Assembly: GCF_964355755.1 (NCBI RefSeq)
Contig: NC_092671.1
Span: forward strand, 39,635,304-39,699,303
From: Antedon mediterranea
Lineage: Eukaryota; Echinodermata; Crinoidea; Comatulida; Antedonidae
Reading direction: 5' to 3'
Length of the DNA stretch: 64,000 bases
The notes under the pieces are model-generated. The model did no database searches. It was not told where the DNA came from and saw nothing but the letters and a program-made list of their open reading frames with translations. The position numbers were made by a program, and so were the translations under genes. This document shows, one piece after another, positions 1 through 64,000 of the stretch (within the stretch, counting starts at the first letter, position 1; every line of letters starts with the position of its first letter).

Positions 1-2
1 GA

Positions 3-1214
3 CATGTACAACATTATCATCATGTCCTGCATAGACACGTCCACCGAAACGTGTTCAAGAATGCTTACGTAAATCATAGACGTAACGTCATTCATCGTCA
101 TCACGTTCGACATGTCCGTCATTTCCATCACGCCGTACATAGACATATTAACAGGCATGTTCAAACACACAAAAATGTATATCACAGGCGAAACATTCGC
201 CACAACAAAAACATACGTCATGTGACCCATCACCATCATGCCAGGCACGTGCACCATCATCGAGTGTTGGTATCTCACCGTAACGTCAGCCACCGACGAA
301 ACGTCATCCATCGACACATCGTTCGACATGTCCAACACTTGCATCACGTGTTACACAAATACCATCATCGAAACTTGGTTAGCCATGTGAATGTAAGCCA
401 TCGAAGAAATATCAGACATCGTCATCATGTACGTCACGTTCGTCATTACCATCACGTTGTACACGTACATCATCACCGACATTTACACCGTAACATCAAC
501 GTGAACCACCGACGTAACGTTATACATCGTCGCCGCGTTAACCATGTTCGACATTACCATCATATAGTAAACGTACACGGACACCGCAGTGTCAGCAGTC
601 ACGTGAAGGTAAACCATCGAAAAAACATTCACCTACATCGTACCATTACGCATGCTAAACATTTCCACCAGGTGTTACACCGACACACTCACATAACACG
701 ACATCATCACGTGAACGTCAACCATCGACGTAACATCAAGCATAGACACAACGTCCGTCATGTTCGACATTACCACCATGTATTGCACAGACATCGTCAT
801 ATCGTGAAGCAACATCACCGAAACGTATACCATCGACGAAACGTGCATCACCATTACCACAAAAGCCATGTCCATCATTACCATCGCTCCTTCCACAGGC
901 ATCTTCACCGTAATGTGCATACCCAGGTTCACGTGACCCACAACCGCAACGTTGCACATCACCACCACCTGCGTCACGTTCATCATTACCATCACGTAAT
1001 AAATAGGCACCAACATAAGAATGTGTCCACACATGCCCATGTGAGTCATCATAGACACGTGCGCCATAACACTCACGTGAGTCATTCGCACCATATTTAC
1101 CATCGTCTGACAAGGTATAGCAAACGTGTGTTACATCACCATCGAAACGTTTATCACAGTCGTAACGTACAACATAACAGGCACGTAAGCCATACGCACC
1201 ACCACCACCACTAA
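3..1214 (+). CDS. Histidine/arginine-rich 36-residue-repeat protein, 3' part
   Basis: The frame is open from the left window edge to TAA at 1212-1214 (403 codons), so the true start, and possibly a signal peptide, lies outside. The protein is a chain of about ten 36-residue units plus a partial last one. Each unit begins with a V-x-H-R-R-N-V/I motif, followed by alternating His such as RHVRHYHHVLHRH. I see no Asp, Glu, Cys, Trp or Pro, almost no Gly and one frame over the whole length, so it is strongly basic. Between units, His (CAT/CAC) and Arg (AGA/CGA/CGT) codons vary while the residues stay, which argues for selection on the protein rather than a fresh DNA satellite. The protein ends in five His. 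I recognise no family. His density suggests metal binding or pH-dependent charge; this is inference. Opposite-strand open frames at 675-1239 are shadows of this repeat. Confidence 0.72.
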   Translation, partial: HVQHYHHVLHRHVHRNVFKNAYVNHRRNVIHRHHVRHVRHFHHAVHRHINRHVQTHKNVYHRRNIRHNKNIRHVTHHHHARHVHHHRVLVSHRNVSHRRNVIHRHIVRHVQHLHHVLHKYHHRNLVSHVNVSHRRNIRHRHHVRHVRHYHHVVHVHHHRHLHRNINVNHRRNVIHRRRVNHVRHYHHIVNVHGHRSVSSHVKVNHRKNIHLHRTITHAKHFHQVLHRHTHITRHHHVNVNHRRNIKHRHNVRHVRHYHHVLHRHRHIVKQHHRNVYHRRNVHHHYHKSHVHHYHRSFHRHLHRNVHTQVHVTHNRNVAHHHHLRHVHHYHHVINRHQHKNVSTHAHVSHHRHVRHNTHVSHSHHIYHRLTRYSKRVLHHHRNVYHSRNVQHNRHVSHTHHHHH

Positions 1215-1291
1215 ATGAACGAATTATAACCCTATGCAAACGAATATAACCCGAATATAACCCGAATTATAACCCTATGCAAACGAATATA
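1215..1291. repeat. Short degenerate tandem repeat just after the stop codon
   Basis: The block ACGAATTATAACCCTATGCA recurs here with shortened copies between (ACGAATATAACCCG). It lies in the probable 3' UTR of the His/Arg-rich gene. A possible polyadenylation signal AATAAA is at 1583-1588. Confidence 0.6.
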
Positions 1292-2291
1292 CTTATAGAA
1301 ATTGAACATTTCTATACATTATTTAAAGTAAATCTAATAATTAAAACCTCGTTCACATGCGATTATCATAATACGAATGCATTTATTCAATTCTATTTGG
1401 AATATCTGTCTCTTCAATGTGATTAAAATTGACATTCTGTGATATTATTCAGATAGAGAGAGGAAAATTAAATGTCATAAACGTTATTGCATATTTGTGG
1501 CTTATTTTCTATTCCTGATGTTTCTTGTGTCTTCTTTTTTCTTTCTTGACTACGTGAATAAGATTAAGAGGTTAAAATGATAAATAAATCACACGTCACA
1601 AATAAGAATTATTTTTTTCATGGATGCATTATCTTTGATATACTATTATTTTGTTTATTAATTTATATTGAATATACTGAATATGTTATACATAGGCCTA
1701 TTACCGTTAAAAAATGTCGTGCTATAAATAGACCAAAATAGATCTTGAGGCAACAATGAACCAACCAAGTCAGTTAATTATGCATACCATACCAAATAGT
1801 AGGACAATTAGAAATGTCCCGAACGGCGCCCCGTACCGGACATTAACATGCAGAAATGACGCAATTCATCTTTCGGTAATTAGAATTACTGAAACTAATA
1901 TTAAAAAAAGTAAAAGTAAAACTTGAATTACTGAAGACTCGGACATCTCTGATTATTTAAATATATTTTGTATATACGCATCTGAGAAATGACAAAAACA
2001 GTAAAAATACAAAATACAGAACTAGAAAAACGACGATGGAAAGATATCTTAAGCTGATAGCAACGCCAGTCAATGCGTATGACAACTTCTCTAGATCATT
2101 TCAAACAATGATTAATCAATTCTTTCAAATCAAGCTAAAATATCACAATCACCTTGGCTAACCGAATCGATTGCCATGAAAATAAACTAAGTCAAAAGTA
2201 AGTAAATATACAACCGCTTCTAATTGTCTTTGCATGCAAAATTGAAGATACAATAACTATAGTGACAGAATATAAACGAGGAAAACAACAA

Positions 2292-2330
2292 CTGATGAAG
2301 TCTAGCTAGACGAAACGTTCTTGAAACGTA
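2292..2330 (+). ncRNA. Hammerhead-ribozyme-like motif, probably a retroelement relic
   Basis: CTGATGA (2292-2298) is followed by an extra A, a perfect stem II (GTCT, loop AGCT, AGAC; 2300-2311), the GAA core (2312-2314), a 5-bp stem III (ACGTT/AACGT with loop CTTGA, 2315-2329) and A2330 at the cleavage-site position. This order matches the catalytic core of type I hammerheads. I cannot pair stem I in this copy (flanks ACAACAA and AATTAAAA), and the extra A before stem II is non-canonical, so activity is doubtful. Penelope-like elements are known to carry hammerheads and to leave similar relics, so that origin is likely. Confidence 0.45.
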
Positions 2331-3940
2331 AATTAAAATTACTGGTTTAATGAACTACATATCAATAAATCTATACGATGGGACAAAACATAATCTTGTT
2401 AGGTGAACTTCGCAGTATAATATCTCTAAATGGGAGCAAATTTTATTTTATCGTGATTTCCGTTTCCGAGGTATTAAATTATTATAAAAAAGCACAACAA
2501 ACACACTTTCAATCCATGAAAATTGTAAAAGATAATGTTACACTAATAATGTGTATTTGATGACGATATCAAAAATGATACTTTAAGCGTACTTAAGTGT
2601 ACTTACAATTGGTTGTTGGGTTTGGCAAAACTGAGCCAAGGAAGAGTTTAACTTCTCCAACAATTTGTATTATATCTAGAAAAATAGTCAAAATACTAAT
2701 TACTTCAAACAAAGAAAATAATAATTGTGTTTTTTGGATGAAATTCTTAAATGGTATTATAGAAGCCACCAGTAACACTCACACCAAACAGTTAAAATTA
2801 ATTGCATCATGAATAGAGAACGTACTCAAAGACAAATTAAATATTTTGTTAACACATTAATGAAGTAGGCGTAGGCCTACTATCTCAAACTGTGCTTCCA
2901 GACGGGACATTTTTAATTTAGTATTTATTAATTTCAATAATAAATCTTAATCAGCCTACTGTAATTCTAACTGTAAGGTAGTAGGTCCTGTCAAAGAACA
3001 TGGTGCATTAGCCCTGTCTACTTGACACAGCCGAGTGAGATCAACACCCACTAAAGTATGCCTTGCACTACAATAGGCCTATGCAATTATTATATGCCTA
3101 TATATCGTCTATATAAAACCATTGTATTGTTTTCCTTTAAATTATACATACATGCATTGTATTCAGTAATGAAAACAATAATAAAAATATGTGATTTAAC
3201 CCAACTCACTGCTCACTCTAACTAGAATTTATCTATATTGAAACAACACAACTGAAAGAACATAGGTCCAACCAACTGCTATTATTAGGTTGTTCAAAAA
3301 CTATTTGTGTTAAAATTCAAATAATTAAAATTATATACAATTACAAACATTATATAGATATTATATGTGATATTTACCTTTTCTTAGACCTAGAAAAACG
3401 AAGACGTAACCGCTTTATTCATGTTTTATAGCATGCGCATCGTCTTGTGGATCGATTACAACAACAGTAATAACTCTGGCGTATCTCTTTTCCTTCTATA
3501 TAGTTTAACTTATTATAATAAATGTATTTTGGCCGCAATGCCAGGCGAGGTTATTGCTACACTCTAGTTATATGGGCCAGCCTTAGTTCAGTCCTGCCTT
3601 AATATGACCGTATGCTCCACGCCACGGTCAGCAAACCCAGCACAATATGCCATAACATTGGGCCTACATATGTAGGCCTAGACCACATACCTGAGAAAAT
3701 ATGAATGAATTAGAATTTCGTCTCTGTCTTTTTCACTCTTGTAGTTAGTATACTAAGCCTTTCACCGTTTATTTGTTTTGTATAATACAACCCTTATTTG
3801 TGTTTTAATTACTGTTTTGGTGTTGTCTTATTTGCGAGAATTCCGAGTACCGAAACACGTGTGTCTGTTTACATTTCTTCTGCGCTCTACGTCAAGCAAC
3901 GTTAACAAACCCGTCAACAAGCGTTAAACTCATCAACCAT

Positions 3941-4016
3941 CAAAGTCATTACGTCAAAGTTAAATTAATTTACTTCAGAATTGAATCAAATTGTTAACTT
4001 TGACGTAGTGACTTTG
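3941..4016. repeat. Imperfect inverted repeat (hairpin) with regulatory-like half sites
   Basis: AAAGTCATTACGTCAAAGTT (left arm) faces AACTTTGACGTAGTGACTTT (right arm) with one mismatch and a loop of about 29 nt. Each arm contains TACGTCA (CRE-like) next to AAAGTCA; the right arm read on the - strand gives AGGTCAAAGTCA, which resembles a nuclear-receptor repeat. It could be regulatory or a decayed fold-back element. Confidence 0.5.
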
Positions 4017-4359
4017 ACCTACCTTTGAGACAGTGCATATGGTTAGGTGAATAAAACTAATATGAATGACAACACATGATTAAAAAATAGAGGTCTAAAC
4101 TGGCTTGAAAATGTTTTATTTATTATTGTGAATATGCATTGCAATCCAAATTTACATTCTCAAGTTAAATTCGTATTCGTATTTATATTATGCGTAGAAA
4201 AGTATAGTAACACACACGTAAATTAAGGTTATCTACCTAATTGTAAACAGATTTGACAACAAAGTGTATGCGTAGGCCTACTGTTACAAATTTAGAGCAG
4301 AAACAAATTAACTGGTTATAAACATTTTAATAAGCCTAATATGCATTACAACATGTAAT

Positions 4360-4420
4360 GTAATGTTGTTCGATTTATATAGCGCTTATACAATCAAAAG
4401 ATTGTCCCAAAGCTCTGAGA
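4360..4420. repeat. SINE/LINE-tail-like remnant (ATTTATATAGCGCTTATAC)
   Basis: The stretch ATTTATATAGCGCTTATAC followed by CCCAAAGCTCTGAGAG resembles the AAGCGCTATATAAAT-type 3' ends common in invertebrate non-LTR elements. Related pieces occur at 56762-56975, 59725-59790 and 61505-61615. Confidence 0.4.
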
Positions 4421-4989
4421 GAAAAAACATAAAGAAATTAAAAAGAAAAAAGATGGGTTTTTAAAAGTGTTTTGAAAACTATGATAGAGGATGCATTTTT
4501 AATAGAATCAGATTGCAAAAGCTCGATCACCATAGGTTACTTCAATATCTCTAAGTGGTTGGTTTTGAATCTAAATTTAAAGTTGAATAAGTTATAGTAC
4601 AAAGAAGTTGACTAAAAGAAAACACTTAAAAAGAAAGAAAAAAAGAAAACAAACTGAGGATTCCTTTTCCCCTCAATATTCTATATTAAAATGAAACTTA
4701 AAGTAGACTGAATCAGACGTTAAAAGTAACTTAAACAATGGGAAAACATTGTGCAATTGGTAGGTTGTTTCAGCACATTAACTAAAGCAAATTAAGTATA
4801 TTACAACTATCACTATATTCGTACTTATTTGGAAAACTTTGTTATATGTATCCAATATTTGTAGCCAATACTGTGTCTCTCTAAGTCATTTATGACCTTA
4901 TTCATAAATATGATGAAAATGGGTATTGTATTTCTCCCGGATTTTGATAATGTCCCGTTATTAAATATGTGTATTGCGCGCGCGCCTTC

Positions 4990-5847
4990 TCAAAATTCAT
5001 CATGATAATAATCGTCATGGTCATCATGATCGTGATCTGGATGATCATCATCGTCATAATGATGATAATGATGCACTTCGTGTGGGTGAGTATCGTTATG
5101 GTGCATGTAGTCGTGGTCTGGATGGGTTTCGTTGCCACCGTAGTAATGGTAATGGTGTATTTCATGGTGTGGATACGGGTGTGTTTCATTGTACATGTGG
5201 TGATCATCTGGGTACTCATGCGTGTCGTTGTACATGTGGTCGTCGTGGTGATAGTCATCGGGGTGGCCATAGTGATGGATGTCATGGTGATCATCTGGAT
5301 GGATGTCATGGTGATCATCTGGATGGATGTCATGGTGATCATCTGGATGGATGTCATGGTGATCATCTGGATGGATGTCATGGTGATCATCCGGATGGAT
5401 GTCATGGTGATCATCTGGATGAATGTCATGGTGATCATCTGGGTGGATGTCATGGTGATCTAGATCATGATGGTCATCAGGATGTAGATGGTCGTCTGGA
5501 TGAATATCATGATGATCGTCGTCATGGTGATCATCTGGATGGCCATCGTGATCATCGTGATGATCGTCGTCATGGTGATCATCCGGGTGGCCATCGTCAT
5601 GGTTATCATCAGGATGCGCATTAGCCGGTTTTGCGTTCTTCTGCGGCTTTTCTACAGCAGCCTTGTCAACATCATCGTCATCATCTACAGCTTCCACATT
5701 CACGCCATCGTCATCATCTTGGGCGGCTTTAACATTATCGTCTGCTGCTGTGTTCTGCGACGTCTCTCTTCTTGGTACTGCTTCACAACTCACAATGATG
5801 ACAAGTAAAATGCAACCAAACAAGATATTTCGTTTCACTAACTCCAT
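4990..5847 (-). CDS. Secreted aspartate/histidine-rich repeat glycoprotein
   Basis: The 285-residue protein starts at ATG 5847. Residues 1-23 are a typical signal peptide (basic MELVKR, hydrophobic core, likely cut after CEA). Residues 24-76 form an Ala/Asp/Lys spacer with D-runs. Residues 78-192 are Asp/His repeats including seven uninterrupted HHDIHPDD units. Residues 193-285 are His/Tyr/Asp-rich with four N-glycosylation sequons (NDT, NET, NET, NDT). The TGA stop is at 4990-4992. Directly upstream of the ATG the - strand reads TTTTTATTTGTTTTTCCAG, a strong 3' splice site, so a non-coding 5' exon is expected; a candidate ends at 6767. I recognise no family. Secretion, acidity and His density suggest divalent-metal binding (Zn, Cu, Ca) in an extracellular matrix, shell, skeleton or glue; this is inference. 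Other open frames over this repeat (4902-5624) are shadows. Confidence 0.82.
   Translation of the reverse strand: MELVKRNILFGCILLVIIVSCEAVPRRETSQNTAADDNVKAAQDDDDGVNVEAVDDDDDVDKAAVEKPQKNAKPANAHPDDNHDDGHPDDHHDDDHHDDHDGHPDDHHDDDHHDIHPDDHLHPDDHHDLDHHDIHPDDHHDIHPDDHHDIHPDDHHDIHPDDHHDIHPDDHHDIHPDDHHDIHPDDHHDIHHYGHPDDYHHDDHMYNDTHEYPDDHHMYNETHPYPHHEIHHYHYYGGNETHPDHDYMHHNDTHPHEVHHYHHYDDDDHPDHDHDDHDDYYHDEF
5276..5462 (-). repeat. 24-bp coding tandem repeat (HHDIHPDD units)
   Basis: About seven nearly identical 24-bp copies of GATGTCATGGTGATCATCTG plus GATG, differing only by single bases. The near identity contrasts with the diverged flanking His/Asp codons and indicates recent expansion, so copy number is probably polymorphic. 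Confidence 0.85.
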
Positions 5848-5848
5848 T

Positions 5849-6767
5849 CTGGAAAAACAAATAAAAAATGTTGTCTAATTACACACATTCTACAAGTATA
5901 TCGTATGTAAATTGGCGATGTAAATGCTGGAATTAATTATACACAACTCTCTTAAACATTCACACAGGAATAATATTAAATTTTATTAACATTATTCCCA
6001 CAAAATTATTTTTAAATGTATTCGACGAATTGTTAGAATAATGATTGATAATCGCCGACAAAAAAACTAAAAGTAGCCATGTGTCATATGACGTCAGACT
6101 TTAGTTAACAACCAGCAACTGTTTTCTGCCACGTGCATAAGAATTCTGCAATTTTAAAAATTGTAAAATTAAAAGCAGTCTCTTTTTTTCCTGCTCAATC
6201 GGTCCATGGAAAAATAATTTGAATCAAAGTAAATTGTAGCCCATACATTATTGTTAAAACTGAGAGAAGTCTTTTCCGGTTGGCGGTTCACCTTGGAGAA
6301 ATAAAATAATTAAAATCTCGGGAACAGTATTTCTCAATTGGGTCGGCCTGGCAGTTAATAAATAATATTAAAACATTTTAAAACTATGGAAGAAAGTAGT
6401 TTAGTTGAATGAATTCTTTTTCTTAAAATTTAATCAAATGGGTTTATTAATGACTTCCTGTATTACATGTAAATTTCCGCTTGTTTAATGAATTACGATT
6501 ATTGTGATTTGATATAATTAATAGGTCAGGCCGAAAAGGTGCTACTAATTACGAATTATAAACTAATTATAGAAAGACTAGTTCTTCTAAAGCGTGGAAA
6601 GTTAAATAATTTAATTATGAAAAAGATATTATTACCGGTAAGCCTATTTTGTGTGGTGCACGATGTTAAACGTTGCACAAATTGTTTTTTTAAAAGAAGA
6701 AAAAAAAGCACGAACAAATCGAATGGCAATAGAAAAAACACAGAAAAAATATATCTTTATACTTACA
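5849..6767 (-). other. Probable 5' UTR intron of the Asp/His-rich gene
   Basis: On the - strand a good donor (ATAAT|GTAAGTATAAAG, exon end 6767) and the strong acceptor just before the start codon (intron end 5849) define a possible 919-bp intron. No coding signal is seen inside. Open frames at 6539-6898 lack support. Confidence 0.45.
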
Positions 6768-6854
6768 TTATAGACTATTATCACCAGCGACTGTAATCGT
6801 CTTGTAACCTGTGCACTTGGTATGTCCACCGTTACAAACGTTCTGCTTATAAAG
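6767..6854 (-). promoter_or_regulatory. Candidate TATA box and non-coding first exon of the Asp/His-rich gene
   Basis: CTTTATAAG on the - strand (6854-6846) is followed about 25-30 bp downstream by a plausible start region (about 6820) and then by the donor at 6767/6766. No ATG lies in the proposed exon before the donor. No transcript evidence is available. Confidence 0.4.
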
Positions 6855-6899
6855 AACCGAACTCCACCAGGTAACACGTTACCGTTTTGTTTGATCAAT

Positions 6900-7740
6900 T
6901 ATTAACTTTTTGCTAAGTCTGGTGGCACCGTAACGTGGCATCTACATTGTACGATCAAATGCGGGTTTAATTTTGCCTAAAAATCAAGAGGACTTGCATC
7001 ATAGAGCATTACCTCAATTTGTATTAATACATTTGAATAATTTCAATTACATCATACGTTTTATGATGACACACTATTACGTACATTTTTCTGATAGCGT
7101 GTACACGAAATACGAATAAAACCACGTTTAATTAAATGTCCCTTTACTCTTTTCTAGGTAGAAGTAGTCTAAATTAGTTAAATAATGTGTCGATATGTTT
7201 TAACATGCTAAACAAAATCTTTGTATATTGGATCACCATATTCTGAGGTTTATTTGAGTTACATCCATACTTATTCCGTTTCACGGAACGGAAGACGGTG
7301 CTCCCTTTGATGTAAATAATTCAACAAGTCCAATCAAATGACGTCATGATTAGTTAGAGCAATAATATCGCGACAATACAACCATATTTTAATGTTTTTA
7401 TTATGATTTCTAACAATATTAATTTTATCAAAGACAGCATTATCCTCCTAAAAAAAATTAATTTTTATAAATTTATCGTCGATCTTTATCATCACTGCGT
7501 TTATTTTCCTACTTGCAGACGATTTAAAAAGTCAAAATATCCTTAAATAAAAAATAAACAGAAAACAATGAACTCATTATATACATTTTAATTATGAAAC
7601 CCACTGTGAAAAGAACTATACATCTGTACATAATATTATATACGCACTTTGAGTGAAATTAAAGTTATCAAGTTTACAGGACAATACTATAGAATAGTTT
7701 TATACGTAGAAAATCGTCACACTCCCTACCAAATGCGCGT
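6900..7740. other. Intergenic, no gene seen
   Basis: AT-rich sequence between the proposed promoter of the Asp/His-rich gene and the CCAAT/TATA block. I see no coding frame, RNA gene or recognisable repeat. Confidence 0.5.
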
Positions 7741-7744
7741 TAAT

Positions 7745-7880
7745 CTGACCAATCATAAGCTAGGAAACGCGCGTACGCACAAACCACTAGTGTCATGATA
7801 CTAACCAATAAGAGGCATTTAGTTCATTTACCAATGGACTATTCAAATATATACGTATTCACAGCCCAGTCATTAAATTA
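7745..7880 (+). promoter_or_regulatory. Promoter-like block: three CCAAT boxes and a TATA box
   Basis: CCAAT occurs in the same orientation at 7749-7753 (GACCAATCAT), 7805-7809 (AACCAATAAG) and 7831-7835 (TACCAATGGA). AAATATATAC follows at 7845-7854, with a pyrimidine/CA context about 25 bp on (7860-7872). The spacing resembles a strong RNA polymerase II promoter of the histone type. The first ATG (7884) opens only 14 codons. No gene is recognised downstream on this strand, so it may drive a non-coding or spliced RNA, or be a chance cluster. Confidence 0.4.
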
Positions 7881-8877
7881 AAAATGTATAGAATTTATTC
7901 GGGTGCGAATTCTTCAAATCTTTGTTAAATCAATAAATATGTTTTAAAATAGCACAGTAGCTTGTATTGAAGATTAAATAGCATTTGAAGAAAAAAAAAT
8001 ACCTGTTTTAAAAAATATAGACGTCCTATTATGTTAAGTATTACTCCGCGTCAACCAATTAAATATTAAGGCTACATTCTGGTTATCAATTAAATTTGTA
8101 TTTCAGAAAAAAACAAAAATTATAACAAATTTGGTACAAACTGGTTTGAAGATGAAAAAATAGACAAGCGAAAAAAAAAGCATGGGGTTGAGTTGATGTT
8201 TTTTTCAAGCTGTAATGTAAATTTATCTTGTACAATATTTAAAATGCAGTTTTAATTATGGTAAACTACACTTATATGTATATTAGGTAATAATATAGCA
8301 ACATCAAAATCATTTTAACGGTATTAATTTTACCGTATAATCATCAAACTGGCATTGAGGTATAACCTACATATTTTTGTAACTTAAAAAAAAAACAACA
8401 TTGGAACAGTATTCAGGATCTATTGCACACTTTAAACTCAAGATTACATATCAAAATAGAAAACAAAATAATTCATCAGCAAGCAAATTACAAAATTCCT
8501 ACACAACTCTTGCGGCGGCGTTCACAAGTTATTCGCAAACACATTTTAGTACAGAAAACAACGGCGTAAATTTTGTTACCGAGGAAATTCAAATCTATCA
8601 ATTGTAAAGGAACCGTCTCTCATCAAATAGACAAGATATCAAGCAATCTTATACCAACAGTAAACCAACTCATTGAAGCTTTACGCTCCCATTGTCCCTG
8701 TTCAGACACATACCATCAGCAGAATCTTAAAATTGTCACCTAATGAAGCCAAACGCTTTTTTTTTGTATATTTAACAGAAACTCTGCAATGCATACAAGG
8801 GCGTATATGGTAGAAATATTTGGTTTCAAAAATAAATTATTTAACTTGGGGTAAAAAAAAAGGATCTGTTGAAGGGT

Positions 8878-9018
8878 TAAGTTCTGTCTACACAATCAAA
8901 CTAGTTTGACAAAAAATGTGATGTGCCCAAATATGGTAATGATACATCATCATGTACAGATATGAGCACATCACATTTTTTTGGAACATATTTTGTAGCT
9001 ACTGTGTAGATAGATCCT
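8878..9018. mobile_element. MITE family 1, copy 1
   Basis: Left end TTAAGTTCTGTCTACACAAT, ACTAGTTTGACAAAAAA and GTGATGTGCCCAAATATGG; right half with GAGCACATCACATTTTTTT. The right terminus is diverged. Confidence 0.75.
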
Positions 9019-9581
9019 AAAAAAGAAAATAAGTCTTAAATATTCTAGGTTTTGTAGGTAAAAATGGCTGCAAAACATACTGAACGGTAAAAATGAATCA
9101 CAAAATGTCTGGTTTAAAAACTGCATTGTTCAAATCATCAATACTATGTAATCAAATAAAAAATAAAATACTTTTACAAATTTAGTTTTACCATTTAATA
9201 TTTTAATTCATTTTTCATATTTATATTTTTGTCATTAAATAATGTTAAGTCCAGGTATAAAAGTAGTGCTGCAGTATTTACACATTATTTATGAGAATAC
9301 AAGTGAGATACATTATTCACTTGTTGCCCCATACACAACAACCCGTCTATTCTTTTGGATTGCATGACCCAACATCAAAGATTATGAACAGAGCAGAACA
9401 GACTCTGGAGTAGTAAATGAACCAATCACAATGCAGAAATGTACAAACAATCCTCCCACACTAATGCTGTACAGCCTTGTTCGATGTTGCATGACCAAAA
9501 AGTCTATTAATATGAAGACTTATTTTTGGTGCCATTTTTACCTACATATTATTTTCATAAGGTTTTAGAAAGATATTTTAC

Positions 9582-9730
9582 TTAAGCTCTGTCTAAACAA
9601 TCCAGTTTTATGCTATAGAAAAAAAAGTGATGTGCCCATATATGGACATGATGATTTCATATCACTAACATATTTGGGTATGTAACACTTTTTTGTCAAA
9701 ACTAGTTTGATAGTGTAGAGAGAGCTGTAA
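9582..9730. mobile_element. MITE family 1, copy 2
   Basis: TTAAGCTCTGTCTAAACAAT at the left, CCCATATATGGACATGATGA in the middle, and AACTAGTTTGATAGTGTAGA at the right. Confidence 0.78.
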
Positions 9731-9972
9731 GCACAAAATGTATGCACATATTGCAATTTAAAGAAAATTCACATTTTTTTATGTCATTTACGAAGAGGTC
9801 TACATTGCAATTTTAGGGAAAACGAGGCTTCACAAGAAATAAAATGAATCTACATTAGAGGAGTGAAATTAGAAAATACCTAAAAACAACTGTCAACCGC
9901 TTGCCACTGAGCATCATAACAAAATGACAGGCTGATGAAGCTTAGAAAATAAGCTTAGCATGTCAAGACAGT

Positions 9973-10172
9973 AACGACCAATTTACACGGACAAGCAGTA
10001 ACAGTAATCAGAAAAAAACGTGTAGCTTGTCCCACATAGAATATGTACCTATCCTGAGCAGAAACAGTTTGTCCACTTCGAGTTGTTTGTGTCTAAATGG
10101 TAAGAACATAGATACTATATCTGTATTATCGTTACCGCTCATCTGTGTAAATTGGCCATTATATTGTAAGGA
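9973..10172. mobile_element. Fold-back MITE family 2, copy 1
   Basis: The ends read CCAATTTACACGGACAAGC on the left and TCTGTGTAAATTGGCC on the right, which are inverted repeats, and the interior includes AGCTTGTCCCACATAGAAT. A second copy, inverted in its interior, is at 42362-42545. Two copies with matching termini support a non-autonomous DNA transposon. Confidence 0.6.
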
Positions 10173-10321
10173 TGTCATATAGCAAGTGATTAACCAGGAA
10201 TATGTTGACATATTCTATCATTGTTTAATATGTTTATATGGCCAATATAAATATTATCCACATACGACATTGTAACCAGATAATGGTTCTAGTATTTTTT
10301 GGTAGCATTTGCCGTGTCGCT

Positions 10322-13300
10322 TCACGTTACTTCGGTTAGTAAAGTTTTTTCTGTTTTTACTTGATTTCCTAAACCACCAGGCCCATCATGATTACTGAAA
10401 AACATAAAGTGTTGATAGTGTTAGTTCTATCCGTGTGCTACAAATTGCACTCCTCAATATATTCAGGGGTGCTGTAGGTGTGCTGTTTGTATTTTCGTGT
10501 GTAGAAGTTTACCAAATTTAAGCGGGTTGTAAATTGCACTCCTCAAGGGCAGTTAAGGAGTGTTTTAGGTGAGTGATCGCACTCACCTGCCTTAAAATAC
10601 AAGGCCTGGTAGTGATATCCCCCAAAATGGTCATCATGTCCATATATGGGCACTCGCATCACATTTTTTTGTTACATAAAGTTTGATAGTGTAGACAAGG
10701 CTTGTTTAAAATAGCGCATTCAATCTTCTTTGGATTTGGAACATTTTTGTATTAAAGAATAAAACAAATTGTTATTTACAAGTAGGAATAAATTGTTTTT
10801 TTTAAATTGGTAGATAATTATGCAACTCAACATGGTTGGCAAATATGAATACACAACACACAATTTATCTAAACCTCTGCCTACACTATCAAACTAGTTT
10901 GACAAAAAAAGTGTGATGTGCCCAAATATTGTAGTGATATGCTTGAATATGGCAGTGATATGACATCATGTTCAGATATGGGCATTTTTTTTTCAAGTTT
11001 GATAATGTAGACAGAGCTTAACACTCTGAAAAAAATAAAATAGTTGTAGCAAACATTCTCACCTTGATAAACTTCCAATTTTACTGGATGACGATGTGAA
11101 CCTGACGACCGTTGAGGATGGCATAGATTGCGCTTTATTTACCAGCGAATTTACTTTAGACACAGTCTTTAAGTTGAGTTTAATAGCCTGCTCATCCTCT
11201 ACTTTAGTTGCATTATTTAATTTGATTGAGGCTAACTGTATTGAATTGTTCATCGTCTTAATAGTGTTGTTACTATTAGTACTACTAATGGTTTGTTTAC
11301 AATCTGCTGTGATATCCGTATTTTGGGAAGTTTTTACAGCCGCCGGTATCGGATAGTTCAATTGTAAAACGGTAGCAGCTGGTGCAGTGGAATGCCCTTG
11401 GGACGCTAATATTGGACCTGAACAAAATTTAAAAACAGAAATTTTTTTTATAAAAATTACAAAATAATATGATAAATCTAATAAAAAAAAAATAATTGTG
11501 AAACATAGTTTTATATTTGAAAATAAAAAGTAGAAAAAAAAAGAGAATGTTGGAAAATTAGAATTTAAAAACAGCAAAATAGTAGTAAGCATAACATAAC
11601 ACAGTTTTGAACATAACGTTAACATTTTCTTATTTTCAGATGATCATGATGTTTTGTTTGTTATACAAGCATCCAAAAAGAAAAAAACAACTTACCTCGT
11701 CCTGTTACTTCAACAACAGGTTCAAGTGTCACTATACTATTGTTTTTATTGTCAGATTCATTTGTAGTATTTTGTGAACTGTCTGCAGGCTGCACAAGTA
11801 ATGGCAACTGTTCTACAACCGGCACAGATGGTGAATTCACAAAAGTACTAGGTTCAAGCGTAAACTTAGATGTTGGCAGAGTTGAGAAACACGCATTCAT
11901 ACTCGTTGAAGTTGGACTGCCAACGTCAACTTCAATAGTTTGTGATTCAACGTCCGTAATCGGTTTCTCTTTCAAAGAGGTTTCCGCGATCTCGTCAAAC
12001 GTTTCCATGTCTGAGAGTATTTGCTGAGGTGGCTTACTGGATGTTTGTGTCAGGAAATTTGTTAATAAATTGTCTTCCAAAACAGATTGTTTTGGTGTTT
12101 CTACATTGAGTGTTGCTTCCATAGGAGGCGGTGTCTTTGGTCTGTAGTGAGGCCTAGAATAGAATACAAAATATTAATATAATAAAGTTATCTATTTTTA
12201 AATATGAATTTAGAAAACTTAGCAGATTGTTTTGAGTTTTGCCGCTCTTATTTATAATAATATATTAATTTATAATTTTATCACAAACTTTGTACAAAGA
12301 AAAGAAAAATAAATTAGCAGTATTCACCATTTACATGCGGAGGGAAAAACTTAAATACTTAAGAACTTCTATTTAAATTAATAACATTTAAGGAAAATCC
12401 TCAGGTGGCATACCTAATATTAAAGTGAAATACCTTGACAATTCTAGAAGTAATATTTGCTAAAAGAATAATTTATGACTGATTGGCAAATAGGACCACT
12501 GATTACTTACATTCTGCTAGCTCGTATATCTGCAATTATTCTGTCTAAAGGTGGAAGACTGTCATTTGTGGATGGCCAAGTACTTGATTGTGACGAACCC
12601 CTATACCGTCCTCTACTATCATCAAGTGATTGAGTGCTTAATGACACAGAATTTTGCCATGACGACGACGATTGTTTATTTTCAGGGTTAAAAACAGAAG
12701 TGTCTAATTTGTAAAGTTCATTATCAACTCCTGTATGTGCTCTATCAAGCACAATTCTAAAGGAAAACAAAAGACAGTAAAAAAGTCAAATTATTAATAA
12801 ATATTTATTTTATATAAAATTTATTTAAAAGTGCCTCCAAATATTGAAAGAATTAAATCAAGGCAATACAAAATAAAATGAAAAATGCACATTTCTCTAT
12901 TTCTCAAGTTAAATTAAATTGAAGATAGTATTTTGAATTCCGGTGAAATCCTAAAACTAAAGTTTCACTGAGTTAGGTTGTACAACTTACCTTCCTCCCC
13001 TGCCTATTCTTCTTCTGGCAAAGCCTATACATTTTCTAGATTCTTTGACTTTTAAAGAGGTACAACAATAACGATAGCGTTTGTCCGATATGTCTTTAAT
13101 ATGTTGATTTGACCATGGCCAGCCGCATACAAAACGTGAATGAGGCTGAAACAAATAAAACAGAATAAATGAACCTTCTTTCCATGACAATTGATTCTGT
13201 GTTTACAAATCATAAACCCTTGGCTTGTATATATACAATATTAATTTATAAATCAGGCACAGAACAATTCTAATTCGCACGGTGTTATATTGAAATTGAA

Positions 13301-14516
13301 TTAATTAATTTGAAACAATAAAGATGAGGAAGTGGAGCTGTGGCTTGGTGGTTATGATGCTTGGCTACCAATCTAAGGGTCCTGGGTTCAAGTCCTGTCA
13401 TATGTCAGGGTTTTTTTCTCATGACAATTTACAACTCCACTCCCAAAGATGTAGATGTAGAGCATCTTGTGTATATGTTTGTCTTGTGAAATTATTAAAT
13501 AGTTTATCCATCCTGTAATTGGCGGGTTACTCGCTGTTGGATGAGTATGAAATAATAATTTTTTAAAAAAAAGTCTGTGAGAGATCCCAACCCAGATTTG
13601 AACCCACCCCGAGTCCTAACCATTAGAGCACTGGGGCTTTTGTGGTATTGTTCAAATTCAATTGGATAGCGATCCTTTGTGGTACTGCGGAACACCATAA
13701 TTAATTAATGTTATTTTCAAAATAAAAAGCACAATGTACTTAAAAATCAAAATAATATATATAATAGATATGCTACAACTGCACTTATCAAAACATATTC
13801 AATATTAAGTTTATCACAAGCCTTACCGCGTGATAATTGCATCCTTTCCGCCGTCTGAATGCGAAGGTACCGTCAGGATCATTCTCTTCTTCCTGATCAG
13901 ATATTGATTGCACTGGAGAGATATCTTCATCAGATAGTCGGTAATCATGGAATCGCGGATCAAGTTCATTATACAGATTCTTGCGTTGTCTTTGCTTGTC
14001 CGTACTCACTTTATGTTTTCGTTTCTTGTATTCTCGTTTCTTTCGTACAGCTTCTTCCTAAAAAGACGAATCAGTAACAAATTTTATAGCACCTTGGAGG
14101 GCGGGGGAATTCTATGCAATAGCCGTAGCTTATGTAGAGAACCCAGCTGTCTAATAGCAGCTCCCACATGAGGGCGTGGTTGCGGAATAGTCCATTATAG
14201 TCAGTTTCCAAAAATATCATAGGAACTTTAACTTTTCGTATCCAAGTCCTCCCTCTGAAGATTATGGGCTATTGCCGGTTTATCCAGGTAAGCTAGGCAC
14301 CAAAAAGACAACAGTGGCTAATGTTATTTTATGTTAAATAAATTATATCCAATAAAATAAACTGCAATAATTTGATACAAAATGTGACATACGGTGTGGC
14401 TCCATGATTTGTAGTGATTTCCATTAGGTATAACAGGTATACTATATGAAGGTTGTTTCTTGGCTAATTCCTCACATTCACGTAATAATTCACCGCTATA
14501 GTCCTGAGTATGGTAG
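10322..14516 (-). CDS. EPC1: EPC exons 7-13: conserved FARRRxGRGGR block and C-terminal EPcC region
   Basis: Exons 7-9 carry a Lys/Arg-rich segment, an acidic serine patch (DYRLSDEDISPVQSISDQEE), EENDPDGTFAFRRRKGC and GWPWSNQ...RYRYC...CIGFARRRIGRGGR, all conserved with vertebrates. Exons 10-12 are Ser/Thr/Asn-rich and mostly disordered; PHYRPKTPPP at the exon 10/11 junction matches the vertebrate HFRPRTP. Exon 13 (73 nt) codes for the last 24 residues. If exon 12 were not spliced, a TGA at 11059-11061 would end the protein two codons after the junction; the good donor (TCAAG|GTGAGA) and the homologous last exon favour splicing. Confidence 0.88.
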
Positions 14517-17500
14517 CTACAAAAACAAACATTTATTAGAATTTCCCTGTTAATAGTTTTAATTATGTAATTTATGTTCTCTGTTTAATGTTAAAACTTC
14601 CATCAATCATTTCTTTCAAATGTTATTATTATGTACTTATGCCTAAGATTAACATCTTACCGTTTTTCAAACACTTCTATTGTTAAATGAAGCTTTTCTT
14701 TCTTGTATTTTTCTCTTCTTTTTACCATTTCCAGTAAAGTTCTGAAAAAAACAACAACAAATATTTCAAATATATAAATAAAAGGAAAAGACGTAATGCA
14801 TTGGCAACATTAAAAATCCAAGTTCAAGAAAGTTGTAAAAATTTAAGTTGTAAAAATTAAAAATGTAACAAAAGGCACAGGAATTAAAGTTAAAGGTATG
14901 TTTATATCGGGAAAAAGTTGATGTGTTTTCTTTTTCTTTCTCAATGACACGATCAAAAAACAATATAATGATCTTACACAGCTCTATTTAAATCTCTTCT
15001 TAGTTTTAACATTTTCTCATAAGATACTTCATCATTTTTACGATTCTTTCTTGTTTGCATTTTCTCCGTCCTCCTCCTGAATGCCACATAGGGATTGCTC
15101 GTTGTTGAACCATCTCGCTTTTCTTGTTTCACAGTGGGAATTAAAGAATGTCCCTGAATTGATAAAAACAAACGAACATTTGAATTTTGAATTTGTTATT
15201 CATATACTGGGTAAACCTCTTCAGTCAAAGACTGGTCTCCTAGAGGGCCCAGTTATGATCATTGGCTGTGCGTGTACTAGTACACCAGGGGAACACCCTA
15301 CTCGTCTCGAAAGATGTACTGTGTTCTTTAAAGTGCACATGCGCTAGATGTGTACACTGGACCTGCAGTTTATAGTCTTATCCGAGAAGGCTCGTTCTAC
15401 ATAACTATGGAGTGAGTGAGCCTCGAACTCTTGGCACCTAAACTTGATAAGCACATGTAAGCAAATTATTGTATGGTTTTCACAGAGTACAGAGACAATG
15501 TCATAATTTTATCAATAAAAATACAAATACAAGATTGCTACGTTGCAAGATGTAGGTAACTAATATGATTGTAATACTCACTATACTTAGCCGTTTATTC
15601 AACCAATAATCATACACCGCAATAATTAGATCATCATCTTCCTTCAAAAGTAGTTTTGCCTCTTTTAAGTTTACAACCTATTAAAACAAAGATATAATAT
15701 TTATGAATTTATTTGCTATGGTAAAATTATGTTACTTTGTATATCATAGTATTTTATATAGGGTGGCCTAAGAAATCCTTCTATATGTTTTTATTAATTT
15801 TTAGACGGCAATTAAATGATATGATTCTATAAATTACAATAGCCTTACTCAGTTGAGATTCATATATTTTATGGCCTGTCGCTCTCGTTTTTAATTGCTC
15901 TTTTAAAAAAATTTATTTTATGGATTACTTTTATTTTATATGAAGCGAAGAGGCTTTATGTATTATGCGCTTAAAAGTCCAAATTTATTATCATTATCTT
16001 TTAAATAGAACACTGGTTTAATTTCCGAAAGTTTGTTTTTAAATTTATGCAAACTATTTGTTTTGAATTTCATCCTGTAATACATTCAATCTAATACATT
16101 GAATGTATGCCTACCGTTTGTCCACTGCCTTTCTCTAGTCTATCCATCATTTCTTCAAACTGACGAGAAGTGATATCAAAAGTTTTGGCTTGTTTCTTCA
16201 CCCATTCATCATCATCTGAATCTATATCATAGTCTGGTGTTTCTTGTTCCATTCCCAATGCTATTTACAAAGAATTTGCATTCAGTTTAAAAAGAACTAT
16301 TCAAAACAATTAGATATATTTATACATTGTTACCATGCAATATTTCTTGAAATCCTGGTTTAATATTAATAAATAATTATTATATAAAAGTTATTATTAC
16401 CATTAAAAAGGGCTGTCTGATTTCCTAAATATATTATCAACAATGTCTAACGCTCCGTCGACACTATAAAACTATGCGACAAAAAAATGTGATGTGCCCA
16501 TATATGGACATGATGATGAGGTTTACGAAATACTGTGATGAAAATTTCGGATCATCTTCGCTGCCACATTGGTAGAAGTGGTAGACTGATACTCGATACT
16601 CAAATTCGTTTCTCCCAGCTGGGATTAAAAAATTTAACGACGACTTTAAGAGGTAACTATCATAATAACAATAATAATAATATAATATATAATTAATAAT
16701 GAAATATAAGACACTTTTTAAACCGTTTTGTAATGATCTGTATTTTTAACTTAAATATTTATGAACTGTAATTTTACGATGTACTATCTTAATCATTGTG
16801 TATTTTTATATTGTTATTCTACATTTTATACTTTATTTTTATATGATATTTTTATACGATATTTTTATGTGATAAGTGAGAAAATGCAATTTCCAGTTTA
16901 TTTGGACAATAAAAGTTATCTGTATCTGTATTTTTATGATGATGTCCTATATCACTACCATATTTGGGCACATCACACCTTTTTTTGTCAACAAACTAGT
17001 TTGATAGTGTAGACAGAGCTTTAGAAATGAACACTTACTCTGTACATGGATGTATTGCCTTGGCTGCTTAAATGTGCCATCATACACTTGTTCATAGTTT
17101 TCTTTATTGATGAATTTACAATCTGGAGTTGGAATGACTAGGTGGTTTGCGGAACCATACACCTGTTGTGCTGAGATAGCTCTTTGTAAATGATGTTCCT
17201 GGTAAGACAAATAAAGAAGATTGGAAAACAATAGTATTAGTTAAGAAGAGAATTAATCATGCCAACCTAGAGTATGAAGGTTGCAGAGGCCATATTTATG
17301 AAAAGTACTCTATTTTGTGGTAGGCCGAGAGTAGCCTACTTTAGTGTCGTACACAACATTGTCATTTATATGGGTTTTTCCCAGTTTAGTTCAAACATGC
17401 TCAGAAAATATATAATTTGTAATAAAATTAAAACAAAGACAAAAAAGCATAAAAAATGTAAATAAATTGCATCAATCAAGAAAATAACTATTTTTATTTT

Positions 17501-18359
17501 ACACAACAATATGCAATTTTTTTATTAATATCATAAATTAAAATCTTTCATAAAAAAATCCACATGTACTTTACAATCATATCATAGAGAAATTAGATTA
17601 TTAATATTATTTTTTATATTTTAACAAATGTTATTTTCTGGTATAATGTACAAATTAAAACAAATACTCCACATGTGTTGTAAACATTTATTTTGTGTAC
17701 TTCCGCATTGCGCCCTCTAGAGGCAGTAGTAAACAACATTATTATGGGATGTACAATTCAAATCAAATAATTATCATCAAAATATTCATGGAAATTCAAT
17801 GTATCGGTATACATACATTCACTAAAAATATATATAATAAAACAAATAAAAACTCAATGATAATTTAGTGCACCAATTAATTCGAAATGACTATAATTGA
17901 CCCGCGAATTCGGTGGTTTCCAATTCTTCTTCGAGCGCCATTTCAAATCACGTGACCCGCCCTTAATTTTACTGTTTGTGCAAGTTTACCTATTGTTTCA
18001 TACTGGAAAATAATTAATTTAGGTTTCAGTTTCAATCACAACATATTTTGAAAAGGAGTCTTGCATTAGAAACCGATCATATTGTCTAAAATGATAAATC
18101 AGTTTGTACTCCCGCCAAAAACAGCTGTCCATCAAAACAAAATGGCCGCCCAATATTATTACGTATGCATAAATTATCCAGGTATTTTAGGTAAAAATCA
18201 ACTTACCGATTCTTCCTCCTTTTCCATCCCAGATGGCATTTGGGGAACTGCTCGATTAATTGCCGAAAAATCGGGTAAATCTGGTAGCTCCTCAGATTTG
18301 TATATAGGCATGGGTTTTGAGGCGTCCAGGGCACGAGCCCTGAACGATAGTTTGCTCAT
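10322..18359 (-). CDS. EPC1: Enhancer of polycomb homologue, complete, 13 coding exons
   Basis: Exons, 5' to 3': 18359-18207, 17198-17039, 16260-16115, 15677-15582, 15153-14978, 14741-14661, 14516-14393, 14057-13827, 13145-12991, 12756-12511, 12153-11696, 11417-11063, 10394-10322. All junctions are GT/AG, and the sum is 2454 nt (817 aa plus stop). The start MSKLSFRARALDASKP and segments such as HHLQRAISAQQVYG, VKQEKRDGS, NDPDGTFAFRR and CIGFARRRIGRGGR match the recalled human EPC1/EPC2 sequence; the short last exon ends in LLTEVT, like the vertebrate AMEVT terminus. Human EPC1 is of similar length (about 836 aa). EPC is the scaffold of the NuA4/TIP60 acetyltransferase: its EPcA region holds the KAT5-ING-MEAF6 core on nucleosomes. 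It is nuclear. An invertebrate single gene would be co-orthologous to EPC1 and EPC2. Confidence 0.95.
10434..10607. repeat. Dispersed 173-bp repeat, copy 1
   Basis: It starts GTGCTACAAATTGCACTCCT, passes GTGTAGAAGTTTACCAAATT and ends with AGTGATCGCACTCACCT...AAGGCCTG. A second copy is at 29291-29463. It contains the internal short repeat AAATTGCACTCCTCAA. It lies in EPC intron 12, directly next to a MITE fragment. Class unknown. Confidence 0.7.
10609..10703. mobile_element. MITE family 1, copy 3 (right half only)
   Basis: GTCATCATGTCCATATATGG to GTTTGATAGTGTAGACAAGG. The left half is missing, and the fragment abuts the dispersed 173-bp repeat. Confidence 0.75.
10871..11020. mobile_element. 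MITE family 1, copy 4
   Basis: Full-length: CTCTGCCTACACTATCAAAC to TTTGATAATGTAGACAGAGC. It lies in EPC intron 12, 42 bp from the exon 12 donor. Confidence 0.82.
13326..13510 (+). repeat. tRNA-derived SINE remnant
   Basis: The tRNA-like head contains an A-box-like TGGCTTGGTGG and a B box GGTTCAAGTCC (13385-13395). The T stem pairs badly and the acceptor ends do not match, so it is not a functional tRNA. It lies in EPC intron 8. Confidence 0.6.
13570..13665 (-). repeat. Second tRNA-derived SINE remnant, opposite orientation
   Basis: On the - strand GCCCCAGTGCTCTAATGGTT is followed by GGGTTCAAATCTGGG (B-box-like). It faces the SINE at 13326-13510 in the same intron and differs from it in sequence. 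Confidence 0.55.
14080..14315. repeat. Probable interspersed repeat in EPC intron 7
   Basis: This stretch is GC-richer than its surroundings (GGAGGGCGGGGGAATTC, CCCACATGAGGGCGTGG) and without coding potential. It is a probable inserted repeat, but I found no second copy in the window. Confidence 0.3.
14661..18359 (-). CDS. EPC1: EPC exons 1-6: EPcA domain
   Basis: Residues 1-270 approximately. Exon 1 gives MSKLSFRARALDASKP and EELPDLPDF, exon 2 the EHHLQRAISAQQVYG block, and exon 3 an acidic DYDIDSDDEW segment and QFEEMMDRLEKGSGQ. Exon 4 gives LKEAKLLLKEDDDLI and exon 5 SLIPTVKQEKRDG plus YVAFRRRTEKMQTRKNRKND. Exon 6 is the helical LEMVKRREKYKKEKLHL. In family structures this region winds along the acetyltransferase core and contacts the nucleosome through its basic stretch, which is intact here. 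Confidence 0.93.
15190..15470. repeat. Probable interspersed repeat in EPC intron 4
   Basis: A GC-richer block including GAACACCCTACTCGTCTCG, GTGCACATGCGC and CCGAGAAGGCTCGTTCTAC. It resembles SINE-like repeats; there is no second full copy in the window, so the class is uncertain. Confidence 0.35.
16447..17024. mobile_element. MITE family 1, copy 5, split by an insertion
   Basis: The left half (16447-16518, GTCGACACTATAAAACT to GGACATGATGATG) and right half (16936-17024, ATGATGATGTCCTATATCAC to TAGTGTAGACAGAGCTTTAG) rejoin into one standard MITE when the insert and one copy of ATGATGATG are removed. It lies in EPC intron 2. Confidence 0.8.
16519..16935 (+). mobile_element. Retroelement fragment nested in the MITE, 9-bp target duplication
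   Basis: The insert is flanked by ATGATGATG at 16510-16518 and 16936-16944. It starts with an open frame ending KYCDENFGSSSLPHW then stop (16528-16578), compatible with the C-terminus of a LINE ORF2, and ends with AATAAAAG and a TATCTG-rich tail. A 5'-truncated LINE copy is the simplest reading. Confidence 0.55.
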
Positions 18360-18559
18360 GATGGATCCAATGAGCACGCGCTACTCTCTCGTGACCCCGT
18401 AAGATTCAGACGGGAATGTCTTTAATTCCCGTCTTTAACCGAATTTCCTTCGGCAAATGGTAGCGAAATTTGAGAAATAATGTTATTTACTTCATGATTG
18501 TACTACAAGTGTTCTATCACTATTAGTAAAATCCTTGAAAAACGATTTTGAAAATGTTC

Positions 18560-18600
18560 GATCCCTTCATTTCGACCAAAAAATATGGCGGACACAATTC
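18560..18600. promoter_or_regulatory. YY1-like motif upstream of EPC
   Basis: AAATATGGCGGAC (18581-18593) fits the YY1-type consensus AANATGGCGGC, often found just downstream of housekeeping start sites. It lies about 220 bp upstream of the EPC start codon (18359) in a CG-containing stretch. A similar AAAATGGCCGCC is in EPC intron 1 (about 18140-18150). The transcription start is unproven. Confidence 0.35.
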
Positions 18601-19780
18601 TCCACAATACCACGATCCTTTGCGGCAGTAACCTCCCAGTTGCGCGCGCAGCTCTTTTATTGCCTTTATAAAAACGATGAATAGAGATCGAATGCATGAA
18701 TACCAACCACAAAATTTGAGCGGGTGCTGAACTTTTATTGAATTTTTAAGTATCGAACACATTGTAATGAAACAATCATTAATCCCTGCATTAATGTGTT
18801 GTTTTAGAAATATTTTGCTATTATAAATTATTTTGTATTATTTATGATTAGCCTGATGGTGTTGTTTTGATTATTATACCTCTTTGTTTTTTATTTTATT
18901 GTCCACTCATCAGTAAAGTTAGACGGAACATTAAAAACGTACGTAATTAGTTCCAAATAATAAATCATTCATAAATATTAAATATAAATTTTTTTTATAC
19001 AATATTATTATTATTAGTATTATTATTATTTAGGGCAAGGCAGCAGTTTAGTTTAAAACTTTTATAATTTTTTTATATTTTCAGGAAGTTTAGTCTACTA
19101 AATAAAACTTATTTTTGGCCTAAAAAAGAGAACACTGAATAATGAATATACCACGCCCACCTCCCACGTGACCCTCAAAATAAAATTTGTCATTAGGGCT
19201 TTAATATAACGATATAGACCTATTGTACATGTGTGTTGATGGGAGCATGTACACAAAATTACTTTTTTCAATTTTTTTTTTCACTTTCAACTTGGTTTTG
19301 ATCAAAATTACTTCATGGAGATTTTATCCTGCAACTGTCGCTCTTCCTTGAAAAGTTGGTACTTACTACATTTTTTCCAAACTCAAAATTGAAAGGACAT
19401 GAAATCTGACTGAAAGAACTTATTTTTTATTATTTAAATCATTAATAAATATTACTTCTCTTTACAACTTTATCTAACATTGTCATAAACTGCGAACTGT
19501 GCAATTACCTTTATGTAAATTTTAAGAAAATGCATTTTATAAAAAATTGAATCATCGCATTGAGTGAAGGCAACACCTTCTTGATCAAGGCTATAATAAA
19601 AATAGGCGGAGGACTAGGTAAAGTAAACAAATGCAGTGGGACCAAGAAAAAAACATTCTTGTGGATGCTAGCCATCAGTAGCTAGTACGGTCCGAGCTAC
19701 GGCACTTATTCTAGCAACTTTTTAGTTCGCTAGAATCTTACTTTACAGAAGGGCGACTGGTTTTGTATCCAGTAAATGTT

Positions 19781-20018
19781 GACAGCCTTCCAAACCCCAT
19801 GATTTAGATATACTGTAATGATAGCCTTCCGAACCCCAGGATTTATATACTGTTATGATAGCCTTCCAAACCCAAGATTTAGATATACTGTAATGATAGT
19901 CTTCCAAACCCCAGGATTTAGATATACTGCAATGATAGGCCTTCCAAACCCCAGGATTTAGATATTAGATATACTGCAATGATAGCCTTCCAAACCCCAG
20001 GATTTAGATACTGCAATG
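19781..20018. repeat. Minisatellite, about 39-bp unit, six copies
   Basis: The unit is GATAGCCTTCCAAACCCCAG plus GATTTAGATATACTGTAAT. Copies differ by small deletions, and one has an extra TTAGATA. Confidence 0.85.
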
Positions 20019-20999
20019 CTATTCATACAGCAACATCAATTAAAATGTAAAGTAAAGTTTCTTCTTAGGCACATCCCTTTTTTTCTAAAAAAGGTTCTGC
20101 CTCCATTAAAAATAATAAATTGTCTTTATACATCTATATCAAATATATTTATATTTTACTTAAATTACATTGTTTTTTTAACATTAGTATTAAATAAAGT
20201 ATATAACCCAAAATTAACTTAGATTTTCAACATAATTTTTGTTTTTTATCACAAAGAATTTTCATATAACCACGATTATAATATACTTGTATAAGGACTT
20301 ATCGTGGATTCATATTCCTGAATACATTATGCCTAACAGATTAAAATGTTTTTAATTAAATACAATTTCAGTTAAAATATTATACACAACACATTCTCTT
20401 AATATCAACCACCACTGTGGAACAACCTGGCAACCTTATCAAAGAATCATTGTTTAAAAAAAATTATTTTTTTTTTGTATTTATATCACAATTCACTGTA
20501 TAAATAATTTCTCAAGAAAAATATTAACAAACTGGATTTCCAACATAATTAAAATATTCTATACTAAAATTATGGATGTGTCACCATTATTAGAAATATG
20601 TACAGGTAAAACATATATAGATTTTACACCCATTGTTACTATAGTAAATTTCTTGAATCCTGAACAAAACTAAAAATATAAAATCAATTAAATCCGCCAA
20701 TATACATAAATAATAAGATTTATCTACAGAGCAAAATATATAACACAATATATATATATATATATATAACTTTTAACAAATAACTATTTCTTTTCATAAT
20801 AAAGTGCTTTGAAAAGTGTCAATTTAAATTTAATCAGTTAATAAAACAGTTCCCTCCACCCCAATCATTAATTTTTAACATGAAAGTGTAAATTCAGGAA
20901 TAAACGCTTCAACTTTAGTAAAAGAGTTAAAAAATAGATAAAAATCTAATAACAATAATTGTCATTGTTAGAAACAATAATAAACTAGAGTAAAAGGTA

Positions 21000-21130
21000 A
21001 AGGTGAGTCCCATGTACATTCTGAATGTAAAGGAACGAGCCGTGTGGAGCATTGTCTAGTTCCTTTCTACGACTAGTATTTTTCAACCAGGTACTCATTT
21101 ACAGCTGAGTGGACTCTGAGTTGTTCTTAT
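21000..21130. repeat. Probable interspersed repeat downstream of MBD5/6
   Basis: It contains CAGGTACTCATTTACAGCTG and GTGGACTCTGAGTTG, a phrase typical of dispersed invertebrate repeats. No second copy is in the window, so the class is uncertain. Confidence 0.35.
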
Positions 21131-21303
21131 CAGGAACTATATAATATAGTAAATTATATAATTTGTATAATAAAAATGCTGAAAAATAATGTGTTAATGA
21201 TAAAGCCAAGAAAATTTGGTAAAAAAATATTTAAGTGGTAAAAACTTGGTGATGTGCATCAAACCAAACAAGTTAAAGAAACGTTTATTTATCACTAAAT
21301 GTT

Positions 21304-24127
21304 TCATCTTGCTTTTCTCTTTCGATTTCTATTCCGTGTTTTCGTTCCCAGCTTTGAACGCTCTTCTTTTTCCTGAAAAAAGTTAAATTGTAAAATGTAT
21401 GGTATTAGAAAAACAAGTCAGTCAAAATTGGAAAGCCGGAGACCTATAAATAAGGTAAAGTTTACACCAATTAAAATTCTAATAGTTAGTAGTTAGTTTG
21501 AGTTTAAAGAAATAATTATGATTTATACAGTACAGTACCTGTTTAGTACAAACTAAAATATTCCTATTCTTTCAAAAGCAGTAGATTTAGCACTGACTGA
21601 CTTAATATTCACAATGTTAATTAAGTCTGTAACCTTTTACAAAACTTGTTCTATTTTTTAAAGTTCAAACTAAGATGAGACGTTACCAACGGCAATTTCA
21701 GTTTCATTTTACAATCTACAATTCATTCATCCCATTAGTATGGAAAACATTTTTTGGTTAAATGTTATCTGGAAACGCTAAATGTTTGCATACATCATTT
21801 AATCTTTATTTTATGATAAAGTAAAAAATAAAATAAATGGTTGACTTATTATGTAAATATGAATAAAGCATAATTAAAACTTGACCTATTTAATGTACTG
21901 GTTTCATATTCAATGTCTTTGTAAAGAACAGGAAGGATTTAATTTGTAAATGTATTTCTAAAGAAAAAAAAACCACAGTACTAGCTCTAGTCAATAAAGA
22001 ACCAAAATCATTGCTAAGAATTTTCTTGTACTGCAATGACGCTCTGAACGCTTACTGAAACTTGATTGTTACACATTGTCTACAAGGCACAATTATCCTG
22101 CTAAATACCAAATGGAATTGGGAACCAGCATATCACAAGAAGAAATGTTGAAAAAGATATTCTATTTGTTGATGCAAAATTCTTCAGGCATGCATTCAAA
22201 CTTTTTACCCTTAGTTTGGAATTAAAAGAAAAGTATATAGAGTAAGATTGATTAATGGAGATAGATATTAATACATGCGCTGTCAGTGCTGTAAATATGC
22301 TTCATATAGTACATTAAATTGTTAAATAGCAGAAAGTATAGCATTCATATAGTGTAATTGATATTGCATAGATAATTAGCTTAGAAGATTGTTCTAAATT
22401 TTGCAGTAGAAATAATATGATGTTTGAGGACGACGTCTCCAACGAATGGAAAGATGTGGTGAAGAATGAAGTGAAAGATGGAAACAATTGGAGTGATGGT
22501 ATAGCAGTGTGCAATGTTGATTAACAGTATACATCCTTTTACGTCAGATTATGGCAAACAACTGAAATCTGGAAAGTTGCTTAATAGTAGTATCAATTAT
22601 AATCAATTAACAATTAGGTAAATAGTGAAATAAGCCAGTGATTATAAAGTGCAACATACTTCAAGATGCAGAGGTACCAAGTTCTCTTTTGCATGTTTCC
22701 CAAGATTTGCATTGCTTATAGATCCTAGGTGATGCCACAATTTTTTGGAAATAAATGTTGTTCAAGATATGATGATATGATCCACTGTGCCATGCATTTG
22801 CCCGAAATGTGATATATAGTGCCATCTAATTATTACAACACGCGCTATTGTGTGGTTATACTTTCTTAAAGTGTCTCACAAAATTGTATTTCCAATTTGG
22901 AAACTCTCAAGATGTGCATTATTGATATAAAATATTGTGCTAAAAGAATATAAAATAAACTGAAATTAATAAAAAATAATAAGTTGCCATAAATAAAAAG
23001 TCATCAAATGCCAGCCAGAACCAACCAAAATGCTCATGTATACGACGAGGCTAAATACTAACTTGACTCCCTGTCTGGGCTGGCTATCAATACTGTAAGG
23101 GCGCCCTCACCTGTTCCATCTTCTTATCCAATTCTGTCATTGCTTCTTGTATCGCAATCTCAAGGCTACTTGTTATTTTTCGACTTCTGTTTTTGGGGGA
23201 AAAAATAAAAGCATAGAAAGTTCATTCAATTGTTTGATTGACAACTTCCTGTGGAGGTCTGTGAGTTAGCAGTCAGGATTTCAATTACTTTCAACTATAA
23301 ACTTATTCAACAGAGCAAAACTATGCATCAATTTAACTTCTAAGGAAATCTTATTCAGATCCTGGGTTAATTGTTAAACCAACGATTCTTTTTTTATTTT
23401 AGAATTAAACTTCAACATATACACTTTTTGGAAGCACTATCATAGTACAAGCCTTTTTACCTTAAAACTGGAATATTCCACTTATAAATTATGATTGCTA
23501 TATTACAGAGATTTAAACATTATGGCTACACTCACCGTCTACTCCTTGCTCTAGTCGTATGGTGGGCCTCCAGACCTTCAGTCAAATTCTTCAGTTTGTC
23601 GGGTTCTACTTGTGTAAACGTGTGATCTCCAAACCACTTTACCCAAATCTAAAATAAGCAACAAAGTGTCGATAACCCAATTGGGAAAAAAAAGTAAATA
23701 AAAAGACATACAAAGAACAACTGTTCGCAATGGTGAAATTCTCAAAGATTTTCATAGGAAGATACTTTACAGTAATACAGACGTCCGTCGCTAATGACAA
23801 TATCAAATAGATATTTATCACGGAGGCCTTTTCCTCAACATCTTAATGTTTATTTGTTGATGGTCGTATTTTATCCACTACTATACACTACAAATACTTT
23901 CTGTAAATGTAAATTCTTCAAGAAAGTGTATCTTGTGATATTAAAAAATCATACCTTGCCAGATTCTGAATTTCGATGACCTTTAACATCACTTTCACTG
24001 ACAACCTTTCCTGGCCATGAGGCGCATCCTCTTATTTGACCCCATACAAGATCACCAATCCCAAAACTTGGTGGCAACTCTTCCTCTGGTGATGGTGGTG
24101 AAGAATCATGTGTACAGTTGGTATTTT
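21304..24127 (-). CDS. MBD5: MBD5/6 exons 4-7: PWWP domain and basic tail
   Basis: Exon 4 holds FGIGDLVWGQIRGCASWPGK, with the SWPG variant of the PWWP motif also seen in vertebrate MBD5. Exon 5 gives IWVKWFGDHTFTQVEP and LKNLTEGLEAH. Exon 6 is the helix SSLEIAIQEAMTELDKKMEQ. Exon 7 (69 nt) is the basic end. PWWP domains read methylated H3K36 with DNA, but the specificity of this subtype is unsettled. Confidence 0.93.
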
Positions 24128-27100
24128 CTTGAAAATAATATGTAAAATAAACATATAATATAAAATCCAATTTTTTTCAGATTATATTTCATTTCCACAG
24201 GTGCATAAGCATAAATATTAATATCCTATACATTTTAGCCAGAAACTTTTTTCAGCAATAATACTACAGAGGTCCCAGTAAACAATAATTAAAAATTATA
24301 TAGAGGGCGCTATATAAGCTAATATTAAGTTATACCAAAAATATCGAGCATACATCACCTGGGATACTAGAATAATTAGAAAGTGTAAAATGAGAAAATC
24401 TAAGAGTGTCACAACTAAGTTTCTAAAGAAAGTGTAATGTGTACCTTTACAGGCTTCTTCATTGTCTTCTGGTTTCTCAACATTATGTTGATCAATATCA
24501 TGATATTCACCATCTATTGCACTCTTTATCACATCTTTTTGTTTCTCTTTTCTTGTTAATAGTCTGCCGTCATGTTCTCCATTGACAAGATTCAACAAAG
24601 TGAATTCTTTATCGGAGTTCTCCAGTCGTTCTGACAAGAAAACTGCTTTTATGTGCTCTACTTTGCTAATAGTTTCAAGTCCAGCAGATTTAACATTCCT
24701 GTTTTTATCAGTAGGATTAATGTTCAAGTTACATTTATTGCCATCTAATTCAGTAGTAACACTTATCCTGGTATCTTTTTCTTCGTCCAGAACTATTTCT
24801 ACACTTTCTTTTTTTGATATTTCTTTTTCTCCAATTTTGTGTACTACTATATCGGTCGCTGATATATCTTTATTAACTTCCACATTCGAAATTTCCGAAT
24901 TTTGATCAACATTATCGTGACAACACTCATCATTAGTAACAGCAGGGTTTGGAGTTGATGTTTCATCTTGTTTTTCATCCATATTGACTTCTAAAACCAC
25001 TTGTTCAGTAACATTACCGGTGTCTATTAAAGAAGTTGTTTCATTAACTTTAACATCAGTTTCAAACATGGAATTTGGAAGATCAACATGCAACGTTTTC
25101 TCTTGTTTAATTTTTTGGATGGATTGAACATCGGCTTTTCTCTCTTTTTGCAAAGATTGACCGGTTATTGTTTCCAATTCAGACTGGGGTGATTGTAGAC
25201 ATTTAGCGGATTCCACAATATTTGGTTTCTCTTTTGTATTGTTCATTTCATTATTACACTCTGTAATTATTTCTAGGTTACTACTTTCAACATTGGAAGT
25301 ATTCTTTTCTACTTTTAATTCCCCTTTATGCTGGCTTTCTACATTATCTTGCACTAAGTTTCTATTAAGTTGCACAATATCATCAAGGTTTGTATCTACA
25401 TTTTGTCTAATCACAGCAATAGGTGAATCTTCAACTTCCATAGCCTCTGGTTTGTCATCTTTCTTCTCAGTACTAGGCAACTGATTAGTCAAGCCACAAG
25501 TTGCTTTATCATTTACAGTTTTATCATCTTTGCAATTCTGATTGTCATTTGATTGTTCTTCACTTGTTGGTTTTGAATATATTACACTTTGTGTTTCCAA
25601 GTTTGAAGCACCAATAATTTTATCATCACAGTTCGGAAGATCACATGGGTTAATACTTTTATCTGATATTGATGATTCAATTACTTGGTGTGAAGATGTT
25701 TCTTCCACATTAACAACCATGTCAGCGTTTTCTCTATGCATCAACTCAACAGATTCTTGAGATATTTTGTGTATGTGAACGGTTTGAGGCAAATCATTTA
25801 AATTTTCAGTCTTTGTAGCCTCTTCCAGAATTCTACCATCATCAGGTGTTTCAATGCAGACTGTACTTGGTGGAATAATTTCTGTTTCTTTGATGGTTTT
25901 TTCTACATCAGAATTTCCATTTTCAATATTACTAATACCAGAAGATGGGTGTTCAGAAGTGGTTTCCGTTGATGTTTTTTCATCCATATTAACCAGATTA
26001 CTCCGAGATAAAGTTGTGCAAGGTAAAGTAGGATTTGATGATGTAATTCTTTCACTTTCATTGGGACAGATTGGAGTAGTCATATCGGATTCCATATCAC
26101 ATTTATTATGTACCGTTGATTCAATTTTTGGTGAATTACCTGTGTTGCTTATTAACTGAATTTCAGTTGTTGTATTGCTTTCAATAGAATCAGAAGAAAA
26201 ACAGGCGGTGGAATTGGTTGATGTTGATTCAGTTAACACAGATGCTGGCATTGAGAACTCACAGCTGCTAGTTCCAGAAGGAATCCTTTCTTGGTCATCT
26301 TCATCAGATTTATACAAACCGAGATGAGAATTATTACCATCATCACTTACTATTGCATCACTAACATTATCTTTGGGTAGCAGTGTAACCTCTGACAGAC
26401 GATCACCTTTGTCAATATCACAATCAATTGAATCATTAATTGCATTGCAGTCTACAGTTTGTTCATTTCTGATTTCTGTAGCTGTTTCCTTATTATTAGG
26501 GGGAATAATTATTTTCTCATCAGCTATACTATGACTACAAAGTGGTTCAGAAGAAAGTGGTTCAGAAGAAAGGGGTAGGGTAATGGTGCTTTCACATACA
26601 GTTCTTTGGTTCTTCTCTTCTTCAACTAAAACCTGAGCCTTATTTTCAACAATAGTACTTTTAAAATTGTCATCACCAGCAATAACCACATCCTCATCTA
26701 GTAAATGACTGCTTGGAACTTCATTGGACGGTAAACTTGAGAGCTCTGACACGGCTCCTGTTTCTATTGATGATGTTGGTATTGTTATTGCTAGGTCTTC
26801 ACTTTGGTCTGTTAAACTTGAAGGTTGAACATCAAAACTTTCAATTTTGCAATTATCACTTTTAAGGTTTTCTGACGGAACCAAATTATCATTGTTATTT
26901 GAAATGGTTGAGACCTCAACTGGCAAACTAGATGTTGATTCTGTCTTTTCTTGTTCAGATGCAATTATGATTTTCATGTTAGTACCCGAGGCATCAATCA
27001 CAGCTTTATAAATAGTTTCAGTTGCTGTTGTAACACTTTTCTCCGCTTCTTTCAATAACTTCCGTTCTCTTTCAATTTCTTTTTCTTTCTCTTTTCTCAT

Positions 27101-30022
27101 AGCAAGAATATCTTTTACTTTCTGTGGACCTGTGCGGTTAACACCCTTAACACTTTTCTTAATACTACTAGACTGCCTGCCAGGAGATTTTCTTCTATTT
27201 GGACGAGACATATTGCTACCAATAGGAGTGGTTTGTAGATCAACAGACAACATGGGATTGGGTATATGTTGAAATCCCACTCCGGGAGGTCCAATCTGCG
27301 ATGGCCCGCTACCTTGTTGGAGCATGTTTTGTAGCATTGATGGATGCATATGAGGTCCAATACTGTGATTTCCTCCTGGAAGCATATGTGGTCCAAAACC
27401 CATTCTTTGTTGATGTTGAAAGTTGACAAAACTCTGTTGCATGTTCTTCATATTCATCTCTGCCAACCACTCTTTAGTTGATTTTTCTGATAAACTTGGT
27501 AAAGATGCGTTTCTATGAAGCACTATATTTGAAGGCATTTGGTGCTGTGGAGGTATAGTTCCTGGGGGAAAGTTGCTAAAGTTGTTGTACATTCCACCAA
27601 CAACAGGATTGAATCCGGCTGGAACCGGATTAACCATGGAAGATTGGTTTTTCATCATTGAAAGATACATCTCTTGATCACGCTGTACTTGAACCTGATG
27701 AATCATGTGATCGTACTGAACTGTCTTGGTTTCATTTGCCATATTTGTTTTAGAGGCACCTCCAACTGTTACTGTTGTAGTGTTACTGACGTCGTGTACA
27801 GTAGATGTAATTTTAATTTCATGATTTAGGGTCACAGGTGAAGTATTTGAATTTAAATTTGATTCGTTTGACACGCCACTTTCATCTAATTTAGGTTTTT
27901 TTGGAGAAGATTCACTTGATGTGTTTACTTGAACAGAGTCAGTATTTTGGGTTCTTTTAAGAACCAAATGTTCCTTACTATTTGTGCTATCCTCTCCAGA
28001 TTGTAAATTCTTGGCAACATTAGTAAGGCAGTCATTTGACGTAGGTCTTGTTAAATCACAACAGTCACTAACATCCTCTTTGCAAATTTGCATTTTTGTC
28101 TTATGTCCATCTTTAAGTAAAGGCACTGAATTTGGCTGATTTGGAACAGTTCTTATCTGATTGCTTAAGATTTTGTCGGTTGGAATAGTAGTTACTTGTT
28201 CAGCTATTTGAGCTCTCGCAGCTGCTGTTAATAAGGTGCTGGCAGGAAAAGAAGTTATCATTGATTGTTCAAGAACAGGTAAAGCCAGTTTCTTTGTGTT
28301 AGTGTCAGCGGACAAATTCTGAATAGGAACTTGCGGCGGATAGAATTGACCTTCAGCTTGAGTAAACGTCATTCCTCTTCTTAAATGATTAGGGTGGTTT
28401 TCATGAATTGTTCTGTGTCTAACATGAGACTCTCCTGCTTGTATAAATGATGGTACATGTCCAGGCATTTGGTGCACTTGTTTTCCATGCAAAAACTGAG
28501 GATTAGTTTTATAATGTATATTAGGAAAACACGATCCAGGCGAAATGTTTGGTGGTAACATATTACTTGGGAGTGGAACAACACCGGGAAAGATGCCACC
28601 ATTTGGGCCAACAACCAATTCATGATGAACGCCCGGTGTTGGAATATGCTGAGGAATTCCTTGCATGGATAGCGGCGAGTCTCCTGTATTATAGCCATTC
28701 AGTTTTTCCATAGTCCTTGCAGCTAATAATGCATCAAATGCTATATCTCCAGCTAACTGATTAGGTGTTTGTATAGGAAAATTCTGTATTCCAGGGTTAT
28801 TCATTTCATGGAATTGTGTTGTCATCAAGTTTGGTGTATTGTAATGTCTGCTTGCAGTAAATGAGTCCATAGATGGTAAAGGACCGGACATATTGTCACC
28901 TTGTTGCATTGCAAACAATTTTGAAACTGATAAACTTGGTGATGGTTGACAGGGTGAAACTTTTGCTTTCGTACGTGAACGTTTGGTACCTGAAAGAAAA
29001 ATATAAATTACTATTGCTTTATATTTTAATATACATTAGTGTACCTATCATTACATTGAAACTTGAGGAAATTATTTTCACATTCACAATGCTCTCTTTT
29101 GACAAACTGAGAAAGTGCAATATTTAAATTCCTTTTTGACAAATGAACTGTCAAAATGAGTTATCATACCGTACTATTCCTGTCTGTTACAATTGGAAAT
29201 TAATGTTTACTCTTTAGTAGTTAACTATAAACGCAACTAGTAGTATTACTATTAGTAATTCAGCAGGCCTTGTCTTTTTAAAATTGTAGGTGTGCTACAA
29301 ATTGCACTCCTCAATACATTCAGGGATGCTGTAGGTGTGCCATTGTATTTTGGTGTGTAGAAGTTTACCAAATTTAAGTGTATTGTAAATCCCACTTCTC
29401 AAGGGCAGTTTAGGAGTGTGTTAGGTGAGTGATCGCACTCGCTCACCTCAGAAGAAAAGGCCTGATTCAGGTGTACTTACCTTTTGGACTTGCCTTACAA
29501 TCTATTTTGCTGCTGTCATGCTCATTATCCAGATCAGCCAGAAGTGACGCCATGGCGATAACTTTCCGTTTGTGATTGCATAATTTAGTTAAATCACTGT
29601 CTCTAATTACATCCTCTGCCAATCTCACTTTAGCCGTAACTTTGCAATCGAAGTTGAAAACCTTATCAACTATCAGAGGACATTGTAGGCCGCATTTACA
29701 CGTTCCCTCGGTTGCTAAGTATGCTTTGATCTCTGGGATGCTTGTCAGCTTAAATCCGCTGGAGCTAGAGAAAGTAAAAAAATATACTGTAGGTTACAGA
29801 AAAAGAAACAGAATACTATAGCTGTGTTGACCTAAAAAAGGTACTGTAATAGACATAATTTGTACTGTGTGCTAAACTATAGTAAATGTAGGTTACGATT
29901 ACTTACCTAAAATAGGTAACCACACCATTCTGGAGCTCCCTTCTCCAACCTATAGGCACAATACATGTCATTCCCACATTGTCCTCTTCTATGGTTCCTC
30001 CAGGCTGCACACCTGCAGCCAT
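21304..30022 (-). CDS. MBD5: MBD5/MBD6 orthologue (MBD + PWWP), complete coding region, 7 exons
   Basis: Exons: 30022-29907, 29764-29481, 28989-24445, 24127-23955, 23648-23536, 23186-23111, 21372-21304. The sum is 5376 nt (1791 aa plus stop) with all phases closing. The N-terminus VPIGWRRELQNGV...GTCKCGLQCPLI..KVFNFD matches the MBD of human MBD5. The C-terminus GDLVWGQIRGCASWPGKVV, WVKWFGDHTFTQVEPDKL and LEIAIQEAMTELDKK matches its PWWP region almost residue for residue, and the last exon is a basic tail (NRNRKRKAR), as in human (KRRKISR). In vertebrates MBD5/6 do not bind methyl-CpG specifically; they sit on heterochromatin and associate with the PR-DUB (BAP1-ASXL) deubiquitinase through the MBD. 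The start codon was chosen as the first in-frame ATG before the MBD; an acceptor-like CTACTGCAG precedes it, so 5' UTR exons are likely. Confidence 0.95.
24445..28989 (-). CDS. MBD5: MBD5/6 giant exon 3 (4545 nt), mostly disordered
   Basis: The single exon encodes 1515 residues rich in Ser, Thr, Asn, Glu and, in its first part, Pro/Met/His (GGMYNNFSNFPPGTIPPQH). Three ordered-looking islands stand out: ASTLLTAAARAQIAEQ (about 28197-28253), a basic charged helix VKDILAMRKEKEKEIERER (about 27040-27120) and TETIYKAVIDASGTNMKIII (about 26965-27027). The first and third match recalled human MBD5 segments (ASSLLSAAAKAQLANQ, DAIYKAVVDAASKGMQVVI). The remaining acidic S/T-rich 900 residues have no counterpart I recognise. 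Confidence 0.92.
29291..29463. repeat. Dispersed 173-bp repeat, copy 2
   Basis: It matches 10434-10607 over its length (TGTGCTACAAATTGCACTCC to GAGTGATCGCACTCGCTCAC then AAGGCCTG) with scattered substitutions. It ends 17 bp from the donor of MBD5/6 exon 2. Confidence 0.72.
29481..30022 (-). CDS. MBD5: MBD5/6 exons 1-2: methyl-CpG-binding-like domain
   Basis: Residues 1-134. The MBD spans about 22-78, with PIGWRRELQ, GVVTYFSSSGFKL, EIKAYLATEGTCKCGLQCPL and KVFNFD. The Cys cluster CKCGLQC, specific to MBD5/6 rather than MeCP2/MBD1-4, is intact. RLAEDV and DLTKLCNHKRKVIAMASL downstream also match MBD5. The intron splits the domain after TYF. Confidence 0.94.
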
Positions 30023-33000
30023 TATTAGGTTTGGGAATACCTACTGCAGTAGCAAATAGCTATCCAGTAGGTCCATATCAGGTGCTAGCATTCAAAGCTA
30101 GCAGATAACAGAGTATCTCTTAAATACATTCCAGTATATAGACTGTGAGTGATTGTTGACCCACAAAGGATTTTCTTTTTCTGATGCTGCCTTTGCAAAG
30201 TTCTTAGTTAATAAAAACTGATCAGAAAGTAAAAATGTATCGTGACTTTACTCTAGAAGCACATGGTTGATATTATTATCCGTCCTTTTAAAGAAACTTG
30301 TCATAATGTTGAGGATGAAACTTCATATTGTTGAGATTTCTAATAATTAAGGTCTCTGGAAAGAAAAATAAAACTAGGTAAATTTCAATTTCATACTTGT
30401 GTGGCTCCAAAACATGAAAACATCAATCATTGGGGCTGCATTCACATCATGATTTATCTGAAAATGAATGAGAACACTGTTTGTATCGGAAACAGTGGCT
30501 GGTACATTATTAATTTAATTTAAGGTAAATTCAGAATTTCAAGTTACTGTATTTCTTGTTTCTAGGTAAAGATTTTTTTCGAGAAGTAAAAAATGTGTAT
30601 TTAACATGTACTGTATTACTAATAATTTTATATCTAATTAAGTGTTTTAGTATAAATTTATTATATTTTTTGCTTTTTTTTGTTTTGTTTACTGTACTGT
30701 ACGTACAGTAAATATTAAATACAGTTTATTCATAAATTGAATGCATTAACAGAAAGATGCATAAAAGGTTATAGGAGAATGATGGCATTAAAAAGCTATT
30801 TATTTGCAAAAATCTTTTATTTTTCAACTTTGACATTTTTCTATTAAGGTACTGATTACCATTCAATCAGCCCAGACATACTGTAATATATACAATATAT
30901 TTTTTTTTTCCAAAATTGACAATTGCAATAGAAAAACTGTTTATAATATGTAAATTGTTTCTACATTAAAAAATATTACTATAGAGTACAGTATAACATC
31001 ATAAGTTTGTATACAAACATGATGAAACAGCTATGTACCTGTACAGTATGTATGTATACTGTAGCACTTCCTGTTGAATTATGGTATTTAAAATACTGTA
31101 ATAGGTAAATACTACAGAAAAGTAGATTATGAATTTATAACTTCCCACTAACTATTATTACTGACTGTATTTAGGGATCTTCACAAAAGAGCAGTATTTC
31201 ATTAAAAAGTTTAAATATTGTTTTAGTACACAAAACCTGCAAATAATTGTTCAAGATACCACTCTTTTTTGTTCTATTCAGAAATGTATATCGTTTCTTT
31301 CAATTATATATGTCCTAGTATATATTTGTTTGTACAGGTAAATTTTAAATAAATCAGTAGAAAGAAGTTTTTACATGATATTATGATAACTTTTTTTTCT
31401 ATATTTTGTAAATCTTAAAAATAGAAGTTTGATTTGTATATCTTGGTGGCTACCATAAGTTATAAGTTTACCATAACTCATTCATTATGCCTAAAATAAA
31501 TCATAAAATATTTGTTGGTTTGTTGTTTCTGCTGATAACTCTTTTAGAAATTGCTGTGTGCGTTGTATAGGAGGTAGATAAAAACCTATAGGTAACACTT
31601 TGTTCTAAAAATGTAAGGGTTGCATGATCTTACTACTCACTGTACAGCAGGTTCAATGTTTTTTGTTGGGTAAAAGATTAATTTTTATTAATGATTACCA
31701 CCTACCGTACAGTTAGTAACAATCATGCAAAATAAAAATAAATAAGGAGGGGACAGATCTAGGATCAAAAATAGATTTTGAAAAGTACTTATTCACTTTT
31801 TTTTAGTTGAAAGTGCTTGTCTAACAAATATTTCCCTGTAACCACTCTGGCTTGAAAATGAATACCAACAATTGCATATAATAATACATTACAGTATACA
31901 CTAAATGTTTTTCTTTTGTATAATAAATTTAATTGTAGATTACAGTATGGATTTGTGTTTTTTTACATTCTTCAGTGAGGAAAATTGTAATCTTCTTGCT
32001 TATTCTCTATTACTTTCTCTCACTGAGGACGGGTTAGTTTTGCCCGTAAAGCTCTGCAACATTTTTTTCTTTCTAGCCATCGTTTTAATTTAGCTTTTTG
32101 CCTATTTTATTTGTATCTCCATCCATTTAGATCCAGCCAAAAAATAAATTGAAGAGAGAATACAAATCAATATAAGTTAAATCCAAATGTGTATTTATTT
32201 ATTTATTTATATTAATTGTTATTATAATTAAATTAACAAATTGTATAATTATGGAATAAGTAGATAAACAGTGCGTAAATAGCATAACGAAATGGATAAA
32301 ATTATTTTATATTGACAATCTTACGATCCACGTCTGTTTATAGTTATAGGCCTACACAGAGTACTATACTACTCAACACACAGTTAAAAAACAACATGAC
32401 TAGCCTAGGCCAACTTGTCTAGGCTACAGCCAAACAGGGAACACAAAATAGTCAACAATAAAATGAATAATTAATATAGCAATAAAAACAAATACAAAAC
32501 ATCATGAAAAACGTCATAAATTTAGCATTATTTGACGTCTACAGAATATTAAATAATAATAAATAATATTGCGTACAATTCTGGTTTTCTGTCAGAAGAA
32601 TTAAACGGTTTATTATGTTGAATTTCACGACTAAACAGCAAGCCGAGCAGCTGCTGGGAGCAACATCGAGCCTCGCTAGGCTGCTATCGCAAGCTGTTTC
32701 ACAGTTCTGCTTAGCCTAGCTAGTTAGGGAATATCGTACTCGCTCGGGAAAAATAAACATAAAAAAGTAAAGCTAATGTTTAGGCAACATACCTTTTGGG
32801 CCAATCTATAATAATTAAACTTATCATAAATCGTATCGATCCGACAAATATATCCATAATATGTACAATACTCTAAATAAGGATGTTGTATGTTATACAC
32901 TATTTTACAACAACATCTGTAGAATTTGAAGAATATGCAAATTACCATTACACTGGGTTCGCAGGGGCTCTTGGACAAAGTAAACACTGAAAAGCGTTCT

Positions 33001-35026
33001 AAGAAACAGCGCCATATGTATTTTGCTGTACTGTACGTGTGCAAATATTAAAATTTGGATATAATTAAAAGCTAATTTAAGTTATTTAATTTTCGATGTA
33101 CAAATACAAAATTATAAAAAAGACTGAACCGAGATTAATATTGATTTAATTTTGACTGTTTCAGTAGACTGGTGTGCCACGATGAGCATTATAATTGTTT
33201 CCAAGTCAGGTTACATGAGTATGTACAGTATTCTTACCAAATATGTTTTAAAAATGAAATTAAAAATTTGGGGTTGGGGTTTAATTGCACAACGCATATC
33301 TGCACCTTCATCAAGACATTGTGAGAATTTATCAGAGAGAGCACATTGGGGTAGTACGATCTCTCAGAAAAATTAATTATGAACTACTTTTTGACAGACT
33401 ATTAATATTAATCGGTACACAGGAATAGTTTATTACTTACAAACATACAGGCCTATAATTTGCTTCATCTTGTTTGTAATTTTACAAACTTGTGACCTAG
33501 GCCAAAATTAACTTTGCAGATAACTCAATAATAAAATAAATACCCAAACACCAATTGTTCAATTATTAATAATAAAAAGATTTTTTTTAATTTAGTAAGT
33601 AAAGTGTACATATTGAAAGGAAACTATTGCTATGATCTTGTATAGAACATAAAAGTGAATGAACACTAAACACTGACAGCTCATAGTACATTACAATCAA
33701 CAAGAGTAAACAAGGTTTAATCATAATCAATTTATTGTCGAATCATTGTTCACATTCTAAATACTGCGTACCACTATTAATACCAGTCCATCACCGTCTT
33801 TGAATTCCATAATTGATATTGGACTTCAAGGAATAATATTCCCTGACAACTCTAAATCATTAAATGTAACGTTGTACAGTAGTATTGGATTTCATTGACA
33901 CTCAGAATTGTTCTGACGCAAATGCTCAAAATAACTACAAAAATTGGTTTTGGTTTCAGAAATTTGTGTTCCTAAACTTTTAGACATTATTTTTGTTTAA
34001 AAAACATCATGTCAATTTATACAGCATAAAATTAACTGCAAATTAAAATAGAGTAAAACTAAAATTATAAAAGAAGTATGAAAGGAAACAAGAAAAAATA
34101 GTAGAGGGCCTGCTATATGATAAGCAACAGTATAAGAACATCTCTGTATATATACATAAAAAAAAAATTAACTATTTCCTCTAAAAACAATATTTGGCAT
34201 TAAATTATAAGTATCTTTCCTGACTCCATTATTTAAAATTATTTAAACATTTAAAAAATAAAAATCTTATAAAATTCAGAAATTAAAATTAGTGATTGTT
34301 AATAAGCTGCATGAAAGCACAATTTGAATGTCAATTTAATATTCTAAATTTTTGTCTAAAACACTTGATTCATAAAGATAATATAGTGAATATCATTCAT
34401 TTTAATGTACACTTTATTGTTTGATATGTTTCTAATACTTGGTATCTAGTACTTTTCAAGTAAAAATAAAAGCTAAGCTTCAACATTTAACGATAGTTTA
34501 TAAATATATTGTGATCTACTTATAGTCTTGGAAAGGGTACAGTAGTTTAAAATATATTCCACATGAGATACCAGTGCTTACATCAATGGTACAACTCACT
34601 TATTTCAATAGAGCTATTTGTAAACTATTTTATTTATCTATCATTTTGTGATTTAATGTTGTGGTAAAAATACATGCATAATTATACTCTCAACCTTTCA
34701 AAACAGAACCTTGTAAACAAAATAGTACCCAGTAGCAGCAGTAGTAGACAAATTACCATACAACCCTTGTAGACACAATTAATATATAAACCAACTGAAG
34801 CGAGCAAATTCAGATGAACAAATGTTTGTTGTTTGTTGATCAAGAACACAATAGCACATAGCTAACCGGAATTTACTGTACAATAATAATTCAACTGGTG
34901 GGCTTAGAGACCTGAATAATTGAAAAATGGGCTTACAATCGAGCATATGCCTAAACAATATTATTTAGCGTACTTTTCGTTTAGTACCGATTCAAAATAA
35001 ACAATTTCATTTTTTGTTACATGATA
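30023..35026. other. Intergenic region: MBD5/6 upstream and VPS13 3' flank
   Basis: No coding exon is seen. Part of 30023-33050 is probably MBD5/6 5' UTR and intron: on the - strand, GGCCCAAAAG|GTATGTTGCC at about 32793 is a usable donor. A GC-richer patch at about 32625-32715 (CTGCTGGGAGCAACATCGAG) and an ATATGGCG-like site near 33010 could be promoter sequence. The AT-rich part 33400-35026 should include the VPS13 3' UTR; GATAAATAAAATAG on the - strand near 34635 offers an AATAAA. Open frames at 31905-32093, 32724-33044 and 33152-33376 lack support. Confidence 0.45.
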
Positions 35027-37102
35027 TTACTGAATAATTTTCAAAGCCTTTGCATAGGTTTCTTGCATCTTTGCTGCAAATCGCTGCAGAATAAAAAAGA
35101 AAGATTTATGTTACAAGAAGAATTAACAATAATCATGATACTTTAGTTTGCTATTAAGACCTAAGCTCTATCTACACTATCAAAGTAGTTTGACAAAACA
35201 ATATGGAAGTGATATACCCAAATATGGTAGTGATATGCTTAAATATGGAAGTGATATGCTTAAATATGGAAGTGATATGCTTAAATATGGTAGTGATATG
35301 CTTAAATATGGAAGTGATATGCTTAAATATGGTAGTGATATGCTTAAATATGGAAGTGATATGCTTAAATATGGTAGTGATATGCTTAAATATGGTAGTG
35401 ATATGCTTAAATATGGTAGTGATATGCTTAAATATGGAAGTGATATGCTTAAATATGGAAGTGATATACTTAAATATGGTAGTGATATGCTTAAATATGG
35501 AAGTGATATGCTTAAATATGGAAGTGATATGCTTAAATATGGTAGTGATATGCTTAAATATGGAAGTGATATACTTAAATATGGTAGTGATATGCTTAAA
35601 TATGGAAGTGATATGCTTAAATATGGAAGTGATATGCTTAAATATGGTAGTGATATGCTTAAATAAGGTAGTGATATGATCTCATGTCCGTATATGGGCA
35701 CATCACATTTTTGTCACATAAAGTGTGATAGTATAGACAGAGGTTAAGTCTGTAAGAGCTTCTAATCAGAGGCATATAGCAACTAACTACTGTGTAGGAT
35801 ACAATAAACTACAAAACGGCCATAACTATATATTGCAGACTATTTATTGTATACATTATCCTACATTGATGTATGAATACTCACCCTTCCGCGTTCTCTG
35901 TCTTTGTCTGCTATCAACACCACCTTCCCTTGTGGTCCCTTGCCTTTCATCAGATTTGCAATTTTCAGCGGACGGCCAAGCGGTCCTCGTTTCACGGGTT
36001 GTTCTTGCTCCTGAAATATTGAAAATAATTTTATTACAAAAATATTTTGTGTAACTGACAAAACCAAGTATTACAACAAAATTAATATAGACACAATCAT
36101 TAGTTGTTCTTAACATATATAGGTAAGGTAAAGGTCCTGTGTTCAATTCTGAACATAGGGTAATGAGCTGTTAGGAGCTCATTTGACAAGACTCGGCATC
36201 ATGTGCCAGGGTGGCCAATTCCTTTCCACTTTGTATACGTATAGACATTTATAAAACAAACTTGAACATGCATTTATATTTAATCATAAACATTTGCCAG
36301 CTACAATAATGAGGTGTTTACATAGAGGATAATTAGTACATCTACGGTTTTGCATACCTTTGGTATCACCTGGATTCCTTTATCCGTAAGTACAGGTGGC
36401 TCTTTTAGTTCTTTCCATGGATGTTGCCAAGCAACGTTCCATCCTCCAAGAACATCTTGTTTTACAAGATATATAACACGTCTGTAACAATTAAAACGTA
36501 TTAAATAAAATAAAATGAAAACTCCTTTTTGGTATTAGAAATTATTTGGCATTATATATCAAGCAAGTATGTGTTACTATTGGTTTCAGTATACATGTTA
36601 TATATTCTTTGATGTGATAGTATCTAACCAACGGAATGGAATTCGATACAATATTTATGACACCTTACAAAAACAACAGCCTCTATACTAAGGTAAAAAT
36701 AACTAAAGCTCTGTCTACACTATCAAATTTTATGTGACAAAAAATGCTCAAATGTTGTAGAGATATGACATCATCATGTCCATTTATAGGAACATCACAA
36801 TTTTTTGTCACAAAAAGTTTGATAGTGTAGACAGGGCTTTAGATAGAATACGATATTTGAAAGGCAATTGTTCTATTCCAGTCAACATGATGTTATACCT
36901 GTCAGTTAGAACAATAACACAATCCTTCATGACTTGAAGATGGTCTACGTAGTCATCTGTCAGTGCAAATTTTCCTTTATCAATTTCTTGCAGTAAAGCA
37001 TTACCAGTGGCTTCATACAGCACATAAGGTCTCACTACATTATCAGGGTGTAGGAACCGTGCAGGTCGCAGCTTCTTCACCTCAGTGGACACCTCTGTTG
37101 CC
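35027..37102 (-). CDS. VPS13A/C: VPS13 C-terminal PH-like domain exons
   Basis: Four exons: [20 protein letters not shown] (37102-36899), [19 protein letters not shown] (36481-36358), a basic loop [20 protein letters not shown] (36010-35885) and the final helix [18 protein letters not shown] (35083-35027, TAA at 35029-35027). The layout fits the VPS13 PH-like fold, but the loop between 36010 and 35885 is more basic and less conserved than the human one. The last intron (35084-35884) contains the expanded MITE satellite. Confidence 0.88.
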
Positions 37103-40100
37103 CTAATAAATTGATAAGATATAATTAATTTAAACCATTTAAAAGGAACAAAAATAAATATACAATTCAACAAGTTAAGTTTGTACTTCATAGACTAGCT
37201 ATCCTCATTTCTGTCATGATGTGAAATTTTTTATTTATTTTCATTTATTTATTTTCCACACATTGTACAAAATAGAACAGATATTTATAATTTAGAAAAG
37301 AAAAAAAGCATAGTCTATACCAGCAAACTCAAAGTTTTAAACTCCAAGTTTGGCAAGAACAGTTTTCAAAAGTTTGCTATGGTGGAAAATTTGACAACCT
37401 CGAATAAATTGTAGAAAAAAAGTTATTACATAAATATATAATAATAGTGTCTACAGCAAAGTGAATTAAAAGTAGGACTAGGCCATAATAGACAAGAGAA
37501 CATGAACCTTCTTGGAAAATTAGCTTGCCGCTAGTTTGTGAACTAGTCGAATCCTAGTATTCTAGTGTAGACTAGACTAGGCACATTTATACTGGCTTTA
37601 AAATACAAAAGGTTCATTTGCAAATAGATATATGCATTTGACATATTGCAACCAAAAATATACTAATTCATATATGTACCTTCGAATTCCTTCAAATGTG
37701 CTACTGGCAAAATCAACTACACCTCCAGTAGGCTTGGCCACAATTCCTGCCAGACCCTTTCCCATGCCTTTGAAAAAGCCTTTTGCTCCTTCCTTTTTCA
37801 CCCCTAAAATGATCAGGAATCAGAAATATAAAAGTTAGTATTGTAATATATGGATCTTTTAATATATTAAACATTATTCCTTTGGAAAATATGGAAATGA
37901 AAATGAGATTTAAGTATTAATTATTTAATTATTTAAGTATATTAAGTATTACCTTGGACTGGTTTTGTGACTACTCCACTAACACCTTCCACAAATCCCT
38001 ATAAAGACACATCCAACATTTTAAAATGCTCTGTCTAAACTATAAAAATGTTGTCACATAAAGTTTGATAGTGTAGACAGAGTTTAAATGAAGTGTGATG
38101 TGCCCAAATATGGTAGTGATATGACATCATCCTGTCCATGTATGGGCACATCACATTTTTTTTTTCATATAAAGTTTGATAGTGTAGACAGACCTTAAGG
38201 ATATAGCATTAGTGATAACCACCACGTTGGTAAAATAGTAAAGTTTACAAATGACAGGTGTGAAATAAGCCTACCATAACAAGTCCTTTGCCACCTCTTG
38301 CAAACCCTTCCTGCAATGTCTTAGGCTGTCTATTAATAGCTTGCTGTCTTTTTCTTTTGTAGTCATCATCCATTGTCAATGCTGCTAGGCCTTTGCCAAG
38401 TGTGCCAGTGATACGTGATACAGCACCAGCAGCCCCACCTAAATACATATTTTGTTTGATTAACATATCTTCCAAATGTTGACAAAATGTCAATCTTTCA
38501 AATCATAGTTTATTTGTATATCTATATCCAGCTAATACATTTTATGACATTAGGGAGCTATACATTTGTGACAACCTACATTGTGTAATTGGTTGTTACT
38601 TTAATTTACAAACTGCAAAAACTTGTGTCAAAGAATCAAGCAAGGTAGTTCCAATGTCTCTGCATAGACACAGTAAATGAACATGATGTAACTAGTTCAA
38701 AGGTCAAATTAAAGCTTCCCTATTAAAACATCTTCCGGTCTGGCAAATAAAATTGAACATAAATGTTTTGTTTTCACAACGCTCCACTTGCCACTCACAT
38801 ACTGATGGGAGCATCGTGAATACAAAACATTGACGATTATTTGCCAGAGATAGACCAGAGCAGGTGTAAAAAAGTCTAAATATGATAATTATTGACTTAC
38901 CCACAGCATGGCCAAACAGGCTTCTCATACCCAGAGCAACGCCCTCAGCAAATTCTTCAGGACCTTGCACAGCACCCTAGAATATACCAACATTCAAAAT
39001 CTAACATCAACATATGCATACATTATAACTATTGACAATATAACTAACAATTAAATCAAGCCTTTATACAGTATTTCTAAAGCTCTGTCTACACTATCAA
39101 ACTTTATGTGACAACAAAATTTGATGTGCCCATATATGGACATAATGATGCCATATCACTACCATATTTAGGCACATTACACTTTTTTGTCAAACTAGTT
39201 TGATAGTGTAAACAGAGCTTAAGTATCTCGCATAAAAAATGTTATGCTAAGGGTAACAAATATACTGTACCTGATAAGGTTCATAGAACAGATCTTTGAT
39301 TCCAGCTCCCATGCCTTGTACAAATCCAAAGGGATTGCCAATGACATCTAGGCCTAGCACCAATACATATAGCTGTTTAACTGCCTGGTTTGAATAGTGC
39401 TTGGTTAGCTCTAGGGTGAGCTGAGGTTGACTATAAAACTTGCATCGTCGTTCAAAATAACCAAGCCTTAAAAATAATCAATAACACATCTCATCTGAAT
39501 ATGACATCACCGAAATACAAACAAAATCTTTCATAAATATCATAAAAACCATAATTAAATTTTCACCTGAATACGACATCATCAACATTCGTAAGGGTCA
39601 CTCCAACACTCTGTAGCAGCAGGTTGACTGCGTTCTTCCCAAGTTTCATTCCAGGTTTTTTCCGGGTCTGGAAACCACTTTCATCTGCTGCAGCCTCAGC
39701 TCCGGTGTCTGCCAGCGAGAAACTCACATGGATCTGAAATTAAATATTTAGTAAAACTAAATCAAATATGAAATATTTCTAAATTACAAATAAGATCTAA
39801 TGAATACAACATGAATATTGTTTCTGATGTTTCTGGCAAATATATTTGCTAGAATTTGTTATTTGTTAAGTAATTCTTACTTTTAATGGTGATAGATGGA
39901 AGTTATCATAGTAATTTCTATCCATTGACAAAGCAGCTTGCACAGCCTCAGCTTTTATCAAGGGTGATGTAACCACTTCAATATCATCCTCCAATAACTC
40001 GACCTGAAACGCAACCATATTGCAGGTTTAACAGTAATTAGTTTCTATACTTGTTTCTATCATAAAGCACCTGTCATGTTGACATGATCTTGCATTTGAA

Positions 40101-43100
40101 TTTTACTTTTATTTTTTATTTATTTTTAATTCAAAGTTAGAACTTACTTCCTTCCCTTCAATTTCTGTATCTGGTTGTAAATAATGTATAAAATTACTCA
40201 AGAAGCCTTGATCTAACTTGACATGCATTTCTTGGATTAAGACCTGGAATATCTTAATCTGTTGCACATTGCTATGCTCAGCATATCCCATAAGGAGACT
40301 CATCTCAATCATTGGCTTCAATGCTGTCAAGGAAAATGTGTATTTGCAATAAATTTCAACACCAGAAAATAATATACAAATGATTAATGTTTATGAGTGC
40401 GATGGTACAAATAATAAATGTTTATGATTGTGATGGTACAAATAATAAATGTTTATGAGTGTGATGGTACAAATAATGAATGTTTATGAGTGTGATGGTA
40501 CAAATAATGAATGTTTATGAGTGTGATGGTACAACTAATGAATGTTAATGAGTGCGATGGTACAAATAATGAATGTATATGAGTCCGATGGTACAAATAA
40601 GGAATGTATATGAGTGCGATGGTACAAACAATGAATGTTTATGAGTGCGATGGTACAAATAATGAATGTATATGAGTGCGATGGTACAAATAATGAATGT
40701 TTATGAGTGCGATGGTACAAATAATGAATATTTATGAGGGCGATGGTACAAATAATGAATGTTTATGAGTGCGATGGTACAAATAATGAATGTTTATGAG
40801 TGCGATGGTACAAATAATTTCAAGAGATGATGATGAAAGGTTATATTTTCATGACTACTGTACAGTTCAGACAAGAAGGTCAGGGTTTCAGTAGGTATAC
40901 AAAAGATTTATTAGTTATAATTTTGTTTTCAAGACAAAAGTTTTGCTATTTGAAACAAATATTTGACTGAAGATTTTCACAAACTGTCAGAAAAAGCATA
41001 TATGTGCAATTTGAAGGTGGATTAAAACAATATAATAAACCATTAATTAATTGATTAACACGATGGTAGAAGAAAGCATTTGAAAAGAGTAAAATAGACT
41101 GACCATTTTCAGTTGCTACACTCTTTGGTGGCGGAATAGGAGCAAGCACCGTTGAGAATATGGGTGTCTTTGTTTGGTTGTCCATCTGAATTCGGTGGGT
41201 TTTGAGGTGAAACTGGAACTGATGAGGAGATGTTCTCACTTGGGCCCAGACACCTGGATGGTGGGTACGTTTGATGTGGTGTCGCTTGGGATTGTACATT
41301 ACAAGGTTTTCAAAATCCATCTAAAGATATGGTAAATATAATCCATATAGAATTAAAAAAGGAAGGCTAATCAGTACGGATTTTGAGTGAACACAAAATT
41401 AGAGTCTGTCTACACAATCAAACTTTATTTGAACAAAATTGTGATGTGCCCATATATGGACACGATGATCATATCACTACCATATTTGGGTATATCACAC
41501 TTTTTTTGTCAAACTAGTTTGATAGAGTAGACAGAGCTTTACATGTACTATATTAAATAAGTATTATATGTAGTAATAATGACCTCCATGTTTCCAGCTT
41601 TGTATATCGCAGGTGGTGCATTCTTATCCAATTGCTGTTCAGCTTCATACTTCTGATATTCTGCTTCTATCTGTTGAACTTGACCTCCAGCCAAATCACG
41701 GAAACGTCGTCTCTGCTTTGCTTGCCATATAATTCCAGAACTACCGTATATATAAAAAAAATAAATAAAAGCCACATCTGATTTTACAATAGCAAAATAT
41801 GAAAACAAAATAGTAAATTGTTTAAATAAAAGGTAAATAAAAGTATACCTTGTAATTCCAATGTATGCCACTTCAGTTCGTGTGTAGTTGTTGACCATTG
41901 AAAGACCCACACCCTCCAAACTGAGATTTAACTCTAAGCTTACTTGTTCCAATTCGCCAGCCTAAATATTAGAATAACATTAGTACTGTAGTAAACAATT
42001 AATACAAACAGTTAAAACATGAGCCTTTAAATTAGGTCCATTGTTAAACATTGTTTTGGACTTTCTATAAAATATGAAAATACCTGCTGAGCTTTGGTAG
42101 CAATGACAATATCTTCAGTAAACAAGAGAACACGTTGTCTGCCATCCAAGAATGACACCCAGTACAGTTTGGCTTTCTTGTTTGTGGTAATCTTAATCTC
42201 ACCAATACCATCCTAATAGTTTAAACAATCAATAAGTAGAATATATGAAAACATAGTGTAAGATTGGGGAGCACAGTACATGCACAAAATATGACACAAT
42301 TAGGCGCAGAGTCAACCAGTTGACACAAGTGATGTAAACAGGGTAGAGACTAGCTGCCATAAGGTCAATTTACACAGAAAAGTGGTAACAGTAACACAAA
42401 TATAGAATCTATGATCTTATGACCATTTATACACAACGCGGAGCGAACGTGTGGTTTTTCGCTCAGGATAGATACAGATTCTACGTGGGACGAGCTACGG
42501 TTTTCCGCTTATGTTACTGCTTGTCTGTGTAAATCGGCCTATATTGTAAGGTCCTTTTCTAGCAGTTGATGCTCTAGTAAATCATACAACCCATTTGGAA
42601 TGCACACAACAACCAAATTAGTGGTAATTCAATATAGAAATCAGTGGTATGATGAGTTTACCTTGACCAGGTCATTCTTGAGGGTTTTATCAGCAACCTT
42701 GAGCACAAGTTGTCTGTCTTTGGTTGGTACTTGCCATGTGTATAGAATGCACTCATTAGGGCCTAGGCTTGATTCATCATTCACACCTCTGTAATAACAC
42801 AAATATACATTTCCGATGTGTTACAAAAAACAGTCAAAAACCAACAGGATATTATTGAAGAAGTGATATTCACTTTATTTCTAAAAACATTGAACAGCAA
42901 TAATAAACCTACGCTTAGATGGTGGCGCTGTTTTAGCTATGAGAAGAACGGTATAATGAGTGGATATGAATCCAGGACTCTGATTGCTCATCAAGCAACC
43001 ACAGACCTATGATACAACTACTATCAAATTGTCAGCCTTAAGCTCTATCTACACTATCAAACTAGTTTATCCAAAAAAAGTGTGATATGCCAAAATATGG

Positions 43101-46100
43101 TAGTGATATGCCCAAATATGGTAGTGATATGACATCATATGTCCATACATGGGCACATGACACTCTTTTGTCACATAAAGTTTGATAGTGTAGACAGAGC
43201 TTTATACTTTGAAAAATATGTGAACAAATAGTTAATACAAAAGGAATAACTTACTGTTGATTGTATTTGACATCATAATCTGTAGTGTTTACAAGTTTGA
43301 CTGTAAAATTACCCTGTTTGAAGCCATGGATAGCAACTACCTTAGCAGTCTCTGTTAGCTGCGTTTCTGCCGTTATGCCTCCAACCTGTAATGAATCAAT
43401 CCAAGTAGGATTAAGTCTAGTCTAAGGTCTAGACAGACAGATTTTGGCAAAGATGGCATGTCATAACTATTATACATGAGCTGGTGACAGGCTACGTAAA
43501 AAGAAATAACCCAAGTCTAAAGAAAGTTAAATTAATTCGTTTTAAAAACATTATGTAATGTTAATCTATAGATGGTACTGTATGTATAAAATGTCACCCT
43601 CTTTGTTGTACAAGGGAAGTAAATTAGTGTGTAATTTCAATCTTTCCTGGTTGTACATTGTTGTACAGATTAAGAAGGAAAGCTTCATTTGATAAACAAT
43701 GTAGATTGTAGATATTAGATAGATATTAGGTGTGATAAAACATTTGTGTGTGTTGTCCTTACCTCCTCCATCTTGAGGACTGTGGTGTGAGGGTCTGTAA
43801 ACAGGAACGGTTCAGAGAACTGCTTTTGACCCTTTAGTTTGACTACAAGTGTTCGCTGGTTTGTATGGTCAACTGGCCAGAAAGGAATACACTGTAAAAT
43901 ACATTATGTGATTAAAATCATAGACGATCAAAATAATGAAAGCACTCATAAACTGTGAAGTACTTGGCAAAATATTGCCACAGAGGGTGCATGTTGATAT
44001 TTCGGCTCCTGTTAAAAGAATACAGATTCTTTTTTTTTTATTTCTGAAGTTATCAATGAACCAATTTTCTTTACTGTCAATATGCATGTTCTGTAAGTAA
44101 TTACACCAAAATATTCAGAACGATAATTTGAAAATTGTAGGCACTATCAGGCTAACAAACCAACAAACAAATAAGTAATAATAATATACTTAATTCTATA
44201 ATAATACTATACAAAATGTTATTTTCAAGTTATTAATGCAGGGTGTGGTTGTATTGTAAGATAGGATACACTAGTGATGTAGATGACATACCTGTCCAGT
44301 AGGGACATCATACTGTAAGTGATCTGAACCACCAGACTCTCTACACACAATGTCATGCTCTGAATGGTTGACAAGCAGGTACTCTGGTGTGAACACGATG
44401 ATCTTAGTCAATCCAAAGTTACTGAATTGATTCTTCACTCCAATCTGAAATTAAAACAATAATAATTCAGTATATTTCATACTAAAATTTTAATGATTGT
44501 TTTTGAAAGTATAAAGCCCGGTCTACACTATCAAACTGTATGTGACAAACAAATGTGATGTGCCCATATATGGACATGATGATGTCATATCACTACCATA
44601 TCTGCGAATATCACTATCATATTTGGGCACATCACGGACGGAACTTTAAATGGATCATTTTAATAATGTTTTTGTTTTTAAAAGCATTATACTTCATGCA
44701 CTCTGTGAAGATGGGCTCAATCTATACAAGAACATTACCATCAAGTCAGTCACTAAAATAATAAAAATCTTACATTGTAATTCTGTCCTTTTCCACTACA
44801 TGTGATGAACCCTGAACTACCAACAGTGTCCAGCGAGAATTTATCTGACCATTCAGAGTCACATATTTGCATTGTGATCTAGAAAATGATTATAAAATAC
44901 AGTTTTTATATAGTTCTTATTGCTAAACTTAAATAATTATATGGGCTTAAATTTAAAAAAAACCTAAAAAGATCCTAAAAGATCTTGCGAGATGTAAAGC
45001 CCCGTCTACACTATAAAACTTTATGCGACAAAAAAATGTGATGTGCCCATATATGGACATGATGATGTAATAGCACCACCGTATTTGGGCACATCACACT
45101 TTTTGACACTAGCTTGATAGTGTAGACAGCGCTTTAAGCCTATTAAGATATCTTTCATACAGTAGAAATAACAAAGTTATTACAAATTAGTCTTCTGTTC
45201 TAGAAGGTCTAGTCTATGTAGCAGTTACTCATTTTTACTAATGATGTTAGTATAATACTAGTGATATTCTTTAGTTTATTCTAATATAACATTTTGCTTA
45301 AGAGTTTGCTGTAAGAATAGAAGGTAAACAAATTAAATTAATCAATTTTTCTAAACTGTTAACCAAGAAATAAAATGTTAAGTCAGATTAGCAGATATAG
45401 TTCATAAAATATTGTACCAGTTAAAAGCCATCATAAAGTTTTATATAAAAATATTTTTAGCAATTTTTAGAATGAGATACTAAAATTTAAAAAGATAAAT
45501 GAATTAGAATTGATATAGCCAGAATAGAACTTTAAACCTATGTTTAAAGTCTATGTTTAAACCTACTGTTAAGATGTTAGCCCTTGTACCAATAAAATAT
45601 GTTACAGTATTTATTGTCAGAATGTAACATCCACCAAATTAATCAAATTTTAAAACTAATAAGGTCTTATCATCAGAGTATATAGGATTTTATAACAATT
45701 ATTATAAAATATAAAGATGTATTGTCCCTTTGACTAATTTCAAAAAAATAAATATTTCGAAAAAAAGTGGGTCATTTTGAAGCATTGAGGTATTTATACC
45801 TCCATGTTTGAAGCATGGAGGTATCCATGTTTGAAGTATCATAATAGTTATTAACTTTCACAAAAAAATCGAAAAAAAAACACGTTTTTTTGTTCAAAAA
45901 ATAACTTTGACTGCCAGTCAAAGTTTTCGATCAAAACATATCTCATAATGCAACGCGCTTGTTTGGCTACTCTGTATGCATAATCATAAAACTTCCTCGC
46001 GATCTGTGTGAAAACACCTTCTCAACCGTGACGAGTTGTAAACAATTCTAATTAGCATCATGCATAATGCATACTCGTGGTTTGAAATCTTTGTTTACTT

Positions 46101-49100
46101 TCGTTCGTTTTCCAGACGAAATGTAATCAAATTAATTTACCTGTTAATTATGTAAACTTATTATTTTTGGCTCGAATTTTCGACTTGAAGTGAATAACTT
46201 AATATTACTTTGATATGGCCAATTTAAATTTCGAATATTTTGACCTTTATTGTTTGTGTTTCAAGGGACAATACATCTTTAATAAAATTATAAAAGATTA
46301 AATAACATAACTCATTTCATGTTTATTACAAAATCATATTGCATTAAAATTCAACTACAATGTTATCAGTTTATTTAGAGCAAAGATTTTTTAGGGAAAC
46401 ATAACAGCTCAACATATATTTAATTGAACGTTTGATGGGAAATTATACCGACTAGAACACAATTATTTCAGTGGGAGGTGTGCATATCTTATAGAATAGC
46501 ATATATGATACTGCACTTAACACTAAAAGGGCATACAGCAAAAAACTCTATTAACAGGGGAATATTCAGTTTAGGGGTGGGAGCATATGGTGGAATAGCA
46601 TACACTGGTGGTACACAGGATAAGACTAACAATAACAGTGTGTAAACAAGTTTAACAACACTACATGTACAATAACTGTGCAGTGATTACACTTAATGTT
46701 CCTGGGGGGGGGGATGGGGGTTAATGTGAGATCACTTTAGAAAAATAAGTGTAAAAACACAACATATTTAAAGGTGCAAAACGATATAAATATTGTGAAT
46801 GTTTGTATATAAACCATTTATAAAACAATACTAGGTGATTATTTCCAGTTAAAAATGGAATTTTTAATAAAAACAATCAATCAGCCTAGTAATGTTAGAT
46901 TAAAAAAAAAAAAAATTTAAAAATCATTATATGTAGTATTATAGTACATTATTTATCTTTGAACTACAAAAAAGGAAAATAAATGGCATTTAGTTTAAAT
47001 TAGTCATGAATAACTATTCTATGATCTCGGTCAAAAATTGTCAAATCTATCATTTAGCTGCAAATCATTAGACTGTTTATCAGATATCTATCAGGCCAAC
47101 TATCTTATATATATATCATTGAGTAGTTTTTTAAAAACACTGGGAGACTGCTGCGGTATATATATATGGAACATCACAACATTTCTCACATCAAACATGG
47201 TCTTTTATTTTATTTCTCATAAACAACATCACACAATGAGTTAGCTATGAAATACAGTAAAATAAAACGCTTGATCTGTAAAACATGCACAAGATAATTT
47301 TCAGAAATCCATGCATTTTTACAAAAGAAGTTCCCATCTTACCGTTGTCTGTAGAAAAGACAAAACAGGCCAAAAAAAAAAAAATTTAACAAATTAATAT
47401 CTGCATCCGCCATCCAATAAGCGATTGAATTTAATAATATGGTATATGCTTACTCTTGAAGGTCCACTAAAATGGCTTAAAATCTTTATGATAGAAAATA
47501 GTGACAAAGGAGATTTTATAACAGATAAGTCAATAAAAAGTTTAGATATGAATATAGTTAGAAGGTCACACAGAAGTTATTAAATAGATTAGAATATTTT
47601 TTTATATTTTTTATTTACCAGTTGTAACAACATTCAACTATAGGATTTGTTTACACCATATAAACATTTTCAACTCCAAAAATGGTTGTTGTATACAAAT
47701 TTAGTAGAATTTTAAATTAAACTATATTGACCCACAAAGGTGTATAAAAAGTCTTGTCTACACTATCAAACTTTATGTGACAAAAAATGTGCCCATATAT
47801 GGACATGATGATTTGGGGATATCACTACCATATTTGGGCACATCACACTTTTTTTGTCAAACTAGTTTGATAGTGTAGACAGCTTTAGAACATAGGTTAC
47901 AACTGACTGACAATAAAAATACAGAAAGATTTTGAACAGTTAAATATTAGTGAACCGTCCAGCAGAACCGTGATACTATAATTCAACTTATACTGCCAAT
48001 ATACATTGTAAATACATTTTGATTATGACAATAGAAAGGTTATGACAATAACAAACAATAGAGGTAACTCTCTTGAAACTAGAGACTCCAAAATAAATTC
48101 TAAAATGTTTCTCCAAGACTTTTTGGAAGAATGTAATGGCATAATCTACTGTACATCACTGACTGAGTAGCAACTTTTGTTAGTGCTAGGTACATTAGCA
48201 ATAGGCAGAGTGTAAAGTTATATTACTAAGCCTATATTAGGCTGGTACCTTTGACCTCCGCCCACCACTCTCTGTCTTCTGTTGGTAAGGAAGGTCATTA
48301 AGAAACAAAGAATTACAGATGGGAAAAAATGACAATATTGCTCTTGAGACAAATTATAAGATATTTTTTATGTAAAAAATTCAACTGAGGTGTCTAGTTT
48401 TTTATTAAAATATTCAAAAAAGTGTATTTAGATTAAGTAAAGGGTGGAACACATCGTAAATTAGTTTGTAGCGGAATTATAGATACAAGGCCAGACACTA
48501 TAGAATGAAACCAGTTATTAACCTTTTTGAACATTCCTGTCTTAATTATATTACCCATAATCCCACAGCACTGTATCAGAGCAGGTTGGATTTAACTTTC
48601 ACATAATCAGTGTTATATTTTACCTTGTTCTTTCCAGGTGTGGATTTCTTACTAGGGTAAGAAAATAAAATTGGTTCTTTTGTGTCAGCTGCATGTTCTA
48701 TCACCTCACTTCCTGAACCCTGTACGACAAATTCATTAAAAAAACTTTAAAATAATTATTAATTAATTAGAAAAAATAATATTGCCAGAATTAATTGAAT
48801 ATCAAAATGGGTGTAAATAACTTATTTTTCCAGTTAACAAAAACTCATTCATAATACAGTTAACTCTCCAATTACCGGACATCTTTGGGCTTGTCTGGTT
48901 TTCTGCAAAGTCTAGTATTCAGAATGTGGAACTTTTGGACTTTAACAAAAGTCTCAGACTTTGGAAGAGTTTGGGTTTTCAGAGAAGAGTTGATTGATAA
49001 AAAAAGTTTACCTTCATCAACAATGGTAATCGATATCGTAAAGTTTGTTCAGTTTTATTGACCAGCCAGTAGGGACTATAGATAGCCATGTCCAAGTAGC

Positions 49101-52100
49101 CGCTACTATAGTCAGCCCACACGCCCACCTCCAGCCAGACGTTGTCCTGGCCCTGCCTAGCACCACGGAAGCCCCATTGTGACAGTGGGGTCTTCAAAGT
49201 TTCTCTCATGGTCATTTCACCTTGCCAGTCCATATTCATGTAGTCTTTAATCTGTAGCAACAAGCAAGAGTTAAAATGGCAAGATTTTAGTTCAAATTAT
49301 AGTGACCTATGTGACCTAGAAAAAGTATCTACATAGTATTCAGTCTGAACCACTGAAGACATATAAAAACAATTGACATTAAGTGGAAGTGGATGTTCAA
49401 AATGAAAAAGTAAACTAAAACTCTGTCTACAATATCATGACATCATCGTGTCCATATACGGGCACATCACATTTTTTTGTCACATAAACTTTGATAGTGT
49501 AGACAGAGCTTAATCTACAATTATGCAATAGACTGAAACACAATAAACAATTACCCAATCAAAGAACTAAAAGAATGGGACTGTCTAATTATTATTTATT
49601 GTTTATGTCTAATTATTCGAGTGACACATTTAAATAAACAGTTAAATTATTTGATTGACATAATTATTTTTGTTTAATTATCTAATTACAGTATATAAAT
49701 AATTTAAAAATAAAAATAAAAATAATTATCAACCTACCGTCATCCACAGCATTGTTTTTCCCATAACAACATGTAACAGGGAAGCCTGGCCAGCTTTCTC
49801 AACACACACTTCTTTATCCGTTCCCTACAGAAAAAAAAAGATTATAACAAAGTGCATTTTGTTATTGAGAAAACCGAACACGCACACTATTTTTACATTG
49901 GTGATTTTGTTTTTTTTTATAAATTTTTTTATATTGAACCATGTTTCATGAGGATAGCCCATCCAGCAAATCTGATCATTTGGGCTCTCGACAACACAAA
50001 CAGTAGAAAATGATACAGTACTAATGATACCTACCGCTAGAGTAAAGTAGATTGGATATGGTAGGAGGTTCCTTAACATCACTGGAGGATGCAGATGAAT
50101 TATATACTTAGGTGATTGAATAGAAGATCCCTTCACATAGCGTAGTTTATCCATCTCAGTAATGGCCTATAAACAATAAAAATATATTTAAAATCTTGCA
50201 TACTACAGAGAAGAAATGTCTAAAAGTACTTTAAATATATTGTAAAAATAACATATTGGTGTCCAAATAACCACAACTGTAAAAACAAATAATAAAGAAT
50301 ACATTATACAATGTACAACTCTTTATACATTAAATTTTAAAAAAACTGTGAAAACATTGCAAAAAAGATGTAAAAATATATTGTACGGTATATTATCAAT
50401 AAATTCATTTATTATTAAGGCCTAAAAACTTATATAACATAACCAACCACAATAGATAAAAAAAGGTTTTTTTTAGGCCATCGCTTGATCTAGCGAAAAA
50501 TGCCATATTGAATTGTCAAGGAGAAAAAAAAATCAGCATATCTAAAAATCATGCCTTTATACTATAGTTTGTCATGGCAATTTTTTAGGCCCTAATAGTT
50601 AAAAGTATTTTCACAATATGCAACAACCAATGTTAGTTTGGATCATAACAGTTTTTAACATTTACACCCAAAAAAAAAAAATAAAAATAACTTAAAAATA
50701 AGCAATACAAATCAATTCAATAACAAACATTATTGCAACATTATTTATAATTTCAAAACATTCCTTAAATACTAAACATACACATACTCACAAATCATTA
50801 GTAAAATATGGAGGTATAAACGTAGATATTATACCTCCATGGTAATAACCTCCATTAATAAGCTATTAGGTATAGGTATCAAGGTTTTGGAATTGGAATT
50901 GTCTGCTTTGTATGTTGCGTATACAACACATTTAACACAATCAAGTTCAAATGACCAGACACCAGGTTGCCTCTATATTTTGTAAACATTATTTTGAAAA
51001 ATGCAAAAGCATCCATTAAACATCTCTTGTAATTATAAACTTATAGACTATTCTATTATAAATTTATAGAGACAACTATAATACATATGAAAAAATAATA
51101 GTGTTTTTACAAGAGGTACACAAACCAGGTATACAGTACATAAATAAATATTAACAAATAAAACTGAACTTGCAACTGATTTATCAAGAAATAAAAATCA
51201 AAATTGCTTTTAACAAGTGCAACATGAGCAGAGAATAAGTCAGATAGGTAAAATGCTTAGAATTGAAGACTAGATAATAAAACTCACTGGATCCACGTCC
51301 ATTTTAACCTGTGGTATTAAAATCATCATTTTAAAATAATTGCATAGCACAAGAATGGAATGGTAATCATTCAGTTGTCTATAATAACCATCAATGCAAA
51401 AGAATTAGGACTTACTCTAAGGCTCTGTCCACACTATCAAACTTTATGTGACAAAACAATGTGACTACTATATTTGGGCACATCACACGTTTTTGTCACA
51501 CTTTTGTTGTCAAACTAGTTTGATAGTGTGGACAGAGGTTAATGTTTACAGTTAGCTATTCTATGGGATTATATAATTACAAAGTACTAATAAGAGTTTA
51601 TTAAAAATTATCTTTATTTCATATTTACAAAATGGATTTACTTGCAACCCCTTTTAACACTACAGAAAATGTCATGAAAATAGAGATATTTTTGTTTCTT
51701 TTTGTTCACATTACAAAACTCTGTGAAATTTCAAAACAACAAGTTGAGAACTTGTTTATATTATCATTGAATTTCAAAGAGATGTACTATGATTGGTCAA
51801 GCCTCTCGTTTACTAGTTTTTTTTTTAATTCAAATATATTTGTTTAATCATGGTGTTTGCAAAATAGTGTGAAAAGGGCATGAATTTGAAAGTGAAATAT
51901 ATATTGGATTATAAAATGAAAATTACTATATATGGAATAGGGAAGGATTAGAAGGGGAAAGGTGACAAACATATTGGGAGAGGGAAGGTTGAGAATACGA
52001 TGGCATGAACCCAGAGCCAGATACAAAGTAAAAAGTTATTCACTTCACTAAAAAAATGACTATATATATTTAAGGTTAAAGGTCACCACATCAAGCAACA

Positions 52101-55100
52101 CAAAGGTAAGATTTAAGAAATAAATGAGATTATGTTAGGGTTTTTAGTACACTTTATATAAGGTGGCTTTATGGTTTTACTTACATTAAAACAGAAAGGT
52201 GTGAAGCCTTCTTCTTTCCAATCACAGCTGTAGCTGACATATTTCTTTCCCTGTTTCTTTAAGGCTATCAGCTCTTTCCATGCTATGGCTTTTGTACACA
52301 ACTTGTACCTGCATGGAAATTGTGAAAATGAAAAATCATGTAAAGAAGTTTCTTCGGCTCAAATAAGAAAAATCTGTTGTTATCAACGTAAACAGTTTTT
52401 AACACAAATAAGATTCCCTTTTGTATGCTAAACTGTATTTATTTATTTAAATATTGGATTATAAAAAAGAAAAGGATATGGAATGATTATGAAGATGGAA
52501 GGTAATTTATTTATTTATTCTGTCTTTATACTGAATGACACTTTAGTACTAAATAATTTCTAAAGTGGTTCAGTTGAGAATTAAAAGAAACCTAAAACAG
52601 TAAATACACAAAAATTTACAACAAGCTAACGATATAGTTGGAGAGACACACCCTTACCGGTGACAGATTTTTAATATTGCATTGTATATTTATATATGTT
52701 TTTGTATATACTGTCAAAATGAATAAAATAAATTCTACAATGCTCTTAATTTAATATCTAATTGAAAATATTTATTTAACTTACTCGCCCTCAGGTTTCA
52801 CAAACAGGTCCTGAGTGTGCGCCACATACAGCGGGACAGGGAAGCGCTTTCCTGGTTCTACAACACCAATTTTTCTTTTGGAATTATTCTCATTAATGTA
52901 CACTTCAATTGGGATGGAAAAATGATTAAACATCTGAAAATCAGAAAATTTGTTTTATTTATTATTATTTTAATATTCTCGAAATGTCACATAATTGAGT
53001 CTGCATTTTCATTAAATGCCTTATGATATTGATTCTCACTCGTTATTATTATTTTATTGTTACAGCAAACTCTTATTTTATTTTTATGAATTTCCAAATT
53101 CTATTGTCAGGCTAGTGATGAATTATGAGAGCAAGTTGTGTACAATTTTTTTTTCCTATTCGGTTAAAATTTTAAACCATAATATAATACCTGAAGTGGG
53201 GAACGAATAACAATGAATCTATTGTCCATCTGAGCTTCAATCTCCAAGGCAACAGACAACAACATGTCAGCCTTCTGTTTTGTTGTAGGATCCAAATTGT
53301 ACAAAATGTGACCAACTCTGGACAGTACAACACTCCTCACTTCTTTAAAGCCTTCAACCTATTAAAATGAAAGAAGTGCACAGAAGATTAGATTTTAGAT
53401 TTTCATAATTTTCAGTGTATTATTGGAGGAAATGAAATATGTATGAGTTGAGACAGTAAATAAATAAAAAATAGTATGTCATGATATTCTTTTTTAGCAA
53501 CAAAACATGGTTTTCAAAATGTAATATAAATAATAATCAGTTTTACTTGAAAATCAATGGTTTGCTGGTCTTGTTCCCTCGCTGATCTATTAATAGAATG
53601 CATTCTCGTCGGGGATTTCATACTCATTTGTTGTGACACATCCAAGGTCAAGTTCTCTCCTGGTTGTAGACGGACTCTACCATCCTTAGCATAGTCTGGG
53701 ATCTAAATAGAAATACTAATTACATGCATTTGAGATAGGAGTACTGTACTATTCACGTCTCAAAATAGATTGCCATGATAGTCAATTTAAATTAGACATA
53801 ATCGTAAAGTGGAAAACTATAGTTACAAAACAAAACGTTTCCAAACTAGTCCTGTCCCTTTTATGGTTGAACTTTTGAACAAACTGTAACTGGCTTGTAT
53901 TATTTGAGGTAACTGCAGTCTAATTTATTCGTTTTTATATATGTATATATTGTTGATAGTGACTATTGATTAAATTTTTTTATAGTGTAATACATATGCA
54001 ATTCAGCCATGTGCTGCCATGTATGTAATTTGTATGTGAATTTTGAATAAATATACCGATATATATATATATATAAATGATGTTCCACCGAAGAAGGTGT
54101 TCTACAGCTACTAATGTAGTTGTTCAGATGTTTTGCCTTACTCTGCTTACTTGGTTTCAAATCAAAGCTTGGTGGTTGAGGTATGAACACAAGGCTAGTA
54201 ATCTAAAGTTCGTGGGTTCGAGTCTCAAATGAGAATTACTTGCATATTTTTTCGCAAGTATTCTCAATGTACTTAGTAAAAAGTACAAATTAAGTCCGAG
54301 TATGGCAAACATCTGGCCAATTACTCAACACCCTGACACAAAGCTACTCCACAGTAGTTACAAACAATTACAATACTTCTGTAGTCACAGCAAATGTTTC
54401 ACTTTTTCAAATATCATAATTAGACAGATAATTCATCATTAATATTCTTTAAAACAAGGCCATATACCGTATATTTCGGTGTATAAGTCGCACTTTTGAC
54501 ACGCAAATTTGACCTCTAAATTAAGGGTGCGTCTTATACACCGAACATAAATGCCTCACCACACAGATTGTACATAATCGTCACCTCGTTGGCGCGGCTA
54601 GCCTAGGCCTGAGTAGGCTAGGCCTAGGCTAGGCTAGCTACAGTGCAATAACGTAACGGCAACCTTTTTCTGCCTAGTTTTCAAGGCATTTTAGCATGAT
54701 GTTATAATAAATATGATGAAAAGATTTGTTCATTATAGAGCTGTTTTAGGCGCTCCGATAAAATTTCATTTGTAAACGTTTACGATTGGAATGTATTTAT
54801 TAATAGTTATACGCACGACCGCCGTACCCCTAGCGCAAGCCCTTCTTTTGGCGGCCACATGGTGTGCGGTATTCGACTAGTATATTCTCCAGTTGATTAT
54901 AGCATGGACCTAGCGTATACACTTCTCGGATACATAGATACTAATCGAATACGATTGTCCGTGAAAACGTACGCCCTCTCGAAATGATCGAGCGAGACTA
55001 GCCCACACACGTGCGTGTTACACACACGGTCATGCACTCGATGTTACGGGTGCGAAACTCATGAATAACAAGTTAGAAAGAACTTGTTGAGGCTGGGCGC

Positions 55101-58100
55101 GGCCGAGCCTAGGTAAGAAAAAAACCTAAATAAAGGACGCCGTTGTAGATATAACAAAATATATTATTACAATATATTGATTACAATTTAATAAAAAATT
55201 GTTTTGATGAAATATAAGGTGCGTCTTATACATCGACGATATAAAAAATACCGATATTTTACTCTCAGTTAGGGGGTGCGTCTTATACACAGGTGCGACT
55301 AATACACCGAAATATACGGTACATGGCTGCAGTCGCGTGCGCAAACTTGAGTTAGTGTTTACCAACCGACCGACATAGTGAGCTAAAGAATCAGGTTGCA
55401 CGCGACTAAAAACTTGTACACTAACAAAATTAATTGAAATGAGAAAAAAAGAAATACCTCAAAATATTTTCCTGGTGTGATGTAAATGGACACACCAATG
55501 GAGTTTGTAATAGTGCAGGCTGCTTCCTTTGTCTTCTTCTGAATCTCTGAATGACCTTTCTCTAACGCTTCACTAAATATCTATACAAGCAAGAAGAATG
55601 TTTGGTAATGTAAAACAAACTTTACCAGTACCATACACACAGGCCTACAATGTGAATTATACTTTAATCTCTGTCTACACTATCAAAATTTATGTGACGA
55701 CAAAATGTCATGTGACCATACATGGACATGATGATGTCATATCACTACCATATTTGGGCATATCGCTACCATATTTCACCTTTTTTTGTCAAACTAGTTT
55801 GATAGTGTAGACAAGGCTTTACAGCCATCTTTTATGAAGGAACTCAACAGATATAACACCTCCAAGGAAGTGGGGCTGAAGCGTATTAGTTATAACACAT
55901 GATTTTGTAACAGTGATTGACAGAAGGGGCAGGGCTAAAACTTACCTCGGAGAGTTTCATAAGCATGTTTAAACATGATTTTGTAACAGTTAACTCCATT
56001 GTATCAACAGATGAGACTGTGATTGACAGAAGGGGCGGGGCCAACTCAACAGATTCTTCTTCTGACGATGTTGTTGTAGATGTCCCTGTCGAACTGCTAG
56101 TGTCAGATATGTCATCATTTTTTATCATCTTTAAAAAGGAAGACACTACTTAATACTTTATTTCCCATTTAATGTTGATAGAAAACAAGAAAACTTGATA
56201 AGGTCAAGCAAGATTCTGACCTTTCATTACAACAAGAATCTTTCAGTGTACTCACTTAATAGATAATTTATATAATATTTATAATATATATATATTTATC
56301 AAGAACATTATCATCTCAATCCTCTATATTACTTGTACAAGCATATTGAGCATTTATTATGGATATCAACCCTATATAAATTTGATTGTGCTTGTCAGTA
56401 TACGATACGAGAGTGATGTGACACTTTGTAATTGCTTTTGTTTTTATTTAACTGTTTTCGTATATCTTTATATCTATATATATGCAAATGAGAATAAATG
56501 GAAGTAATTTTCCACTGATGAATGAATGAATTGACATGAAAGAAAGCAGATTCAATGAAACAAACCTAAACCAGTTAGCAACTTACTGAGATATTCAGAT
56601 TCCAAGGTCGATGACCTCCATTTGCTTTCTCCAATGGTTCCAGAAGTGGATCCCAACATGCGGTCTTCTCATTATAACTTGATACCATTAATGTTATTGT
56701 ACTCTCCATCTTCATCTATTAAACAGAAAATGTTAACATTATCATAAAAATAAATAATACAATAGTTCATTCTTATAAAGCGCATTATAATCAAGCTCTC
56801 AATGCGCTGCACATTATTACCCCGGTATTTTTTGGATCATAAACGTATGGAAACATACTCCCATAATAATGCAGCTAGTAATCAGCGCAAACCAGTACCC
56901 ATTTTATACACCTGGGTGGAGAGAGGCAAACGTAAGTGTCTGGCCAAAAGATACAAGCAATGGTGAAGATGGACAAATCTGTGATAGTGAAAAAGTTCTA
57001 CTACAATATACTTACTCTCGTGGACCAATCTTTAACAAAGGCGTCAACCTTAGCCTCAGCTGACAACATTGGCACCATCTTGCTACCACAGAGTGTTTCA
57101 ATCTTCATGGCAAACATGTCTACTGTAAATATCAACTCCTCTCCTCTGGATTGGTCAGAGAGAAGTAGCACATCAGATGGTGCTTTCAAAGGTAAGTCGT
57201 CGACATCACTTTCTGAATAAATAAACATTACCTCACGACAATTATTTTATAGTTATATTGCAATTTGTTTGGTCAATAGCTTATTGGATTACAAGGTAGT
57301 ATTGAATTCATCATCCACTTATAGACTATTTTGCAATACATTATCAGATTCGTAGAAAACCTTTATTTTTAGAGAAATAATTTTTATTACCAATATCTTC
57401 GCGCAAGAACCAGAAGTTTTGATCTTTCACTTTCGCAACATTCCATAAGTCTTTTGATACGTCATCACTTTGTTCTTCATCAACCTAAAAAAGAAATAAT
57501 CAAGACACACTTTTTACCTACTCAAATTAAACAATAACAATTTCTTGAGGCAGATAGCAGTTATCGGTTAATTTGATTCTAGTCTAGTTCTTTGGCAGCA
57601 AGTTCCAGCACTTACCTGTGGTGGTGTCAATCCCTGTGCAGCTGCAGCCAATATAGAAACAGTTTCTGGTGAAATATTGACTTGTACTTCCTGGAAAGAG
57701 ACATTGATGTGTTGTGCCTTTCCTGTGGGGGCTTGTAGTTGGAAACCCATGTTGCATGGAATTAATACCTGTAATTATAAAGTTCAATGTTAAAGTGTTT
57801 GATTGTTAACTAGAATATAATTCTCTGTGGTGAAAACAAAAAAACATAACAATATCAATCTGCGAAATGATGTCGCCAATTGTGACATTAGTTAAGGATA
57901 GACCCTGGCTTTCGATGTCCGGCATGTAGAACAAACCGGAAAAGAAATTCTTTTTTGCCAGTGGCCATCCGACTCTTAAATTCTTGAACTTTGACTCTTG
58001 TTATATTGTACTGTGTATTGTGATATTTTGTATATTTTGTAAGATCCTTTTAATCCAGACCTTTTTATTTGAATTGCCCCATGTGGGATGATTAAAGAAT

Positions 58101-61100
58101 TTTGAATACAGTATTTTCATTGCAAAATTGTTCAGTTCTTTGGTGAACATACCGATCTAAGTTTGCCTTTTCTATTTTCAACAAGGTAAGGACAAGCATT
58201 GATGGAGACTTGAGAGAATCCACCATTGATTGACATCAGGTCAGCATTCATGCGTAATCTCATGTCACCAAAACTCTGAAAATTAAAATGTAAGATATTG
58301 GGATGAAAAAAATACATAATCAAGACAATTTTTTGAACGATTTTACAGCAAATTAAATTATTCCCTGGATGACCAATTTTTTTCTGAAAATGTATAAAGG
58401 TCTGTCTACACTATCAAAAGTTATGTGACAAAAAAATGTGTGCCCATATATTGACATGATGATGTCATATTACTACCATATATAAGCATATTACTACCAT
58501 ATATAAGCATATCACTACCATATTTGAGCACTCAAACTAGTTTGATAGTGTAGACAGAGCTTAAGGACAACATCTGTACACAGGTCTTCATAAGTCTTTA
58601 TTACAGCTAAATATAAATCCAATAATACAGGTAAATAGTCAAATGCTTATCCCAATGGCTGCCTGTACAAATAAACATAAATATTTAAGCTCTGTTTACA
58701 CTATCAAACTAGTTTGATAAAAAATGTGTGATTTGTCCAAATATGGAAGTGATATTCTTAAATATGGTAGTGAAATGACATCATCATGTCCATACAGTAT
58801 ATGGGCTCATCACATTTTTTTTTGTCACATAAAGTTTGATAGTGTAGACAGAGCTTTATATTGTAAACTTACTCTCATGACTAAACAATTAGTGTCCTTG
58901 CGACTTGAATCAGCAACAAGAATAATCTCTGGATTCTCAACTTTCAGATGTAGCGACAAATCTAGCGTCGTTGGTGCGGCTGACTTGTTATTGTCTGCTA
59001 CATTCTCTAACTTTTTTTTCTTACTTTCTGCAGACTGGCCGTCTTCGAGACCCTTCAGGAATATTTGAGATACTGTCATCAAGAATTCTACGCATACGCA
59101 GGTCTGTACGTCATTGAATCCAACCACAACTGAAAGAAACAACAATTTTATATTATTTGGTGTATGTATGTATGGGTATAATGAGTCACAGTGACCTAGG
59201 TCGCTTTTGTTTTTCCTTTTATTTTTGTTTTGTTCAAATAAATAAATGAAATGATGAGCGATTAGAAAAACTGCAATTTGATATTATTTGGTAATTTTTG
59301 TAAAATACAGATTATAATGGTTTATCGGAAAAAGTGTGTGCAACATGGTGGGAAGGATTTGGGAGCAAACGTCACGATGCATACGTACGTGATTTGTAGT
59401 TTGTTCGTACGCGTATTTTGCTCCCAAACCCTTCCCATCAAGCTATTTGCGATAAACCTTATGTTTAAAAACTTACTTGCTAGTGCAGTACTTACTTATA
59501 ACACTTCCGTTGCTACGTTGATCTACCTTGACAACCATCATCTGACTTTCTTCATCTGACTTAGCTTGTCTTCCAAACATTCTGCACAATCATATACAAA
59601 ACCCGTATACATTAAATCAAAATGATGAAGGCTATTCTCAAATAAACAATGGGAGTTTTGTTTTCAACCTGGTGTTAATCAAAATGCTACTTTTAAGAAT
59701 TAGATTTGACCTCACTCGGGCATAAATAATAATAATGCGACATTTATATAGCACTATTTCGTAAAGATCAGAGCGCTTTGAGTATTTTTTAGACTCCGAG
59801 AAGGAAATAGGACAAAGACAACCCATTAATGACAACAAAAAAACAACAAAGATGATTCAAACACCACCGCACTGTTCCCCCGCAATTACCTTCTCAACAA
59901 CTGTGAATAAGTGAAAGAATATAGAATGCTTAAATAAACTCAGTTTCCTACCTCGTGACTCCATCTACTCTTTCAGGTCGTATATCATCTAAGACACAAT
60001 TAACAAGATGCATGTGTGCAGTCAGACTGCTATCAGTCAGCATGTCAGCTTCTACCTCCAAACCATGAACTGTCAGCCTACCAAGTCCCTCTGTAGCAGT
60101 CTGTACACCCTTACAAGTGGTCTAAAATAAACAAGTTATATCTATCACTTTAGTTCATAAAATGTATGTGATATATATACACAAACACAAGTCTAAAACA
60201 AATTGAAATATCAGACGCGCTTGGTTGTAAACGAGGTTTCCTTTTATGAACAAGGGACTACAATGTTCTGTGTACTATTGAATTAAACTTTACAAGCTAA
60301 AGCCTATCAAACTATATTATTGTGTAGTTATTATGCTGGTCAAATAAATAAACAAAACAAAACGCAACTTTATATGTTAATGGTTAAATACCTTCTGAAA
60401 GCTCTGTCTACACTATCAAACTAAAAAAAACTTTTTTTGTCCAACTAGTTTGATAGTTGCTTTAGGTGGCCCTTCAGAAGGTAAACAACACAATAACATA
60501 CGATACATATAAAAATGAAATGTGATGAAGAGCAGGGGCAGCTGAGGTAACTGTCTGTTTTCTCATACATGAAAGGACAATCACTTACTAAATTAATCTA
60601 TCTAAATGAAATGAAGTAATGCACTTACCAGGTCTGCTGACTTTTGGTACATGCTTACGCCAACAGACTCAATGGTAAAGTTAAGACTTAACTGACTTGA
60701 CACTTGCTTCTGGTCTCCACCTTCACTATCACGATCTGTAAATATACAAACAGTTTTTGCTTCAGGCTATTAAACAACAATATATACTTAAGTATATATT
60801 TAAGTTGTTCTCTCGCCAATGTTCTATATCTTAAGCTTTCTACATTATGACATTTTATGTGATGAAGTCATATCACTACCATATTTAAGCATACCACTAC
60901 AATATTTTGGGCACATCACACTTTTTGTCAAACTTATTTGACAGTGTAGACAGAGCTTTATGCATTAACATCCTCACAAAAAGTCTCTAAGAATTCAAAA
61001 TATACCTTTATCTTGTTTTTGTTTGTCTTTATCCTCATCTTCCAGTTGAGTGACCTCATCCGGGATTGTTTGACCCTCATTCAAGTTTTCATTGAGAACA

Positions 61101-63858
61101 CCAAAGGCTAATGCGATATCATCTGGTCCAATATGCATCTACAAAGTAATTATTGTAACTGATTTAATATATATGATATGATAGAATGTATTTATGGTAT
61201 CATCATTTGAATCATCCATGCTCCATAACAAAATGAGATGATCAGTCTGATATCGGTGTTTTTTTTTTGTGCCTTTTTTTTAAATAAACTTATCTATGCT
61301 ATTGATTTTGTAACTATAGATATCTGTATCCGAAATAAAAGTAAAATGGGATGTCAATATGATGACTTTTGATGTTTATAATATTTTTGGTATCAAAATC
61401 AAATATTTTTTTAAATAAATTTAATATAATAAATCAATCATATGGCAAGAATATATCTGTGTATATTGCATTTGAGTAGTTTATCATTGCTATTTAATTT
61501 ATCATTTTTAAAATACACCTTTTTCCCAAAAAGTAATGGTCATCAGATCGGTTTTTGTACAGCACTTTGATCTTTGTAAAGGCGCTATAGAAATGATAAT
61601 GTTTATTGTTATCCCTACTCAAACTCAAAATAATAGAAGCTTACATCAACAGCTTGCAGCTTGCCATTGACTGCAATAGCTGGTAGCTTAGTGAAGTAGG
61701 CTGCAGCTAAGTTCCTCTGCACCTGTAACTGCATGTTAGCTGGTTCTAACATCAACGATTCAGACTTTACTTCTCCATCTTCAATAAATGCCCTGAAAGA
61801 ACAAAAGATTTTTTTACTTCTTTTACTTTTAATTGTTTGTTGTTTTTCTGTAAATAGTTTTGTATACTGAAACGACCTTGTTAAAAACTACACAAAGCAA
61901 CAGTGGTGTTGGTAGTCTATGAGTGAGATAATGTACCTGTATAGACTCTATATGCCATTATTCACAATATGGACACCCCTCAAAGGAAAATGGAATAGTC
62001 CAGGCTACTACTTTAAATATCAAGTTTTCCATTTCAAATAAAGTTATTATTATTAAGGTTACTTTGAGTGGGTTATTTAATGGTAGCAATGGAACATACT
62101 GTGACATGAAAATCAAGCATTAATATAAATAAGAAAATACAAATAAATAAATAAATAAGAAAATACACATCATAAATAATCTTGATTTGAAATATCAGTA
62201 TTATTTGTTTGGTCTCACCGTGACAACTTGACGTTGTTTAAAACAATGTCCATGGTGTCCACTACAGCCGGTACGGTCAATTCCTCTGACCCTGCAGCAA
62301 TCGTGAAAGAGTTTTTGACAAATAATTCACCAAGATCTGCATAAATCGCCATTTTTGCTGTTGAACTTCGTGGAATGATGACAACGGGAGCTTTGATTTG
62401 GACGTCCAGCATTGCTCTCATGGCGGCCTCTTGCATCTCCTGCATCGTCTTGGCTGCGGATGCTGCCGCACTTTCACTGGCTTCAATCGCTGCTTTTTTT
62501 GCAGCTGCGAAGCGGTTTACAAATTGCTGTGGAAATAATTGAAGATTATGTAATTTCAGACATGAAACAAAAAGAAAATAATATCAAATAGCAATTATAG
62601 TAATTATTTACAAGTTTGTCTTATTTTCTGAAACTTTTCAAATTTTATTTTTAAGGTTTTTTTTACATGCATATATACAGATAGATCATACACCATTCAC
62701 AAAAATACTAATTATTAATTATCAATTAATGGATTTGCCTAATACAAACACAGATAATTTTATACAATGACTCCATACTTGGCAAAAGGCAGTACACAAA
62801 TATTAGCTTACCAATAGGTCCATGATAAACTTATTGACAAACACTGCTTGTATACGTCCGACACTGAGGGCCAGACTAAGGTCAACAGCTGACATGTCCG
62901 TATAATGCTGACCAACGGTTGCGCTGTTATGCACAACTACTCCCAGTTTAAACACTTCTGAGCTCTCAACTATGGAGAGAATCTATCATAAAAACAATTT
63001 AAAACAATTCATCATTGTATTGGTATGGTAGTTGTTTTTAACTTTTGTTTCATTGAAAAAATTCTTCAAATATTTCTTTGGCAAACAAAACAATCTCTTT
63101 TTGTATACTTTTTTTTATTATTTTTTAAAAATTAATTTTTAATTAATTTTCTTTTATTTCATTGTAAAATATAACATTAACTTGTATGAGTAACGATTTG
63201 GAACCGACACTCTTCATAATAAAGGTTAAATTGTGGTAATGTAGTCTGTTGATAGCATATTGTTTGCTGTAGTACATTTTTATAATCTAATACTAAACAG
63301 TAGTAACCTTGGGATAGATAGTATTTGGTGAAGGATCTGTCACTGTCACATCTTTTAAACTTGCTGATACTATTGTTTGATGTTTTTGAATAGTTACACC
63401 TGCTTCAACACCTGTAGTGAAAACAATAATGATATGCGTAATTAGATTACAATAAGTTAAGAAAAATGTACAAATCATCAAAAATCAAACAAATATAATG
63501 TTGTGTTGAGAGTGAAGTTGGCAATATTGAAATTTGGTTTTAAATTGGATACAAGTATAGATAGACCTATGAATAAAGCCCTGACTACACTATCAAATGT
63601 GACAAAAAAATGTGATGTGCCTATATATGGGCATGATGATGTCATATCACTACCATATTTAGGCATATAATCACTACCATATTTGGGCCCAAACTAATTT
63701 GATAGTGTAGACAGCTTAAGGCATTAACTTACCCTTAACATCCACACAAGCGAGGGCGGCATTACATGTACATGCTTCAATGGAGATTACACCAAGCTTG
63801 GCCATTAACTGTACATCAATAACTTTAGATGGCAATGGTCTAGTTTGACGTCTTCTAA
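35027..63858 (-). CDS. VPS13A/C: VPS13A/C-type bridge-like lipid transfer protein, C-terminal 2208 aa (5' end off window)
   Basis: 47 GT/AG exons, 5' to 3': 63858-63733, 63411-63308, 62982-62812, 62526-62219, 61792-61645, 61138-61006, 60735-60629, 60121-59952, 59581-59496, 59129-58873, 58275-58153, 57768-57616, 57484-57391, 57212-57016, 56715-56587, 56128-55946, 55580-55458, 53702-53547, 53358-53191, 52933-52785, 52308-52185, 51308-51288, 50166-50035, 49824-49738, 49251-49012, 48719-48624, 44878-44774, 44444-44292, 43891-43763, 43385-43255, 42788-42662, 42212-42084, 41961-41849, 41740-41584, 41320-41104, 40323-40148, 40003-39881, 39733-39567, 39466-39271, 38976-38901, 38438-38275, 37998-37953, 37803-37680, 37102-36899, 36481-36358, 36010-35885, 35083-35027. 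Total 6629 nt, in frame throughout. It matches human VPS13A from about residue 1000 to the end. VPS13 proteins form a hydrophobic groove that moves phospholipids between membranes at contact sites. Vertebrate A and C arose by duplication, so this gene may be co-orthologous to both. The N-terminal chorein part is beyond the right edge. Confidence 0.95.
35161..35747. mobile_element. MITE family 1, copy 6, with an expanded interior
   Basis: The termini AAGCTCTATCTACACTATCA and GTGATAGTATAGACAGAGG enclose a normal MITE right arm and a large tandem array of its own interior (35201-35680). It lies in the last VPS13 intron. Confidence 0.85.
35201..35680. repeat. 21-bp satellite, about 23 units, grown inside a MITE
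   Basis: The unit AAATATGGTAGTGATATGCT plus T alternates with a GGAAGT version. The unit is 21 bp, so it stays open in several frames (YGSDMLK and similar); these frames are not genes. Confidence 0.92.
36120..36240 (+). repeat. SINE-like remnant in VPS13 intron
   Basis: GGTCCTGTGTTCAATTCTGA is B-box-like and is followed by GGTAATGAGCTGTTAGGAGC and CATGTGCCAGGGTGGCC. The A box is unclear. Confidence 0.4.
36704..36842. mobile_element. MITE family 1, copy 7
   Basis: AAGCTCTGTCTACACTATCA to TTTGATAGTGTAGACAGGGC; both arms are of the TGTGACAAAA type. Confidence 0.82.
37680..41740 (-). CDS. VPS13A/C: VPS13 exons for the last groove segment and ATG2_C-like helices
   Basis: Exons 41740-41104 correspond to the human region around SSDVVWE (here [13 protein letters not shown]) and IPPPKSV. 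40323-39567 gives [17 protein letters not shown] and [18 protein letters not shown]. 39466-37680 is the conserved Gly-rich amphipathic region: [70 protein letters not shown] and [20 protein letters not shown]. In family members these helices target lipid droplets and mitochondria and resemble the ATG2 C-terminus. Confidence 0.93.
38027..38199. mobile_element. MITE family 1, copy 8 (composite)
   Basis: A shortened element (CTCTGTCTAAACTATAAAAA to GATAGTGTAGACAGAG) runs directly into a second, near-complete interior and right end (GTGTGATGTGCCCAAATATG to TGTAGACAGACC), so two copies share or overlap here. Confidence 0.75.
39078..39223. mobile_element. MITE family 1, copy 9
   Basis: Full-length; AAGCTCTGTCTACACTATCA to TTTGATAGTGTAAACAGAGC. 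Confidence 0.85.
40386..40818. repeat. 31-bp minisatellite, about 14 copies
   Basis: Unit GTTTATGAGTGCGATGGTAC plus AAATAATGAAT, in the VPS13 intron between exons 41104 and 40323. The reverse-strand frame across it is spurious. Confidence 0.9.
41401..41541. mobile_element. MITE family 1, copy 10
   Basis: GTCTGTCTACACAATCAAAC to TTTGATAGAGTAGACAGAGC. Confidence 0.85.
41849..52933 (-). CDS. VPS13A/C: VPS13 adaptor-binding (VAB) domain exons
   Basis: VAB is a six-repeat beta domain that captures adaptors carrying a Pro-x-Pro motif, and each repeat has one near-invariant Asn. All six candidates are visible: FNHFSIP (52785-52933), LRNLLPY (50035-50166), LVNKTEQ (49012-49251), LVNHSEH (44292-44444), LVNTTDY (43255-43385) and MVNNYTR (41849-41961). 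Tracts such as [30 protein letters not shown] and EVAYIGIT are strongly conserved. A 21-nt exon lies between repeats 1 and 2, and optional microexon candidates lie between repeats 3 and 4. Confidence 0.9.
42362..42545. mobile_element. Fold-back MITE family 2, copy 2
   Basis: Ends GGTCAATTTACACAGAAAAG and CTTGTCTGTGTAAATCGGCC; the interior has GGACGAGCTACGG and CTCAGGATAGATACAGATTC, complementary to the interior of the copy at 9973-10172. Confidence 0.62.
43037..43204. mobile_element. MITE family 1, copy 11
   Basis: Full-length with two units of the 21-bp ATATGGTAGTGATATG motif. Confidence 0.85.
44512..44647. mobile_element. MITE family 1, copy 12 (right end truncated)
   Basis: CGGTCTACACTATCAAACTG to GGGCACATCACGGACGGAAC; the right terminal repeat is lost and the interior has an extra 21-bp unit. 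Confidence 0.78.
44994..45137. mobile_element. MITE family 1, copy 13
   Basis: CCGTCTACACTATAAAACTT to GCTTGATAGTGTAGACAGCG. Confidence 0.82.
45712..46282. mobile_element. Non-autonomous DNA transposon with 19-20 bp TIRs
   Basis: TAAAGATGTATTGTCCCTT at the left and AAGGGACAATACATCTTTA at the right are perfect inverted repeats about 570 bp apart. The interior is non-coding. Confidence 0.72.
47343..47348 (-). CDS. VPS13A/C: Candidate optional 6-nt microexon of VPS13 (two Thr codons)
   Basis: A very strong acceptor (TGTTTTGTCTTTTCTACAG) and a strong donor (GTAAGATGGG) are separated by only ACAACG. Both sites would keep phase 0 between exons 48719-48624 and 44878-44774. Confidence 0.4.
47747..47887. 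mobile_element. MITE family 1, copy 14
   Basis: TTGTCTACACTATCAAACTT to TTTGATAGTGTAGACAGC. Confidence 0.84.
48249..48278 (-). CDS. VPS13A/C: Candidate optional 30-nt microexon of VPS13 ([10 protein letters not shown])
   Basis: Acceptor CTTCCTTACCAACAG and donor TCAAAG|GTACCAGCC enclose ten stop-free codons in phase 0, in the 3.7-kb intron 44879-48623. Human VPS13A aligns without it, so it would be alternative. The acceptor is moderate. Confidence 0.35.
49415..49512. mobile_element. MITE family 1, copy 15 (left half deleted)
   Basis: CTCTGTCTACAATATCATGA runs directly into the right half, which ends TTTGATAGTGTAGACAGAGC. Confidence 0.8.
51288..51308 (-). CDS. VPS13A/C: VPS13 21-nt microexon (VKMDVDP)
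   Basis: Acceptor TTAATACCACAG and donor CCA|GTGAGTTTT bracket exactly seven codons in phase 0 between exons 52308-52185 and 50166-50035. Skipping it would also keep the frame. Confidence 0.75.
51418..51542. mobile_element. MITE family 1, copy 16 (internally deleted)
   Basis: CTCTGTCCACACTATCAAAC to TTTGATAGTGTGGACAGAGG; the compensating C and G changes keep the TIR paired. Confidence 0.82.
53191..63858 (-). CDS. VPS13A/C: VPS13 exons for the central lipid-transfer rod
   Basis: Nineteen exons of beta-rich, repeating groove modules, with little sequence conservation but clear anchors: [17 protein letters not shown] (62219-62526), [17 protein letters not shown] (59952-60121), [15 protein letters not shown] (58873-59129), [15 protein letters not shown] (58153-58275), [20 protein letters not shown] (56587-56715). 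An Ala-rich charged helix, [20 protein letters not shown], lies before IKAPVV and corresponds to the Ala-rich stretch of human VPS13A. A Lys-rich linker, [12 protein letters not shown], is at 61006-61138. Confidence 0.92.
54150..54240 (+). repeat. tRNA-derived SINE remnant
   Basis: AGCTTGGTGGTTGAGG is A-box-like and GTGGGTTCGAGTCTC (about 54210-54224) is a good B box. It lies in the intron between exons 55458 and 53702. Confidence 0.5.
54465..55321. mobile_element. DNA transposon with about 28-bp TIRs
   Basis: TACCGTATATTTCGGTGTAT at 54465 and its inverse ATACACCGAAATATACGGTA ending at 55321, continued by AAGTCGCAC/GTGCGACT. Subterminal copies of GGTGCGTCTTATACA repeat inside both ends. The interior is GC-richer (GGCTAGGCCTAGG) and has no transposase frame, so it is non-autonomous. 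Confidence 0.85.
55664..55821. mobile_element. MITE family 1, copy 17
   Basis: CTCTGTCTACACTATCAAAA to TTTGATAGTGTAGACAAGGC, with one extra 21-bp unit. Confidence 0.84.
55897..55938. repeat. Intronic partial copy of VPS13 exon 56128-55946
   Basis: ACATGATTTTGTAACAGTGA...TTGACAGAAGGGGCAGGGCT repeats exon sequence at about 55972-56042 but lacks about 29 nt between two AACAG-like points. It lies just after the donor of the same exon. Confidence 0.7.
56762..56975. repeat. SINE-like interspersed repeat
   Basis: AAAGCGCATTATAATCAAGC, GGATCATAAACGTATGG, CACCTGGGTGGAGAGAGGC. It is typical of a dispersed invertebrate repeat, in a VPS13 intron. Confidence 0.5.
57895..58105 (+). repeat. LINE 3'-end remnant
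   Basis: It ends GCCCCATGTGGGATGATTAA...AGAATTTTGAATA, resembling the CCCATGTGGGA..AATAAA tail of non-LTR elements. It lies in the VPS13 intron 57769-58152. Confidence 0.5.
58394..58564. mobile_element. MITE family 1, copy 18
   Basis: GTCTGTCTACACTATCAAAA to TTTGATAGTGTAGACAGAGC; the interior has three ACTACCATATATAAGCATAT-type units. Confidence 0.84.
58685..58858. mobile_element. MITE family 1, copy 19
   Basis: AAGCTCTGTTTACACTATCA to TTTGATAGTGTAGACAGAGC; opposite interior orientation to copy 18, 121 bp away in the same intron. Confidence 0.85.
59319..59458. mobile_element. Fold-back element, third family
   Basis: GGTTTATCG at the left and CGATAAACC at the right; inner arms GGGAAGGATTTGGGAGCAAA and TTTGCTCCCAAACCCTTCCC pair with one mismatch around a centre of about 40 nt. 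Confidence 0.65.
59725..59790. repeat. Small-repeat tail remnant
   Basis: TGCGACATTTATATAGCACT then CAGAGCGCTTTGAGTATTT, resembling the non-LTR tails noted at 4360 and 61505. Confidence 0.4.
60397..60465. mobile_element. MITE family 1, copy 20 (only the termini left)
   Basis: AGCTCTGTCTACACTATCAA and CCAACTAGTTTGATAG flank an A/T-rich spacer; the interior is gone, leaving a short hairpin. Confidence 0.75.
60831..60960. mobile_element. MITE family 1, copy 21
   Basis: Degenerate left end AAGCTTTCTACATTATGACA; right end ATTTGACAGTGTAGACAGAG. Confidence 0.78.
61505..61615 (+). repeat. Non-LTR-type 3' tail remnant
   Basis: ACAGCACTTTGATCTTTGTA then AAGGCGCTATAGAAATG, a common dispersed 3' end. 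Confidence 0.45.
63573..63721. mobile_element. MITE family 1, copy 22
   Basis: CCTGACTACACTATCAAATG to TTTGATAGTGTAGACAGC, with two ATCACTACCATATTT units; 12 bp from the donor of exon 63858-63733. Confidence 0.82.
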
Positions 63859-64000
63859 CTAAAAACATTCAAAAACAACAAAACATTTATGCATTGAACT
63901 TAAAAGTTTTTTTTTAAATGAATAATTTTTTTTTTTAAATTAATTTGCATATCATTTATACTAACGCCTGTTAATTTGCATATCATTTACACATAAAGCC

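Follow-up and report, generated by a model that had tools for sequence, protein, structure and literature searches.

A family of long His/Arg-rich repeat proteins with a strict 36-residue register in Antedon mediterranea, putative secreted structural polycations

Vertebrate histidine-rich glycoprotein combines cystatin domains with HHPHG repeats. The Cuvierian outer-layer adhesive proteins (COOLPs) of Holothuria leucospilota consist mostly of long tandem repeats, are predicted to be beta-rich and are described as having neither orthologues nor functional domains (PMC12472103). Squid HBPs are modular repeat proteins rich in His and Tyr, in which deprotonation of His is followed by Tyr contacts that lead to phase separation (PMC6884462). 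Glassin of glass sponges, with HX/HHX and HD repeats encoded in a single exon, is thought to scaffold mineral (PMC10282587).

The gene family compared here with these systems was noticed at the left end of a stretch of 64,000 nucleotides, C2:39635304-39699303, which we call the window; the genome searched comprised 354 Mb in 18 sequences. Window positions 3-1214 on the forward strand are open for 403 codons, followed by TAA. The first-pass annotation had described about 400 codons with an exact 36-residue periodicity, His at nearly every second or third position, no Asp or Glu, and synonymous variation between the units, and this description holds. The frame encodes 138 His (mean spacing 2.9), 64 Arg, 12 Lys, 0 Asp and 0 Glu. 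Its self-identity is 0.50, 0.49 and 0.49 at lags of 36, 72 and 108 residues; in 2000 shuffles, the best value at any of these three lags never exceeded 0.251. The variation between CAT and CAC and among AGA, CGA and CGT is real, as counted over the whole gene. Tandem Repeats Finder reported no array inside positions 3-1214, so the 108-bp, 36-residue repeat is visible at the protein level. The features at this end of the window are:

Window 3-1214, + strand: 3' end of gene G3, the last 403 codons (His/Arg units of 36 residues) and TAA; likely ATG outside the window
Window 69-1148, + strand: ten whole 36-residue (108-bp) units, in register and without indel
Window 1340-1590, + strand: candidate poly(A) signals (AATAAA/ATTAAA), 125, 207, 252 and 368 nt past the G3 stop

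The candidate poly(A) signals are no evidence on their own because the sequence is AT-rich. What the earlier picture of positions 3-1214 missed was the remainder of the gene and its relatives: a signal-peptide-like start, a propeptide, a second type of module and a gene family. The frame is the last 21% of a gene of 1875 codons, G3. Leftward extension, proposed earlier as a way to find the start and any signal peptide, gave an open frame of 1919 codons from stop to stop. Its likely ATG is at C2:39630890 (window position -4413, 4.4 kb left of the window) and would encode a protein of 1875 aa with a signal-peptide-like N terminus. A TATA-like element lies 787 nt and a donor AGGTAAG 674 nt upstream of this ATG, and an acceptor tttacag lies 4 nt before it. 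From these elements, without transcripts, we infer a gene model in which a non-coding first exon is followed by a single coding exon.

The predicted G3 protein starts with the signal-peptide-like stretch (residues ~1-21), followed by an acidic propeptide region (residues 25-77, pI 4.05, 11 acidic residues), seven Arg/Tyr/Trp modules of ~63 residues and 32 His/Arg units. The mature end was assumed at residue 78 and the domain borders were set by us. From residue 78 on, the protein has 1798 residues (232 kDa) with 375 Arg, 60 Lys, 372 His, 167 Tyr and one acidic residue, divided into an Arg/Tyr/Trp part of 611 residues and a His part of 1187 residues. The His part contains 208 Arg, three Gly and no Pro.

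We found no credible relative of the G3 family in Pfam-A or among the PDB sequences, in line with the earlier statement that no described family with this unit was known. The whole G3 protein matches no Pfam-A family over the curated cut-off and none up to E 1. Its Arg region matches Phage_tudor with 11.8 bits (cut-off 27). Among the open-licence PMC matches listed, no title or abstract opening concerned this repeat. By description the COOLPs are the nearest system, as G1-G4 (listed below) are also long tandem repeats without a known domain. This analogy is of moderate strength; membership is not shown and the sequences were not compared. In working principle the squid HBPs appear nearest, again with moderate strength, but membership is not shown and a defining feature is lacking: HBPs depend on GHGLY repeats, whereas the G3 His region has its three Gly in 1187 residues and many Arg, and Gly is absent from the consensus of the G1-G3 units. 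Histidine-rich glycoprotein differs in its domains, since G3 has no Pfam family up to E 1, and in its repeat, since the G3 His region lacks Pro.

Two paralogues, G1 and G2, lie within 30 kb upstream of G3, and a third, G4, lies 30 Mb away. G2 was found by reading the interval between G1 and G3. A search with the Arg part had listed G1 and not G2, which shows that relatives can escape searches of this type. When the query was the C-terminal part of G2, the matches included G4 and frames with the 63-residue module on C4 and C11. The coding spans are:

C2:39609127-39615636, + strand: G1
C2:39621226-39627816, - strand: G2
C2:39630890-39636517, + strand: G3
C2:9671638-9680265, - strand: G4, 2875 aa, with both module types
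C4:25051977-25057571: G5, a frame of 1850 aa with 65-residue modules

G1-G4 contain 21-31% His, 17-24% Arg+Lys and <1% acidic residues, with 0.0-0.1% acidic residues in mature G1-G3. An acidic stretch precedes the Arg-rich start in G1-G3 and in G5. A hydrophobic N-terminal stretch is present in six of six genes (best 10-residue Kyte-Doolittle mean 2.5-3.4; no control run). Secretion was judged from this hydrophobicity, and no signal-peptide program or experiment stands behind it. An alpha-amylase gene (C2:39601152-39603409) ends 5.7 kb before the G1 ATG, and its C-terminal part extends beyond the coverage of the PDB amylases listed. Further to the left, C2:39587129-39588500 is a long trinucleotide-type repeat with several frames open on both strands, one of them His/Gln-rich behind an FFCELGC-type stretch that recurs at 39605645; this is probably a repetitive element.

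G1, G2 and G3 share a short upstream region, TATATAAA followed after 24-25 bp by AGTT(A/T)TG(A/T)TAGAACTT. The donor AGGTAAG lies downstream of this motif in G2 and G3, and G1 has a donor-like CGGTAAGT (by eye). Blastn supports the motif between G1 and G2 (21 bp, 95%, E 3e-4); its matches of G1 or G2 to G3 fall outside the motif and give no support. The alignment of the G2 and G3 promoter regions scores 88.5 versus a maximum of 77.5 in 200 shuffles. The pattern built from G1-G3 has no further match in the genome, its three hits being there by construction, and its reversed control has 12 matches. Neither G4, G5 nor the neighbouring gene N, described below, was listed by this genome-wide pattern search. 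Support for a shared promoter motif in G1-G3 is therefore modest, and it comes from sequence comparison only. Acceptor-like sequences within 9 nt of the ATG were found in 5 of 6 genes (not in G5, by the pyrimidine rule); the background is 212 of 2782 window ATGs (7.6%).

The three clustered genes hold 26 copies of the ~63-residue module: seven in G3, nine in G1 and ten in G2. In G1 and G2 the modules flank the His array on both sides. The consensus of 22 of the 26 modules is xWRxGRLY...WRxVRYR.RHGRxYYY...W..V..Y..NGRxY...NGRY. Pfam-A scans of 22 of the 26 modules gave eight families with one member each, at a best E of 0.02. The short GRxYYY...W hairpin motif is reminiscent of WW domains, to which there are weak matches. 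However, these stay under the Pfam cut-off or at PDB E 0.03-0.8 and span 14-20 residues, whereas the module has ~63 residues and is strongly basic. Two G5-type modules as query gave at least 57 matches at E<=0.001 in at least 13 open frames; eight of these are on C4 and four on C11, and the remaining one is G2. Thus the module extends beyond G1-G4 to at least twelve open frames on two other chromosomes, and at least 16 frames carry family modules once G1, G3 and G4 are added. These counts are lower bounds, and three short neighbours near C4:25.066 Mb are perhaps one gene. Among the C4 and C11 frames, G5 was read whole and two others in part. G5 has 554 Arg, only 3.9% His and a Ser/Gly/His-rich tail, Ser/Gly-rich tails being present in G2, G5 and G6. 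Its modules are mostly 97-100% alike in protein, and in contrast to the old His arrays it has the appearance of an array that was homogenised recently.

Close to the G3 stop, the window contains a gene of a different composition, N, on the opposite strand:

Window 4990-5847, - strand: gene N, a single coding exon of 285 aa with a signal-peptide-like start and a His/Asp-rich polyanion
Window 5274-5460, - strand: tandem array in N with 7.8 copies of a 24-bp unit at 96% match, which encodes HPDDHHDI octads
Window 5779-5847, - strand: putative signal peptide of N, with an LxGCxLL-like core as in G1-G3 (similarity and cleavage by eye)
Window 5848-5862, - strand: splice-acceptor-like sequence ending one base before the N ATG, a layout as in G1-G4

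N contains 79 Asp, 11 Glu and 71 His and has a His/Asp flavour similar to that of glassin. It lacks the promoter motif of G1-G3. We propose that N pairs with the G1-G4 polycations, a proposal that rests only on its position, its signal-peptide core and its gene layout. Elsewhere, eight weak matches to N (26-42% identity) and one weak C10 match to G3 (18%, with one stop inside) were taken as compositional.

Further features of the window and the genome were recorded. The minus strand of window 36808-62583 carries exons of a VPS13-like lipid transfer protein, with VPS13_C over the Pfam cut-off and VPS13_VAB and VPS13_M just under it as single exons. A frame of 1579 codons at 24296-29035 (minus strand) has no Pfam match at E<=0.001; it is Ser/Thr/Asn-rich by eye and resembles an ordinary long exon. 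At 35200-35678 lies a 21-bp tandem repeat (22.8 copies, 94%) with several frames open (YGSDMLK), and similar-looking 21-bp arrays at 43082-43131, 44589-44635 and 58466-58530 make it probably a dispersed satellite. Other tandem arrays are a 31-bp one at 40375-40818 (14.3 copies) and a 39-bp one at 19780-20018. Outside the window, C9:6113010-6115877 is one open frame of 1124 aa with three creatine kinase domains, resembling the flagellar creatine kinase of sea urchins. In echinoderms, the arginine kinase is a descendant of creatine kinase. A pair of kinase exons on C10 is identical at 88 of 115 positions to the arginine kinase 3ju5 and at 75 of 114 to the creatine kinase 1i0e, which we take to be from sea cucumber and human. 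Two tektin exons are nearest to 8snb, which we take to be from sea urchin (290 vs 156 bits and 176 vs 138), with few invertebrates in PDB; a third matches best with tektin-3 of other PDB entries (207 bits vs 121 for 8snb). On these kinase and tektin matches an echinoderm is very probable as the source. PF14830 gave no match in the genome, which in the absence of a positive control speaks only weakly against a mollusc, and a search for COX1 found none.

The His arrays keep a strict register. They consist of 33, 34, 32 and 31 units of 36 residues in G1, G2, G3 and G4, 130 in total, and all 126 unit junctions are exactly 36 residues without an indel. For G1-G3 the units were chained over preset regions with gaps allowed at a small cost, and for G4 they were found with a G2 profile and a score threshold, by which weaker edge units may be missed. 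The unit resembles six hexads of the form hydrophobic-x-His-x-x-x, and a lag of 6 gives the top ring correlation within the unit in four of four proteins. In the shared phase, His occupies the third hexad position in 73, 94, 72 and 92% of cases in G1-G4 (hydrophobic <=5%), and the first position is hydrophobic in 47, 73, 79 and 78% (His <=4%). The unit phases were picked by the best correlation between proteins, which favours a common pattern. Of 5000 column permutations, 28, 1, 0 and 0 reached the observed value at lag 6 in G1-G4, and 625, 130, 5 and 46 reached it at any lag from 1 to 18. By these counts G3 and G4 show the hexad clearly and G2 less strongly, and G1 taken alone does not establish it.

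In a left-handed beta-helix, 36 residues would equal two turns of 18 residues, and the hexad with an aliphatic position and the top rank of lag 6 in all four proteins resemble this fold. The unit differs in having His at hexad position 3 and, by eye, no small residue two before the aliphatic one. No prediction in this analysis gives a solenoid fold in the 36-residue units. AlphaFold returned an all-helix model for the 403 residues alone (pLDDT 61, pTM 0.22) and a helix again for two units with five rows (pLDDT 65.5, pTM 0.33). Both models are of low confidence and too weak to use, and Foldseek with the two-unit model gave no matches. We did not adopt an alpha-helical rod, with 36 residues as ten turns of 3.6, as other harmonics exceed the 3.6 one in each of the four residue classes tested per protein.

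The regular His ladder would also suit a metal-binding or mineral-scaffolding matrix protein, with His as the ligand of Zn, Cu or Fe, or with the polycation as a template for mineral; glassin, His-rich as well, is a parallel (PMC10282587). Acidic calcium-binding residues are nearly absent from mature G1-G3, though, no Pfam domain exceeds its cut-off and there are no metal data. We consider such a matrix role improbable, if still worth keeping in mind.

The first-pass annotation had read the synonymous variation as protein-level selection on an old repeat, which dN/dS near 1 between units or the same 108-bp unit as a satellite elsewhere would have contradicted. Median dN/dS (NG86) between units is 0.25, 0.19 and 0.36 in G1, G2 and G3, well away from 1. 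These medians come only from the unsaturated, more alike pairs (22/528, 15/561 and 51/496), as synonymous sites are saturated in 506/528, 546/561 and 445/496 pairs. The five Arg modules of G3 give dN/dS of 0.08-0.32 in ten pairs. A DNA search of the genome with positions 3-1214, skipping simple repeats and very common words, gave six matches, all inside G3, which speaks against a satellite.

The comparison of G2 with G4 is the stronger evidence. G4 units match G2 units in order with an offset of two at a mean identity of 0.795 (31 units), while fifteen other offsets give 0.616-0.654. For the 26 colinear units the protein identity is 0.812, pN 0.108 and pS 0.955; as the latter is saturated, no dN/dS ratio can be given. 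In 936 codons the arrays differ at 151 first, 99 second and 474 third positions (16%, 11% and 51%), and this third-position excess supports the selection reading. With colinearity, 81% protein identity and saturated silent sites, single units are conserved, and the arrays have been without turnover since a duplication of sufficient age for silent sites to saturate. The four pairs G1-G2, G1-G4, G2-G3 and G1-G3 showed no such colinearity, in a comparison that did not include G3-G4.

It might be argued that the frame is non-functional, a decayed gene or a non-genic 108-bp satellite open by chance, as it is repeat DNA, antisense frames are partly open too and there are no RNA data. An open frame of 1875 codons, the signal-peptide-like starts, dN/dS well below 1 where measurable, the lack of DNA matches beyond G3 and colinear arrays 30 Mb apart with conserved protein and saturated silent sites leave next to no room for this. 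Together with the 67-136 stops that each shifted frame of G1-G5 carries, the dN/dS values, the G2/G4 conservation and the G3-only DNA matches (simple repeats and very common words skipped) led us to reject a satellite or pseudogene. Coding, register and selection are our main argument, made on the sequences themselves, that the G3 family, not found in the libraries searched, is a real and conserved protein family.

Another reading is a role in defence: as giant precursors or as intact polymers, the secreted polycations would bind and disrupt microbial membranes and be acid-activated by His. The extreme Arg/His/Trp content, the signal-peptide-like starts, possible basic cleavage sites past the propeptide and the multigene clusters could be explained in this way. 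By eye, however, no regular processing sites would free short peptides from the arrays. The exact register and the unit-wise conservation over 26 units favour an intact long chain, and the near-identical tandem modules of G5 look structural. A defence role is distinctly unlikely in our judgement.

Our preferred interpretation is that G3 and its relatives are structural polycations which the animal secretes, most likely as part of an adhesive, a coating or a gel. This is an evenly balanced judgement: secretion is inferred, and there are no expression, tissue or proteome data. The calculated charges of G1, G2, G3 and G4 are +975, +984, +788 and +1210 at pH 5 and +428, +364, +435 and +534 at pH 8.1, while that of N goes from about -6 to about -81. 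The values assume a His pKa of 6.3 and the mature ends and are calculated, not measured. The opposite swings of N and G1-G4 are the basis of the mechanism that we propose. The chains would be stored in acidic secretory granules with His protonated (about +790 to +1210). On release into seawater, His would deprotonate and the charge would drop to about +365 to +535, whereas N would swing the opposite way, from about -6 to about -81. The polycations could then condense with N and/or sulfated glycans by ion pairing and His/Tyr contacts into a solid or gel, possibly also cross-linked by metal or Tyr. The periodic His and hydrophobic positions may produce a regular fold whose register excludes indels.

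A pH switch would suit many roles and is a weak discriminator for the adhesive reading. Moreover, as G5 has so little His, the His switch is not common to the whole family. In favour of the material reading are the phase separation of the squid HBPs, the long tandem repeats of the COOLPs and the report that the adhesive material of sea stars and sea cucumbers contains sulfated polymers (PMC6262867). Against it, the same paper gives these polymers an anti-adhesive role in sea cucumbers. The adhesive protein fraction of Holothuria forskali is reported as acidic (PMC12472103), which, by analogy, does not fit a purely basic glue. Alternatively, the protein may serve only for packaging: it would condense polyanions, either sulfated or nucleic, inside secretory granules, in mucus or in egg coats and would bear no load itself. 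The net charge and the near-absence of acidic residues would be expected of such a protein, but packaging alone leaves the strict unit length, the Tyr/Trp modules and the Ser/Gly-rich tails unexplained, and we see only a slim chance for it.

Within the structural interpretation, a more specific version remains tentative and rather doubtful. It is a two-component, pH-switched secretion: in seawater the His/Arg polycations would lose charge and a His/Asp protein secreted with them would become more negative, release from the granule being enough to set the material. Such a system would rest on a new hydrophobic-x-His-x-x-x repeat and a new GRYY module in one cluster and, if true, would define a class of structural proteins not yet described in animals.

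The composition of G1-G4 at such a size is far outside that of usual proteins. As the identity of the units and the length of each one persisted through the saturation of silent sites, the arrays lend themselves to study as a precise periodic structure and not as disordered filler. If the family proves to be part of an echinoderm glue or coating, this would be a pH-switched material with a defined genetic basis, and its genes would be candidates for similar secretions.
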